Notes under the pieces: model-generated | The model's input: only the letters and a program-made list of their open reading frames with translations | The model's database searches: none | Told to the model about the DNA's origin: nothing | DNA from: Prorocentrum cordatum | Lineage: Eukaryota; Sar; Dinophyceae; Prorocentrales; Prorocentraceae | DNA: 64,000 bases | Reading direction: 5' to 3' | NCBI GenBank assembly: GCA_963575745.1 | Contig: CAUYUJ010019346.1 | Span: forward strand, 35,001 to 99,000 | Shown: positions 1 through 64,000 of the stretch, piece after piece | Position numbering within the stretch: position 1 is the first letter of the stretch | How the letters are laid out: every line of letters starts with the position of its first letter | Made by a program: the position numbers and the translations under genes

Positions 1-116
1 ATCATCATCATCGTCATCGTCGTCGCCATCATCATCATCGTCATCATCATCATCATCAACATAATCATCATTATCATCATCATGATCATCATCATCAGCA
101 TCATCATCATAATTGC

Positions 117-158
<42 letters not shown>

Positions 159-170
159 CATCAGCATCAT
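1..170. repeat. ATC trinucleotide microsatellite
   Basis: Almost pure ATC/ATT repeat with scattered CGTC variants; it continues off the left edge. No gene is supported in it. Confidence 0.95.
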
Positions 171-1750
171 CCGACTCCGCGAGCAGTGCCGAAAAACAGC
201 AGGTAGCACGCTCTCGCTTCCCCTGATGTGTCTTCGGCAACTTTGGTGCACGATCTGATGGTTTTCACGTTTGACTCTGGTAGGGGCACGCGCAGATATG
301 GCCCGACTGCATCGTCTCATGTTCCAAAGCTCGTGCCAGGGCATCTCGAAGAGACAGCCCCACATACGAGCTCTTTTCATCGGATACCTGGCGCGTGAAG
401 GGGCTGCGTCATCCTCCTCCGTTCCCGCGTCACACAAACAAGGAAACGAACGCCAGCATTCATGGTATGGCTTCTTGCCTTTGACCAGCCGTGGCATTGG
501 CATCACCCAGGCCTACTTATACTGTTGTGTGCGTCGGCCCTCCAGGGGCGACGAGAGCGCTCAGAAAGATTACAGTCTATGCCCGGTGGCGGGCGCCTTC
601 TGGCCATTCCTCCCGGGCAACCAAGCGAGATGTTACCAGTTGTTTTTGTTATCGTGTGCTATATCGTGTGCAATCTTATGATAGGCCCGGTCTTGCGCCT
701 CCGCAGGGGATGCGTACGCCCTTCTGCGCCCTGCGCATGCATACATCATCATCCTTCTCCCCCCCTGTATCCTTCTTCTCTCCTGAGGAGGAGGAGGAGG
801 AGGAGGACATTTGTTTTGGCATTCGCTTCGGGGATGATCTAAAGCACAGGCGCGTTCCTTGGACAGCAGTTGACCCCCAGGCATTGCCTGGGGCGTTGCC
901 AGTTCCGATTCGGCTCCAACGAACTTTACCCCAGGAGGAGGAGGGGAGGAGAAGGAAAACGCATGAAACAAACTAGCCCGGGTTAAACGCTGCCCACCTT
1001 CTAAAGGGCCGTGCCCAGGCCAGACGGATCGACGCAGACCTTCCCCAGAACGGGGCGGAGAATCCAATCCCACCCACCAATTCCCCCCTCCCCAGACACG
1101 AACAATCCCTGAACGCCAACTTGCAGGTTCGGACTTTCGGGCATGGTGAGACCATGGCAAGACCCGCCAGGGAAGGCCACTTGCTTTCGCCTGCGACCTG
1201 GCTGCCAACTCCTTGAACTGTCTGGAGGGAGGAAGGAGGGAGGGGGGATGCATGAAGGAGCAAGGGAAGGGGAAGGAGATCAACTGCAATGCGCTGGGGT
1301 AACTTACTTCCCACATACTAATGGGCAGACCCCTAGCAAAGCGAGACCTTACCATCCCCCATAAGGGATGGAGAAAAGAAAGACTAGGGGATTACTTCGC
1401 CAGACTTTCCTGGACCCCTGATAAGAGTAAGAATAAACTGGGCTGAAATGCAGCTGCCCTAACTAGCGCATGACAAGGAAAACTGATGCAAGTAAGCAAC
1501 CTGCTTCAACAGTACTGCCATTCTGGCCAAAAGGATACGGGACGTGTGAAGGTTAAGAACGCTGGGTAGCTGACGAATGTCCTACCCAAACGCAGCGCTG
1601 ACCAACACAAAAGGAGGATTCTGCCAAAAACCTGTAGCCATAGAAACTTCGCTCATCTAAGCCATAACACAAGTTGCCTACTTTGCCCATGATGCAATAT
1701 ACATTCTGCCGCTGAACTGAAAGACTTGGGTACTACCACGACATTGAGCT
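171..1750. other. no gene recognised
   Basis: Several frames are open for 60-240 codons on both strands but none shows a recognisable domain. A GGA run lies at 785-808. Around 535-615 there is a fragment (GGCGACGAGAGCGCTCAGAA ... GGTGGCGGGCGCC) that resembles pieces near 44485, 44815 and 56695, so part of this stretch is dispersed repeat. Confidence 0.5.
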
Positions 1751-1754
1751 CCGT

Positions 1755-2691
1755 TTACTTAGAAGAAGAGGAGTCTGAGCTGGATCTGCTCGTCCGAGGA
1801 ACAGGCGCATTGCCTGAAGCTGTGTTTTGATTATTTACACGACTGAGCTCATCCTGGAGTGTCTCCAGTTGCTGCTGGAGGTGCTTGATCTTGATAGCCT
1901 GGAGACCACACTTGAACTCCAGAAGTCTTGAATTGGACGGGGCTGATTCCATGGAAGGGGCTGCATCGCTGTGCACAACCTGTGCACGCTTACAAGCGTG
2001 CTCTGGAGAAGTCGATCGAGGACGGTCGGCATGTTTTATACTGGCAGAAGGTGAATCGGAATCGCTACCACTGTCCAAAACATCTGGAAGTTTGTCTTCC
2101 TTCTTAGAGATCTGAACCTTCACCTTAGGCTCGACGTTGAATTTCTCGCATACCGCCAAATAAAGATACTTTTCTTTCCCCCCTGCACTTGTCTAAGAAA
2201 CTGTCCAACTGATCCAGCATTTGAGGTTCGTGATGCTGGAAGACATCCGAGATCAGTAGCTTGAACTGATGCCTGACTTTGAAATCCTGGCCCTGTTCAC
2301 TGTCGGATTCTACCTGACCAGTGGCCTTGACCTTGGGATTAGACTTCACTGCCACAAGAGGCGGCGGTGATGCATGCGCCTTCTCACTGTCGGCTTCTAC
2401 CTGAACAGTGGGCTTATATTTGGACTGAATCTTCTCACTGCCAGATGCTACCTCAGCAGTGGGCTTTTCTGTGCGCCCAGACTTCGCTGCTACTGGTGGT
2501 GGCGGAGGTGGCGGGAGTGGCTGGGAGCTCTTCCCATGCCAGGGGAGACCGCACTTACATAACGGTTGAGAAGCAGTTCTATTAGGCCAGATCCAACAGG
2601 CTGGTCTGCCACGCGGGCAAAGCAATTTAGTATGAGAAACGACTGGAGATCCTACTCCTTCTTTGAAAACCCAGGGCGTCCTGGACGACAT
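1755..2691 (-). pseudogene. Retroposed intronless gene behind tandem spliced leaders; hypothetical protein, one frameshift
   Basis: The reading starts at the first ATG after the leader array (2691, protein begins MSSRTPW). The first part has a zinc-ribbon-like stretch (CPRGRPACWIW then CKCG), a polyproline run and acidic Ser/Lys repeats. The second part, in another frame from 2159, begins near AVCEKFNVEP, is rich in Ser/Asp, has a leucine heptad segment (LQQQLETLQDEL) likely to be a short coiled coil, and ends in a serine tail. The two frames join naturally if one base is removed from the six-G run (minus strand) near 2180-2185, so the copy is either a pseudogene or carries a homopolymer sequencing error. 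Composition is less GC-rich than the flanks. Function unknown; the zinc ribbon suggests nucleic-acid or protein binding, which is inference. Absence of introns fits retroposition. Confidence 0.7.
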
Positions 2692-2754
2692 GGCGGCAAC
2701 TGCGGCGTGTGGGTGTAGGCGCAAAAGGGGGCAGGGCTGCTCCTGCCCAGCTGG

Positions 2755-2835
2755 CTTGAGCGGTGGCAATTTGAGCCAAAATAGCTTGAGCCAAACTGGC
2801 TTGAGCCAAAATGGCTTGAGCCAAAATGGCTACGG
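2755..2835 (-). other. Complete dinoflagellate spliced leader followed by tandem relict leaders
   Basis: Read on the minus strand, 2835-2815 is the full leader CCGTAGCC...GGCTCAAG. It is followed by 15-nt units lacking the first six bases: 2814-2800 (CCATTTTGGCTCAAG, exact), 2799-2785 (CCAGTTTGGCTCAAG), 2784-2770 (CTATTTTGGCTCAAA) and a poor fifth unit 2769-2755. The leader is added to mRNA 5' ends by trans-splicing, so its presence in the genome marks a retroposed cDNA; each relict records an earlier round. Divergence rises toward the gene, as expected if the inner units are older. Confidence 0.95.
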
Positions 2836-2930
2836 GGGAGGAGGAGGAGGAGGAGGAGGAGGAGGAGGAGGGGGAGGAGGAGGAGGAGGAGGAGGAGGAG
2901 GAGGAGGAGGAGGCGGAGGGGGAGGGGGAC
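2836..2930. repeat. GGA microsatellite
   Basis: GGA trinucleotide run directly upstream of the retroposed leader, with minor GGC and GGGG interruptions. It produces poly-Glu, poly-Gly and poly-Ser open frames that are not genes. Confidence 0.95.
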
Positions 2931-3159
2931 AAGCTAGGTGCGCTCGCGTCATATCTGACATCCTACCCCTCCCTCCCATCCCTTACCATGGCGCAGATCC
3001 CCTCTCTACTCGCACAGTCGGATGTCGAGCAGGGCAATGATCCCGAAAGGGTACGCGATGCATTGTAGAGCACGGCATGGCATGGCGTAGAAGAGCACCG
3101 CAAAGCGTAGTATCAACCTACATTGCATTGCATGCCGTGGCATGGCACGGGAAATGACG

Positions 3160-3320
3160 CCAGCGCTGCAGCGGGAGCACGAGTCGAAACGAGCGGAAGC
3201 GCGGAAATGAGGCCAGCGCTGCAGCGGGAGCACGATTCGGAACGAGCGGAAGCACGGAAATGAGGCCAGCGCTGCAGCGGGAGCACGATTCGGAACGAGC
3301 GGGGCCCGAAAATGAGGCCG
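3160..3320. repeat. Minisatellite, about 54-nt unit, three copies
   Basis: Three direct copies of a unit containing GCCAGCGCTGCAGCGGGAGC followed by ACGATTCGGAACGAGCGGAAGC. Upstream (3065-3150) is a CATGGCATGG/CATTGCATTG simple repeat. Confidence 0.85.
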
Positions 3321-3475
3321 GCGCCTCAGCGAGAGCAGCATTTTGAAAACAAATGCAGGCGAAAACCCAACTCCGGGGAAACCTGTGTGTAAAAAACAAT
3401 ACGCGGGGGGGGGGGTCGGACACTCCCAGGCCGTCATCAGGGGAAGAGGGAGAGTAGTATTCATATTGAGTAATT

Positions 3476-3522
3476 GCGGAGGAGGGGGAAGAGGAGGAGG
3501 AGGAGGAGGAGGAGGACGACGA

Positions 3523-3556
<34 letters not shown>

Positions 3557-3632
3557 GAGGAGGAGGAGGAAGAGGACGAAAAGGAGGAGGAGGAGGAGGA
3601 GGAGGAGGGGGAGGGGGAGGGGGAGGGGGGGA
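3476..3632. repeat. GGA/GAC microsatellite
   Basis: GGA repeat with an internal ACG/GAC block (about 3520-3560). The repeat leaves several frames open; no gene is supported. Confidence 0.9.
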
Positions 3633-3689
3633 GTCCCCGTGCCGGAGAAACGTTTGTTTTGTGCTATAGATTTTCCCTCTCCTGGGCAC

Positions 3690-4455
3690 CAGAATTCAGA
3701 AGATGTCTCAGATGAGATGCTTGCTTTCTCGTGCCCATGTCTTGAGGATGTCTCGAGCGAGACGCTTGGTTTCACGCCTGCAGGTTGCCCATGCAGATGT
3801 CTAGCATGAGGGTTTGTCGAGGATGTCTCGAACGAGACGCTTGTTCTCACGCCTCCAGGCCGTCCAGGCAGGTGTGTAGCATGAGGATTTGTTGAGGATG
3901 TCTCTCTCTCGAGAGAGACGCTTGTTTTCACGCGTCCAGGTCGCCCAGGCGGATGTCTAACATGAGGATTGTGGAGGATGTCTCGGGAGAGACGCTGTTT
4001 TCACGTACCCATGTCGCCCAGGTGGATGTCTAGCATGATGATGTGTTGAGAACGTCTCGAGCGAAACGCTTGTTTTTCACGCGTCCAGGCCGCCCAGGCG
4101 GTTGTCTAACAGGAAGATGCGTCGAGGATGCCTCGAGCGAGACGCTTGCTTTCACGCTTCCAGGTCGCCAAGGCGGATCTTCAGCATGAGGATTCTTGAG
4201 GATGTGTTGAGCTAAACGCTTGTTTTCAGGTGCCTTGGTCGCCCATGCGGATGTCTAACAGGAAGATGGTCGGAGGATGTCTCAAGCGAACCTCTCGTTT
4301 TCGCGTGTCCAGGTCGCCCAGGCGGATGTCTAGCATGAGGAGATGTTGAGAACGTCGAGCGAGACGCTTGGTTTCACGCGTCCAGGTCGCCCAGACGGAT
4401 GTCTAACATGAGGATGTGGTGAGGATATCTCGAGCGAAACGCTTGTCGCAGTAGA
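3690..4455. repeat. Minisatellite, about 80-nt unit, nine or so copies
   Basis: Unit contains GAGGATGTCTCGAGCGAGAC, GCTTG.TTTCACGCGTCCAG, then GTCGCCCAGGCGGATGTCTA. Copies are 75-90% alike by eye. The GAGGATGTCTC.(G/A)GCGA(G/A)ACGC core also occurs in the array at 11975-12525, suggesting a common origin. Confidence 0.9.
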
Positions 4456-4469
4456 ATTGCGTCGCAGTC

Positions 4470-4830
4470 TAACCCCGCCCGTCCATGGGGCGTCCCCTGG
4501 CGCCCTGGCGCGCCCCCTGGCGCGTCCCTTGCGACGTTCAGGCGTGACGTGCCCTGGTACGTCCCCTCGCACGCCACTCGGCGTGGCACGTTCCCTGGCT
4601 CGTCCTCTGTCGCGTTTCCTTGCTCGTCCCCAGGCGTTTCCCTTGCCCGTTCCATGGCGGGCCCCTTGCACCGTCCTTTGATATGACATTCTCTGGCCGT
4701 CCCGTTGCAGGTCCTTGACACGTCCAGGGCACGTCCCCTGATGCGTCCCCTGACACGTCACCTGACGCATCCCCTATTGCTCCCCTGGCACATCCTGTGG
4801 CGCGTCCGTGAGCCTGTGCCCTGTGTCGTG
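4470..4830. repeat. Degenerate short-unit repeat (CGTCCCCTGGCGCG)
   Basis: Irregular repeats of 11-14 nt around the core CGTCCC(C/T)TGGC or CGTCCCTTG. Copies are too diverged to give a fixed period. Open frames in both directions (Arg/Gly/Pro-rich) are by-products. Confidence 0.75.
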
Positions 4831-4839
4831 CCGTTTCTT

Positions 4840-5595
4840 TTCGGAGCTGAGTCGGATTTTCAGGTCGAGTTGATTGAACGTCCTCTACGTTTCCACTTCA
4901 ACTAGCTCTGGGGCGGCTACTCTGTGCTCAGGCAGCTCGAGCTTAAGATCCAGATCAGTTCGGTCAGGACTCGAATGCCAAGTAGGACTCGATCCACAAC
5001 GCTACAGAGCACAATCGCAGCATGGCGCATCGCAGTTCAGCACGGCACAGCGCAGCACAGCCATGGGCACGGTACACCAAGATCGATACATTAAGCGTTG
5101 CAATTGCCCGTCGCCCAATCAGGTGTTTTGAACATGTTTCGAACGCGTTGCCATGCCTTACATTCTCATATCCCTTTCCGGGTTCGTGGGTCGATCATGT
5201 TCCTCTCATGTTCTTTCCTTCTCTGCTCGTTTCTTTTTCAGCTTTTGACTATCAGCGTCCCTGCCTTCCCTCTGCTCATCGTCGTCACTTCCTCCTCCAC
5301 CTTTTTCGACCTCATCTCGATCACTCCGCCGCCGTTTCTCACCCATCGCCCGTCCGCTCTCTGCTTCGCCTCTCCGGCTCCTTTTCCCCGCTGCCCATTC
5401 CTCTTCCCCTGCCCTCCCCGCACGTTCCCCCCGCTCCCGCCTCCCCCTCCCGCCTCATCCTCCCTCCTTTGCCTCCATCGTCATCACCGTCCTTGCGATC
5501 ACCATTTAGCCTTCTTTTCTTCGCCAAGCCTTGGGTCCCGCTTGATCCCTTCCCCTCGCATCTGTGAAATGTCCTTCTGCCTCCAGGGAATGGAG
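4840..5595. other. Intronic sequence upstream of first PPR exon
   Basis: No gene recognised. 5020-5075 has short CAGCACGGCACAGCG repeats. From 5150 the plus strand becomes strongly pyrimidine-rich (CTTCC, CCGCC), consistent with an extended pyrimidine tract before the exon at 5596. Confidence 0.5.
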
Positions 5596-5665
5596 GCTGA
5601 CGCCGAATGCGAACACCTACCTGAACATCATATCCGCGTGTTCTGTGAGGGGCCAGGCCGAGAAG
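5596..5665 (+). CDS. PPR exon 1 of those recognised
   Basis: Encodes L-T-P-N-A-N then TYLNIISACSVRGQAEK, a PPR helix A and the start of helix B. The acceptor is taken as GGAATGGAG|GCTGACG so that a Gly precedes Leu as in other PPRs; CTCCAG|GGAATGG ten bases upstream is the alternative. Donor AGAAG|GCTTGT (GC type). Confidence 0.72.
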
Positions 5666-8600
5666 GCTTGTGGGGAGACGGCTTGGACAGCAGGGTTCGG
5701 CACGCGCACGGAAGGCAGCGGCGCATTGACCGCAGGAGCAGGAGCAGGAGCCCGATGGGGTCAGACGAGGTAGATGAACGAGTACAGTCAGAGTCCAGCA
5801 TCTGCAAACAGCGATTTTGAAACCAAGGTGGTTTCTACGAGTGTTCGCGCGTCTTCCTGCTCTTGATCGGCCTGCGCCTTCGGCGTCGTCGTCGAGCTTT
5901 ATTACTCTACTTCATCGTCGTCGTCCTCTTCACTTTCCGCATATCTCCGCATCCGCCTCATTATCATTCTCGCCCCCGCCCTCCCCCCTTCCACTACAGC
6001 TTACCCTTTTCCCATTCCTGCTCTCTCTTACTCCCGCTCCGCCCGCTCCTCGTCATTCCCCTCTTGCTTGTCCTGCTTTTCGTCTTCTTCCTCCTGCCCC
6101 GACTCATCTCACTCCTCGTCAGATCATCATGCGGGGCGGATAGGAACCATCAGCGCATATTGAGAGGTTAGCGTTATCGAAGACGCCTAAGGCGAATCAC
6201 TGCCGCCTCCTGCCTTTTCGGAAGCGCCTATGTGGCCGATCGTTGAGGTCAGACCTGCCAAGATATCGGACCACGTGTTCCCCGAATCGGTTGGGAAAGC
6301 CTTCAGGGAGCACGTGGGCATCTTGAAGGTCATCTTGGCCGTCGGGAGGCCATTTTGACCCTTTCGGGCCTTCTTGGGGGACGTCTTGAAGGGCTCTTGG
6401 GCCGTCTTGGAGGCCATCTTGAGCGTCTTGGAGGCCTCTTGGGCCGTCTTCGGGGCCCCTTGGGGCCGTCCTGGGCTTCTTGGGCGATCTTTGGGGGCAC
6501 TTGGGCCGTCTCGGGCCGTCGGAAGGCCGAAAAAAAGCAAATGCCACAATCCTTCAACAACTCATGGGAAATCAATGATTTTGGCCTTTTCGGGCCTTCC
6601 TGGAGGTCCTCTTGGAGGCCTCGTGGGCCATCTTCGGCCGTCTTAGTGGGTTCCTGGCCCGTCTTACGCCGTCAGACGCCGTGTGGGGGGCCGCTCTTGG
6701 CCGACTTCGGGTCCTCTTGGAATGCTCCAGGGCCGTCTTGGAGGCCACCTTGGGCGTCTTAAAGGCCTCCTGGGCCGTCTTGGGGGCCCCTTGGGGCCGT
6801 CTTGGGGGCCTCTTGGGCCGGTCTGGGGCCATCTTGGAGGCCTCTTGAGCGATCCTTGGGCGATTTTTGGGGTCTCTTGGGCCGTCTCGGGCCGTCGGAA
6901 GGCCGAAACGAAGCAAATGTCAAAATCCTTCAAACACCTCAGGACAACCAGTGTTTTGATCTTTTCTGGCCTTCCTGGGGGCCCTCTTGGAGGCTTCTTG
7001 AGCCGTCTTGGGCCAGCTTCGAGCCAACTTCGGCCATCTTGGTGGGTTCCTGGCCCGTCTGACGCCGTCGGGAGCCGTCTTGGGGGCCTCTCTGAACCGA
7101 CTTGGGTTCCTCTTGGGGCGCTTCGGGGCCGTCTTGGAGGCCATCTTGGGCGTCTTGGAGGTCTCTTGGGCCGTCTTGGGGCTCTCTTGTGGCCGTCTTG
7201 GAGGCCTATTGGACCGTCATGAGGTTCTCTTGGAGGCCTCGTGGGCGATCTTGGGGCGATCTTGACGGCCTCTTGGGTCATCTTGAGCCGTCGGAATGCC
7301 GAGAAGAAGCACATGCCCAAATCCTTCAAACACGTATGGAAATTCCCTCTTCGGACCCTTCTGGAGGGCCTCTTGGAGGGTTCTTTGGCCGTCTTGGAGG
7401 CCTCTTGGGGGCCTCTTGGGCCGTCTTAGGCCATCTGGAGGCCATCTCAGGCCGTCTTGGGTGCATCCTGGGCCGTGATGGAGGCATCTTGGGGCCATCG
7501 TAGCCGTCTAGGAGGCCATCTTGGGCGTCTTGGAGGCCTCTTGGGCCGTCTTGGGACCTCTTGGGGCCGTTTTGGGGGCCTCTTCGGCTGTCATGGGGTC
7601 ATCTTGGAGGCCTCGTGGGCGATCTTGGGGCGATCGTGGGGGCCTCTTGGGCCGTCTTGAGCCATCGGAAGAAGCATCTGTCAATTTAAAAACCAATGGG
7701 AAACCCGTGATTTTGGCCTTTTCGGGCCCTTCTGAAGGACCTCTTGGAGGCCTCTTGGGCTGTCTTGGAGGCCTCTTGGGGGCCTCTTGGGCCATCTTGA
7801 AGCTATCTTGGCCCGCCTTGGGTGCATCTTGGGCTGCCTTGGAGACATCTTGGAGCCACATTCGGCTTTCTCGGGACAATCTTGGCCGTCTTTGAGGCCG
7901 TCTTGGGCGGCTTGGAAGCCTCTTGGGCCGTCTTTGGGCCGTCTTGGAGGCCTTTTGGGCCGTCCTGGGGCCATCTTGGATGCCTCTTGGGTGTTCTGGG
8001 GGCGATCTTGGGGGCCTCTTGGGCCGTCTTGGACAGCGGGAAGGCTTATAAGAAGCATATGTCGACATCATTTCAAAACCAATGGAAAATCAAGGATTTG
8101 GGCCTCTTCGGGCTCTCCTGGGGGGCCTCTTGGGCCATCTTGAGGCCATCTTGGAGCCATCTTGGCCCGTTTTGAGGCTTTTGGACGATTTAGAATGCAT
8201 CTTGGACTCTCTTGGGCCGTCTTGGAGGCCATCTTGGACCATCTTGGGCGAACTTGGAGGCCATCCTGGGCCATCTTGGCCGTCTTTGGGGCCATCTTGG
8301 GCCAACTTGGGGCAACAAAGTCATCGACGGATGCGTTTTGAGATCCTTCCCGGGACCCCGGCGGGACGCGTCGGAGTCCCAGGGGGAGTTCTTTTGGAAA
8401 AGAACGAAAACCCAAACCGAAATCATCTAGCACGCCAGGCACCCCTGTGGCAAGCCAACAGGGGGCGGTGGATCCGAGTGGCCTTCGGCCCATCCCGCCA
8501 CCGTGCCTGGGCTGTGGGTCTGAGGCCTCTTGTATATGTGTTGGGTTGTCGTGGGGAGCCTCTTGGGGGCCCCTTGGAGGCGGCTTGGGCGTGGGGGCCT

Positions 8601-11600
8601 CTTTGGGGCCTCGTGGGGTGTCTGTCGGGCCTCTTGGAGACCCCTCTGGGGCGCGCCGTGGGCGCCTCTTGGGGCCTCCTGGGGCCTCCTGGCGGCCTCC
8701 TGGGGGCCTCTCGGGGCACGGATGTCGAATGTTCGAGTCGTGGTCCCCTGCGTGGGCCCCTCTTGGAGCTGCCTTGGGGCCCTCGTGGGCAGTTCTGAGC
8801 GCTTCTCGGGCCATCTCGGAGTCCTCTTGGGCCGTCTTGGGGCCCTCTTGGGGGCGTTTTGGGCTGTTGTGGGGCGGTCTTGGGAGCCTCTCGAGCCGTC
8901 TTGGAGCGTCGAAAAGCAGAAAATACGAGAAGGCCAACATCCTTCAAAAACCTTCGTACAGTTTGCGATTTGGGCCTCTTGAGGCTCTCTCGGGAGGCCT
9001 CTTGGAGCACTCATGGAGCTTCTTTAAGGTATTTGGGCCCTCTTGGGCCGTTTTGAAACCATCTTCGGGCGCCTTGGAACACTCTTGGCCTCGGCAATGC
9101 GAACACGGCGTAATTTGCCAAGGTGAATGGCTTCGGGGACGCAAGGGTTGCGTGATTTACTTGGGGGTGTTGCTTCGGGGACGCAAGACTTGTGTCATTT
9201 ACAAGGGTTTGTGGCTTCGGGAATGCGAAGATTGTGTAATGTGCGTGGGCTTGTTGTTTCGGGGACGCAACCATTGCGTACTTTGCCAGGGTTAATGGCT
9301 CCGGGGAAACAACCATTGCGACATGTACAAGGGGTTGTGGCTTCGAGGGCGCGAATCTCAAGTATTTCCCAACCATCCTTTGGTGTTGAACGCGCCCCGC
9401 GTTCCTCTCCTCCTCCTCTGCTCTCCTCCCCCTCCCCCCTCCTTCCATCATCATTATCCTCCTCCTCCACATCCTCCTCATCATCAGCATCATCACAATC
9501 GCCATCATCATCGTTGCCCCAGAGGAAGCTCCACCGAAGGTCACAGTGGCGCAGTTCGTATGCGCCTCCCCCACCCAGCACAGCGTTTCGTGGCTTCAGT
9601 GGGAGCTCCAAGGTCCCCATGGCGCAGTTTGGATGCGTCTCCCCCACACAGTAGTGCGTTTCGTGGCCCCAGAGGGAGTTCCACCGAAGTCTCAGTGGCG
9701 CAGTTCGCATGCGTCCCCCCCACCCGGCACAGCGTTTCGTGGCCCCCGAGGGAGCTCCACCGAAGGTCCCAGTGGCACAGTTCGTATGCGCCTCCCCCAC
9801 ACAGAACTGCGTATCGTGGCGGCCCCACAAGGGGCTCCACCGACAGTCCTAGTGGCGCAGTTCGCACGCGCCTCCCGCGCCCAGTACAGCGTGTCGTGGC
9901 CCCATGGGGAGCTCCACAGAAGGTCACAGTGGCGCAGTTTGCAATCGTCCCCCCCGCCCAGTACAGCGTTTCGTGACCCCAGCGGGAGTTCCACCGAAGG
10001 CCCCAGTTGCGCAGCTCGCATGCGCTTCCCCCGCCCAGTTCAGCGTGTCGTGGCCCCACCGGGAGCTCCACAGAAGGTCACAGTGGCGCAGTTTGCATGC
10101 GTCCCCCCCGCCCAGTACAGCGCTTCGTGACCCCAGAGGGAGTTCCACCGAAGGCCCCAGTTGCGCAGCTCGCATGCGCTTCCCCCGCCCAGTTCAGCGT
10201 GTCGTGGCCCCACGGGGCGCTCCACAGAAGGTCACAGTGGCGCAGTTTGCATGCGTCCCCCCCGCCCAGTACAGCGCTTCGTGATCCCAGAGGGAGTTCC
10301 ACCGAAGGCCCCAGTTGCGCAGCTCGCATGCGTCTCCCCCGCCAAGTTCAGCGTGTCGTGGCCCCATGGGGAGCTCCACAAAAGGTCAGAGTGGCGCAGT
10401 TTGCATGGCCCCATGGGGAGCTCCCCAGAGTGGCGCCATGCGTCCCCCCTCCCAGTACAGCGCTTCGTGACCCCAGAGGAGTTCCACCGAAGGCCCCAAT
10501 TGCGCAGCTCGCATGCGTCTCCCCCGCCCATTACAGCGTGTCATGGCCCCACGGGGAGCTCCACAGACGGTCACAGTGGCGCAGTTCGCATGCGTCCCCC
10601 CGCCCAGTACAGCGCTTCGTGGCCCCAGAGGGGTTTCCACCGAAGGCATCAATTGCGCAGCTCGCATGCGTCTCCCCAACCCAATGCAGCGTGTCGTGAC
10701 CCCCTGGGGAGCCCCACAAAAGGTCACAGTGCCGCAGTTCGCATGCGTCCCCCCGCCCACTACAGCGCTTCGTGGCCCCAGAGGGAGTTCCACCGAAGGC
10801 CCCAGTTGCGCAGCTCGCATGCGTCTCCCCCGCCCATTACAGCGTGTCATGGCCCCACGGGGAGCTCCACAGACGGTCACAGTGGCGCAGTTCGCATGCG
10901 TCCCCCCGCCCAGTACAGCGCTTCGTGGCCCCAGAGGGAGTTCCACCGAAGGCCCCAGTTGCGCAGCTCGCATGCGTCTCCCCCGCCCAGTGGAGCGTTT
11001 CGTGGTTTCATAGGGAGCTCCACCGAAGGTCCCAGTCGCGCAGTTCGCATACGTCTCCCCCGTCGACTTCAGCGCTTCGTAGCCCCAGTGGGAGCTCCAC
11101 CGAAGGCCCCTGTTGCGCAGCTCGCATGCGTCCCGCCCGCCCAGAAGAGCGTTTCGTGGCCCAGAGGGAGCTCCACGAAGGTCACAGTGGCGCAGACCGC
11201 ATGCGTTTCGTGGCCCCGAAGTGGCGCAGATCGCATGCGTGCTCCCCCGCTCAGTACAGCGTTCCGTGGCCCCCAGTGCAATGTTTCGTGGCCTCATGAT
11301 TGGGCCCCACCGAAGGTCCCAGAGACGCAGTTCGCGTGCGTCTCTCCCACCCAGCACAGCGTTTCGTGGCTCCACAGGGAGCTCCTCCGACCCCGCCCAG
11401 ATGGCATTTCGTAGCCCCAGAGGGAGCTCCACCGAAGATCCCAGTGGCGCAGTTCGCATGCTTCCTCCCCACCCAGTACAGCGCTTCGTGGCCCCAGTGG
11501 GAGCTCCACCGAAGGCCCCAGTGGCAAAGTTCGCATGCATTCCCCCCCGCCCAGTACAGCGTTTCGTGGCCCATTGGGAGCTCTATGGAAGACGATGCCC

Positions 11601-14600
11601 ACAATTGCGGAATTCACAACTGCATATGGAGGGTTCCTTCGCCGGGCTAATTCTAGTGTCCCACGCCCCACCCGGGGTCTCAGGCAGCGCGATCCGGGAA
11701 TTGTAATCGGGTGGTTTGGGGCTTCTCTCCCTCCCTCGGATTCAAACGAGATGCAGTAGGAAGCAGAAAGTAGGACTGTAACAATGGAGACTTGGAACTG
11801 CAACTGGTGCAGGGAGCAGCAACCTCGTCCTACAGCCTGGTGGCCCCACACGGGGGCTGGCGGATTCCTCCTCGTCCTCCTCCTCCTCCTCCTCCTCCTT
11901 TTCCTCCTGCTCCTCGTCCTCCTCCTCCTCCTCCTTCTCCTCACTATCATTCACCCCCTCATCGCACTCCGCGCGCGGCATCTTGGATCCCAGAGTTGCA
12001 AGGATGTCTCAGGCGAAACGCGCTGGATCGCCTCGCGCGCGGCATCGTGGAGCCCAGAGCTGCGAGGATGCCTCATGCGGAGCCCCCCCCCCCCCAGAGC
12101 ACAGTTCGACAACAGACGAAGCAACATCAAATGTTTCGCACGGGGCCCAGAGTTGCGAGGATGTCTCAGGCGAAACGGGCCGGACCACTTCTCGCACGGC
12201 ATCTCGGAGCCCAGAATTGTGAGGACGTTTCGGGCGAAACGGGCCAGACCACCTCTCGCGCGGCATCTCGGAGCCCAGAGGTGCGAGGATGTCTCAGGCG
12301 AAACGCGCCGCACCACCTCGCGCGCTGCATCTCAGAGCCCGGGGTGGCGATGATGTCTCAGGCGGACCACCTCGAGCGCATGGCATCTCGGAGCCTAAAG
12401 CTGCGAGGATGTCTCAGGCGAAACGCTTTGCACCACCTCGCGCGCGGCATCTCGGAGCCCACAGCTGCGAGGACGTTTCAAGCGGGCCACAACGCGCGCA
12501 CAGCATCTCGGAGCCTTGAGGATTAAAGGGAAGGGGTTTCCCTTCGAGTCAGTTACGATGTCGCTCAAATTCGGTTTGGTTTTGCTTTGGCTGGCGCGCG
12601 TGAGGTTTCGGTTCGGTTTCGCCGTAGCTGGCGCGCTGGAGGAGGAGGACCCAGTGACGACGACGATTCAAGCAGAACGACGACGACGACGCGGATTTCG
12701 ACGACGACGACGAGTCAGACAGAACAGCGTCTTCCTCATCCCGACAGTGTCGGCGGATTTCAAGTTACGTCCCCTGGTTCCTCCTCGTCCGCGCACATGC
12801 GTCGGGCCATGATTTGCGAATCCCCCTCTTAGACGCCCCCCTCGTGGACGCCCCGGAGGTGAGAGGGCAGGGATGAACTGAACGACAAGCAAAGCCAGCG
12901 AGCTCCCTCCTCCTCCTCCTCCTCCTCCTCCTCCTCCTGCTCCTCCTCCTCGTCCTCCTCGTCCTCGTCCTCCTCCTCCTCCTCGTCGTCCCGTCCTCCT
13001 CCTCCTCCTCCTCCTCCTCCTCCTCCTCCTCCTCCTCCTCCTCCTGCTCCTCCTGCTCCTTCTCCTCCTACTCCTCCTCTTCCCTCTCCCCCTCCCCTTC
13101 CCCTCCCTTCCCCCTCCTCCTCCCTCCTCCTCCTCCTCCTCCTCCTCCTCCTCCTCCTCCTCCTCCTCCTCCTCCTCCTCCTCCTCCTCCTCCTCTCCCC
13201 CTCCCTCCTCCTCCTCCCCTCCTCCTCCTCCTCCTCCTCCTCCTCCTCCTCCTCCTCCTCCTCCTCCTCCTCCTCCTCCTCCTCCTCCTCCTCCTCCTCC
13301 TCCTCCTCCTCCTCCCCCTCCTCCGCCTTCTTCAGCTGTGAGGCCGCGACCTGGTTCGAGCGCATGCGGGTGGCCGGCATATCCGCTCGGCGGGCGCCCT
13401 CTCCCGCGGAGCCCGGGCGGGCCGCGCGCCGGGAGAGGCCCCCGAGCAGCGGGCGGGCGGCAGGGCGGCTCGGGAGGCTCGGGGGCCACCCGGGCGGCTC
13501 GGTGGCCACACCCGGAGGGCCCCCACACGGTGTGGTGGGTCAGCGGGGCTCCGGGGTCTCGGAGCCTCCTGGGCAGATTCGGCCACGCGCAGAGGGGGGG
13601 CAGGGGGGGGTGGTGGTGGCTTCTCAGAAGCACCCCTGGTTCATTCTTAGAAGGCGCGGGCCGGCGCCTTCTAAGAAGCAGCCTTCTTCGAAGAAGCCTT
13701 CCTCCCTTCCCCTACCGCCTGTGCGCGCCGGCAATAGGTAGGGTCGGAGCAGATGGGGTCGGAGGATCGCGCCGATACCGGCGATGGATCGGCGATGCCG
13801 CTCGACGTGGGGCCCACGTTTCTCTCCGCGCCGACGTCGCCGATGCATCGCTGATGCATCGGCGATGCATCGCCGATGCATTGGCGATGTGGGGCGATCC
13901 TCCGACCCCGTGTGCTCAGACCCCACCTGGGAGGCCTCGATTGTGGGTCCGGGGTCACCGCACGGTTTTCGGGCCAAGGGTCATTCTCTGGGGTCCCAAA
14001 GCCATGCGGTGACGGACCGCGCGGTGAGGTCGTCAGGGGTTCCGAGGTCACCACGCGGTCCTTTACCACACGGAGCTGGGGCGCCGAAAAGTCCCATCGG
14101 GCAGCGTCAAGGGGGTCACCCCTATAGGGGGGTCACTGTTGAACCTTTGGGGTCGTTCTGGGAGGCTCTGAAGTGTTCTCGGGGTGCCTGCTGCCTCGAG
14201 GAGATGGCACTTCCTCGAGGTCGTGTTGACCTCGCCCCCCCCCCTTGGCATGGCATTGCCTCAGCCCAGAGCGGTGCGGTGGCCACCCCGTCGGGTGAGT
14301 CAGTCGGGATTCTCAGGGGCAGCGTTAGGCTGGGAGGCTCAAAGGGGGGGATGCATCGGCCCCCAATCGCCCGTTGATCGCCGATTGGGGCCCGATTACC
14401 CACCCCGCCCAGGAACGTGCGGATTCGCAGTCGGCGGCTTATCGCCATCGCCGATCTATGAGAGACGTACAGCCGATTCCAGATCGATGTGTCCACCTCT
14501 GCGCCAGCCCCCCCTCTTGTTCATCGTTCCCCATTAGATTTGGGGCTTGGGTCATTCTGCGAGTGTGTCTCGGGCGGCTGGGGCCTCCGAGGTCCCAAAA

Positions 14601-15373
14601 CCCTGCGATGACGGACTGCTCGGTGAGGCCTTCCAAGTGCTTCGAGATCACCGCGCAGTTCGGCACCGCACCGTTTTGGGGCCCCCAAGTGGCGGGGGGG
14701 AGGGTCGGGGGCGTCGGACCTAGACTTTCGGAGACTCGAACATAACCAGCTGCCTTGTGCAAGTCCCGCCACCGTGCCTGGGTTGTGGGTTGTAAGCCTA
14801 GTGGATGTTCGTATGAATATCGTGGGAGGCTTCTTGGAGGCAGTTTTGATGCCTCTCTGGGGCCGTTTTCGGGCCTGTTGGGGGCCTCTTGGGGGCTTCT
14901 TGGGGGCCTCTTGGCGCCTCTTGGGGCCTCCTGGGGGCCCCTTGGGGCAGAAGGCTAGGATTTTCGGTTCGTGTTCCCTCCCTGGGCCCATTTTGGAGCC
15001 TTTTGGGGACCCTCTTGGGCCGTCTTGGGCGCCTCTTGGGCCGTCTTGGGGCGCTCCAGGGCCGTCTTGTGGCCTTCTTGGAGGCATCTTGGGCCGTTTT
15101 TGGGTGGTTTGGGGGGTCTCTTGGTCAGTCCTGGATCGTCGGAAAGCTAGAACGCCCAAATCCTTCAAACACGCAAGGAACATCAGTATGTAGTGCCTTT
15201 GGGGGCCCTCTTGGTAGACCCCTTGGAGGTCTCTTGGGGCGCCTTGGAAGCCTCTTGCGCCATCGTGAGGCCATCTTGTCGTTGTTTTCGCATGTCATGT
15301 TGGGACCTGAAAAACGCTAACAAACATGATGCCCGGCACGCCGACTTTTTTGTTTTAGCAATAACATTGGTTT

Positions 15374-15425
<52 letters not shown>

Positions 15426-16070
15426 AACATGCCCTGGGTAGATTTCAGAAAAACCAAGGATCCAGGAGGTCTAAGCTGGTCCAAAGCCAGCCGGAGGGCA
15501 TCCATGCGGCGCGGCCCGCCGCTCCTGGGGGTGGGGGCCCAGCAGCGAGAACGACGAAAACGACAACGAAAACGACGAGAACGACGACGACGACGACGAA
15601 AACGACGACAACGACAAAAACGACGACGACGACGACGAAAACGACGAAAACGACGACGACGACGACGACAAGCCCTGCGGCGCGGCCCGCCGCTCCCGCG
15701 GGGGCGGGCCCGGCGGCGAGCCCGCGCTCCCGGCCTACAACGCGGTGGTCACCGCGCACGCCCGCGCCCGCGACCTCAGCGGGGCGGGCGCGTGGCTCGA
15801 GCGGCTGCGCGAGGCCGCGGCGAGGGGGCGCGGGCGGCGGCGGCGGCGGCGACGGCGGCGACGACGGCAACAACGACGGCGGCGGCGGTGGCTACGACGA
15901 CGGCGACGGCGACGGCGACAGCGGCGGCGGCGGCGGCGACGACGAAAGCGAAGACGAAACGATGGGAGAAACCGGCGAAAACTACGAAGACGATTACGAC
16001 GACGACGACGACGGCGACGACGACGAAAAAGACCATGCAAACGAAGACCGCGGCGGCGACAGCGGCGGCA

Positions 16071-16131
<61 letters not shown>

Positions 16132-19100
16132 CGACGGCGGCGGCGGCGGCGGCTGTGGGAGGCCCCAAGGGGCTGGGGCGTCGCTGTGTGCAGCATCCGA
16201 GTCTGCTTCGGTGGAGTATGGTACTTGGGATCGTGGGGGTCGATGTTTGCGTACTGGTGGAAGCGAAGCGCCCCTTGCCAGGAGCGCCGATCAAGATCCT
16301 GCGCGGCGATCGGGCTTGGGGGGACACCTCTGTGGTGCTGAGGCCGTCGTCCCTCTTCGCCCTAGGCGATGCGGTGTAGACCTGCACGACGCTCGGGTTG
16401 TCCCGTATGCTGGTCTGTCGGTCGGTCGGGTTGTCTTGCCGTTACCGATCTCGGCGTCCATGCGTTAGGCGTCGGTGGTAAAGGCGTGTCGCACTCTTCA
16501 CTTCCTGGTGGTAGCTCGTCTCCATCTGCGTCGTGTGTCGCGGTCGGAGTGCGACGTCACCTTGTCGGAGTGGATTGGTGAAATTGTTGTTGGTCGTCTT
16601 GTATTGGAAGTGATGCGTTTGCTCCCCATGTGTCGCTGTCTCGTGCTGCTTGGTCGCTTGGAGATTGTGTGTGTGTGTTGCGTCAGCCCTGGCGCAGTAT
16701 GCATCCTGTCTAGCCATGGTGCAACTGGTTGCAAGAATCCATTGGTCCCCTCCTCGTCGCTGGGGATCTCGGTGGTCAGGGTCTTCTCGATGACGTCCAC
16801 CGTCTCCACGTTGTCGAGACGCTAGACGCCGCTGTGCTTCAGCCGCTGCCTGCCGTGCCTAGAAGTTGGGTCGCCTCCTCGGTGCGCCTTTCGCGTATGG
16901 CTTGCCATCCTCCCCAAGTGGCCTCGTTTGGCGGGTGTACCTGGATCTGGTGCTGGTGGGTTTCTTTCTCTGTTCTGCCATGCCGATCGCCGCTCGTTGC
17001 AGTGCCAGTTATGTTTGCCCGTCTGCCTGGGCCGCATGCTGTTGCGCTTGCTCCTGGCAGCTGCTCATATCCATGACTACGCGTCAGATCTGATGTCTCT
17101 GCTGTTGGGCTTGATCTATGTGTCTGGCTCGCACCACCCTTTCGACGTCGGTTACCCTCTGTTGGTATTCCTCCTGGGCGCTCTGGATGGTGGCCTCCGT
17201 GCGCTTCTCCTGGTCCTGCATTTCGAGGTGGGTGTTGCGAAGTAAGTTGTCGATTTGCTTTCAGTGATTGCATAGTTTGATTTCTCGCTGAAAGCGTTGA
17301 TCCCTTGCGCCTTGATGACGGAGACGTATTGTTCTGCCCATCGCATCTTGCTGTAGTGCATCTGCCTTTCCATGGCTGTCGTTTCCATCAGCTGTAGCTG
17401 ATGCTGGTGGTTATTATGGTCGTTGTCGTGTTCGGCGAGTTTCTGCTGAGTATGTTTCAGCTTGTTCTGTATGGCCGTGGCGTGTTCGTGCCAATCTCAA
17501 GGGAGGTAGTCCTTCCCGCTGCGGCTGTTGCTCCGTATGTTGGTTGCGAATTCCTCCTCAGTCCTCTATAGTGCAGCCGCCGCTTTGGCCTGGATGTATT
17601 CGTGGTGGGCCGCCATCTTATCGGTTGTGATCGTAACGTTCGTCAGCTCCTCGTTCGGCTTGTTTTGGTAGTGCAGTGCTTGATTGTACGCATGTGTTTG
17701 CTTAGTTTGTTCCTCTTGTACGGTCTCTTCCACTGCTCGAAGGTGTCGATGTAGCTCATGTAGTTCCGTCGCTGATTTCTTCCTCGCCTTCTCGTTATCT
17801 TTGAAAGAGCGCGCGTGCGGCGTACTTCTCGCTAAAAGGGGGGCCCCAGCTTCAAGTTACCCACCCCCTCCCTTTGGAAAGGGGGGGGGGCGGGCTTCCG
17901 AAGCTCCCCCCCTCCCCCCATTTTGTTGACATGTCGGAGCCAGGGGGGCCCTAGCTAAAGGGGGGGGGGGGCTTGGAAGCTACCCCCAACCCCCTTTCCA
18001 GGGCCAAAGGTCAGCCCGGGCTTCCCTTTCAAAGGGGGGGGGCTTCGGAAGCTCCCCCCCTCCCCCTTTTCGCAGCTAAGATTGCCGTGCCAAGGAGGGG
18101 GCTTCAAAGTTATCCCCCCTTCCTTTTCTGGATCCCAAGGCCAGCCCGGGCTCACCTTTCAAAGGGGGGGGGGCTTCGGAAGCTATCCCCCCTCTCCCTT
18201 TTCGCAGCTGAGATTGTCGTGCCAATGGGGGGAGGGCTTCGAAGCTAACCCCTCCTCCCACCTTTTCCGGAGCCCAGGGTTAGCCCCTGTGGGGGCGGGG
18301 TGGGCGGGACGAGAGCACTCTCCTCCTCCTGTTTCCCAGGCTGATTTAGCCTTGTGGGAAAGCCTGGTCGGTTTCCCCGATGCCTGCGACTCGGACGACG
18401 ACGATCCCGCTCGCGAAGCGAGGCTGTGGGTCGAATAGCGTCTCCATCGTTGGCCAACGCGTTTTTCAAACCTCTGGCGAGTACGCGTGCGGCTGGTCCT
18501 TGTCAGGTCAAAAGCCCAGGGTTAGCCCGGGCTTCCCTTTCGAAGGCGGGGGGGCTTCGGAAGCTACCTCCCCTCCTATTCGTAGCTGCGATTGGTTTGC
18601 CAAGGAGGGGGGTCGTCAAAGCTATTATTCCCAACCATGCTGTAGTGTTGGGTCCTCGTTTTGAAGAGACGGTCCCCGCGTCCCTCCTCCCTCCTTCCTC
18701 CCTCCTCCTCCCCCTCCTCCCTCCTCCCCCTCCTCCCTCCGTTTCACCCACCCAGTACAGCGCTTCGTGACCCCATAGGGAGCTCCACCGAAGGCCCCAG
18801 TGGCAGGGTTCGCATGGCGGCACCGCGTTTTGGCGCACCCCTCACACGGTTCGTGGCCCCATACGAAGCTCCACCGAAGGCCCCGGTGGCAGGGTTCGCA
18901 TGGCGGTCCCGCGCCATTTTGGCGCACCCCTCACACGATCCGTGGCCTCATAGGGAGCTCCACCGAAGGCCCCGGTGGCAGGGTTCGCATGGCGGCCCCG
19001 CATTCTGGCGCACCCCTCACACGGTTCGTGACCCCATAGGGAGCTCCACCGAATGCCCCAGTGGCAGGGTTCGCATGGCGGCCCCGCGCCATTGTGGCGC

Positions 19101-22100
19101 ATCCCTCACACGGTTCGTGGCCCCACAGGGATCTCCACCGAAAGCCCCAGCGGCAGGGTTCGCATGGCGGCCCCGCTCCATTTTGGCGCACCCGTCACAC
19201 GGTTCGTGGCCCCATAGGGAGTTCCACCGAAGGCCCCGGTGGCAGGGTTCGCATGGCGGCCCCGCCCCATTTTGGCGCACCCGTCATACGGTGCGTGGCC
19301 CCATTGGGAATTCCCTTTGTTTCGTCCCACCTGCCTCCCGGTTCTCATACTTGCGTATGGTTGGGTCCTTCGCCTGGATAATTCGTTGTTTCCCAACCAT
19401 CCTGTGGTATTGGGTCGTCGTTTTGAAGAGGCTGTGCCCCGCGTCCTCCTCCTCCTCTTCCTCCTCCTCCTCCCATCTTTTCCTCCCCCTCCCCCTCCTC
19501 CCTTTTGCCATCACTTCCTGATTTTGGCACACTCCTCATACGGTTCGTGGCCCCATAGGGAGCTCCGCCCAAGGCCCCAGTGGCCACCCAGTGCAACGTT
19601 TTGTGGGTTTCCAAGGAGCTCCACCGAAGGCCTCAGAGGCGGGGTTCGCATGCATCTCCCCCGTCCAGCACAACGCTTCAAGGCCCCATAGGGAGCGCCA
19701 CCGAAGGCCCCAGTGGCGACGTTCGCTTCCGAGGAAGAGAAAGAATGAGGGGAGGTGCTTCGTTTTTTACCTAACAGCGAAGACTGATAGGTTTCTAATG
19801 GACTCAAAAGAGCTCACAGATCACTCCACAGGGGGGTCCGGGCAGGTGTTGGGAGTTGCCGGGCGGCAGGGGGCCCCGCTCGTTTTTCACCAACAGTCAC
19901 ACACTTCGTGCTCTTCGAGTTCCCAGAACTCCATTCCCAGGCTCATTCTGAATAACCGGATGCAACAGTCACACACTTCGTGCTCTTCGAGATCCCAGAA
20001 CGCCATTCCCGGGCCACATTCTGGAGGGCCGGATGCAACAGTCACACACTTCGTGCTCTTCGAGTTCCCAGAACTCCATTCCCGGGCCACATTTTGGATG
20101 CCCGGAGCCAACTGTAGGCCACTTCGTGCTCTTCGAGTTCCCAGAACTCCATTCCCGGGCCACATTTTGGATGCCCGGAGCCAACTGTAGGCCACTTCGT
20201 GGTCTTCGAGTTCCCAGAACTCCATTCCCGGGCCACATTTTGGATGCCCGGAGCCAACTGTAGGCCACTTCGTGGTCTTCGACTTCCCAGAACTCCATTC
20301 CTGGGTATGATTTTGAATGCCCGGAGCAAACTGTAGGCCACTTCGTGTTCTTCGAGTTCCCAGAATTCCATTCCCTGGCCACATTTTGAATGCTGAGGCA
20401 GGCTGATGCTGAGGCTGAGGCAGGCTGAGGCAGGCTGAGGCTGAGGCCGAAGCTGAAGGCAGACTCAGGCTGAGGCTGATGCAGGCTGAGGCTGAGGCTG
20501 AAGCAGGCTGAGGCTGATGCAGGCTGAGGCTGAGGCAGGCTGAGGCTGAGGCTGAGGCTGATGCAGGCTGAGGCTGAGGCAGGCTGAGACTGAAGCCGAG
20601 GCTGAAGGCAGATTGAGGCTGAGGCTGAAGCAGGCCGAGGCTGAGGCTGAGGCTGAGGCAGGCTGAGGCTGAGGCTGAGGCAGGCTGATGCTGAGGCAGG
20701 CTGAGGCTGAGGCTGAGGCTGATGCAGGCTGAGGCTGAGGCAGGCTGAGGCTGAGGCCGAGGCTGAAGGCAGACTGAGGCTGAGGCTGAAGCAGGCTGAG
20801 GCTGAGGCTGAGGCAGGCTGAGGCTGAGGCTGAGGCAGGCTGGCTGCAGGCAGGCTGAGGAGGCTGAGGCTGAGGCTGATGCAGGCTGAGGCAGAGGCAG
20901 GCTGAGACTGAAGCCGAGGCTGAAGGCAGAGGCTGAGGCTGAGCAGCTGAGGCTGAGGCTGAGGCAGGCTGAGGCTGAGGCTGAGGCAGGCTGATGCTGA
21001 GGCAGGCTGAGGCTGAGGCTGAGGCTGATGCAGGCCGAGGCTGAGGCAGGCTGAGGCTGAGGCCGAGGCTGAAGGCAGACTGAGGCTGAGGCTGAAGCAG
21101 GCTGAGGCTGAGGCTGAGGCAGGCTGAGGCTGAGGCTGAGGCAGGCTGATGCTGAGGCAGGCTGAGGCTGAGGCTGAGGCTGATGCAGGCTGAGGCTGAG
21201 GCTGAGACTGAGGCCGAGGCCGAGGCCGAGGCTGAAGGCAGACTGATGCTGAGGCTGAAGCAGGCTGAGGCTGAGGCTGAGGCAGGCTGAGGCTGAGGCT
21301 GAGGCAGGCTGAGGCTGAGGCTGAGGCTGATGCAGGCTGAGGCTGAGGCAGGCTGAGGCTGAGGCCGAGGCTGAAGGCAGACTGAGGCTGAGGCTGAAGC
21401 AGGCTGAGGCTGAGGCTGAGGCAGGCTGAGGCTGAGGCTGAGGCAGGCTGATGCTGAGGCAGGCTGAGGCTGAGGCTGAGGCTGATGCAGGCTGAGGCTG
21501 AGGCAGGCTGAGGCTGAGGCCGAGGCTGAGGCAGACTGAGGCTGAGGCTGAAGGCAGGCTGAGGCTGAGGCTGAGGCAGGCTGAGGCTGAGGCTGAGGCA
21601 GGCTGATGCTGAGGCAGGCTGAGGCTGAGGCTGAGGCTGAGGCAGGCTGAGGCTGAGGCAGGCTGAGGCTGAGGCCGAGGCCGAAGGCAGACTGAGGCTG
21701 AGGCTGAAGCAGGCTGAGGCTGAGGCTGAGGCAGGCTGAGGCTGAGGCTGAGGCAGGCTGATGCTGAGGCAGGCTGAGGCTGAGGCTGAGGCTGATGCAG
21801 GCTGAGGCTGAGGCAGGCTGAGGCTGAGGCCGAGGCTGAAGGCAGACTGAGGCTGAGGCTGAAGCAGGCTGAGGCTGAGGCTGAGGCAGGCTGAGGCTGA
21901 GGCTGAGGCTGAGGCTGAGGCAGGCTGAGGCTGAGGCAGGCTGAGGCTGAGGCTGAGGCTGGCTGAGGCTGAGGCAGGCTGAGGCTGAGGCCGAGGCTGC
22001 AGGCAGACTGAGGCTGATGCTGAGGCTGAGCAGGCTGAGGCTGAGGCTGAGGCAGGCTGAAGCTGAGGCTGAGGCTGATGCTGAGGCAGGCTGAGGCTGA

Positions 22101-25100
22101 GGCTGAGGCTAATGCAGGCCACTGCGACTGTCATCGCGAATGCGACTACGACTGCGAGAACAGCAGAACTCTACAACTGGATTCTCATCTGAATCTTAAG
22201 GGGGATGCTTCCAGCTATGCTCCTACACATCGCTGTTAGGTTGCTTTGCCGGGATAATTCTCAGAAGGCCGCCCTCCCCTTTTTTCTTGCCAGCCAAGAA
22301 CTTGCAACGATCAAGTTATGTCTTTGGGGGGTCCGGCAAAGGAGGTCCAAAGGGGGGGGGCTAAGCCCCCCCCTTGGGAAAGAGAGAGGGGGGGGGAGAT
22401 TCCAGAGCACCGCAGGCCAGGGCCCCTCTGACAAAAAGGAGGGGTGGGAGAGGGCTTCCGGCAGGGGAAGTCCCGAGGGGGAGGGGTAGCTAAACCCTTA
22501 GCTAAGCCACCCCCCCTGCTTTGGAAAGGGGGGGGGGTGCTTCTGGAGCGCGAAGGGGGGGGGGGAGGGGGGGGGGGGGCTTCCGAAGGACGGGGAAAAA
22601 GGAGGGGGGTCTGGCAAGGGAGGTCCAAGGAGGGGGGGTAGCTAACGGGGCACCCCCCCCCTTTTGGACTGGTGGAGGCTGTCGGACTCCTCCTTCGCCC
22701 CGCTTTAGTGTTCCTTTCTGTCTAATGCGAGGTTGTGGTTGTTCTCCTTGAGGGCGTTGATCAGGAGGAAAAGAAACACACAGCCACAATCAATCGTCGA
22801 CTCCCCAGGAAAATATGGGAAAATATGGGCAGCGGGTGGGAAGACAAACACTTTGAAAATATGGAAAAATATTGGGAATCTTGTTACTTGTGTGTATTTA
22901 TTTAATCGCTTCGCTCATTCCGCCGGCCCTGGAGCGCTATTTGGGGCCTCTTGGGGCCGTCTTGGGGGCTTCTTGGGGGCTTCTTGGGAGCGTCTTGGGG
23001 CTCCTTGGCGGCGTATTGGGCTCCCCTGGGGCCTCTTGGGGGGCTCTTGGGGGCTCCTTGGGGCGGGAGGGGGGGTAGTCGTTGGCAGCCCCCCCCTCGG
23101 AGGCCACGATCCTCGAGAGGGGTGGCGAAAAATAGCCTCCCCCCTGGGGATCGCCCGGGGATCAGCGGGGGATCGGCCGGGGTACTTTTCGTCCGGGGCC
23201 CCCCAGGGGCCGCCCCGCGCGCGCGAACTAGAAATATTGTTAAGTAGTTACCGGAGATCTCAGCACGCCTCTGGCCCGTTGGGCCGGCGAATTTGTGTGT
23301 TGCAGGGCCCCTTTAATTGAGCATTGCTCCGACATTGGCCCTCGCTGGTCTCCCCGGCCTTGGTCTGCCTTCTTGGAACCTGCGTGAGGTTCCTTTGGGT
23401 GCGTTTTTTCTTTGTGGGACGTCTGCCTCGTCGTGTGCAGCACCAACCTCGTTGTATGCGTCTTTCCGTGCGAGCTGATGCCCTTGTGGATGATGTGGAG
23501 CTTGTTGAGTTTCCCCTCTAGTGTGACCAGGTATGCCTCCACTTCTGTGTGTTGTGCCTTGGTATACTCGTAGTGGGCATCCATGGTCTGCTTGTTTCGG
23601 TCGATCTCTCTGGCCTGTTGGGGAAATGGCATTTTGTTGATGATCGTCGCCTTGATGAAGGCGATCCGTGTGTTTGTGTCTGTTGTAGGTAGGCCAGCGG
23701 CGCTTGCCTTCATGATCGCACTCTTATTTGAGTTTTGGATCATTGGGTGGTGATTCCTAGTCGTGCCTAATGGTAGCGTAGACCTTGCGCATGGGCATGG
23801 CGTTGATGATGATTTTCAGGTGGTCGTTGTAGTTCTTTTTGGAGTCCCTCTGCTTCTTCTTGGCTGTGGTGTCATCCTCTTACGTGGGTTCGTGTTTGCC
23901 CTTGCCCTTCTTCTCCTTGATCTTGTCCTTCTGCGGCTGGTTGGTGTCCTCGATATGGTCGTCGCACGGTTTGGGGAAGCTACCCTTGCCCTTGCCGTCG
24001 GTGCCCTTGATGCTTTTGCTGCTGCCACTGTTTCAGTAGGTGTCGGGCTGCTTGGCTGCCCATTGTGCGGCTCATTCCTCTTGCCTCCACCGTTCGAGGC
24101 CAGCGCCGATCGCGGGTTCAGCTGGGCGCGTTGGTGTTCCCTTGCTTGGTGTGCGGCTCGAGGTTGGTCTCCATGGCGGTGATGTACTCGATGGCGTGCT
24201 CGCGGTTGATCCCCGTGATGCTGCGATTGAGAGTTTGGTGTGGATGTCGCAGTGGTTGTTGCGCACAGCAAAGTGCTTGAAGTGTATTTCCGGATTCGTG
24301 AAGCCGTGGTAGAATGTGGGCATCACCACGTTGCCGCCGAAGTCGCATGTGCCAGGCGGGGCAGCGTGATCTGGATGTCGATGTTGGCGTGGCCCCGAGC
24401 AGGGGACGGGAACAGCAGTGCTTGTTGTGGATGTTACGGTGAAAATCAAGGCCTGATGGGCCTGTGAAGGTCGCGTTGGCCGCCGCGCGGTTCTGAGATC
24501 CCGGGAGAGAGACAGCGCCAAGTCGTTGCTGCCCGCGGCCACCCGCCTCTGCTACGACCAGGTACGTGCTGCCTTATCGAGCAAGCGTTTCTCACCGCTC
24601 CAGAAGATTTGCATCAAAGCCTTGTAGTGCGATGCCGTGTGGGCGAAGGAGGTTGCAGTTAAGCGTGGGTATCAGTTTGAGGATGTCACTTGCAGCCTAT
24701 GCGAAGACGGCCAGGACTCACTGGAGCATCGGCTGTATTTCTGTTCGGCTTGCTCTCTGGAGCGCAAGGAAGTTCTCGAGCGTCTAAGGATAAACGGCCC
24801 GACGTGTCCACGGTGGTTTTCCAGGGGCCAGAGACCAAACTATGATTTCTGAGGGGTTTGTTCGGGCACCCAGGAGATGTATGTCCTCGTCCTTCGAACG
24901 CTGGTGTTTTTTTTGTGGAATGGCCAGGGAGAGACAATCAGGGCCCCATTGGGTTGGGGGTCCAGTTTGATTTGTTCTTCGATTGATGTTGTTATAAGCC
25001 TGTGGTTCCCGTGCTGCCCAGGGGAGGTTGGGGGTTCGTTGTTCTTCCTCCACGCGGACCTTCCGCAATTCATTACCACAAGTGCACAAGTGCACAGTTG

Positions 25101-28100
25101 TGCAACAGTGCCACGGGTGGGGAGCAGGCCTTCCTCAAAAGGGCGATCGCGCCAGACGCCTCGATAAACGGCGTGATCGTTGTGTCTCGCGTTTCTGATT
25201 ACGCGTCCCATAGATGCTCCGGATTTGCTTCGGGCAACGGGGCTTGATTAGTAGTGGGGCCTCGGAGCCCCTAAGTTGGCCTGAGTCGCTAAACCAGGTG
25301 TGCCGCATCTGGTTTTTACCTAACAGCTCTTGCTGATAGGTTTCTAGTGGTCTCAAAAGAGAGCATCATGACTCCTCAGGGGGGTCTGGGCGGGACCCGG
25401 AAAGGCTGCCGCCGAAGCCGAAATCGCTTGGGACATCCTCGCAAAATCGCTCTTGGTGCTCCCAGAACTCCATTCCCGGGTCACATTTTGGATGCCCGGA
25501 GCCAACTGTAGGCCACTTCGTGCTCTTCGACTTCCCAGAATTCCATTCTTTTGCATGATTTTGAATGCCCGGAGCCAACTGTAGGCCACTTCGTGTTCTT
25601 CGAGTTTCCTGGGCCACATTTTGGATGCCCGGAGCCAACTGTAGGCCACTTCGTGCTCTTCAAGTTCCCAGAACTCCTATCCTGGGCATGATTTTGAATG
25701 CCCGGAGCCAACTGTAGGCCACTTCGTGTTCTTCTAGTTCCCAGAACTCCATTCCTGGGCATGATTTTGAATGCTGAGGCAGGCTGATGCTGCGGCCGAG
25801 GCAGGCTGAGGCTGAGGCAGGCTGAGGCTGAGGCTGAGGCTGAGGCTGAGGCTGAGGCTGAAGCAGGCTGGCTGAGGCAGGCTGAGGCTGAGGCTGATGC
25901 AGGCTGAGGCTGCAGGCTGAGGCTGAGGCTGAGGCTGAGGCTGAAGCAGGCTGAGGCTGAGGCTGAGGCTGAAGGCTGAGGCTGAGGCTGAGGCAGGCTG
26001 AGGCTGAGGCTGAGGCAGGCTGAGGCTGAGGCTGTGACTGCGACTGCCGTTGCCGCTGCGACTGTCATCGCGAATGCGACTACGACTGCGAGAACAGCAG
26101 AATTCTACAACTGGATTTTCATCTGAATCTTAAGGGGAATGCTTTCAGATATGCTTCTACACATCGCTGTTAGGTTGCTTTGCCGGGATAATTTTTCGGG
26201 TGACGGCAGTTCCGGTTAGTGGAATGGGGCGGGGGGGCGTCCCCCACTACACATCACTGAGCCAGGTCCCACTAAACCCAGTCCTGCCAGCGCCCGAATG
26301 TTCTCGCGTGGCGGAGGAAGAAAAAAAACGGCGGCCGAAGGTTTTTTGAATTTTTGGCCTCGGGGGGCCCTGGCGGGGCCCTGGGCACGTGCTCCTCCCT
26401 CTCTCCCTCCCTCCCTCCCTCCCTCCCTCCGTCCTTTTCCTCCTCCTCTTCCTCCTCCTCCTCCTCCTCCTCCTCCTCCTCCTCCTCCTCCTCCTCCTCC
26501 TCATCATCAGGGCATGGGTTGAGACATCCAGGGGTCAACGTATTGAAAACATCGAGGTTTCGCAGGTCTAGCTTGGGGGAGGGGGCAAGGGCAGGACAAG
26601 CGGCTCGACATCGAGCTTCAGGCAGCGGGATAGAGTTCATCGAGGATCAAGTGGGGGTTCGAGAAACGGGGATCGAAGTTTGGCGTCCGAGGTTCTGGGT
26701 TCAGGAGTCGAAGGTCGGAATCTGCGGATGGATGATCAGGGTTCCATGGGGGAAAACAGGATCGAGGTGGACGAAAGGGGGAAAGGTACGAAACCTGATG
26801 CACGTGGCTTGTTTCGGTTTCTTGCTCGACACACACGGCCGCCTGTTGCATCAACTCTGCGCAGATGGTTCCCGAATCCCCCGTTGGCTACCCCGCTCTG
26901 TCGCCCGCCCCGGCAGCAGAGGCCAGAGGCAAGGGGAGAGGGAGGATGGGGGAACGGCTCGAGAAACTTTGTCGGGCTCGAAGACCACAGTTTTTCCGAT
27001 GTTGTTGTTTTCTCTGGGCCTCCTGGGGCCTTCGGGGGCCTCGTCTTGGGCACCCCGGTAGGCTCTGGAGGTGGCGCACGGGGCACTGAGGAGACTTCCA
27101 GATACTCAGCGAGCGAAGAACGGTATAAAATAAACATTTTCGCTGTCGGGGGCGCCTGTCCCTGGGCGGCTGGAAAGTTTATACCCCTACGGTGCCACCG
27201 TAAGGGTATAAACTTTCCAGCCGCCCTGGGACAGGCGCCCCCGACAGCGAAAAAGTTGATGTTATACCGTTCTTCGCCCGTTAAGATACCTCCAGCCAGA
27301 TCCTCGCTGTTGGCACGGGGAGGACTGACGAGGGGACAGGGGGAGGAAACAGGGGAATCAGGAGGGGGGCAGGCTGACCTACGCCCAGACGCCGCCTCCT
27401 ACACCAGCATCATCAGCGGCTGCGCGCTGCGCGGCGACGCGGAGGAATTCATTATCCTTTATCACTGCTCATCTTTCCGCACCCACACGCTCTCATGCTC
27501 AATGCTGGTAGCTGCCGTCCTGCTCATATTGTTCCTGCTCCTCCCGCCCCAGTTCCTGCTCATCACGATCCTCATGCTTCTCCTTTTTCCTCACGCCCAT
27601 CGTGCTCGGACGAAAGACGGGGGAGAGATGGAAAGATGGAGGGCATGAGCGAGGAGGCGCGCTAGCTTGGGAAGCGGAGGAAAAGCCGAGGATGAGGAAG
27701 AGGAAACGGAGGAACAGAAGAGGAGGAGGAAGAGGAATAAGAGGAGGACCGATCGAACCAACACCCCAAACCATGGCGCCGACGCCAACGCAGCACAAAG
27801 TTACAGCAGAAGCGAACCGCATGCAGTAGGACATCGGCGACCTCGTCAACCTGATCGCCGACACACCAGGGTGCATCCCGCCGGCACAGCACAATGACTC
27901 AACACCCAAAGATCCGCCACGCCACTTCCACCCAGCCGACCCATGTTCAACGGCTCACTCCAATGTAACTGGAAAATGCCCACCAAATCTGGCACACCTC
28001 AAGGCTTGACCGCCTTTTGACCAGCGTTGGCAGGCGGTCCACGCCACCGCCACGCTACGATAATAGTGGCACCCCGACCACCTTAACTGGCAGACGACGG

Positions 28101-31100
28101 GATGGTCGGCCCAATACATAGCAGTTGCTCAACCCATACCGATTGCCCAGCAGGTTTCCGCTAAGCTTGCTGCCGGGCCGATCTCACCCACGCGCGAGGG
28201 AAACCCCGACGTGCCATACAAACCATTTCCACCCAAGAAGACGGCCAGGCCAGCAACCAAAGCAGCCATGTCCACCGTGCCCCGACGGGCCCAGACACCC
28301 GTCGAGGAGGCACCCCAGGGTGTGCGGGTCGAGGCTTCTGCGTCCGGCATCCAGCACGACGCAATCGGCAGGCTCGCCGACGCCATCAGCACCATCCACC
28401 ACGACCCATGCACGCCGCACTACAACATGCAAGCCCACAGAAACCCAGAAGCACTTTCCGACTGGGAGAAGGACACACCGTATTGACAGAGTGGACCACG
28501 ATCAAATTTCGCACGACCTGCATGATTCCATGAGCAAAGGTCGCCGCGTCGCCCCGCTCAACATGGACTGCAATCAGGCGGTGCAAGCTGTGCAGCATGC
28601 AGGCATGCCCAGTAACTGATGGCCGCGCCGACAAAGCGCGACGTGAACGCGACGAGATATACAGCTACATCAAGTTTGCCTTGTGGTACAAGCCGACGGG
28701 CGCATCACCGGGCGCATCGCCAAGGGCATGATCCACTGGATGAACGCGCTGCCCCAGCTCAACAGCGACGCCGCCATTGCAGGGGAACTGACTGACCATC
28801 AACCTGTGTTTAACCCCCCGTCCGTCTTGACCTTTCCCCTCGCTGCCATTGCTCGTCCCCTCATGTTGCTGCGTTTGCCTGGAGCATGGGGCGACGAGCC
28901 CTGGCCCAAGTAGTCCAGGGAAGTGCTGCGCATGGCTCCGCGTCATTGAGGATGCCACAGCGAAATAAGAACCCCCCGGATAGTGGCGAGTTCGACGCTC
29001 GATCTGACCATAGCCAAAGCACGCAGCAGCACCCCAATACATGAGGACCTCAGGAGGAGAGTCAACGCGCGGCAGGAAGAAACCGATGCTCGCGGCTTGC
29101 TCGTCAAATGATATATGACCCTGGATTGGTGCGAGCCGGTGAATGTCGGCGGATGCCTCTCTGACTTTGCCCGCCTCCTATGCCGCGGGAGCGCGCGACA
29201 ACAATTTCGGCGACTTCGCAGAGGATTGGGGCTGCGCCCTCCTGGTGATGAAAGTTTCCCCTGAGTCGTCCACCTTTGAATCCCCGCTCAGACAGCGGAA
29301 AGAGAGAACGGCATCGCGACATCGAGTGCGATCTGGGGGCATGCCACAGGAAGGATAGAAAGTGGCGACCCAGGGCAAAACAAGAGGCGCGCGAAACTCG
29401 GGATTGCCAGCGGCAGCGCCCAGAAGAAATATGGTTGGGCCGATATTACAAGTCGGGCGCTCGCAGTTTCCGGGAAGAGTTCGCCTCGGCCGGCAAATCA
29501 TCCAATCCGCGACGCGACGAGATGAACTTTTCGATGCGCCGGCACAACACGGGCGGGCGTCGCATCGACGGGGATAAGTGCGCCCGTGCGCGCGCGGACA
29601 GCCGGCGGCGCAAGGCCGCAAAAGCTTCGCAGAGGGTGGGCCCAGAGCGCTCGCCCTCAAGAGGCCGCGCCGGCCCCGATGACGAAGCGCCCAATAGTGC
29701 GCCTCGGCCCCGAAACGCAGAGAGAGAGAGAGAGAGAGCACCCTGCAGACCCGAGGCAAGGCGCGCGGGGAGACGCCTGCCCGCGAGCGTCGAGCAAGCC
29801 CCCCATGGAGGGCGCCGCCGCCGAAGCCGGCCCGCGGTCGCGAACGGTCGGTTTCAAACGACTCAGGGCGAGGACGCTCGAGTGTGCCCGCGGTGGCGCG
29901 CGATCTCTCGCGGCCGGGGCAGCCGCCTCCGAGGCCGCCGCTAGCCCTCCCGCGCCGTGCCCTTCCAGGGGGGGAAGCAGGCGCGCGCGTTTTGGCGATG
30001 GAGCGGCCCGGCGCCGAGCGCGCGACCGCGTCGTTTCCGCGCGCGGGGGAAGCCAGGCGCTGGGCGCCCGCCGAGGTCTTTCCCCGCCCCATCGGGGAGA
30101 CCCGACGCTGGGCGCTCATGGAGGTCTGTCTCCGCGGCGCCGGGGGAACCCGACGCCAAGGCGATTTCGTCGGGGGGGCCCGCCGCCGCGACACGTCAGT
30201 CCGCCGCGACGCGCCGCGACGTTCATACCGCGCTGCGCCTGCGGCAGCACCTGGCGCCGGCATGGCGCTGCAAGGTTCCGTTGGAGTTAGCGCCTGGGCC
30301 GGCGGCGCTGTTAAATGTGAGGTATTGAGATGGGACTCTTGGTCAGTCTCATCAGCTTTGCATGTATAGCACAGCGACGACCATATGCGTGGGCTTGGCT
30401 GCGCAGCCCTTCGCGATATATTTGAGGAGGCATCGAGTCGGCGGGCGCACGGCCTGCAATTGCACCCGAATGGTGATCGAGATTTCAGCAACCACGCCAG
30501 GTCTCCCCCGAGCCCGCGGCCCAGCGCGTGTCACAATTGCAACTGGAGAGGAATGCGCGGCCCTAAGACCTCCCAGAAAATAGAGCACGGAGGCTGAGAG
30601 ACGGCATGTTGCATTTGGCCGATCAGACGCTCCGAGGCTGGTTCTGCACATTTCGAGCTCCTTGGCTTCGCCCTTGAGCTTCTTCTCTTGGTGTCGCTCG
30701 TTTCCTCTGTGGCCTCTTTGTCGTCCCATTCTGTCGTTTCTGGCCGCTCTTCCGTGCAGGGCTGGATCTGCCTTGCAAAGTTACGTTTGTTTTTCCTTGC
30801 TTTTGGGCCATGGCTTTCGTCGCGTTCCGCGCCACGCTTGCCCCGTTCTACCTCTCCGCGCGCTCCAGAAAATTGATTTCCCACTTGTGGGCAACTTCCG
30901 CGGACGTTGAACTTCCGCGCCCCCAACACGTTTCCCATTGCCTTTCTCGCGCAGATCACGGGGGGGAGCCTTTGACAGGAGCCGCGCGACCGCCGCGCCA
31001 TCGGGCGGGGCGCGCCCCGCTGCCCACCCCCCCCTTCCCTGGACAGGTTGAGCCCGTTTTCGTTTTGGGGCCCTTCGTGTTTTTCCTTCCTCTTTTATCG

Positions 31101-34100
31101 GGCGGGGCCCTGGGGCGAATTGAATCGGGAGCCTCCTGTCTAGGGTTTTTGGGCGGGGCGTGTGTTTTACCCGTCGTTCTCGGCGCGCGTTTGTTCTTCG
31201 CCGTGACCCCGCCTGGGTTTTGGGAGGTCGCGGGCCCGTTTTGGCCCTTCCACTCTCCGCCCTTCGTCGCCCCCCCTCCCGCCGCTGACGCTGCCCGCTC
31301 CGCTCATGGCCAGTATCCAGATTCAGGGCAAGGTATTTGGCAAGGAATCTTCAATCACGCCACCTTCACAGATCAGGGCCATCCTTCCTCTACCATCGGT
31401 CTTGCAAGTTCGCGACTGTCTCCTCGCGGCCGCCCTCGCACCTATGATTGACAGGGCTTGCCCCCCACCGTGCGGGCACGTTCGTGGGAGCCCAACGCCC
31501 GCGCCCGCGAGGCAAGTAACCTTGGCGTTGGCCAGGGCGGCCGCGGCCAGGAGCACCCCACGCAAACGACCCCTCGTCACTGTTGCAGCAGAGGGAGGAT
31601 CCTCTGTTGCAGCAGTGACGAGGGTGGCCGCCGCGTGGGTGGCTCAAACCTCCCCCCGCCTGTGGACCCTTCCCGACCCCGCAGTCCCTCCCTGGGAGCC
31701 CTACGACCACCTCGGCGGGCGATGGCCTCCCCGGTGGGACTGGGGGTCGGGGCGGTGGGAGGGCCTCCTCCTCCTCCTCCTCCTCCTCCTCCTCCTCCTC
31801 CTCCTCCTCCTCCTCCTCCTCGTACCCTTCCTCCTCCTCCTCCTCCTCCTCCTCCTCCTCCTCCTCCTCCTCCTCGTACCCTCCTCCTCTCCTCCTCCTC
31901 CTCCTCCTCCTTCCTCCCTCCTCCTCCTCCTCCTCCTCCTCCTCCTCCTCCTCCTCGGGTCCCCAGGGCGGGGGAGAGGAGGCCCCTCGGCCCCCCCCCC
32001 CCCGGGCGAGTGTGGCCTCACCGGCCACCGCACGCCACCGTCAGGGTGGCCCGGCCGCGCGTCCGCGGCGCCATTGCCACAGGCGCCAGGGCCACGCTGC
32101 CCTCCTCATCTCCACCCCCTGAGGTTTATGAGATCAGATGCCGTCCTCCTCCTCCTCCCCCTCCTCCTCGTCCTCCTCCCCCTCCTCCTCCTCCTCCTCC
32201 TCCTCCTCCTCCTCCTGCTCCTCCTCCTCCTGCTCCTCCTCTTCGATCCCCCCTCCCCAGGCGCTGGGGGACCTAGCTACCCCGCCCCTGGTGGGGCCTG
32301 ACGGTCCGCTTCTTACTTACCACATGCAGACAAAGTTTGATCGCCCCCTTCCAAGGTGCAAAAAGCCCCTGGGCGGGGGGAGGGCAGCTCCCGAACGGAT
32401 CGAGCGCCACCAAGTACGAGCTACAAGGAGGAGGAGGCGGAGGAAAAGGAGAAGGAGGAGGAGGAACGTGCGCAGGTGGGAGGAGGAGGAGGAATTTGGG
32501 CAGGTGGGAGGAGCAGGAGGAGGAGGAGGAGGAGGAGGAGGAGGAGGAGGAGGAGGAGGAGGAGGGAGGAGGGAGGAGGGAGGAGGGAGGAGGGAGGAGA
32601 AGGAGAAGGATTCTAGACGCTTCGCGTATCCCCACCAGCCCGTCCAGAAACGGCGCCCAGGCGAGTATAGGGTCGTCCTGAGGGGCTTTTCGGCGTCTTG
32701 GGTGCCTCGGGGGGGCCTCTGTGGGCCGTTCGGGATCCTGTTTGGGGCCTCCTGGGGGCCTCTTGGGGCCTCTTGGGGCCATCTTGGGGCCTTTGGGGGC
32801 CTCCTGGGCGCTTCTTGGGGCCATCTTTGCCCCCTCAGGAGGCCAAAATGGGGCCACAATCTCAGTAGAATCAATGATTTTGGCTTCCTCGCCGAGGCCG
32901 TTTTGGACGCTCTGACCGCTCCCCGCCCCTCCTGTCCAGGTCAGTGGGGAGGGGGTAGGGGGAGGGGTAAACCCTTCCCCGAAGGGGAAGAGGGAGGGGT
33001 GGAAGAGGAAACGCCCTAAACCACCGACGCCCAGAGGGCTGGTGGGAATCCGTTGTTATAGCTTGCTTCTCAGTGTAGCAAGTATTTTCGCGGCGCCGAG
33101 CGCACTGTATGCTCGGCACGCCATGTGCTCAAGCTACGCTGGGCGCGCGAGAGTTTGTTGCTGCGTTTATGACCGTACCTGACGCAAATCCGTCGACAAA
33201 ATAGTTCGAAGGAGAGTCGAACAACAAATCTCCATGAACGTCAATTTTCGGAGGTCCACGTGGATGTCTTGAATCTGCGCTGGGTCCCCCTGGCGGTGCC
33301 TCCAGCGCCGCCACTGGCGCGCTGCGCGCGAGGGGGTCCAGCGACGATCCAAGAAGTCTGCGCGGACCGCAGAAAGCTTATGCGTATGCCGTGTTGTCCT
33401 TCCTCTGGAGAGGAGCCCCACGAGTGCGGCCCCCTCCCCAGGGCGCCGTGAAGTGGCTGAGGCGGATGCGGTCCGAGGGCGTCGAGCCGAACGGGACTTC
33501 TGACGCGCCGCCTGTCTCTCCTCTTGCCCCCCACGTTTGCCAACCCGCTCGATGACTACCGGGAAGCTGGACACGACACGAGGCGGCCAGCCTTGGGCCA
33601 GAGTCGGATGCGCAGGTGGCCGCACGTCCTGCCAGCGCCCGGGCTCTTGCCTGGCCAGGGTCTCCGCCCGTCTGCATGTGTGTCCAGCTCGTGGCTCCCA
33701 CGTGATCCGCGCGTGAAGCCAGCCGAGTTTCACGCGTCCTGCAAGAGTGACCGCGAAAGGATGCCGTCCAGGAGAGGTGATCCCACGTTGCTTCTGGCAG
33801 TGGCGATCCCGTCGAAGGTGCCTGCGGCGAGTCACCGTCGCCCCCCGCCTCTCTGGCACAGCCGATCGTTGGGCCGATGCTTGGCCATCTTGGTGCAGGG
33901 CACGAGCTCTCTTGGTTTGTCTGTGGCTTGGGTGGCGGCGGGTTGGGCCAGAGATTCGGGCCCATCCAGCCACCGTGCTGGAGCTGCGGGTGCGATGCGC
34001 CGTGGGAGCACGGGAGTACGGCAGCGTCTTGGGACGGGGGCCTCAAAGGGAGAGTCCATTTGGGAGGCTATTTGGCACCTGTGGCCTCCTGACTTCAATC

Positions 34101-34692
34101 TTTGGCTTCTGGATGCCTCTGCGGGGCCTTCGGGTGGCCAGTTGGGTGGGGAGTCTGGGGTCTAAGCTGGACGGGATGTTTTCAGCGGTCTGGCGGTGGC
34201 GTCTTTTTTGAGGGCCATCTAGGGGCCGTTTTAAAAGCCTCTTGGGCCCTCTTTGGCTCCTTGGGGGCGGCCTTGGGGCTATCTTGGGAGCCTCTTTGTC
34301 TGTCTGGGGCGCTCTCTAGACCGAACAGGTGAGACTGTTCAGATCAGGCCGAGCCTCTCAGGCTGGCCCCGAGGGCCTCCAAGACGGCCCACGATGCCCT
34401 CAAGGCAGCTTCAGGACGGTCAGGCGGAACCATCCCGGGCATGCTCGAAGTCTCAATTCCCAGGAAACCTTCCCCGGCCTCAGGAGGCGCTCAGGAGAGC
34501 ACAAGGTATCCGCGAGTTGTGCAGCAGCTGTGGGCAGTGTTATTAGAAGGATGCCAGCATCATTGTATTCATGTTCTCCTTTATCCTGGAAACGTGCACG
34601 ATGCATCTTGTGCATGCTGAGAGAAAGAGGGAGAGGCAGGAGGAGGTCGAGGTCGCCCCTCCTGTCAGGGCCGAGGTTTGGCGTGTTATATG

Positions 34693-34747
<55 letters not shown>

Positions 34748-37034
34748 TCAAGCTGATGACAGGGCCTGCGGCGCCGAGCAACGTCCCAGGAGCAGGAGCA
34801 GTAGCGTCCGTTGCCGTGCTGCTCAAAAACCGGCAGGAGGCACGTGTCATGTCGCTATGCTTCATACTTCGTCTGTGCTCCGACTCTTCTTATATTATCT
34901 ACGCAGGCACCCTGGTGGGGTGGCGGTTCAGTGTCCGCAAGTATGTCGAAAACGGTAGGTTCGTATCGTGTAACGCCGCCAGTGGCCCAGAATTATTCAA
35001 CATGGAACGATCTGGCGATCGAAAAGCCGCCGATCGTTCAAGGTGGAAGGATCAACGCGGTGTCCCAAGCCCAACGCCGAAGTTGTCACGACATGAATTT
35101 GCCATGCAATGATGCCGTATTCGCCGCACTCGCAATTCACGTCGCTACCCAGCGAGGTTGCAGCCGAAGCCCGGGATGCCCAGCACCGCTCAGGTCCGCC
35201 GCGGGGCCCACTGACAGCGCGGCCTGGAAGTACATCCGCGGGCTGCCACATCAAGCCCCACTTCGTATTCTTCTCGAAGATGACCGCGCTTCCGCTCGGT
35301 GGACGCTGGGCCAGGCTTCTGCGTGTGCTACGCCACGTTTTGGCCCGTTGCTGCCCGATGCCGCCCGTCGCCACCACAGAGTTTACACCGCAAGATTCCC
35401 AAAACAGTGCTTGCACTCAGGGTGTCCGGCTTGTCTGTCAGAGGATTTGGGTGGGTTCGTCGAGCGTTCGCCCCGTTCTGGCCCCTGCCGCCCGCTGCCC
35501 CTTGCGTGGGTGCGTCACGGATTCGCCACATTGCCGCCCGTTGCCGCTTTGGTGGGTGCGTCGAGGGTTCGCCGCGCTCCGGCCCGTTGCCGCGCGTCGC
35601 CGCCCAGTGCCGGTTGTGTGCGGGCGTCGAGGATCCGCCACGTTCCCGCCCGTTGCCAGCCCGATGCCGCCCGTTGCCGCCAGTTGCCGCTCCAGTGGCA
35701 GCGTCGAGGATGCGCCACGTTCGGGCCTGGTGCCCCCCGTTGCCGAACGGGTGGCAGACTCGAGGAGTCGTAACGTTCCCACCCGATGTTGTCCGTTGAC
35801 GTTTGGGTGGTTGAGTCGCCAGGGTGCCATGTCGTTCGCGGGCGAGCGACCACATTTTCTCTCACATAGCTTGCTGCATCACGTAGCTTCCACTACATGG
35901 TTTCCACCACATAGCCTCCACCACAAAGGTTCCACCACATAGCTTCCACCACCAGGGTGCAACAACTCACTGTTTGAAGGCCACGCTGGCAAACATCTAC
36001 CCCTATCCCCCTATCGAAACCTTCTAGCGAAACGCGATGCGGGAATCATCCGCCCTCCCCCAGCCGCAAGGCTGGTGGATGGTGCATCGGTCCGATCCCA
36101 GCTCGATAAACCAAGACGTGTTTTGTAGAGGTGGGAGGTGGTCGAGGGCGCCAGTCTGTGTGACACAAGCGCATGCGCCTCCTAGGCTCACACGACCAGC
36201 AGCAGCGGGGGGGCAGGCAGGAGGTGCGGAAACAACAATCTACCGATACCGCTACGCCCCCCCCTTGTCCCGAGGCACGTTCCGACCAGGATTCCGAAAC
36301 GAAGCTGACCATGGCGAAGGGGGGGCCCCAGGAGGCCCCAAAAGGCGATGACGAGGGAGGGGGGCGGCATCGGTATTGGCACGTGGTTCTTTGAGAAGTT
36401 GTAGCCAGCATGTCTCAGGAGCGACTGAAAAACGTAACATTGACTGTGATGGGTTTCGGGAGTATATGTGCGTTGCACGGACGTTCGTAGCACGAGGCTG
36501 GCCTCACGGACATGGGGGTCGTCTTCATGCCCGTGCCTGGGCGCGTACGTCTCTTGTGAGCTCCCTCCCCCCTCCCGCACCTCCCACTCGATATTTTCGA
36601 GCCTCGGGGCCCTGGGCCTCTTTCGACGCTATCCTTTGGACCAGCTCTTCATCCTGGGCAGCTCCTGACCGCCGCCGCAAGGATTCAGGCATGCGCAGAG
36701 GGGGGATAGGAGGAGGGGGGAAGGCCTCTTGGAAGCACCCCAGCCTCTCAGAAGGCGCGGGCCTTGTCTGCAGATGTAGGGCGGGCGCATTCTAAGGAGT
36801 GGCCTCCTCCTAAGAAGCCTTCCCCTCTCCCCCTAAGCCTAGGACTGGTCCAATAATGCGCACAAGACGCGCAACACTCGTTGTTCTCCTGGGGAGCACT
36901 TCGCCCCCGGGCCACGTTTCTGGGCCCCCCAATCGTCGTTCTGGGCAGAGTGCTTCGTCTTGGACAAACAGGACGAAACCACAAACAACTCCCCCATACC
37001 CCGGAGCTTTTGAGCGGACCCGGGCCGTCGCCGC

Positions 37035-37065
<31 letters not shown>

Positions 37066-37150
37066 GCCGCAGCCCTCGCGGCCCTTGCCGTGGAGCGCGC
37101 CGCCACAGAATCACGTACAACGCCGTGCTGCACGCCGTCGCCGTCGCCGC

Positions 37151-37181
<31 letters not shown>

Positions 37182-37306
37182 GCCGCAGCCCTCGCCGCCC
37201 TTGCCGTGGAGCGCGCCGCCAGAGGATCACGTACAACGCCGTGCTGCACGCCTTCGCCTGCGCCGGCCGGCCGGACGAGGCCCGGCGCTGGCGGGAGAGC
37301 GCGGAG
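5596..37306 (+). CDS. PPR (pentatricopeptide repeat) protein gene, six exons recognised, both ends missing
   Basis: Exons: 5596-5665, 13343-13384, 15721-15813, 27373-27444, 33442-33494, 37225-37306. Joined in order they stay in phase and encode successive 35-residue PPR motifs. Counting the helix-A Tyr as 1, each motif has Trp at 20, usually Met/Leu at 24, and the next Tyr at 36; this holds across all five junctions. Motif starts are TYLNIISACS, AYNAVVTAHA, SYTSIISGCA and TYNAVLHAFA; second helices read AATWFERM, GAWLERL, GAVKWLRRM and ARRW. PPR proteins bind organellar RNA and act in its processing or translation; target and organelle cannot be told because the N-terminus is not found. Donors are GC (three) and GA (two), acceptors AG. 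Introns of 7.7, 2.3, 11.6, 6.0 and 3.7 kb are filled with repeats. Exon joins are my inference from motif spacing; RNA evidence is lacking. It might be an old gene inflated by repeats or a dead one, but no exon contains a stop. Confidence 0.72.
6180..8330. repeat. Higher-order satellite: GGCCGTCTTGG short units in about 370-nt modules
   Basis: Imperfect 11-14 nt units (GGCCGTCTTGGAGGCCTCTT) fill most of the stretch. They are punctuated by an AT-richer box of about 75 nt containing GAAGCA.ATGTC, AATCCTTCAAAAAC, GGAAAATCA and GATTTTGGCCTTTTCGGGCC, starting near 6528, 6897, 7286, 7665 and 8036, i.e. every 370-390 nt. All six frames are open for long runs because of the repeat. Confidence 0.9.
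8331..9084. repeat. Continuation of the GGCCGTCTTGG satellite with an inserted junction
   Basis: The same short units continue, with one more AT-rich box at about 8905-8990. The stretch 8490-8520 (CCCGCCACCGTGCCTGGGCT then GTGGGT) recurs at 14765-14795 and, weaker, at 33965-33990, each time at the edge of a GGCCTCTTGG tract, so it may be an ancestral end of the repeat. Confidence 0.75.
9085..9360. repeat. Minisatellite, about 58-nt unit, five copies
   Basis: Unit reads roughly GTGGCTTCGGGGACGCAA, then GATTGTGTAATTTGC.AGGG. Copies begin near 9128, 9172, 9210, 9258 and 9295 with irregular spacing, indicating internal deletions. Confidence 0.85.
9505..11590. repeat. 77-nt satellite array, about 26 copies
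   Basis: Unit contains GGGAGCTCCACCGAAGGTCC, CAGTGGCGCAGTTCGCATGC, GTCCCCCCCGCCCAGTACAG and CGTTTCGTGGCCCCAGAG. Between about 10000 and 10400 neighbouring units alternate (GTTGCGCAGCTCGC versus GTGGCGCAGTTTGC), giving a 154-nt dimer. A variant with an extra block forms the 88-nt array at 18770-19310, and short remnants lie at 19540-19720. Confidence 0.93.
11870..11950. repeat. TCC microsatellite
   Basis: CCT/TCC run with interruptions; 11600-11870 between it and the satellite shows no gene. A short leader (TTCGCCGGGCTAATTC) at 11637-11652 resembles the sequence outside the composite element ends near 22247 and 26180. Confidence 0.85.
11975..12525. repeat. Minisatellite, about 60-nt unit, about nine copies
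   Basis: Unit: GCGCGGCATCTCGGAGCCCA, GAGCTGCGAGGATGTCTCAG, GCGAAACGC.CC.CACCTCGC. Spacing varies between about 55 and 75 nt. It shares its GAGGATGTCTC core with the array at 3690-4455. Confidence 0.9.
12905..13325. repeat. Long CTC/TCC microsatellite just upstream of a PPR exon
   Basis: About 420 nt of CTC repeat with CTG and CCC interruptions, ending 17 nt before the acceptor of the second PPR exon. On the transcribed strand it is a pure pyrimidine tract, which may serve the 3' splice site. The long poly-Gly/Glu/Arg frames on the other strand are artefacts. Confidence 0.93.
13343..13384 (+). CDS. PPR exon 2 of those recognised (42 nt)
   Basis: Encodes AATWFERMRVAGIS, a PPR helix B and loop. 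Acceptor GCTGTGAG|GCCGCG, donor ATATCC|GCTCGG (GC). Joined to the exon ending at 5665 it puts Trp at motif position 20. Confidence 0.65.
13580..13735. mobile_element. Inverted-repeat element, family B (GAAGGCGCGGGCC)
   Basis: Left end GGCCACGCGCAGAGGGGGG, central near-palindrome TTCTTAGAAGGCGCGGGCC / GGCGCCTTCTAAGAAGC, right end with CTGTGCGCGCCGGC. Other copies: 36686-36840, 38059-38190, 38455-38585, 38586-38715, 63025-63245; a truncated left end is at 38205. No coding capacity; looks like a short non-autonomous element. Confidence 0.8.
13741..13935. mobile_element. Inverted-repeat element, family C (GATGGGGTCGGAGGATCGC)
   Basis: Starts GGTCGGAGCAGATGGGGTCG GAGGATCGCGCC, runs through GCCGATGCATCG repeats, and ends with the inverse GGCGATCCTCCGACCCC, then TGGGAGGCCTC. 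Copies at 37853-38050 and 44044-44262 share both ends and the GCTCGA.GTGG.GCCC centre. Confidence 0.82.
13935..14700. repeat. Diverged inverted-repeat elements (two further families)
   Basis: 13945-14080 contains GACGGACCGCGCGGTGAGGT and TTCCGAGGTCACCACGCGGT, found again at 43355-43425 and, weaker, 14600-14690 and 42845-42935. 14300-14515 contains CTCAGGGGCAGCGTTAGG and AATCGCCCGTTGATCGCCGA, matching 44610-44790 (there with the inverse CTAACGCTGCCCCTCAG at the right). No gene seen. Confidence 0.65.
14765..15300. repeat. GGCCTCTTGG short-unit satellite tract
   Basis: Same family as 6180-9084, starting at the CCCGCCACCGTGCCTGGGTT junction and including one AT-rich box (about 15138-15195, CAAATCCTTCAAACACGCAA). 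Confidence 0.85.
15376..15421. repeat. TA dinucleotide microsatellite
   Basis: Pure TA repeat of about 45 nt inside the PPR gene's second intron; not near any gene start. Confidence 0.97.
15500..15715. repeat. ACGACGAAAACG repeat flanked by a duplicated GC-rich segment
   Basis: GACGACGAAAACGACAACG-type repeat at 15545-15672. It is bounded on both sides by copies of TGCGGCGCGGCCCGCCGCTC (about 15508 and 15676), as if the repeat had expanded inside or beside a duplicated segment just upstream of the PPR exon. Confidence 0.8.
15721..15813 (+). CDS. PPR exon 3 of those recognised (93 nt)
   Basis: Encodes P-A-L-P-AYNAVVTAHARARDLSGAG then AWLERLRE: loop Pro, helix A and most of helix B of one PPR. 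Acceptor GGCGGCGAG|CCCGCG, donor GCGCGAG|GCCGCGG (GC). Strong GC at third positions. Confidence 0.72.
15830..16155. repeat. GGC/GAC microsatellite
   Basis: Compound GGCGGC / GACGAC repeat. Codes for poly-Arg, poly-Asp, poly-Thr or poly-Val depending on frame and strand; none is taken as a gene. Confidence 0.92.
16400..17830 (-). pseudogene. Degenerate coiled-coil ORF, unidentified
   Basis: On the minus strand, reading from about 17820 down, frames broken by several stops and shifts still give a coherent hydrophilic protein: Lys/Glu/Gln-rich segments such as ATELHELHRHLRAVEETVQ, a clean run (17388-17245) including MRWAEQYVSVIKAQG, another (17240-17095) with MQDQEKRTEATIQSAQEEYQ, and near 16809 a stretch beginning METVDVIEKTL. 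The heptad-like pattern suggests long coiled coils. Codon use and lower GC differ from the PPR and DUF4336 exons. It lies antisense inside the third PPR intron. A similar texture occurs at 23240-24540 (minus), which may be a relative. I do not recognise the family; a retroelement or other invader protein is possible. Confidence 0.5.
17835..18320. repeat. G-run palindromic repeat, about 125-nt unit
   Basis: Units share CAGCCCGGGCTTCCCTTTCA, AAGGGGGGGGGCTTCGGAAG, CTCCCCCCCTCCCCCTTTTC and GCAGCTAAGATTGCCGTGCC. Copies near 17870, 18005, 18135; another at 18515-18615. Each holds C-run/G-run hairpins and G-quadruplex-capable runs. Related G-run sequence is at 22320-22660. Confidence 0.85.
18770..19310. 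repeat. 88-nt satellite array, six copies
   Basis: Variant of the 77-nt unit: GGGAGCTCCACCGAAGGCCC, GGTGGCAGGGTTCGCATGGC, GGCCCCGCGCCATTTTGGCG, CACCCCTCACACGGTTCGTG. Spacing 86-89 nt. Preceded at 18640-18690 by CCCAACCATGCTGTAGTGTT, which also precedes the blocks at 9368 and 19400. Confidence 0.92.
19769..22241. mobile_element. Composite repeat element, copy 1 (2.47 kb) with inverted ends
   Basis: Begins TTTTTACCTAACAGCGA and ends with the inverse TCGCTGTTAGGT. Order: leader with CTGATAGGTTTCTA.TGG.CTCAAAAGAG; about seven units of a 73-nt minisatellite (CCAGAACTCCATTCCCGGGC, GGATGCCCGGAGCCAACTGT, AGGCCACTTCGTGCTCTTCG); a 1.7-kb GAGGCT hexanucleotide array (20395-22115); then a unique tail (CGACTGTCATCGCGAATGCG, ACTCTACAACTGGATTCTCA). 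Copy 2 at 25318-26175 has the same parts in the same order. No transposase inside, so non-autonomous if mobile. The 721-codon open frame on the minus strand across it is repeat-made (Ser/Ala/Gln/Pro). Confidence 0.8.
22320..22665. repeat. G-run rich repeat
   Basis: Several copies of GG(T/C)CC(A/G)A.GGGGGGG and AGCTAA.CCCCCCC; related in style to 17835-18320. No gene. Confidence 0.75.
22735..22910. mobile_element. Inverted-repeat element, family E (AAATATGGGAAAATATGGG)
   Basis: Contains AAAGAAACACACAGCCACAA, TCGTCGACTCCCCAGGAAAA, TATGGGAAAATATGGGCAGC, GAAGACAAACAC and ends TTGTTACTTGTGTGTATTTA. Copies at 39733-39885 and inside DUF4336 intron 3. The ACACACAG / CTTGTGTGT ends are inverted. Confidence 0.8.
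22930..23065. repeat. GGCCTCTTGG short-unit tract
   Basis: Short tract of the same family as 6180-9084. Confidence 0.8.
23240..24540 (-). pseudogene. Degenerate ORFs, unidentified, coiled-coil and basic tail
   Basis: On the minus strand 24540 to about 24070 gives, with one frameshift, a segment containing VVMPTFYHGFTNPEIHFKHF and, in the next frame, GINREHAIEYITAMETNLEP. 24271-23816 is an Arg/Thr/Pro-rich stretch. 23743-23240 is open for 167 codons and includes EIDRNKQTMDAHYEYTKAQH and VEAYLVTLEGKLNKLHIIHK, similar in style to MAAHHEYIQAK at 17600. The order and breaks suggest a decayed relative of the 16400-17830 ORF plus an adjacent ORF. Unrecognised; not a GC-rich dinoflagellate-type coding sequence. 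Confidence 0.45.
24500..24855 (+). pseudogene. Retroelement C-terminal fragment with zinc-binding motif
   Basis: Plus-strand reading gives RLCYDQVRAALSSKRFSPLQ, a TAG stop near 24628, then AVWAKEVAVKRGYQFEDVTC SLCEDGQDSLEHRLYFCSAC. The C-x2-C...H-R-x4-C arrangement is that of the short zinc-binding segment after the reverse transcriptase in many non-LTR retroelements. No reverse transcriptase is visible next to it and the following 24860-25250 is only weakly open, so this is a dead fragment. Confidence 0.5.
25318..26175. mobile_element. Composite repeat element, copy 2 (0.86 kb)
   Basis: Same leader (GGTTTTTACCTAACAGC), about five 73-nt minisatellite units (25440-25770), a short GAGGCT array (25773-26035), and the same tail (CGACTGTCATCGCGAATGCG to TCGCTGTTAGGT). 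The whole differs from copy 1 mainly in array length. Confidence 0.8.
26395..26512. repeat. CTCC/CTC microsatellite
   Basis: TCCC repeat passing into CTC repeat. Flanks 26180-26390 and 26515-27100 show no recognised gene, though plus-strand frames stay open. Confidence 0.9.
27113..27277. mobile_element. Inverted-repeat element, family G (near-perfect palindrome)
   Basis: Ends GCGAAGAACGGTATAA / TTATACCGTTCTTCGC enclose a second pair, GGCGCCTGTCCCTGGGCGGC TGGAAAGTTTATACCC and its inverse, with a 10-20 nt centre. AGATAC occurs on both sides (27100 and 27284). A diverged copy is at 63619-63774. Both copies lie within 110-260 nt of a PPR exon. Confidence 0.88.
27373..27444 (+). CDS. PPR exon 4 of those recognised (72 nt)
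   Basis: Encodes ADLRPDAASYTSIISGCALR then GDAE: PPR loop and helix A. Acceptor GGGGGCAG|GCTGAC, donor GCGGAG|GAATTC (GA). Joins in phase to both neighbours with exact motif spacing. Confidence 0.75.
27602..28915 (+). pseudogene. Degenerate ORF, unidentified
   Basis: One frame is readable from about 27770 to 28486 with only four stops (one TAG near 27828, one TGA near 28006, a TAA TAG pair near 28060) and then shifts. It includes DIGDLVNLIADTPGCIPPAQ, GWSAQYIAVAQPIPIAQQVS, VPYKPFPPKKTARPATKAAM and DAIGRLADAISTIHHDPCTP; after a shift, KARRERDEIYSYIKFALWYK and IAKGMIHWMNALPQLNSDAA. The text is typical of a real protein that has decayed; composition (Pro/Ala/Thr/His) resembles that of the 23-24 kb remains. 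Family not recognised. Confidence 0.5.
28916..31290. other. no gene recognised
   Basis: Frames are open on both strands at 29178-30491 (Arg/Pro/Ala-rich) because of very high GC, without domains. 30040-30160 holds three units of a GGGGGAA.CC.GACGCTGGGC minisatellite (about 55 nt). A GA run of 16 nt is at 29721. 30660-31290 is less GC-rich and empty as far as I can see. Confidence 0.45.
31556..31640. repeat. Hairpin, about 24-nt arms
   Basis: CCCTCGTCACTGTTGCAGCA GAGG (31571-31594) faces CCTCTGTTGCAGCAGTGACG AGGG (31601-31624) with two mismatches and a six-base loop; CCACGC / GCGTGG extend the stem outside. Confidence 0.88.
31765..31956. repeat. CTC microsatellite
   Basis: CTC repeat with three CTCGTACC interruptions; a second tract is at 32138-32245. 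Between and around them (31460-32340) frames are open but no gene is supported. Confidence 0.93.
32405..32612. repeat. GGA microsatellite
   Basis: GGA/GGAGGGA repeat, opposite purine/pyrimidine orientation to the tracts at 31765 and 32138. Confidence 0.92.
32690..32920. repeat. GGCCTCTTGG short-unit tract with box
   Basis: Same family as 6180-9084, ending in CAATGATTTTGGCTTCCTCG CCGAGGCCG, a box that recurs at 55360-55395 and 55640-55670. The following GTGGGGAGGGGGTAGG...CCCTAAACCACCGACGCCC (32940-33030) recurs at 55715-55795. Confidence 0.82.
33253..33370. mobile_element. Inverted-repeat element, family A (TTCTTGGATC)
   Basis: GGTCCACGTGGATGTCTTGA ATCTGCGCTGGGTCCCCCTGG faces GAGGGGGTCCAGCGACGATC CAAGAAGTCTGCGCGGACC. 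Other copies: 38901-39035, 41184-41316 (DUF4336 intron 2), 62772-62899; a half copy near 48745-48790. Ends 70 nt before a PPR exon. Confidence 0.87.
33442..33494 (+). CDS. PPR exon 5 of those recognised (53 nt)
   Basis: Encodes GAVKWLRRMRSEGVEPN plus two bases, a PPR helix B and loop. Acceptor CTCCCCAG|GGCGCC, donor AACGG|GACTTC (GA). The split codon completes to Gly with the next exon. Confidence 0.75.
33495..34200. other. intron sequence, no gene recognised
   Basis: Open Arg/Pro-rich frames on both strands, no domain. The CAGCCACCGTGCTGG junction near 33968 precedes a GGCCTCTTGG tract at 34205-34320. Confidence 0.45.
34690..34750. repeat. TATATA and GA microsatellites
   Basis: Short TATATA run followed by about 45 nt of GA repeat. 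34760-35320 beyond it shows no recognised gene. Confidence 0.95.
35320..35795. repeat. Minisatellite, about 55-nt unit
   Basis: Units carry GTCGAGGATCCGCCACGTTC then CGGCCCGTTGCCGCCCGTTG CCGC. Six or so irregular copies. All three plus frames remain open through it. Confidence 0.85.
35868..35965. repeat. 16-nt tandem repeat (CACATAGCTTCCACCA)
   Basis: About six direct copies of CAC(A/G)TAGCTTCCAC(C/T)A with small changes. 35970-36680 downstream shows no recognised gene. Confidence 0.9.
36686..36840. mobile_element. Inverted-repeat element, family B
   Basis: CATGCGCAGAGGGGGGATAG at the left, CTCAGAAGGCGCGGGCCTTG, TCTGCAGATGTAGG, GCGCATTCTAAGGAG in the centre, pyrimidine-rich right side. Confidence 0.78.
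37015..37250. repeat. 116-nt tandem duplication overlapping a PPR exon
   Basis: GCC/GTC repeat, GCCCTTGCCGTGGAGCGCGC, then ATCACGTACAACGCCGTGCT occur twice, offset by 116 nt (37110 and 37226). The left copy carries only the start of the PPR exon and breaks into a GCC repeat; the offset is not a multiple of three, so only one copy can be used in frame. Confidence 0.88.
37225..37306 (+). CDS. PPR exon 6 of those recognised
   Basis: Encodes ITYNAVLHAFACAGRPDEAR then RWRESAE: helix A and helix B of a PPR. Acceptor GCCAGAG|GATCAC, likely donor GCGGAG|GCCCGC (GC). I do not find the next exon with confidence; the DUF4336 gene starts 3.2 kb further on. Confidence 0.72.
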
Positions 37307-37439
37307 GCCCGCGCCCCGCCCGGGCCGCCGCCGCCGCGCCTCGGCGGCCGCCGCGTGCCGCGGCGTCGACCGCGGGAGGTCGCTGTGGGGCCAGCAGCGG
37401 CCACGCGCAGAGGCTCAAGCAGTGGCGAAGCGTCCTGGC

Positions 37440-37622
37440 TCGCCTATATATAGCCCCACCAAACAAGGTTCTAAGAACCTTGTGTGATCTGCACGACATG
37501 TTCTTGGAACATTTCTGGCTGGGACTGTCTTGTTCTAACACATCGAGCTTATGTTCGAAGAACATGGTTTTTGCTCTTAGAATATTTTTGGGTTCTAAGA
37601 ACATATCGTGGTAGGACTATAG
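37440..37622. mobile_element. Inverted-repeat element with TTCTAAGAAC repeats
   Basis: Outer ends CTATATATAGCCCCACCA / TCGTGGTAGGACTATAGG are inverted; inside are GGTTCTAAGAACCTTG, CATGTTCTTGGAACATTT, TGTTCGAAGAACATG and GGGTTCTAAGAACAT, each palindromic. Single copy in this window. Confidence 0.7.
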
Positions 37623-37718
37623 GAATGCCGGGACGGTCGGTCCCTGCTCAAAAGGGGGGCAGGGGGAGCCCATGGGCCTCCCAGACGTCAAGGGAGGAGA
37701 AGCCACCAGGACCCGATA

Positions 37719-37848
37719 TGGGCGTTTGCTGAGCGGCCCTGGGCGTTTAGGAAACAGCCCTGCCCTGTTCGATTGCTTCTTCGGGCGCATTTACTGAAAA
37801 GGCTTCGCGTGTCGGCCTGATTATTATGAAAGTGGATTTTCTGCTCTC
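37719..37848. mobile_element. Dispersed element, family H (GGCCCTGGGCGTTTA)
   Basis: GGGCGTTTGCTGAGCGGCCC TGGGCGTTTAGGAAACAGCC CTGCCCTG..CGATTGCTTC and CTTCGCGTGTCGGCCTGATT ATTAT match 56388-56510 closely. GGGCGTTT.C / GGGCG..TTT.CT pairs give an inner inverted repeat. Confidence 0.8.
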
Positions 37849-37852
37849 TGAG

Positions 37853-38050
37853 ATGGGGTCCGAGTAGATGGGGTCGGAGGATCGCGCCGCATCGCCGATG
37901 CATCGACGATGCGGCTCGATGTGGAGCCCGTGTTTCGCCACGCCGACGTCGCCGATGCATCGCCGACGTCGCCGATGCATCGCCGATACGTCGGCGATGC
38001 GTTGGCGACGCGGCGCGATCCTGCGACTCCGTATTTTTCGGATCCCAGAT
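37853..38050. mobile_element. Inverted-repeat element, family C
   Basis: GATGGGGTCCGAGTAGATGG GGTCGGAGGATCGCGCCGC at the left, inverse GCGGCGCGATCCTGCGACTC at the right, GCCGATGCATCG repeats between. Confidence 0.82.
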
Positions 38051-38058
38051 AGGAGGCC

Positions 38059-38715
38059 TCTTGGGAGAGGGGAAGGCATGTCAGAAGCACCCCTGTTTCT
38101 TGGAAGGCGTGGGCCTTCTCTAGATATGTAAAAGGCCTCCCTCTAAGGGGCCTTCCCCCCTCTCCCACACCCCCCGTCTGCGCGCCGCCAGGCTGGGCCA
38201 GAATCGGCCACGCGCAAGGGGGAGGAGGAGGAGGAGGAGGAGGAGGAGGAGGAGGAGGAGGAGGAGGAGGAGGAGGAGGAGGAGGTGCAGTCAACCCGCA
38301 TATGACCGATTTCCCAAGGGTGCCCTTGCATCCTGGCCTCTTCGGCCATCTTCGGTCCATCCATCAACCACTTCCAACGGCCAGCCCCGCTCGAAGAGCC
38401 TCGGCGTGGGCGCCCAAGGCCCTTACGCCCTTACCGCGCATCCTTGCTGTACGGGTTGGCTGTGGGGGGAGAAGGCTTCTGAGGAGGACGAGGCCGTTTC
38501 TTAGAAGGCGCAGGCCTTATCTATAGATGTGAGGCCGGCGCCTTCTGAGAAGCATCCTCCTTCCAAGAGGCCTGCCCCCGTGGGGAAGGTTTGTGAGAAG
38601 GAGGCTGATTCTTAGAAGGCGCGGGCCTTGTCTATAGATTGAGGCTGGCGCCTCTGAGAAGCAACCTGCTTCCAAGAGGCCTTCCCCCCACCCCATACCC
38701 CCTTATGCGCGCCGC
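38059..38715. mobile_element. Cluster of family B inverted-repeat elements
   Basis: Three copies: 38059-38190, 38455-38585 and 38586-38715, each with TTAGAAGGCGC(A/G)GGCCTT, TCTATAGAT and GGCGCCTTCTGAGAAGC. A fourth left end (GGCCACGCGCAAGGGGG, 38205) runs into a GGA microsatellite (38218-38286). The last two are head to tail. Confidence 0.8.
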
Positions 38716-38900
38716 CAACAGAGGGGGAGCACAGGGGCAGTGCTAGAGGGGGATATGATCAGGGCTCCAGAGTCGAATACAAAGCGCTAGTGCCAGGGGG
38801 GGATTGCATAAGGAGTTCCAGCGCTAGGGGCTCCAGCGCTAGGGGGGATGAGGATCAGGATCAGGGCTCCAGCGCTAGGAGGATTGCAAAAGCATAAACT

Positions 38901-39035
38901 TTCGGAACTCCGCGTGGATTTCTTGGATCGGCGCTGGGCCCCCCTGGCGGCGCCTTCGGCGCCGCCCCTGGCACGCTCCGCGCGCCAGAGAAGGGGGCCC
39001 CACGCAGATCCAAGCAATCCGCGCGGACGTCCGAA
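38901..39035. mobile_element. Inverted-repeat element, family A
   Basis: TTCGGAACTCCGCGTGGATT TCTTGGATCGGCGCTGGGCCCCC faces GGGGCCCCACGCAGATCCAA GCAATCCGCGCGGACGTCCGAA. 38750-38880 just upstream has short CAGCGCTAGG repeats. Confidence 0.88.
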
Positions 39036-39149
39036 AATGATCTTTACGCCCGTGTTTAATGTTTTATCTCTACCTAGGCTCTGCCTAGAAGGGTTCTTAC
39101 TCTCTTGGCTTAAAGGGCCGGGCAGTGGGAACCGGCCCGGGCGGTTCCC

Positions 39150-39600
39150 CCAGTATCCGCGCCCGCCCCCGCTGTCTACGGCGTTGGCTCTTCCTCTCCT
39201 GCCCGCCCCCCCCCGTCCACCTCCCTCTCCGCGCGGAGCGCCAAAAGCTTCTGTCTACGGCGTTGGCTCTTCCTCTCCTGCACCCCCCCGTCCACCTCCC
39301 TCTCCGCGCGGAGCGCCAAAACCTTCTGTCTACGGCGTTGGCTCTTCCTCTCCTGCACCCCCTCCCCGTCCACCTCCCTCTCCGCGCGGAGCGCCAAAAG
39401 CTTCTGTCTACGGCGTTGGCTCTTCCTCTCCTGCACCCCCCCGTCCACCTCCCTCTCCGCGCGGAGCGCCAAAACCTTCTGTCTACGGCGTTGGCTCTTC
39501 CTCTCCTGCACCCCCTCCCCGTCCACCTCCCTCTCCGCGCGGAGCGCCAAAAGCTTCTGTCTACGGCGTTGGCTCTTCCTCTCTGCACCCCCCCCCCGGT
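39150..39600. repeat. 75/78-nt alternating tandem repeat
   Basis: Unit: CCGTCCACCTCCCTCTCCGC, GCGGAGCGCCAAAAGCTTCT, GTCTACGGCGTTGGCTCTTC. Starts at 39215, 39290, 39368, 39443, 39521: alternating 75 and 78 nt, i.e. a 153-nt dimer also marked by AAGCTT/AACCTT. Both lengths are multiples of three, so a Pro/Ser/Arg-rich frame stays open over the array. Confidence 0.93.
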
Positions 39601-39732
39601 CCCCCTCCCGCTCCACCCTTCCTCTGCACAGGAGGGGCGCCCGAGGCGCCCGCGAGAGGGCCCGCAAGAGGCCCCGGGGGCCCCCCCCCCGGAGGCTCCG
39701 CCGGGCGATGGGGGTCCTGCGCCCCTCTCGGG

Positions 39733-39885
39733 AGGGAAAGAATCACACAGACACAACTTAATCGTCGATTCCTCAGAAAATATGGGGAAATCTGGGAAAT
39801 ATGGGGGGGAAGACGAAGACCCCCAAAATATGGGAAACTATGGGGGAATAGTTTTACTTGTGTGTATTTCTTTGTGTGTCCTTGG
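39733..39885. mobile_element. Inverted-repeat element, family E
   Basis: AATCACACAGACACAACTTA ATCGTCGATTCCTCAG, AATATGGGGAAATCTGGGAA ATATGGGGGGGAAGACGAAGAC, AAAATATGGGAAACTATGGG, TTACTTGTGTGTATTTC. Closest to the 22735 copy. Confidence 0.82.
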
Positions 39886-40156
39886 GCCCCCTGCACCCTC
39901 TCCCTCCACACTCCTTGTGCGGAAGGCGCCTACGCACCACCATCATGCCTGGCCAGGGCCAACCTGGGCCCAAGCACAGCGTAAACGCCCTCCTGGCCAG
40001 TGTTAGGAGGGTCTGTGCGCCATCTTGGTGTGCAGGGATGGCGCTGGCCAGAGGCTTGGTGGGCGTGCAGGCGCCATCTCCCCCCACAATTCAAGCGAGA
40101 CGAGAAACAGGGACCGCCCGCCGCCACCGAGGACCTATCGGGGGGGCCCACACCCC

Positions 40157-40217
40157 TGGGCGGCGGCACGCCCGTTCGTCGAACGGTGCTGGGTACGTTC
40201 GGGCGTGCCGCCGCCCA
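40157..40217. repeat. Perfect 18-bp hairpin
   Basis: TGGGCGGCGGCACGCCCG (40157-40174) and its exact inverse CGGGCGTGCCGCCGCCCA (40200-40217), 25-nt loop. Lies 315 nt before the DUF4336 start. Confidence 0.93.
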
Positions 40218-40531
40218 AGGGTCGCCCCCCCCCCCCCCCCCCCATGGGTGGGTCTTCGGAAGCGGTGATCCCCGCCTTTCTCCTCCGAGCGCACAGTCGC
40301 GTTGGATTAGTTGGCCGACCCTACCAATTCAAGGGTACCCTTGTGTCCTGTCTCTCCCCTCGGGAGAGCCTCGCGTCGTCCTCTCCACGCAAACTCGACT
40401 GTACTGGAACAGACTCGACGCTGCTCGATGGCCCGAGCCGCGCCAGCGCAGCTCGCACGGGCTCTGCACCCTCGGGGCGACGAGGGCGCCCGCCGCGCCA
40501 CCGCGCGCCGCCGCGCCGTCGCGGGGGCACC

Positions 40532-43500
40532 ATGCTGCCCGCCGCGCCCGCCGCGCGCCGCGCGGCGGCGCCGGCAGCGCCCCCGCGCCGCGGCGCGGGC
40601 GGCCCGCCGCGCCCGCCGCCGTGCGCGGCGCCCGCGCGCAGCGGGGGCGGGCCGTGGCGGAGCGCCGCGGCGGGCCGCCTCGGCGCCGCGGGCGGGCCCG
40701 GCGGCCGCCGACGGCCGCAGGGGGCCCCGGCGCGCAGGGCGGCCGCGGGCGGGGCCGCGGGCGGGGCCGCGGGCGGCGCCGAGCCCGAGAGGCGGGCCGC
40801 GCTGGCGGCGGCGGCCGCCGCCGCCGCCGCGGCCGTCGCCGCGGACAGCGGCCTGCGTGCGGGGGGGCGCTACGCGCCAAGCGGGCCGGTGGTGTGGCCG
40901 CCGAGGCTGTCCAAGGAGACGCTGCGCGAGGAGCTCCGAGGAGGCAAAAGGTGTCGTTGCTGCCACCCGTGCCTCGTTCTCGCCCTCCTCGGGCCTCAGG
41001 GGAGGCTCTCTCCTCGCCACGGCCGGGCTCGCCTCGAGATTTTATGGTCGGAGCGCGCCCCAGGAGTGGTCCGCGGAGGAGCAGCGGCATCGATGCCCCT
41101 TCGTTCCCCCAGGAGCTGGTCCCGGGGGCCATCTGGGGTCTGGAGCAGGTGTCGAAGAACAAAAGCATCATCAATAGAATCTTTTGGCGCTGCGCGCGGA
41201 TTTCTTGGATCTGCGCTGGACCCCCCTCCCTGGCATGCCGAGCGCGTCAGGGGCGGCGCCGGAGGCGCTGCCGGGGGGACCCAGCGCGGATCCAAGAAAT
41301 CCACGCGTAGCGCCAACCAATTAATGTTTATGGCGTTTTTCTTCTTCTTCTAAGGTGATCGCGTTCTTCACGGTCTCCGCCAACGTCCGCATGACGGTGG
41401 TGCGCTTGCGCGACGGGGGCCTCTGGGTCTTCAGGAGGGGAAAACACACACAGACGCAGACACAGTTCAGCGTCGACCCCCAGGAGAATGCAGGATGATA
41501 TGGGAAGCGGGGCGAAAGACGAAAACCCAGAACATATTTTGAAAGCATGAGGAGTCCTGGGATTCGTATCTATTTCGTGCGGGCCCCTTAAGGTCTGCTC
41601 GCCTGTCTCGCCCACGGGCCAGTGCCTGCGGCTGCTCCGTGAGCTGGGGCGCGTGGCACACCTCGTGGCGCCGGGGACGGCGCTGGAGCACAAGGCCTCC
41701 CCTGCGGACTCCTCGGAGGGGCAAATGTTTCACCACCACTACCAGATGTAGGACGGGGGAGAAGGGAGGATGAGGATGTCCTCCTCCTCCCTTTCCTCCT
41801 CCTCCTCCTCCTCCTCCTCCTCCTCCTCCTCCTCCTCCTCCTCTCTCCTACCTGTGGTAGTGGTGGGCTGAAGTCGGGCACGTCCCTCTACAGGAGGAAT
41901 ATTCAGAAATAGTCCAGAAATAGTCTGGAGACGATGTTTCGACTACGTTTGAACTATTCTGGGGGTATTGTTTGGCTATGTTCTACTGTTCCTCCAAAAT
42001 CTGCCCTGCAGGAGGACATGCCCGACCTAACGCAAGGCCTCCTTGGCGGACTTCTCGCGCGAGTTCCCGGAGGCCACGGTCTGGGTCTCGCCCGGCCAGG
42101 GCGCCAGCCCGCTCGACCCGCCGCTGGGCCGCGTGGACGGCGTGCTCGGCCAGGGGAGCGAGCCTCCCTGGAAGTCAGAGATCGACTACAGGTTGGCGAC
42201 CACAAAAAGGGTGTGGCTACGACTACAAAAAGGGTGTGATTACGACAGGTTCTGGTTACGAACGCAAAAAGGGTGTGGTTACGACCACAAAAAGGGTGTG
42301 GTTACGACCACAAAAAGGGTGTGGTTACGACCACAAAAAGGGTGTGGTTACGACCACAAAAAGGGTGTGGTTACGACAGGTTCTGGTTACGAACACAAAA
42401 CGGGTGTGGTTACGACCACAAAAAGGGTGTGGTTACGACCACAAAAAGGGTGTGGTTACGACAGGTTCTGGTTACGAGCACAAAGAGGGTGTGGTTACGA
42501 CCACAAAAGGGTGTGGTTACGACCACAAAAAAAGGTGTGGTTACGACAGGTTCTGGTTACGACCACAAAGAGGGTGTGGTTACGACCACAAAAAGGTTGG
42601 CGACCACAGAAAGGGTGTGGTTACGACAGGTTCTGGTCGTGTCGACCAGCGGCGACTCCGCCGCCAGCGTTCAACGTTGAACGCCGCCAGCGACTCGGAA
42701 TTGGTCGATGGTGACCGATCTGACGTTGCGGAAGCGGCCGATCGTTCAAGATTGAACGAGCCCCCAGGTGTCAGGAACCACCGCCAGGGTCAGCAAGGCA
42801 CGAACCTACCGCCGGTGGGGTTGTGCGATCTGACTCGCCTTCGGGGGGCCCAAAGCGGTGTGGTTACCACACCGCGTGGTGAGCCAGTGGGGATTCGGGG
42901 TCACCGCTCGGCTTGCACGGTTCCCCTGGGGCCGTAGGCGACCCGAGGAGAAGGAGGAGGATGAGGAGGAGGAGGAGGAGGAGGAGGTGGAGGACGGGGA
43001 GGGGGAGGAGGAGGAAGGAGGAGGAGGAAGAGTTGGGAGGAGGGGAAGAGGGGAGGAGGAGGGAGGAGAGGAGAGGAGGAGGAGGATGGAGGAGGGAGAG
43101 GGAGGAGGGAGGAGGGAGGAGGGAGGAGGAGGAGAGGAGGGAGGAGGGGGGAGGGAGGGAGGGGAGGAGGAGGAGGAGGAGGAGGAGGAGGAGGAGGAGG
43201 AGGAGAAGTAGGAGGAGGAGGAGGAGAAGGAGGAGGAGGAGGAGGAGGAGGAGGAGCAGGAGGCGGTGGACGGGTCGCCTAAGCCCTTCGGAGAAACCCT
43301 CCAGCGCGGCTCGGGTCGTTCTCACGACTGGGGCCCCCGGGGTCTCGAAGCCGTGTTTCGACGGACCGCGCGGTGAAGTCGTTGGGGATTCCGAGGTCAC
43401 CACGCGGTCTGTCACCACGCGGTTCTGGGACCTTCCAGTTGGGGCGTGGGGGGGAGCACCACGTTGTCTTCGTCGGACCTCGGAGCTCGGTCGGGAAGCT

Positions 43501-44043
43501 TGTCGAGGCCCTCGCCCGCCCCCCAGGGTGCGGGTTGCAGACCGCACCCTTTGCACACCACATCTTTCGGAGTCGCCGAACAGGGTTTTCTACGTGGCGC
43601 CTCCGGAGACGGCCGGGACCTACGCGGAGACGGCCTTCTTCCACGCCCAGAGCAGGACACTGCTTCTCACGGACGCCGTGCTGAGTGTCCCTATCAGCCC
43701 GCCTGACGTCCTCTCGTCCTACGGATTCGAGGGGGAGCCCAGCGGATTGACCCCAGAGCAGTGGTACTACAAGTTCATCGCCTTCAATTTTCTGGCGATG
43801 CGCGGCTCGGACGAGGCGGACTTCAGGGCCCTCAGCAGGCCCAAGGGCATCGTCAGCCCTATCCTGCGGTTCACGCTCTACCCAGTCTGCCAGCGACAGG
43901 CAGCGGCATGGGTCGAGGACGTGGCCCGCTGGCCGTTCGAGCGCGCGGTGGCTGCCCACCTGCGGTCCCCGTTCGAGCTGGCGCCGGCGGACTTCCTGCG
44001 GGCGTTCGGGTTCCTCTTCGGCCGGGAGATCTGGGCCTCTTAG
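40532..44043 (+). CDS. DUF4336 family protein, probable thylakoid presequence; six exons, 407 residues
   Basis: Exons: 40532-40930, 41113-41148, 41355-41426, 41593-41694, 42037-42191, 43584-44043 (stop TAG). All joins are in phase. Order of recognisable family segments: PRLSKETLRE | ELVPGAIWGLEQ | VRMTVVRLRDGGLW | SPVSPTGQCLRLLRELG, VAPGTALEHKA | DFSREFPEATVWVSPGQ, PPWKSEIDY | VFYVAPPETAGTYAETAFFH, RTLLLTDAVL, then a C-terminal WPFERAVAAHLRSPFELAPA DFLRAF segment. DUF4336 proteins of plants, algae and bacteria have a metallo-beta-lactamase-like fold and no assigned reaction. The first 133 residues are Ala/Arg/Gly/Pro-rich; ERRAALAAAAAAAAAAVAAD is a twin-arginine plus hydrophobic core plus AxA pattern, so import into the thylakoid lumen is likely. 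The start ATG is a choice: the frame is open further upstream. Donors are GA, GT, GT, GC, GT. Exon identity is strong; the first donor and the start are the weakest points. Confidence 0.85.
40931..41112 (+). mobile_element. DUF4336 intron 1 made of a family D element
   Basis: Sequence from GGTGTCGTTGCTGCCACCCG through GGGCCTCAGGGGAGGCTC, CGGGCTCGCCTCGAGATTTT and CCAGGAGTGGTC aligns along its length with elements at 47965-48125 and 49180-49350. Exon edge CGAGGAGCTC and acceptor edge CCAGGAGCTG share AGGAGCT, so the exact cut is ambiguous within the repeat; a GA donor gives the family-like LREELVPG join. Confidence 0.78.
41149..41354 (+). mobile_element. DUF4336 intron 2 carrying a family A inverted repeat
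   Basis: GT-AG intron. 41184-41316: TTGGCGCTGCGCGCGGATTT CTTGGATCTGCGCTGGACCCCCC faces GGGGGGACCCAGCGCGGATC CAAGAAATCCACGCGTAGCGCCAA. Edges GAGCAG|GTG and TCTAAG|GTG repeat AGGTG. Confidence 0.88.
41427..41592 (+). mobile_element. DUF4336 intron 3 made of a family E element
   Basis: GT-AG intron. GGAAAACACACACAGACGCA, CAGCGTCGACCCCCAGGAGA, GATGATATGGGAAGCGGGGC, GAAAGACGAAAACCCAGAAC and TTCGTATCTATTTCGTG follow the order of the copies at 22735 and 39733. Exon edges both read GTCT (TGG|GTCTTC and AAG|GTCTGC). Confidence 0.82.
41695..42036 (+). mobile_element. DUF4336 intron 4: CTC tract plus family F inverted repeat, flanked by a 25-nt direct repeat
   Basis: GC-AG intron. 41781-41842 is a CTC microsatellite. 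41873-42028 starts GTCGGGCACGTCCCTCTACA GGAGGAA and ends TTCCTCC...CAGGAGGACATGCCCGACC (inverted). CAAGGCCTCCCCTGCGGACT CCTCG at the donor and CAAGGCCTCCTTGGCGGACT TCTCG at the acceptor match at 22 of 25 positions by eye. 55845-55890 carries another right end of the same element. Confidence 0.85.
42192..43583 (+). repeat. DUF4336 intron 5: 23-nt minisatellite, GGA microsatellite and element fragments
   Basis: GT-AG intron. 42195-42640 holds about 18 copies of a unit with GTTACGACCACAAAAAGGGT, punctuated by GTTACGACAGGTTCTGGTTA. 42640-42760 has GTTCAACGTTGAAC and GCCGATCGTTCAAGATTGAA, similar to 34965-35050. 42950-43262 is GGA repeat. 43310-43440 matches 13945-14080. Open frames through the minisatellite are artefacts. 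Confidence 0.88.
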
Positions 44044-44262
44044 ATGGGTCGGAGTAGATGGGGTCGGAGGATCGCGCCGCATCGCCGATGCATCGCTGCT
44101 GCGGCTCGATGTGGAGCCCGATTTGTTTCACGTCGATGGCGCCGATGCATCGCCCACGTCGACGATGCATCGACGATGCCGCCAATGCATCGCCGATGCA
44201 TCGGCGATGTATCGGCGATGCGGCGCGATCCTCCGACCCCATGTACTCCAACCCCATCTGGG
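44044..44262. mobile_element. Inverted-repeat element, family C, abutting the DUF4336 stop
   Basis: GGTCGGAGTAGATGGGGTCG GAGGATCGCGCCGC begins directly after the TAG; the inverse GCGGCGCGATCCTCCGACCC CATGTACTCCAACCCCATC ends at 44262. GCCGATGCATCG repeats lie between. Confidence 0.85.
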
Positions 44263-44289
44263 AGGCCTCTAGGAGAGCAGATGACAAAA

Positions 44290-44430
44290 AACGCATCAAT
44301 ACCGCTGCCCTCGCCCCGTTCTCGCTTCTGTTGGGCCACTTGGGGGAGCCTCGCCGCCACCGCTGGATTCGCCTCCAGGTTCTGCGCAGAACGCATCGTA
44401 GGAGAGGTCCTGGGAGTAGTGTCGGCATCA
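44290..44430. mobile_element. Inverted-repeat element, family D (diverged)
   Basis: ATCAATACCGCTGCCCTCGC, GAGCCTCGCCGCCACCGCTG, GATTCGCCTCCAGGTTCTGC, GAGAGGTCCTGGGAGTAGTG. 44440-44990 to the right contains the 44610-44790 element and no gene. Confidence 0.75.
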
Positions 44431-44989
44431 CCCACACATACTCATACCATATGTGCATCGCCCCCCCATAGTCGACGCTCGCGCTCAGAAATTTAGTAAG
44501 TTACATGCTCAGTGGCGGGCGCTTCCTGGCCATACTATAAGATGCTTATCATACATGTTCGCCTCGGGCGTGCGCCTGGTACCTGTATGTCTTTCTGTGT
44601 CCCATGGCTGGGGGGGGCGACCACCAATCGCCCACTGATCGCCGACAAGGGGCTTGACGACCAGCCCCGCCCCAGGAAGCGTGGCCTCGCTCTCGGGGGC
44701 TGGTCGCCGATCTGTCGGCGATGCATCGCCGATTCCAGCTCGATGTTTCCCAGCCTGAGCCAGTCCCCCCCTAACGCTGCCCCTCAGTAGCAGTGTCGAT
44801 GCCTTCGGGCGACGCGCGCGCTCAGAACGCTCATAGTACGCACGTGTAACGATGCACAATCGAGTTGCCTGCGGCAAGTTGCGCCCACGTACCAGCCCGG
44901 CATTGTGGGTGGCGACTGTTCGAGGGGGTACGGGGTTGGCCGTCATGTTTGACACCTCGCGTCTCTGGGCCTGAGGGAGCCATGATGAG

Positions 44990-45738
44990 GATGATGAGGG
45001 TTATGACGATGTTGGGGGTGATGATGATCAGGAGGGGGAGACGGAGCAGGATGAGGATGAGGAAGAGGGTGAGGATGAGGGGGAGGATGAGGATGAGGGT
45101 GAAGATGAGGGTCATGATGAGTATGAGGAGGATAATGATGATGGTGATGTTGAGATGATGATATGATGAGATGATGATGGGATGATGATGAGTATAAAGG
45201 GGGATGATGATGGTGGTGATGATGCTGATGGTGATGCTGATGATGATAAGGTTGATGCTGATGCTGGTGATGATGGTGTGGAGGAGGATGACGTCCACGA
45301 CGACGACGTCGATGATGATGCTGATGCTGATGGTGATGGTGATGATGATGAAAATGATGAACATGGTGGTGATGGTAACGATGATGGTGGTGATGATGGT
45401 GATGATTCTGATCATGCTTATTCTAACCATGGTGATGCTTGTGATGGTGATGATGGTGATGACGACAGTGATGATGGTGATGATGACGACGATGATGACG
45501 ACTATGGTGGTGATGATGATGATGATGTTGCCGATGATGCTGATGATGATGACGCCGTCGACGACGACGATGATGATGATGATGCTGGCGATGATGCTGC
45601 CGGTGATGATGATGATGCTGATCATGATGATGATACTGATGGTGGTGGTGATGATTGTGATGGCGATGATTATGGTGATGGCGATGAAGATTGATGATGA
45701 TGGCGACCATAATGACGATGATAATGATGATGATGACA

Positions 45739-45795
<57 letters not shown>

Positions 45796-46036
45796 GTGCT
45801 GATGATGCTGATGGTGATGCTGATGCTGATGCTGATGATGATGATGCTTATGATGATGATGGTGACGATGGTGAAGGCGACGGCGACGACGACGACGACG
45901 ATGACGGTGACGTTGATTACGATGTTGATGCTGATGCTGATGTTGATGTTGCTGTTGCTGCTGGTGGTGATGATGATGATGCTGATACTGATGGTGATGC
46001 TGATGATGATGCTGATGCTGATGCTGATGCTGCTGC

Positions 46037-46132
<96 letters not shown>

Positions 46133-46133
46133 G
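44990..46133. repeat. GAT/ATG trinucleotide microsatellite (about 1.1 kb)
   Basis: Impure GAT repeat, becoming purer toward 46020-46130, with GCTGAT and GACGAC variants. Gives poly-Asp, poly-Met and poly-Ile/His frames up to 400 codons that are not genes. Confidence 0.95.
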
Positions 46134-46134
46134 A

Positions 46135-46660
46135 CTCGTTTGGGCCGTCTTGGGGCTATCTTAGTCTCCTGTTTGGGGCCCTCTTACGCCGGCTTTGGGC
46201 TCTTGGGCCGTCTAAGGGCCCTCGTGGCCGTATGGTGGGTGTTTGGGGGCCGTCGTGGGGCCGTTTTGGCGCCGTCGTGGGCATTCGATGGGCTGATGGG
46301 CTTTCTAAGGCCGTCTTGTGTCCCACGGGAGGCCCTCTTGGGCCGTCTTGGGGCCGTCTTAGATGCCTCTTGGGCAATCATGGAGTCCTCTTGGGACGCC
46401 TTGAGCTGACGGCAGCCTGCAAGGGTGAGAATGCGAAAATCATTCAAAAACCGAAGACAACTATGATTATGGCTTCTTCGGACTCTGCGGGAGGTCCTCT
46501 TATAGCCCTTTTGGGCCCTTTGGTATGCATCTTGGGCAGCCTTGAATCCATATTCAGCCGCCATGGGGTCATCTTGGGCCGTCTTCGAGGCGTCTTGGGC
46601 CATCTTGGTGTCCTTGGTTGCCTGCACGGGCCGTCTTGGAAGCTCGGGACGCATATCCAT
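46135..46660. repeat. GGCCGTCTTGG short-unit tract
   Basis: Same family as 6180-9084 with one box near 46420-46495 (GAAAATCATTCAAAAACCGA). Confidence 0.87.
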
Positions 46661-46699
46661 CGTTTTTAAACAAGGGATCGTAGCTTGGGAGGTCGTGTA

Positions 46700-46945
46700 G
46701 CGATTGGGAGAAGCGCCTGGAAGTGCGGTAAGTGCACCATCCTCGAGCGGGTGCGCGTGGGATGAGAGGTGAAGGATTTAGCGGCCATCTGGGAAGTGTA
46801 CAATCCTCGAGCGGGCGCGCATGGAATGATGGTTCAGGCATTGGCCGTCATGCGGGAAGTGCATCATCCTCGAGCGGGCACGCGTGAATTAGGGTTTAAG
46901 CGTTACCTGCCATTCTGGAGTTGCACCATCCTTGAGCGGGCACGA
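46700..46945. repeat. Minisatellite, about 65-nt unit, four copies
   Basis: Unit: GGAAGTGCACCATCCTCGAG, CGGGC(A/G)CGCGTG, then a variable 25 nt. Starts near 46715, 46790, 46855, 46920. Confidence 0.88.
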
Positions 46946-47214
46946 GGGAAGTGGCCTCGGAAAGGAGGGGTGGAGCATGCAGCAGTCTGCGAGTAGGGAG
47001 GGGGAGGAACCCTCCTCAGGTTTCAAAAAACCCTACAAGACAGTCCTCTGCATTCTCCCACGCCTCAACATGCCAAGGGACACGCTGGCGGATAAGATGG
47101 TTGTACTATATGTTCGGCTGCGTTCGGTTTGCGCGTACGCTTCCAAGGGGGCGCGTAGTACTAGTATGTCCATCTGCGTCCCATAGCGGTGTCGATGCTT
47201 CCTGGCTTCCCCAG

Positions 47215-47340
47215 GAGAGCTCCTGGGAGCCGGAGCCCGCACAGCTCGCGCAGCTGCTGTCCGCGGCCCGGCAGCTGGATGGGCCAGAGGCCTTAAGCAG
47301 CAGCATCTGGGCGCGGTTCGTAGCGGACGCGCCCTCGGGG
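47215..47340 (+). CDS. Exon-like segment, unidentified
   Basis: Follows a pyrimidine stretch and CTTCCCCAG acceptor. Encodes ESSWEPEPAQLAQLLSAARQ, LDGPEALSSSIWARFVADAP then S-G, with GC-rich third positions like the DUF4336 exons. It ends at TAA (47341) or at a GT donor in GGG|GTAAAA. The next 47351-47560 looks like an inverted-repeat element (CCCAGACCCCCTCGCGTCG / CGCGACGTCGGGGGTCTGGG). Which gene it belongs to is unknown. Confidence 0.45.
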
Positions 47341-47635
47341 TAAAAAAGATCTGGGAGGACCCAGACCCCCTCGCGTCGTGCAACAAAAACAAGTCGGACG
47401 ATTTTTGTTTGCTTTGCAATGTTCGGCCTCTGGGGGCCTGGGACCGACAACAGGTAACTCAGGAGGAACAGCGGGTCCTTGGGAATTGGTCGAGACGTCT
47501 GGGGGTCCGCGTTGTGAAAAAACGCGACGTCGGGGGTCTGGGAAGCGTTTGGGGGGCCCGCCCGGACAGCTGAAGCGGATGTCTCGGCACGTCGCAGGTG
47601 GGAGGAGGAGCACATGTGATGGGCCGATGTTCTCC

Positions 47636-47728
47636 TCCTCCTCCTCCACCTCATCCTCCTCGTCCTCGTCCTCGTCCTCCTTCTCCTCCTCCTCCTCCTC
47701 CTCCTCCTCCTCCTCCTCCTCCTCCTCC
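47636..47728. repeat. CTC microsatellite within an element end
   Basis: CTC repeat followed by CTACCTGTGGCAGTGGTG; the same order (CTC repeat, CTACCTGTGGTAGTGGTG) is seen at 41781-41862 in DUF4336 intron 4. Confidence 0.85.
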
Positions 47729-47964
47729 TACCTGTGGCAGTGGTGATGGAAAATCGGCCCATCAAGATGGAGGAGGAGGGGGGGGGAAGGGCAGGAGGAG
47801 GAGGGGGAGGCTTCTGGGCAGCAGCGGGGAGGCGACCGATAGCTCTGTGTTGGGCGACGTTCTGCCAAGACGCCGCCTGCCTCGCAAGCAGATGACCCGC
47901 CGCTCGACGTCAGATTACCCGCCAGATCTGATGGGAGCAGGCGGAGGGGGGAGGGAGGTCAGAG

Positions 47965-48125
47965 GAGGAAGAGGTACCCATACCGCTACCCTTCCCTCGT
48001 TTTCCCCTTTTTGAGCCTCCTGGGAGGCCCTCGTCGCCGCCGCTGGATTCGCTCGAAATTCCGGTCAGAACGCTCCCCAGGAGAGGTCCAGGGAGTAGCG
48101 GTATTTGTACTTTTTGGTTTCCAAC
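47965..48125. mobile_element. Inverted-repeat element, family D
   Basis: GAGGTACCCATACCGCTACC ... GCTGGATTCGCTCGAAATTC ... CAGGGAGTAGCGGTATTTGTAC; the ends GGTACCCATACCGCTAC / GTAGCGGTATTTGTAC are inverted. 48225-48275 downstream has three GGTTTCTTG(T/C)GGAAG repeats; 48280-48740 shows no recognised gene. Confidence 0.85.
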
Positions 48126-48869
48126 GGCGGAGGGGGATGGAGGGGGATCCAGGCCGCCTAATTGGGGTCCAAGAAGATGGCGTCGGCACACCAAAAATCT
48201 ATGGACGTCCCAGGGTCTCAGAGTTGGGTTTCTTGTGGAAGGTTTCTTGCGGAAGGTTTCTTGTGGAAACGTCCTGATCTGCGCCGCACCCCGCCAGTTT
48301 TTCGCCACTGCCCGTCTACTGCGCGCCGACAGTCGGATACTGACCCTCAGAGCTCTCGCCGGACAGCGGGCTCGTCCCCGTTTGGGGAGTGCGAAGTTTC
48401 CCGTCTCACGCCCTGGTGCAAGTGAAGCCTCCTGCCACGATGGTGTTTGGAGCCCCTTTCGGGCGCCTGTCGTCTCTTCGGGGGGCACGACAGGAACCTC
48501 GCGCCCCATGGGAGGATCGCTTGGAATAGAGGCCGAAGACTGGTATCCTCTGTACAGTCGGGGCGCTGAAGAAGGAACCCTTTTCGTTGGGGAGGGGCTC
48601 CGTGTTCCTTGATTGCTTCACAGTTTGCCGTGGGTTGTCCTTAGGTTTTCCATGGGAAATCGAACCTTCACTGATGGGAAAAAGGGGCCTCGTTCCTTAC
48701 TTAGGGTTCCTGAGGTCAACGCCCCGACTGCATGCATCGGCTCTCGGTGCTGCGCGCGGAGCTCTCGGATCGGCGCGGGTCCCCCAGGCGGCGCCCCTGG
48801 GGCTCCAGCGCTGGCCCCAGGAAGCCGCGGGAGGCGGTCGGACGTTCATGCTCATGCCGATATGTTTTC

Positions 48870-49041
48870 TTCTTCGTCTTCTTCTTATTAGTATTGTTAT
48901 GTTTATTAGTATCATCCTTATTATTATTGTTTGTATTAGTATTATCATTCGGATTTTGATTATTATTATTATCATCATCATTATTATTTTGTAGTATTGC
49001 TGTTATTATTATTAGTATTATTATTATCATTATCATTATCG

Positions 49042-49075
<34 letters not shown>

Positions 49076-49165
49076 CATTAGTATTCGCATTATTTTATTA
49101 TTATTATTACTATTATTATTACTATTATCACAATTGTTCTCATTATTAGTATGATTATACTTCTG
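48870..49165. repeat. TTA/ATT microsatellite island
   Basis: Impure TTA, ATT and GTA repeat, the only strongly AT-rich segment of any length in the window. No gene. Confidence 0.95.
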
Positions 49166-49179
49166 GGGCCCTCCTCTCA

Positions 49180-49350
49180 GAGAAGGAAAAGGTACCCATA
49201 CCGCTACCCTTCCCTCGTCTTCCCCATTTTCGGGCCTCCTGGGAGGCTCGTCGCCACCGCTGGATTCGCCTCGAAATTCTGGTCAGAACGCACCTGAGGA
49301 GAGGTCCGGGGAGTAGCGGTATCGGTACCTTTTTGGTCTCCCCATCCTCG
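49180..49350. mobile_element. Inverted-repeat element, family D (best-preserved copy)
   Basis: AAGGTACCCATACCGCTACC CTTCCCTCG, GGGCCTCCTGGGAGGCTCGT, CGCCACCGCTGGATTCGCCT CGAAATTCTGGTCAGAACGC, GGGAGTAGCGGTATCGGTAC. 49355-50140 to the right holds no recognised gene; open frames there are GC-driven. Confidence 0.87.
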
Positions 49351-50142
49351 GCCATCTTGCGGCCATCGTAAGGCCTGAGGACAATCGGAAGCCATCAGTG
49401 GAGCAGGGCGAGCATGCTTGAGAGCGCAATTGCCCTGTGACGGTTCCGGCGCAGACCCGAGGAATGCGCGCGGGCGGTCGAGCGTTTGTGTGTGTTATTC
49501 TGCGTTTGGTAACAAGCCGTGGGGGGGGGCGCCGCCCGCGGGCAAGCACGGCTGCGCGATGTCGGCCCCAGTCGGCCCACGCCACCCGCCGCAGGAAACC
49601 AGACCCTCGGCCCACGGGTGCGGACAGGCTGACGTTGGCCCCCGTCGGGGGGGGACGCCGACGCCCCCCACGCTCACTGCCATGCGCAGTCTTCGTCGGG
49701 GGGCCCCCCCCGCGCTCATTATCAAACCATGCTTGCGTCGCAGGGGGACCGTACCCTGGTGCTCTTCGTGCTTGTGGGGTACTCTTGTGCATCCTGGGGA
49801 GGGTGCCCTTGGATGCTCTGGCTGTTCTGGCCGACGGAGGGTTTTCGTGTTCTTGGAGAATGCTCTTCTGGCTTAGGTCCTCTTCGAAATCAAACGCAAG
49901 TTTCTCCCGCGACGTGGCGGCACCCCACCACCCCAAACTTTCGATAGTCTTGCCGAAACTGGCGACTGTAAACACAAAATTCTGACCCCGCGGGCCGCGT
50001 TCCGCGCGTCGATCAGAATTGGCGACTTGCGTTTGAGTTCGAGGTGGGTTGTGGGTCCGACCGCATGCAGTCGCCTCTTCTTCCAGCCCCGCTCTTGCTG
50101 CCGCGCCTCGCCCTCCGGCGACGCCCCCTCGCGCGCCTGCAG

Positions 50143-50217
50143 GCGGGCGGCGCCGACGCCGTCCACGCCTGGACCTCGCTCATCCTGGCCCTGAGCAACA
50201 CGGAGACGCGCTGCAGC
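50143..50217 (+). CDS. Possible PPR-like exon
   Basis: After CGCGCCTGCAG, encodes AGGADAVHAWTSLILALSNT then ETRCS, resembling a PPR loop and helix A with Trp in place of Tyr. It runs into a CTC microsatellite. Weak on its own; conceivable partner of the exon at 63351. Confidence 0.35.
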
Positions 50218-50226
50218 CGCCGCGCA

Positions 50227-50328
50227 CTCCTCCTCCTCCTCCTCCTCCTCCTCCTCCTCCTCCTCCTCCTCCTCCTCCTCCTCCTCCTCCTCCTCCTCCT
50301 CCTCCTCCTCCTCCTCCTCTTCCTCCTG
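50227..50328. repeat. CTC microsatellite
   Basis: Pure CTC repeat, about 100 nt. Confidence 0.96.
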
Positions 50329-50539
50329 AAACAATTGTGGCGCCGGTCCATTTTGGCGAGCCCCACTTCAGTGCCTGCACGAGGTGCTTGAAGCACTGCG
50401 CTCAGGCTGCACCGTCGGAGGCGGCTGCTAGCGTAGACTAAAGCAGAAGTGTCACACAGTGATTGCGTGCCGTCCTTGGAGTAGGTTCGGAGGCTGTGGC
50501 ACCAGCGAATGCAATGATTGTTGACGGTTTCTCGGGACA

Positions 50540-51275
50540 GGCGCTGTTGGAAATGCAACAGGCAGGCGAAGATCTACAAGTCCAAGGGCGGCAAGGCGGC
50601 GGCAGCGGGCCCTCAGTTGACAGGCGCCTTGACAGCTAGCCCCACAGTGGAGAGCCTTTTTGTCTGAGGCCGGCAAGCTGTCGAACGACCCAGTGTTGAA
50701 GGCGTTGCTAGACAGCCAGGTCGTGAAGGCAGCGGCCCCCGCAGAGGCAGTGACGCCCAAGGTCTCCCTCGCGGAGGCGGTGCGGAAAGCTGAGGGATCT
50801 TGGCATGGGGCCAAGGCACGGTAAGAGCAAACCGTTGTGCAAGCGACGCGCTGCAAGGATAACCTAGAGAGGGCGCAGCAGAAGGAGTCGGAGGCGCTCA
50901 AGGGGCTGGCGGTGGCGGAGCTCTCCAGGATGACGGCGGCCCAGGCGCTGGCCAGCGACGCTGGCACCGCGGTGGCCGCGAACCTGGACGAGCAGGCCAA
51001 GCCAGCTTCCGAGCTCTTGGAACTCACGTGGGACACCAAGTTCTTCGCCTCCCTGGAATCCCTGGAGTGCGAGGCGTCCGAGCGAGAGGAGCCTCGCAAG
51101 TTCGAGGCGGACCTGATGACGACCAAGAAGAATCTAGCCGCAAAACTGGCCACGATCGCGAAGTACAAGCAGCAGGTCCATGACATGAGGAAGGCAATCG
51201 AAGAGAGGAGGGCCAAGAAGCGGAAGACGGCGCAGAAAGGTCTCCAGTGGGTCCAGCGGCGGTTCCCTGCCTAGT
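50540..51275 (+). pseudogene. Retroelement ORF1-like remnant: CxxC motif and coiled coil
   Basis: Reading from about 50540: RRCWKCNRQAKIYKSKGGKA, an in-frame stop near 50663, then a shift into a stretch with KLSNDPVLKALLDSQVVKAA. After another stop (50824) an open run to 51275 has an alanine/lysine-rich coiled coil: NLERAQQKESEALKGLAVAE and LMTTKKNLAAKLATIAKYKQ. A zinc-binding motif plus coiled coil at the 5' side of an element is usual for ORF1-type proteins; assignment is inference from its position 3 kb before an RNase H remnant on the same strand. Confidence 0.45.
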
Positions 51276-54200
51276 GGCGCCACCGCACCTGCGACAGCGC
51301 CCGCGGCGGCCGCGCCGACCAAGGGGGACAACGGAGACGTCAAACATTCGGAGGCCGAGATCCAGCACGAGACGAACTGCATCAAGCAGGAGAAGGAGCT
51401 CGGGAAGTCGGCTGGGGAGCAGGCGCAGCCGCCTGCGCCCACAGGACAGTCTGCCTGAGTTGGCGCTCCTTTTGAGGGTTTGCCGGCGCCCTTAGCCTCG
51501 CACAGGAGCGAGTCGGCGGCCGACGACGTGGGGCACCAGCAGACCTCCGACGTCGGCCAGGACAGCGAGAGTTGCAAGCTGTTCTTCGCCAGCGTGTCGC
51601 ATTAGGCCAGCGGGCCTGGAAGTGCGCGCCTTAGCGTGGAGGACCGTTCGGAACGCCAGTTCATGGGGCTCGTGGCGACGCACGCGCGGGGGAACGGCGT
51701 CACTCATGATGAGTGTGCCCGACGCGCGCAGCAGCTTCACTGGCGGGCTCGCTTGCAGCCGCGCCTCGCTTGCCTCGGCGACCTCGCCCCAGAACGCCGG
51801 CCACAGAAGGGTCAAAAGTTAGTCGCGCTAAAGCTGTGTCTCGCGAGAGAGCCGAGCGGGCCCGAGCAATGAACGCGGCCGTCAGTTGCAGTCTTTGGTG
51901 TCAGATATCCTCGCGCTCGACAACCGCAGGTCAGCAGCGCGCACTCCAGGTCAGCCGTCGCCGCGCGAAGTGGACGGGGGCAGCCGAGCAGGTGGTGAGC
52001 GCGCATCGCGGAGCTGATGCTCCCCGACAGTCACGGGAGCCAGGCTTCTGGCTGGCGGCGGCGCCAGCCAAGCAGGCTGCGCGCGCCCGAGAGGAAGTCT
52101 ACGCGACAGGGTCGCGTCTCGGAGGTCCAGCCCCCGCGCTGCCTTCGTCAAGATCGCCCGACGTCGCGCCAGACAGAACGGAGCGACTCAGGTCAAGTAT
52201 TTGGTCGGGGCAGCTTCGAGGCTCGTGGACAGGGCGCCAGAGGGCGCTTCGGCCCTCTGCAGCCCTTGCTGTGTATGTTGGGACAGTATAGTGTTGCGGC
52301 GTTACGTGGGCTTGCTGAGTCGGACGTCAGTCGCACCCAGGTCTTGGAGGATTGGGCCGACCCTGGTGTTGAGCAAGCGCCGGCGCGAGCAACGTCGGCA
52401 CGTGATTTCCAGGAGTGGATTGTTTCGGTTGCTTCGATCGGCAACATCCACAAAGAGCGCAGAGACTCCAGTTCCAGATATTGGTGAGTTGCACGTTGGA
52501 TCCGATCGCTGGGCGTGCCCAGTGGATGTCATTGACAGGAAAGCTGTCCAGTGGCGGAAGTCATGGAGCTCTCAGTCGCTGCCCTTCGACGTTGCCACGT
52601 CGGCGCGCAGTCGCGCCGGGGGCCGGGCTAGAGCGGGGCAACTGGAGCCGCGCGCGATCGATTGTCTGCGCCGAGCCGCGCGGGCCACGATGGCCCGAGC
52701 TGGGCTCGGCGCGGACAGGGTGTCTCCAGTGGACTCCGAACGCTTGCCCAACTGTGCGATCGAAGAGTTAGTTTTAGCGCGTTGAAGAGGGCCGCGGCAG
52801 ATCATGGCCGTCGCGGGTAGATTGCCGGCGAAGAAACCCGGCGGCGACGAGGCCGCGGGACTTCGAGGGGCAGGGCCCGCGAGGGCCAGATGCGCCAGCG
52901 GGCCCGCGACGAGGGTCCCGCGCGGGTCGCGGCCGCAGCAGGGCACAACACTTTGAGAGAAGTTTTTGCGAGAGCGCTGCAAATGGAGCTTCGCGTCAAG
53001 CTGGATGCCCCTCGGAGGCAAGCGCTTCTTGATATCGGTTCCTTTCGCGATTGCGCAAAGCGGCCAGCCATTGCGCGGCGAGCACTGAGGTTGAGATTTC
53101 CGCCATCGAGCCTGTTCTTAGAGCTTCAGGTGCGTCTCTGCCCGCGCATCGCTGCGCAGCGCCGCGCTTGTCATTGCCCCTGTCAGCCGACCCGTTCGGC
53201 GGCGCAGGGGCTGAAGGACCGGGCGCGGCTGGTTCGCTGCGCGACCTGCTGGATCTTGCCGTGGCGCGCCCTAAGTTTTCGCAGCGGTCGCGGGTGGACG
53301 ATCTATCCTCGCGCATTGCAGGCTCTCGGCGCGTTGCGCGAGATGCCGCGGCGAAAGGCATTGTGGACGCGGTTGTTGGCGCGCGCAGGAATGGGTTGGA
53401 CGTCTCGCCCAGAAGCGCCGTCGCGCGGGCCCGTCGCGTCGACGCCAAGCACGCGGTGAAGCAGTCGTGTAGACGGGGCATTTGCGCGAGGGGGGCGCCG
53501 CGGGCGGCGCGCCTCGGCGCGGGCCGGGGCAGCGGCTGCAGGCATGCTCGCCAAATCGCTCGCAAGCGCGCGATCGAGGCAGGAGCTCACGGCGACAATC
53601 TCCGCAGGTTTGCGAGGGTGCCCAGCAGGCATTGCAGAGAGCGGGCCCACGCGCCACAGCCGTATGCGGCCATCCAGTGCACGGCTGCTTCAGGGGCGCA
53701 ATGGAATGCAATCGGCGGCGCTCGGCGGCGACTGCCAGTTCGGCCGAGCGGCCGCGGCTTCCTTTAGCAGATCCCGGTCTGGCACTGCCGCGACAGCGCC
53801 TCGCGCAGCAGCTGCAGGTCTGGATTTCGGCGCATCTTTTGCGAGAAGGTACCCAGCGGGCGCAGGCTGCTACCGCGAGGCACTTGGGCAGCTTGCCCGA
53901 GACGCCGATCGCGGCGCGTCCGAGGCCCGATCTCCGCGGCAATCGCCCACTTACTTCAGGCGGGTTGGAGGCCCAACTCCGTTGCTGAGTGGGGCACTAC
54001 GACTGACGACGTCGATGACACGCGCGCGCGACATTCCCCTTTCGCCGCCGCCCCAGGGCGGGGCCAAGTCGCGCCCCTCATGGACGACCTCGGGGCTTCG
54101 ATCAACCGACTGCTGCGGCGCGAAGCCGCTGCGCATTGCCGCGGAAGGGGGCTCGAAGGCGGAGTGGGCGTGGCCAGCCACTGCCATGTTCTGCGTAGTT

Positions 54201-54299
54201 TTTTTTTTCTGGATGGCTAAAAAGGTCGACAGTTATCCGAGTGGATGCTGCCCATCGCGGTCGGGGGCGCATGGCATCGGGGGCGGAGGTTTGAAGCCG
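51276..54299 (+). other. Probable internal part of the decayed retroelement; no domain recognised
   Basis: All frames are broken every 60-240 codons. No reverse transcriptase motif could be read. The base composition is uniform with the flanking remnants, which is the only reason to include it in the element. Confidence 0.3.
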
Positions 54300-55115
54300 G
54301 CATGGCCGATGCCAGCGAGTGTTCTCGACATCGTGGCGGCGTGGGCTCGGCCCTGCATCGCGCGCGGCTGCGTGGCCTCGACGGCGGAGGCAAAGCCGTC
54401 GAGGGCTCCAACTTTTTGGTGCTGCGGGCCATCGCCGAGCAGGGCGTGTTTCCTTGCTTCTGGATGCGCAGCATCATGCCAGCGGCGTGGACTTCGGATC
54501 CGGCGCCCGCGGAGAGTCCATCGTGGAGTTCCGACAATATGTCAGACGCGTTGGTGGGCCCATGTCTCGGCCATGGAACGCGCGAGGTTTCGCTCGCCGC
54601 CTTCGGAGATGCATCGGGCGGGGCAGACGCGCGCGACCCGCGCCTCATGGGCACCTCGGTCCTCGCGAATTTCTCGCCGCCCGTGCAGGGGCCATCTTCT
54701 GGGGCCGCTTCGGGGCACGCAGGCTCGGCGGACAGTGCCCCGCGGAGAGCCGCAGTGTCTTGCGACGGCCATTCGTCGCGCCTGAGGTGCACTGCGACAT
54801 ATATGCGTCGGACAACGACGAAGTTTGTCGAGGTTGGCGGCAGTCCGTGCGCTCGCCGCCTGGGAGCCCTAACGCTGACGTATGGAGGGAGATTGGCGAG
54901 CTGTCGCGCATCCAGCGCAGGCCGGCCGCCCGCGCAATCGTTTCCCAGGCTTCCTCGCACCTCAGTCCAGACGAAGCGCTGTCTAGAGGTATTCGGAGTC
55001 GGCTGATTCAGGGCAATGAAGTTGTGGATGGCTTCGCCGAACGAGCGGATGCCATAGCCAGGCTCGACGAAGGCCACAGGAGCAGAGTGGTTGCGAGCAG
55101 GAGGCCTTGCTGGCG
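54300..55115 (+). pseudogene. Non-LTR retroelement RNase H domain, frameshifted
   Basis: 54480-54700 contains GDASGGADARDPRLMGTSVL, similar to the first strand and active-site region (DGSG...DPRL) of retroelement RNase H but with the first Asp context altered. In the next frame 54785-55090: HCDIYASDNDEVCRGWRQSV, PNADVWREIGEL, SHLSPDEALSRG, IQGNEVVDGFAERADAIARL, matching the later strands and the HL / GNE.VD.FA end of that fold. At least one frameshift separates them. Dead copy. Confidence 0.6.
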
Positions 55116-55139
55116 AGGAGGCGCCTCCTCCGAGTTGCC

Positions 55140-55700
55140 TTGCTCACCTGCCTTTTTCGGGGCCTGGGGGAGCTCTTTGGCCACTTGGGAGCCGTTTTGG
55201 AGCGGTCTTGGGGCATTTTGGAGCATCGTGGGAGCCATGATGAGACATCTTCGGATATCTTGAGCCATCTTGGAGGTCATCTTGGGCTCTCCCAGCCGCT
55301 CTTGGAGTCATCTTAATCAGCGCCCCCCCCAAGAGGCCAACATGTGGCTAAAACTTTCTAAAATTAATGATTTGGCATTCTCGCCGAGGCCTCTTGGAGC
55401 ATCTTGGGTGCCTCACATGGGTATTTTGGGGCCTCTTGGGGGTCTCTTTGGAGCCTCTTGGGGGCATCCTGGGGGCCTCCTGGGGCTTCCTGGCCACCTC
55501 GTGGGGTCCTCTTGGGGCACCCTTGGGAGCCTTGGGGGCCATCATTGGGCCATCTTGGGCGAGATCGATCACAGGAGGGGGAGTGTCTAATTGGGTCCCC
55601 CCCTTCAGGAGGCCCAAATGGGGCCAAAACCGTAGTAAAACCAATGATTTTGGCTTCATCGCCGAGGCCGTTTTGGAAGCTCCGACACCTCGCGAACCCC
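55140..55700. repeat. GGCCTCTTGG short-unit tract with two boxes
   Basis: Same family as 6180-9084. Boxes CAAAATTAATGATTTGGCATTC (near 55355) and AAAACCAATGATTTTGGCTT (near 55638) are close to the 32860 box. The following 55700-55800 (CAGAGGAGGGGGTAGGGGAC to AAACCACCGACGCCC) repeats 32935-33030. Confidence 0.85.
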
Positions 55701-55924
55701 CTTGTCCAGGTCCAGAGGAGGGGGTAGGGGACCCTTCCCCGAGGGGGAAGAAGGAAGGGTGGAAGAGGAAACTGCTTAAACCACCGACGCCCCGAGAGCT
55801 GGTGGGATTGCTAGAACAAGTGTCCCCCGACTATGTTCGCACTATTCTTGGATGTTCCTCCTGCAGAGGGACACGCCCGACCTGACGGTAAGATGTTTGT
55901 AATCTCTGTCCTGCCGGGAGATCA

Positions 55925-56050
55925 GAGCAGGAGAAGCGCATCGATGCCGCCGCCCTCGCCCCGCTCCCGCCTCCTTGCCGGGCCTCCCGGGAGGCCGCCG
56001 CCGCCGCCGCCGGGCTCGCCCTCGAGGGCCGGGGAGTGGCGTCGGCATCA
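55925..56050. mobile_element. Inverted-repeat element, family D (diverged)
   Basis: CGATGCCGCCGCCCTCGCCC, GGGCCTCCCGGGAGGCCGCC, CTCGAGGGCCGGGGAGTGGCGTCGGCATCACTC, closest to 44290-44430. Confidence 0.7.
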
Positions 56051-56084
56051 CTCGAACAGGCTCATGCTGTATCAAGGGAGGAAA

Positions 56085-56370
56085 TCGGCCGGATGGCGAT
56101 GGGGGGATCAGGACTTCGGGGGATGAGTATCCGGTACCGCTCTGTTGGGGTACAATTTGTACCTTCTCTGCGGATTGCAAGTACAAATTGTACCTCTTCC
56201 CCCCCGTTACCATCCTCGCACGTGTCGCGGACGTTGTCAAAAGTACAATTGTCTTCGTGGCGTCGGTACAAATTGTACCTTCGCCGTGGGGCGTAGGTAC
56301 AACTTGTACCTCGGTTGCGCCTCTCCCCCCCCCTGGACTTATCCCCCCATTTGCATCCCGCCAAGGGAAA
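56085..56370. mobile_element. Inverted-repeat element carrying five GGTACAAATTGTACC palindromes
   Basis: Palindromes at 56149-56163, 56180-56194, 56241-56253 (partial), 56265-56279 and 56296-56310. Outer sequences GGATGGCGATGGGGGGAT and ATCCCCCCATTTGCATCCC are roughly inverted. Unique in this window. Confidence 0.78.
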
Positions 56371-56387
56371 ACCACCCAGATCCCGAC

Positions 56388-56512
56388 AACTGACGTTTGC
56401 GAAACGGCCCTGGGCGTTTACTAAACAGCCCTGCCCTGGTTGATTCCTTCTTTGGGCGTGTTTCCTAAACGACTTCGCGTGTCGGGGTGGTTATTATGGG
56501 GGGGGATTTTGT
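56388..56512. mobile_element. Dispersed element, family H
   Basis: ACGTTTGCGAAACGGCCCTG GGCGTTTACTAAACAGCCCT GCCCTGG and CTTCGCGTGTCGGGGTGGTT ATTATGG, about 80% like 37719-37848 by eye. Confidence 0.8.
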
Positions 56513-56534
56513 GGACCTTTGCACAGGCGGCACC

Positions 56535-57735
56535 CTGCCAGATCAAGGGTACCCTCGTGTCCTGCGTCTTGCGACCCGTGCCTCCTGCATTTCTGTGGCA
56601 ACGTGGCCCTCGGAAAAGGGTCTCGGGTCCCCGCGCGTGCCCTCTCCAAGAAAGTCCGACTGCACCACATCTGCGTCGTCCCTCTGCGGGCGACGCGCGC
56701 GCTCGGAGCTCTTCTGGTATGCGCTCGGTGGCGGGCGCCGCCCCGGCCACGCCGCCTGGGCAGCGACGCGCGATGAGATGCTCTTAGTAAGTGCACGATC
56801 GGTGCGGGTGGGCGCCTCGACCTCCATTCGCCCAGCGTCGGCGGCGAGCTCGGGCGGGGGGGGGGGAGGGGAAGGGGCAGGCCTTCGCAGGAGGCTCGGA
56901 AGTCCCTATAGGTTCTCTGAGAAGTGCTCTGAGCACTCCCCGAGGGCACGGGAAGCTGCTCAGAGGGCGCGAGGGCTTCTGAGAAGTCCCGCCGCCTTCT
57001 GAGAAGGTCTTCTCCTCCTCACTTCCCCCCCCCCCCCTCGCTCACCACCGACAGTGATCGCTGGGGACCCAGCATGGGACCGCGCGGATTCGCTGCCGGG
57101 GGCCTGCCAGCGACGTCTCGCCGCTTTCAGCTCGATGGCCCCTCCCCCCTGAGCCGCTCCCTGCCCGCCGGCGCCGTGCCTCCTTTCGAGCGTTTCGTAG
57201 TTGACCGGGAGGGGGGGGGGAAGCGATAAGCGGGGGGGAGATCGAGGGCCCAGAGGGGGCGGGCCCCCTGGGGCCCCGAAGGTGCACGAGAGGAGCACAT
57301 CATGTTTCTCCCCCCACGCCGGTTTCCCAGAGAGGCAGCATCGCAGACAAGAGGCAAAACACTGCGAGAAGGCTCGGCCCGAGCCCTGGACCTCGCCTTC
57401 CTGCGGTTCTCGCGGGGCTGGGTCGGTCAGTGAGGGCCCCGGCGCCCGAAGAACGAGGCGACACCGCGCGTGCTACAAGAACATGCTCGGCCAGGATCTC
57501 AGGGTTTCGCTGCCCCCCACTGGGCAGCGCCTGGTCCCCTCCCGGCCCCCCAACGCAACGAGCTTTCCACGAAGTCGGCTTGCAGAAGCCTCGGCCCATT
57601 CCCTGTGACCGGCTTCTCATCCTGAGTCGTTTCGTGACGGTCCTGAGGCTTGGTGAGGGCCCCATGGAGGCCGAAAATAGTAGAAGTAGTAGAAGAAAGT
57701 TCATTGTGACGGCCGGCGTCGTGCAAAAAACCACC
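56535..57735. other. no gene recognised; one dispersed-repeat relative
   Basis: 56540-56770 shares CAAGGGTACCCT(C/T)GTGTCCTG and spaced segments with 40328-40500. 56870-57010 has GAGAAG repeats resembling family B. 57365-57430 has a short reading KTLREGSARALDLAFLRFSR ending in TGA that looks gene-like but is too short to call. Confidence 0.4.
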
Positions 57736-57739
57736 GCGC

Positions 57740-57960
57740 CACTCAGCGCCACTCAGCCACTCAGCGCCAGTCAGCGCCACTCTACGCCAGTCAGCGCCAC
57801 TCGGCCGTTGAATGGCGCAGAGTGGCGCAGAGTGGCTCAGAGTGGCGCAGAGTGGCGCTGAGTGGCGCTGAGTGGCGCTGACTGGTGGAGTGGCGCATTG
57901 GTGGCGCGAAGCGCGAAACGGTGCTGGGTGGCGCTGAGTGGCGCTGAGTGGCGCTGAGAG
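57740..57960. repeat. Inverted 10-nt arrays (CAGCGCCACT / AGTGGCGCTG)
   Basis: 57740-57800 has six or so CAGCGCCACT units; from 57815 the array continues in the opposite orientation as AGTGGCGC(T/A)G. The two halves can pair into a stem of about 60 nt around CGGCCGTTGAATGG. One-orientation array of the same unit at 62485-62710. Confidence 0.9.
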
Positions 57961-58287
57961 GAGGAGGGGTAAGAGGAGGAGCATCAGGAGGTCGGGGAGG
58001 AGGAGGAGGAGGAGGAGAAGGAGGGGGCAGGAGAAGCGGGAGGATGAGCAGCATGGAGGATGAGCATCATGACGAAGAGAAGGAGAAGGAGGAGGAGGAG
58101 GAAGAAGAGGAGTAGGAGGAGGAGGAGGAGAGACAGGAGGAGGAGGATTTGGAAGAAAATAAGGATGATGAGGAGGATGATCAGAAGGAGAAGGAGAATG
58201 AGGAGGAGGATGAGGAGGAGGAAGAGGAGAAGGAGAAGGATGATGATGATGAGGAGGAGGAGCGATGAGGATGATGACGAGGATGAT

Positions 58288-58318
<31 letters not shown>

Positions 58319-58385
58319 ATGACGACGATGGTGATGGGGAAGACGGGAGGGAGGAGGATAACGAGGAGGAGGAGGAGGAGGAGGT
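57960..58385. repeat. GGA/GAT/GAC microsatellite
   Basis: Compound purine-rich trinucleotide repeat. Confidence 0.92.
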
Positions 58386-58660
58386 CCCGAATCGATGGAA
58401 ATCGAATCGTGTAGGAAAGTACACCCTATGATGCCACAGGTCTCTACATCATACCATGTGATAGTACACCATACCATGTGATAGCGAGGGTCTCTCAATA
58501 CATCCACCGTTCTGGATGATGACCGTGGCATGAGGAGTGAGGTGGAATGAGGAGTGATGAGGAATATTATCAAAGATGATGGGGAGGAGGAATACGAGGA
58601 GTGAGGACTGAGGGGCCAGAGGACAAGGAATACCAGGATGAGAAATCGGAGGAGGAGGAG

Positions 58661-58691
<31 letters not shown>

Positions 58692-58930
58692 TCCCGAATC
58701 GATGGACATCGAATCGTGTAGGATAGTGTATCCTACGATGCCACAGGTCTCCACGTCATACCATATGATAGCACAGCATATTGTATTCCTGCCCGCGAGG
58801 GTCTCTCAATACATCCACCGCTCTGGATGATGACCGTGGCATGAGGAGTGAGGTGGAATGAGGAGTGATGAGGAATATTATCAAAGATGAGGGGGAGGAG
58901 GAATACGAGGAGTGAGGACTGAGGGGCCAG
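58370..58930. repeat. Direct duplication, about 305-nt period
   Basis: GGAGGAGGTCCCGAATCGAT GGA.ATCGAATCGTGTAGGA and AGGGTCTCTCAATACATCCA CCG.TCTGGATGATGACCGT GG occur at 58378/58683 and 58488/58797. The second unit has an extra GCATATTGTATTCCTGCCCG. Confidence 0.92.
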
Positions 58931-58934
58931 GGCC

Positions 58935-59335
58935 AGGGCTTACTGAAGGCTAGGCTTGCCGAGGGTAGGGTTTACCTATGGCTTTAGGGTATCCCTAGGG
59001 TAGCCAAACGGTAGCCCTGCGGTTAGCCCAAAGGTAGCCTTTAGAGTTGCCCTAGGGTAGCCCCTAGGGGTAGGTAGCCCGAGGGGTAGCCCCAGGGTAA
59101 CCCTGGGGAGCCCACCCCTCGGGGTAGGCCTAGGGTAAACATGGGAGTAGGCCCTAAGTGTAAGCCTAGGGTGGCCTTAGGGGTAGGCCTGAGGGGAAGG
59201 CCTCGGGCAGCCCCAGGGGTAGGCCGTAGGGGTGGGCCCAGGGTAGCGCAGAGGGGCAGGCCCTACGAGTAAGCTTAGAGTAGCCTTAGGGCTAGGCCCG
59301 AGGGGTAGGCTTTGGGGTTAGGCCTGGGGTAGCCT
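58935..59335. repeat. Minisatellite, about 20-nt unit (GGTAGCCCTAGGGGTAGGCC)
   Basis: Irregular TAGGGTAGCC / GGGGTAGGCC units. Not the plant-type telomere repeat. Ends just before the transposase-like gene. Confidence 0.88.
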
Positions 59336-59382
59336 TCCCTCGGGCGATCTATAAGGCAGACTTGGGAGAGCTGCTCGACTTG

Positions 59383-60540
59383 ATGGCGGCCAACCGCTCC
59401 AGCGCAGGGTTGCCGCCGCAGGCGGTAGCGCCCGCTAGCCACTCCAAGGACGTGTACGGGAAGCACCGAAAGCTGCTGAGGTCGCTGTACCACAGTAAAT
59501 TCCCGCCGATGCGCTTCCAAGTGCACGCCGACACGCCCAAGGGGCAGGCTCGGGCGTGCTCCCTGGCGGCCTCGCACGGGCGCTGCGTCGTCGTCACCGG
59601 AGAGCCTATGCACTGCGTCTTCGAGGTCAGGAGGCTCGTCCCAGCGAGCGCCAACGACACCGAGGTGTTCCTGGCGGACTACAAGGACGCCATCACCCGG
59701 TTGTCGGCGGCGAGTCCCCCACCGAAGGGCGACGGCGCGGGCCAGCCTGAGGACCTCGAGCACGAGGCGGAGGCCCTGCTCGAGAGGTCCGTGAGCCAAC
59801 TCCCCCCGACGCTCCAGCGGGAGGCGGCGCTCGACCCTGACAACATAGAGCGCGTGCGGACTTTCCGGGCCCAGCCGCGCTGCGCCAGGGCAGGCACCTG
59901 GAAACGCGTCTTCGGTTCTCAGCCGCCCAGGGGCGCGCTGGCCCGGATCGCCCGCCTCTGCGGTGCCCAGCTGGACAGCTCCGCCTCGTATTGCAACTAC
60001 CGCGCCGACAAGGCGTTCAGGGCCGAGCTGCGGCGCGTGCAGCACTGGTACCGACCGGGGCGCCGACAGCGACGGTGGCGCACCGGCATCGTGCGGGACC
60101 GGCGGCAGGCCGCCCACGTCAAGGGCGTGCGCAGCGTCATCACGCGGAAGGTGCGCGACCACTTCCGCAGGATGCGCCGCCGCGTCAAGGTGGAGGGCCT
60201 GATGAACTGGCGGGATGTCGCGCTCGCCACGCGGCAGGCGGGCATCCCCGTCCAGTCTGGCACGGTCCCAGTGGAGCGGTTGTGGTCCTGCTTGGAGGAC
60301 ATGATGCCTGCAGCCGCGCGGGGCGCATCGCTCCGGTGGTTCAGGGTCCTTAGCATGGTTATGTTCTTGCGCTACAACTACATGCACTTCAACAAGGACA
60401 ACCTGCCGACGATGGCAGAGCGGGACCCCCTGCTCGGCCAGCGTCTGGCGACGATCGCCATGCTGGCTCGGGCCGTGAACGAATCCGATCAGGGCTTGTC
60501 GCACCTGGCGCCTCTTTTTGACCCGTTCGGCTCGTGCTGA
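59383..60540 (+). CDS. Intact intronless ORF, 385 residues, transposase-like C-terminus
   Basis: Start at the first ATG (59383); the frame is open back to 59296, so the N-terminus may be longer or lost into the repeat. Features: basic region HVKGVRSVITRKVRDHFRRM RRRVKVEGLMNW near residues 250-280, then IPVQSGTVPVERLWSCLEDM MPAAARGASLRWFRVLSMVM FLRYNYMHFN. The ER-x-W-S segment followed by a hydrophobic helix resembles the C-terminal dimerisation block (ERLFS type) of hAT-like transposases; no DDE residues can be assigned. Third positions are strongly GC-biased as in genuine genes here. No flanking inverted repeats were found. Stop TGA 60538-60540. It could instead be an uncharacterised cellular protein. 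Confidence 0.65.
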   Translation: MAANRSSAGLPPQAVAPASHSKDVYGKHRKLLRSLYHSKFPPMRFQVHADTPKGQARACSLAASHGRCVVVTGEPMHCVFEVRRLVPASANDTEVFLADYKDAITRLSAASPPPKGDGAGQPEDLEHEAEALLERSVSQLPPTLQREAALDPDNIERVRTFRAQPRCARAGTWKRVFGSQPPRGALARIARLCGAQLDSSASYCNYRADKAFRAELRRVQHWYRPGRRQRRWRTGIVRDRRQAAHVKGVRSVITRKVRDHFRRMRRRVKVEGLMNWRDVALATRQAGIPVQSGTVPVERLWSCLEDMMPAAARGASLRWFRVLSMVMFLRYNYMHFNKDNLPTMAERDPLLGQRLATIAMLARAVNESDQGLSHLAPLFDPFGSC

Positions 60541-60930
60541 CGCGCCGCGGGGCGCGACTTGTTTTTGTCCTTCCCTTTTTCGGTTGGTGCCCGCGGCCTT
60601 GGCCGCGCGCTGCGCTGTTCGGCAAGGCGCCCGGAGGTGCGGAGGGGGATAGGCTACCCCGCGCTGCAGACCTTCACATCGCGGCGTTGCTGTCGGTTGC
60701 CAAGGCGCTTCCCTGATTGAGCAACGCTGTCATTATTGTGTTCGTGCTGCGCGTTCCCCGTTGCATTTTTGTTGCGCGCGTCCGTTATCGCGGAGGCTGC
60801 GCGCGGTGCCGCCGCCGCGGCCACGGCTGCGCGCGGCATTAGTGATTGGACCGCTCAGCAGAGGCAGAACCCCAAAAAACGAAGTGGCGAAGAGGGGGGG
60901 GGGCGAGAGGAGACGGGAGGGGCGGCCCTG
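60541..60930. other. 3' flank of the transposase-like gene
   Basis: No gene recognised; GCGCGC-rich with short CGCGGC repeats. Some frames open. Confidence 0.4.
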
Positions 60931-60934
60931 GCGG

Positions 60935-62350
60935 CAGCGTAGAGAGGGAAGGCCCCGAGGAGAAGGGAACGCTGAGGAGGGCGATGATGGGGAGAGCGAC
61001 ATCGACGCACCCGCTTTGTTTCTAGGGGACTTTCCGTGGGATCTGATGTTTTGCACGTGTCGCAGCAAGTTGTTCAATATTTTGGGCGTTCGGGTCCCCT
61101 CGCATTCCTCTTCTTCTCCATGCCAGAGGGATGGGTTTCTATCGGGGTTGATTGAAAAGCGCGCTTGTGCTGCAAAGGAAAGCAGATCCCACGGGAAATG
61201 GTTCGCATTTTACAGAGTTTGCTGAGCGCCCCTGCTCTCTCGGGGTGATAATTTCTATTCAGGTTTTTCCTTGAGCTCTTCCCTTTCTCACGCGTTTGCT
61301 TCCCCCTCTACCTCGCCCCCCCCCCCCCCCATCCACGCTCTGCCCCGCGAGGAGCGGCCCCGGCGATAGCGGGGAGAGGGGGGGCCCCGAGGAGGAGGAA
61401 ACGCCAAGGAGGGCGAGGGGAGGAAGGACGACGACGCACCCGCTTTGTGTCTGGGGGACTTTCCGTGGGATCTGATGTTTTGCACGTGTCGCAGCAGGTT
61501 GCTCAACATTTTGGGCGTTCGGGCCCCCTCGCATGTCTTTTCTTCTCCATGCCGCAGGGATGGGTTTCTATCGGAGTTTACTGACCAGCGCAGATTTTTC
61601 ATAAAGGAAAGCAGATCCCACGGGAAATGGCTCGCATTCTACGGACGTTTGCTGAGCGCCCCTGCTCTCTCGGGTTGATATTTTCTATGCAGGTTTCTCC
61701 TTGAGCTCTTCCATTTCTCTTGCTTTTGCTTCCTCCTCCGCCTCTTCCCCGAGGAGGCCCCGAGGAGAAGGAAATGCCGAGGAGGGCCCCGAGGAGAAGG
61801 AAATACCGAGGAGGGCGAGGGGAGGAAGGAGTCCACAGGGATGGGTTTCTATCGAAGTTAACTGAAAAAGCGCGCTTTTCATGTATAAAGGAAAGCAGAT
61901 CCCACGGGAAATGGCTCGTATTTCACGGATGTTTGTTGCGCGCCCTGCTTTCTCGGAGTAACGTTTTCCATTAAGGTTTCTCCTCGAGCTTTTCCATTTC
62001 TCTTGCTTTTGCTTCCTCCTCCGCCTCTTATCCCCCTCTCCCCACCACGCTCTACCCCGCGAGGGGCGGCCCCAGCGATGGCGGGGAGAGGGAAGGCCCC
62101 GAGGAGATGGACATGCCAACGAGGGCGAGGGGAGGAAGGAGTCCACAGGGATGGGTTTCTATCGAAGTTAACTGAAAAAGCACGCGTTTCATTTATAAAG
62201 GAAAGCAGATCCCACGGGAAATGGCTCGCATTTCACGGATGTTTGTTGCGCGCCCTGCTTTCTCGGAGTAGCGTTTTTCATTAAGGTTTTTCCTCGAGCT
62301 TTTCTCCTTCTCTTGTTTTTGCTTCCTCCTCCGCCTCTTCCCCCTCTACC
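60935..62350. repeat. Tandem array of 280-430-nt units, four copies and a partial
   Basis: GGAAAGCAGATCCCACGGGA AATGG occurs at about 61177, 61608, 61888 and 62198; GGGACTTTCCGTGGGATCTG ATGTTTTGCACGTGTCGCAG at 61027 and 61458 only, so the last units lost a segment. Each unit also has GATGGGTTTCTATCG, a GCGCCCTGC.TTCTCGG segment and TTTCTC.TTGAGCT. GATCCCACGGGAAA is the inverse of TTTCCGTGGGATC. Confidence 0.92.
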
Positions 62351-62484
62351 CTCCACGTTCTACTCTACCCCGTTAGGAGCGGCCCGTGCGACCCCCCTCA
62401 TCCCATCCACGCTCCATACCGTCAGGGGCGTCCTCCCCCTCCTTGTCCTCCTCCAGCTCCTTCTCCTGATCCTCCTCGTCCTCC

Positions 62485-62710
62485 TCGGCGGCGCTGAGCG
62501 GCGTTGGGTGGCGCAGAGTGGCGCCGAGTAGCGCTGAGTGGCGCCGAGTGGCGCTGAGTGGCGCCGAGTGGCGTTGAGTGGCGCCAAGTGGCGTTGAATG
62601 GTGCCGAGTGGCGCTGGGCGGCGTCGAGTGGCTCCCAGGAGTAGTGCTGGGTGGCGTTGAGTGGCGCTGAGTGGTGCAGAGCGGTGCTGACTGGCGCTGA
62701 GTAGCGCAAT
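62485..62710. repeat. AGTGGCGCTG 10-nt array
   Basis: About 20 copies of (A/G)GTGGCG(C/T)(T/C)G in one orientation; same unit as 57740-57960. Confidence 0.93.
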
Positions 62711-62771
62711 GTTTTTTTTCCGCCCGCTTGGCCGTCACGCTGAGAAAGTTGCTTCAACATATCGAACGTTT

Positions 62772-62899
62772 GAAGCTCCGCGCGGGCTTCTTGGATCTAC
62801 GTTGGTTTCCCTCCCTGGCGCGCGGAGCGCGCTAGGGGCGGCGCCAGAGGCGTCGCCAGGGGGGCCCAGCGCAGATCCAAGAAATCCGCGCGGAGCTCA
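62772..62899. mobile_element. Inverted-repeat element, family A
   Basis: GAAGCTCCGCGCGGGCTTCT TGGATCTACGTTGG faces GGGGCCCAGCGCAGATCCAA GAAATCCGCGCGGAGCTC; centre GGGGCGGCGCCAGAGGCG as in the 41184 copy. Confidence 0.88.
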
Positions 62900-63024
62900 G
62901 GAAATATTGTATGCTTACTTTTGTTCACGACTCGAGGGCAATCGCAGAGCATCCTGGATCATCTCGGGGAAAAAATCACGCACGAAGCCTACAAACGCAC
63001 GGGGAACGGACGTGCGAGCGATGT

Positions 63025-63245
63025 CAGCCACACGCAGAGGGGGGAGGGGGAGGGGAGCAGGCTTCTCAGAAGCACCCCTGCTTCTTGGGGAAGGCGCGGG
63101 CCTTGTCTGAAGATGTAGGGCCGGCGCCTTCCAGTAAGCAGCCTCCCTCCAAGAAGCCTTCCCCCGGCGCCTTCCAGTAAGCAGCCTCCCTCCAAGAAGC
63201 CTTCCCCCCCCCTCCCCCTAACTAATCACCCCCTAGTGCGCGCCA
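63025..63245. mobile_element. Inverted-repeat element, family B
   Basis: AGCCACACGCAGAGGGGGGA at the left, TTCTCAGAAGCACCCCTGCT TCTTGGGGAAGGCGCGGGCC, GGGCCGGCGCCTTCCAGTAA GCAGCCTCCCTCCAAGAAGC (the last 40 nt duplicated at 63165), CCTAGTGCGCGCCACC at the right. Confidence 0.85.
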
Positions 63246-63350
63246 CCAGCGATGGCGACAGCACCGTGGTGCTTTGTTCCTGGCCCGAGGGGGTCTGCGC
63301 TCCCCCTCCCCGCCGCCGCCCCGCGGCAGGACCCCCCCTCGCGCGGGGAG

Positions 63351-63440
63351 GCCGCCGGGGCCTTCCGGCAGATGCTCGCGGCCGGCGTGCGGCCGGACGG
63401 GCCCGCGCTCCGGGCGCTCAGCCGCGCGGTCCTGCGGGGA
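63351..63440 (+). CDS. PPR exon
   Basis: After GCGCGGGGAG, encodes AAGAFRQMLAAGVRPDGPAL then RALSRAVLRG. Ala at 17, Met at 24, Gly at 28, Pro at 31 fit the PPR register used for the main gene. Could be a later exon of that gene (26 kb on, beyond DUF4336) or a second PPR gene. Donor not fixed. Confidence 0.6.
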
Positions 63441-63489
63441 GGGCCGGGGGCAGCGCCGAGTCGCGGGTGTCCTCAACTCAGATTAGGAA

Positions 63490-63605
63490 GAAGGGGTCCC
63501 ATACCGCTGCTCCCTTCCCCATTTTCCGAAGTCTTTGGGGCCTCTCGGGAGGCCCTCGTCGCCACCGCTTCCCGGGACTAGCGGTATTGGTACCTGTCGG
63601 GTTTC
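63490..63605. mobile_element. Inverted-repeat element, family D (short copy)
   Basis: GGGGTCCCATACCGCTGCTC CCTTCCCC, GGGGCCTCTCGGGAGGCCCT CGTCGCCACCGCTTCCCGGG, ACTAGCGGTATTGGTACCTG. Confidence 0.8.
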
Positions 63606-63618
63606 CCCATGCAGCAGC

Positions 63619-63774
63619 GGGCGAAGAACGGTATGACATATGTTTGTCCGCCGTCAGGGACGCCTGCCCCTGGGCGGCTACGTTGCCACCGCAAGGGTAT
63701 CAACTTTCCAGCCGCCCTGGGAAAGGCGCCCCCGACAGCAACAAATATTATTTTATACCGTTCTTCGCCCGTTA
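63619..63774. mobile_element. Inverted-repeat element, family G
   Basis: GGGCGAAGAACGGTATGACA ... GACGCCTGCCCCTGGGCGGC ... CCGCAAGGGTATCAACTTTC CAGCCGCCCTGGGAAAGGCG ... TTTATACCGTTCTTCGCCCG. About 80% like 27113-27277. 63780-64000 after it shows nothing recognisable. Confidence 0.86.
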
Positions 63775-64000
63775 AATCTACAGGGGGGGACTAGATGATG
63801 ATACGCTCTTAGATTTCAGTAGTTCTTTGACTCCCTACTGCTCTGCGCAGAATCCCGAAGCGGGGCCGCCGGATCCTCAAGAGGGGGTGGTGGCCAGGAG
63901 AATAGTTAAATAGGGGCATAAACGTCAAGCCTCCATCCGATTTGAAGTCCATATCTTGCACGGACAAATTGATGGGATCTTGACCAAGCACTTGTAAACG

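Follow-up and report, generated by a model that had tools for sequence, protein, structure and literature searches.

Successive introns of a DUF4336 gene in Prorocentrum cordatum very probably arose from insertions of unrelated short transposon families

Four successive introns of a gene of Prorocentrum cordatum were described, in a sequence-only reading, as each containing a different dispersed inverted-repeat element, which raises the question of whether such elements gave rise to the introns or settled in introns that were already present. The gene is located at 40790-47343 (+) of the window, i.e. the 64,000 nucleotides of DNA analysed here, which is carried by contig C18497 of the 4.13-Gb genome and has a G+C content of 61%, compared to the 59.7% published for the P. 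cordatum genome (PMC10666404). Its product is a DUF4336 protein (domain match, E-value 9.5e-33). Based on tblastn of the annotated protein P0001 (“unnamed protein product, partial [Prorocentrum cordatum]”) and a check of the spliced coding sequence, the gene comprises seven exons and six introns, all on the + strand: exon 1 (40790-40930, its 5′ limit being the reach of the annotated partial protein), exons 2 to 6 (41113-41148, 41355-41426, 41593-41694, 42037-42191 and 43584-44025) and exon 7 including the stop codon (47215-47343). Exons 2 to 6 were placed by the identity of the spliced sequence with P0001, and exons 1 and 7 by this identity together with tblastn. The joined exons reproduce 358 of the 358 residues of P0001, and the interval singled out in the sequence-only reading (40931-42036) covers introns 1 to 4 exactly, from the first base of intron 1 to the last of intron 4. 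The exon joins are also gap-free in an alignment of the protein with eight relatives. The RNA is presumably spliced at the predicted borders of introns 1 to 4, and the annotated protein agrees with this. From intron 1 to intron 6 the donors are GA, GT, GT, GC, GT and GA, while every acceptor is AG followed by G; this set of donors fits the mix published for the species (GT 24.7%, GC 51.4% and GA 23.8%; PMC10666404).

All six introns have direct repeats of 5-10 nt at their borders. Among the 720 possible donor-acceptor pairings, the observed total of border repeats was reached by the true pairing only, and a repeat of at least 5 nt was found in one of 30 mixed donor-acceptor pairs. In introns 1 to 3 no exact border repeat longer than 5-7 nt was found. 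Two further candidate signals were set aside. An AAAA run is located 6-18 nt past the duplication in five of the six introns (background 2.5%), but it was not relied on because the motif and two of the start points had been picked after inspection. A terminal motif common to the families, TCAGAGGAGGAAAAG, gave 11 matches where 2.9 were expected, yet four of these were D itself and the remaining ones included matches in GA-rich repeats, so that the cross-family motif was dropped.

The presence of an element is not proof by itself, since random segments often have relatives too: when 223 segments of 182 bp were drawn at random from elsewhere than the gene, 79 had a dispersed relative in the window, and four of four segments would have one in roughly 2% of draws if these were independent. 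The geometry at the intron borders, in contrast to the presence of relatives, is not due to chance. With low-complexity sequence filtered out, introns 1 to 4 showed no similarity to one another, and the families (D, A, E and F, respectively) are therefore unrelated by sequence; copies of all four are dispersed in the genome. In each of the genome searches described below scoring was confined to the 40 best candidates; the copy counts, which refer to the 39 other copies, therefore concern those that most resemble the introns and favour full-length elements.

Intron 1 (40931-41112, GA-AG) is essentially one D element (approximately 40936-41111). The string AGGAGCT is shared by 40929-40935 and 41111-41117, the duplication being GGAGCT. 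A D profile built without intron 1 still found this intron (E-value 3e-27 for a target of less than 1 kb), with an alignment (40926-41113) that ends at most 5 nt from the intron borders. D relatives were found by BLAST at 47955, 49176 and 55918 in the window, to which the profile added intron 6, 36375 and 63476. Genome-wide, the whole of intron 1 (query positions 1-5 to 181-182) was matched by seven of the 39 other D copies (best 40 of 917 candidates). Duplications of at least 5 nt were present in 7 of 29 D copies compared to 78 of 812 mixed pairs, a signal that is weak in bulk; the strict count was one of eight compared to two of 56 mixed pairs, with an end pattern that is poorly anchored and misplaced even the ends of intron 1. 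The D duplication is probably about 6 bp long, as judged from few copies. One D copy, L099 (C17927:155687-155839), is located inside a 197-nt GA-AG intron of a protein kinase gene, of which the exons joined across the intron give a Pkinase match (E-value 4.5e-36), and a clean GGAGCT is common to intron 1 and L099. Family D is present as introns in two different genes, those for the DUF4336 protein and the protein kinase. Elsewhere in the window, a coding-like stretch (63297-63458), which may resemble a PPR repeat, is followed at once by the D copy at 63476 (region 63297-63569), possibly another D intron.

Intron 2 (41149-41354, GT-AG) is essentially one A element (41152-41352), with AGGTG at both borders. 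The A profile built without intron 2 (E-value 3e-44, target of less than 1 kb) aligned at 41159-41363, reaching 9 nt into exon 3, and relatives are present in the window at 33226, 38908 and 62769. In a whole-interval genome search (best 40 of 14522 candidates) 26 of the 39 other A copies begin at positions corresponding to 41151-41156, the element start being 41152. With looser ends, duplications were found in 4 of 21 A copies (intron 2 included) compared to 29 of 420 mixed pairs. Both ends were recognised in 8 of 20 copies, two of which have an exact 5-bp duplication, compared to none of 56 mixed pairs; one of these two (L019) is located in GAA-rich sequence. A duplication of 5 bp, which fits intron 2, is weakly indicated by these few copies. 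On the minus strand, five near-identical 25-nt copies of the A end (39228-39558, at 39252, 39327, 39405, 39480 and 39558) are spaced 75-78 bp apart, as if a minisatellite had grown out of an A terminus.

Intron 3 (41427-41592, GT-AG) is essentially one E element (41431-41591), flanked by the duplication GGTCT (41426-41430 and 41592-41596). The statement of the sequence-only reading that the elements fill most of introns 1 to 3 was borne out for all three. The E profile built without intron 3 gave an E-value of 2e-18 (target of less than 1 kb) and an alignment (41428-41578) that stops 14 nt short of the intron end. BLAST of intron 3 identified one relative in the window, at 22761. A second one proposed earlier, at 39733, was not among these hits and was found only by a profile that included it; it shares its ends with E copies genome-wide. 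The other relatives that had been listed, in families D (47955 and 49176), A (the three named above) and F (55822-55881), were all recovered. Among the 39 other E copies (best 40 of 2129 candidates), 28 begin at positions corresponding to 41430-41432, where the element start is 41431, and E copies elsewhere have the same ends and their own 5-bp duplications. Both ends were recognised in 15 of the 29 copies examined; the duplication is an exact 5 bp in six of these 15 (none of 210 mixed pairs) and matches at four or more of the five positions in ten (two of 210 mixed pairs). E copies on C13805 and C1118 share their ends and flanks, and the DUF4336 paralogues on C13891 and C20859 cannot be told apart in their alignments; such pairs (L067/L070 and L032/L033) represent recent duplications or haplotypes and are therefore not independent counts.

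Intron 4 (41695-42036, GC-AG) is different in that it is composite, so that the expectation of a dispersed element in each of the four introns held as to families D, A, E and F but not as to a single element here. The intron contains, in order, a copy of the start of exon 5, a hairpin unit (G) and a full-length F element. The copy (41691-41715) and the exon-5 start (42033-42057) form a 25-nt direct repeat with 21 of 25 positions identical (84%), a level equalled by 33 of 200000 random pairs. Hairpin unit G (41733-41866) has a (TCC)n core and a relative near 47705-47763, and was found by a profile built without intron 4 with an E-value of 5e-7, partly due to low complexity. The F element (41869-42030) occupies the 3′ half of the intron and was likewise found by a profile built without intron 4 (E-value 3e-10, target of less than 1 kb); the window contains one relative (55822-55881). 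All 39 other F copies (best 40 of 6282 candidates) start at positions corresponding to 41867-41874 and end at 42026-42036. Directly after F, CGCAAGGC (42031-42038) is identical at 7 of 8 positions to CACAAGGC at the end of exon 4 (41689-41696).

In 19 of the 22 F copies examined both ends were recognised, and an exact 8-bp duplication was present in six of these 19, compared to none of 342 mixed pairs; 13 of the 19 match at seven or eight of the eight positions, a looser count that stands without a control. The duplication tends towards the form nnnTAGnn. Of the 16 F duplications matching at six or more of eight positions, 6 have TA at positions 4-5 of the 5′ copy and 10 have it there in the 3′ copy (background 2.0%); for AG at positions 5-6 the corresponding numbers are 9 and 10 (background 6.6%). 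Family F agrees with the 8-bp nnnTAnnn form of the hAT Buster group, as a preference and not as an invariant. The F ends lack the initial CAG of the hAT Buster example (PMC3517528). The motif CGCAAG recurs directly past the 3′ end of F in the unrelated copies L110, L113 and L127 and at 42031 in the window, representing either a target preference or a subfamily end.

The end of F coincides with a splice border of intron 4 at its 3′ end only, and the extra duplicated bases and unit G require another event beyond a simple F insertion. For this intron alone, repair of a staggered break or a tandem exon duplication, with the elements captured or added later, is an unlikely but not negligible origin. 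The 25-nt copy of the exon-5 start, with its 84% identity, exceeds the 8-bp duplication of F, and unit G sits between this copy and F, as such an origin would have it; against it, the 3′ end by which F adjoins the second copy is the usual one for the family, and the expected 8-bp duplication is matched at seven of eight positions. In introns 1 to 3 the same process is opposed by the lack of exact repeats beyond 5-7 nt.

The description of the elements as inverted repeats holds for intron 2, a near-complete hairpin (z -13.4, 0 of 200 shuffles as good), and for intron 4 (z -4.0, 0 of 100 shuffles), where it stems from two hairpin units and not from one element, but not for intron 1 (z -0.99, 34 of 200 shuffles as good) or intron 3 (z -1.0, 29 of 200) taken alone. 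Inverted arms are present in the D copy at 49176 (z -3.7) and barely so in the E copy at 39727 (z -1.6). Flush inverted ends were found in intron 2 (0 of 200 shuffles as good) and intron 5 (3 of 200) and are absent in introns 1, 3, 4 and 6, and were therefore rejected as a trait of all introns.

The two remaining introns are longer. Intron 5 (42192-43583, GT-AG, 1392 nt) has ACAGG at both borders in addition to its inverted ends, and an inner minisatellite; it opens with this type of sequence (42192-42640), the unit of which includes the first bases of the intron itself. Intron 6 (44026-47214, GA-AG, 3189 nt) consists of an H element (approximately 44030-44271), D sequence from 44277/44278, long tandem repeats and a D-like 3′ end, which is weak when taken alone (E-value 0.17). 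GGAGA is present at the exon/H, H/D and D/exon borders (44025, 44272 and 47214), and GGAGAG flanks the D ends as read. This layout reads as an earlier insertion of D followed by one of H, which would have hit the left-hand copy of the D duplication. Downstream of the gene, at 59368-60477 (+), there are two long coding-like stretches with a codon use like that of the DUF4336 gene.

Genome-wide, the E and F duplications differ in length with strong support, and intron 3 and the F side of intron 4 carry the fitting lengths. Element ends, border repeat and splice border coincide in introns 1, 2 and 3. A target duplication that supplies splice sites is in this way reflected in the border repeats of all six introns, and its genome-wide signal is clear for E and F and weak for A and D. 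The search of the introns against the whole genome, as proposed in the sequence-only reading, did yield copies, but few of those screened clearly lie between exons. The joined flanks of 29 D, 20 A and 29 E copies, out of the 39 others scored for each of these families, were screened for coding sequence: one D copy was a clear case (L099), L101 was doubtful, and no second intron case was found in the A and E copies. Most screened copies therefore look like ordinary dispersed elements. The screen showed no sign of gene enrichment among the copies; it recovered intron 3 but missed intron 1 and is therefore insensitive to short exons.

Paralogues of the gene bear on the age of the introns. In the closest one, on C19310, the exon is continuous across the sites of introns 2, 3 and 6; its intron p4 is at the exact position of intron 4 (K117/A118, phase 0), p6 is 1 nt from intron 5, another intron is located 7 nt upstream of intron 3, and others are at new places. 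Near intron 1 this paralogue has an acceptor 6 nt downstream, for which a matching donor was not found. The distant paralogues read in one frame over the sites of introns 1 to 5 (C21049), introns 2 to 5 (C13891 and C20859) or introns 2 and 3 (C225). From these comparisons it follows that introns 2, 3 and 6 are not shared and that intron 1 is probably not shared. Intron 4, given its common position with p4, may be shared with the paralogue or parallel, and intron 5, given its 1-nt offset from p6, is doubtful; either may be older or a parallel gain. The paralogue introns p2 and p3 contain F and A copies that are not flush. For the permutation test of the paralogue introns (5 of 5040; p7, with 3 nt, kept and p1 left out), the borders had been placed at whichever GN-AG pair gave the longest repeat, a choice that biases the result. 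P0004 and P0005, ORF proteins that resemble the Symbiodinium orthologue, are unbroken across the sites of introns 1 to 4 and diverge at the site of intron 5; as these may be unspliced calls, their read-through is a hint only. P0006 from Symbiodinium microadriaticum has the DUF4336 domain, yet its database name is Mettl7b and it looks misnamed.

These comparisons also bear on the possibility that the introns are older and that common dispersed elements were inserted later and filled them, which we consider improbable. It is favoured by the density of elements (relatives of 79 of the 223 random segments), by the number of first-look candidates (917 for D, 2129 for E and 6282 for F), by the several inner elements of the longer introns of the gene and its paralogue, and by the position of intron 4, which is common to the paralogue. 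However, it gives no reason for element ends to adjoin the border repeat, for the repeats of introns 3 and 4 to have the lengths that E and F show elsewhere, or for the paralogue exon to continue unbroken where introns 2, 3 and 6 are located. The idea that the matches reflect low complexity or chance similarity, with a wrong exon model, can practically be dismissed, since despite the many trivial hits of the (TCC)n core of intron 4 the spliced model equals the annotated 358-residue protein, eight relatives are gap-free at the joins, and the element hits survive low-complexity filtering and leave-one-out profiles.

Insertions of four unrelated families of short DNA transposons very probably gave rise to introns 1 to 3 and, in intron 4, to the F portion or more. 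Introner-type gain, as the sequence-only reading had suggested, is supported by the border geometry, the E and F duplications, the second D intron and the uninterrupted sites in the paralogue. We infer that the direction of change was gain and not loss, and D, A, E and F are presumably non-autonomous transposons. In the proposed mechanism the four elements would have been inserted into the DUF4336 coding sequence, each duplicating a short target. The targets of A and F would have contained AG followed by G, while in those of D and E the first G would have completed the AG by using the terminal A of the element. The donor (GA, GT, GT and GC for introns 1 to 4) would then come from the first target copy and the acceptor, wholly or in part, from the second, so that splicing would restore the coding sequence.

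Introners have been described in other dinoflagellates. A survey reported between 1 and 43 introner families per genome, and an enrichment of introner copies in genes in 161 of 175 genomes (PMC9860276), and for Polarella glacialis 15 families, each comprising 100 or more introns, were reported (review PMC11453091, on Roy et al. 2023). The suggestion of a greater wealth of families than in a genome with a single introner was correct, but multi-family introner gain in dinoflagellates is already known (PMC9860276, PMC11453091, PMC7789003). As in the gene studied here, dinoflagellate introners are reported as transposable elements with duplications that recruit splice sites, some with inverted ends and with several families per genome (PMC9860276, PMC11453091). 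The duplications of 5, 8 and probably 6 bp in one P. cordatum gene differ from the 4 bp of the Symbiodinium microadriaticum example (Gozashti et al. 2022, PMC9860276). In P. cordatum itself, introns were reported to have an excess of inverted and direct repeats close to their ends; introners appear to have been called there by repeat pattern alone, with no description of families (PMC10666404). No family-level description of introners was found for this species among the papers listed by the literature searches. The introners of Amoebophrya likewise have inverted repeats and short direct repeats at their borders, and many non-canonical borders were described in its two strains, whereas the DUF4336 gene has GT, GC or GA with AG (PMC7789003).

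The DUF4336 gene offers a base-level view of unrelated elements becoming introns, in which the border repeats point to the responsible element. As a tentative proposal, which we regard as somewhat less than evenly probable, intron birth could be a property of the host and not of specialised introners: short transposons of several unrelated types, with duplications of 5, probably 6, and 8 bp, would turn into introns each time their duplication holds or completes an AG followed by G, since GT, GC and GA donors are all accepted by the spliceosome of dinoflagellates. For family F, it is conceivable, with the same reserve, that the nnnTAGnn preference places a ready acceptor at a fixed spot in many sites, as a target with TAG hands the insertion a splice acceptor for free. 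If intron birth is indeed such a host property, rates of intron gain would be predictable from the target preference of the transposons and the donor tolerance of the host.
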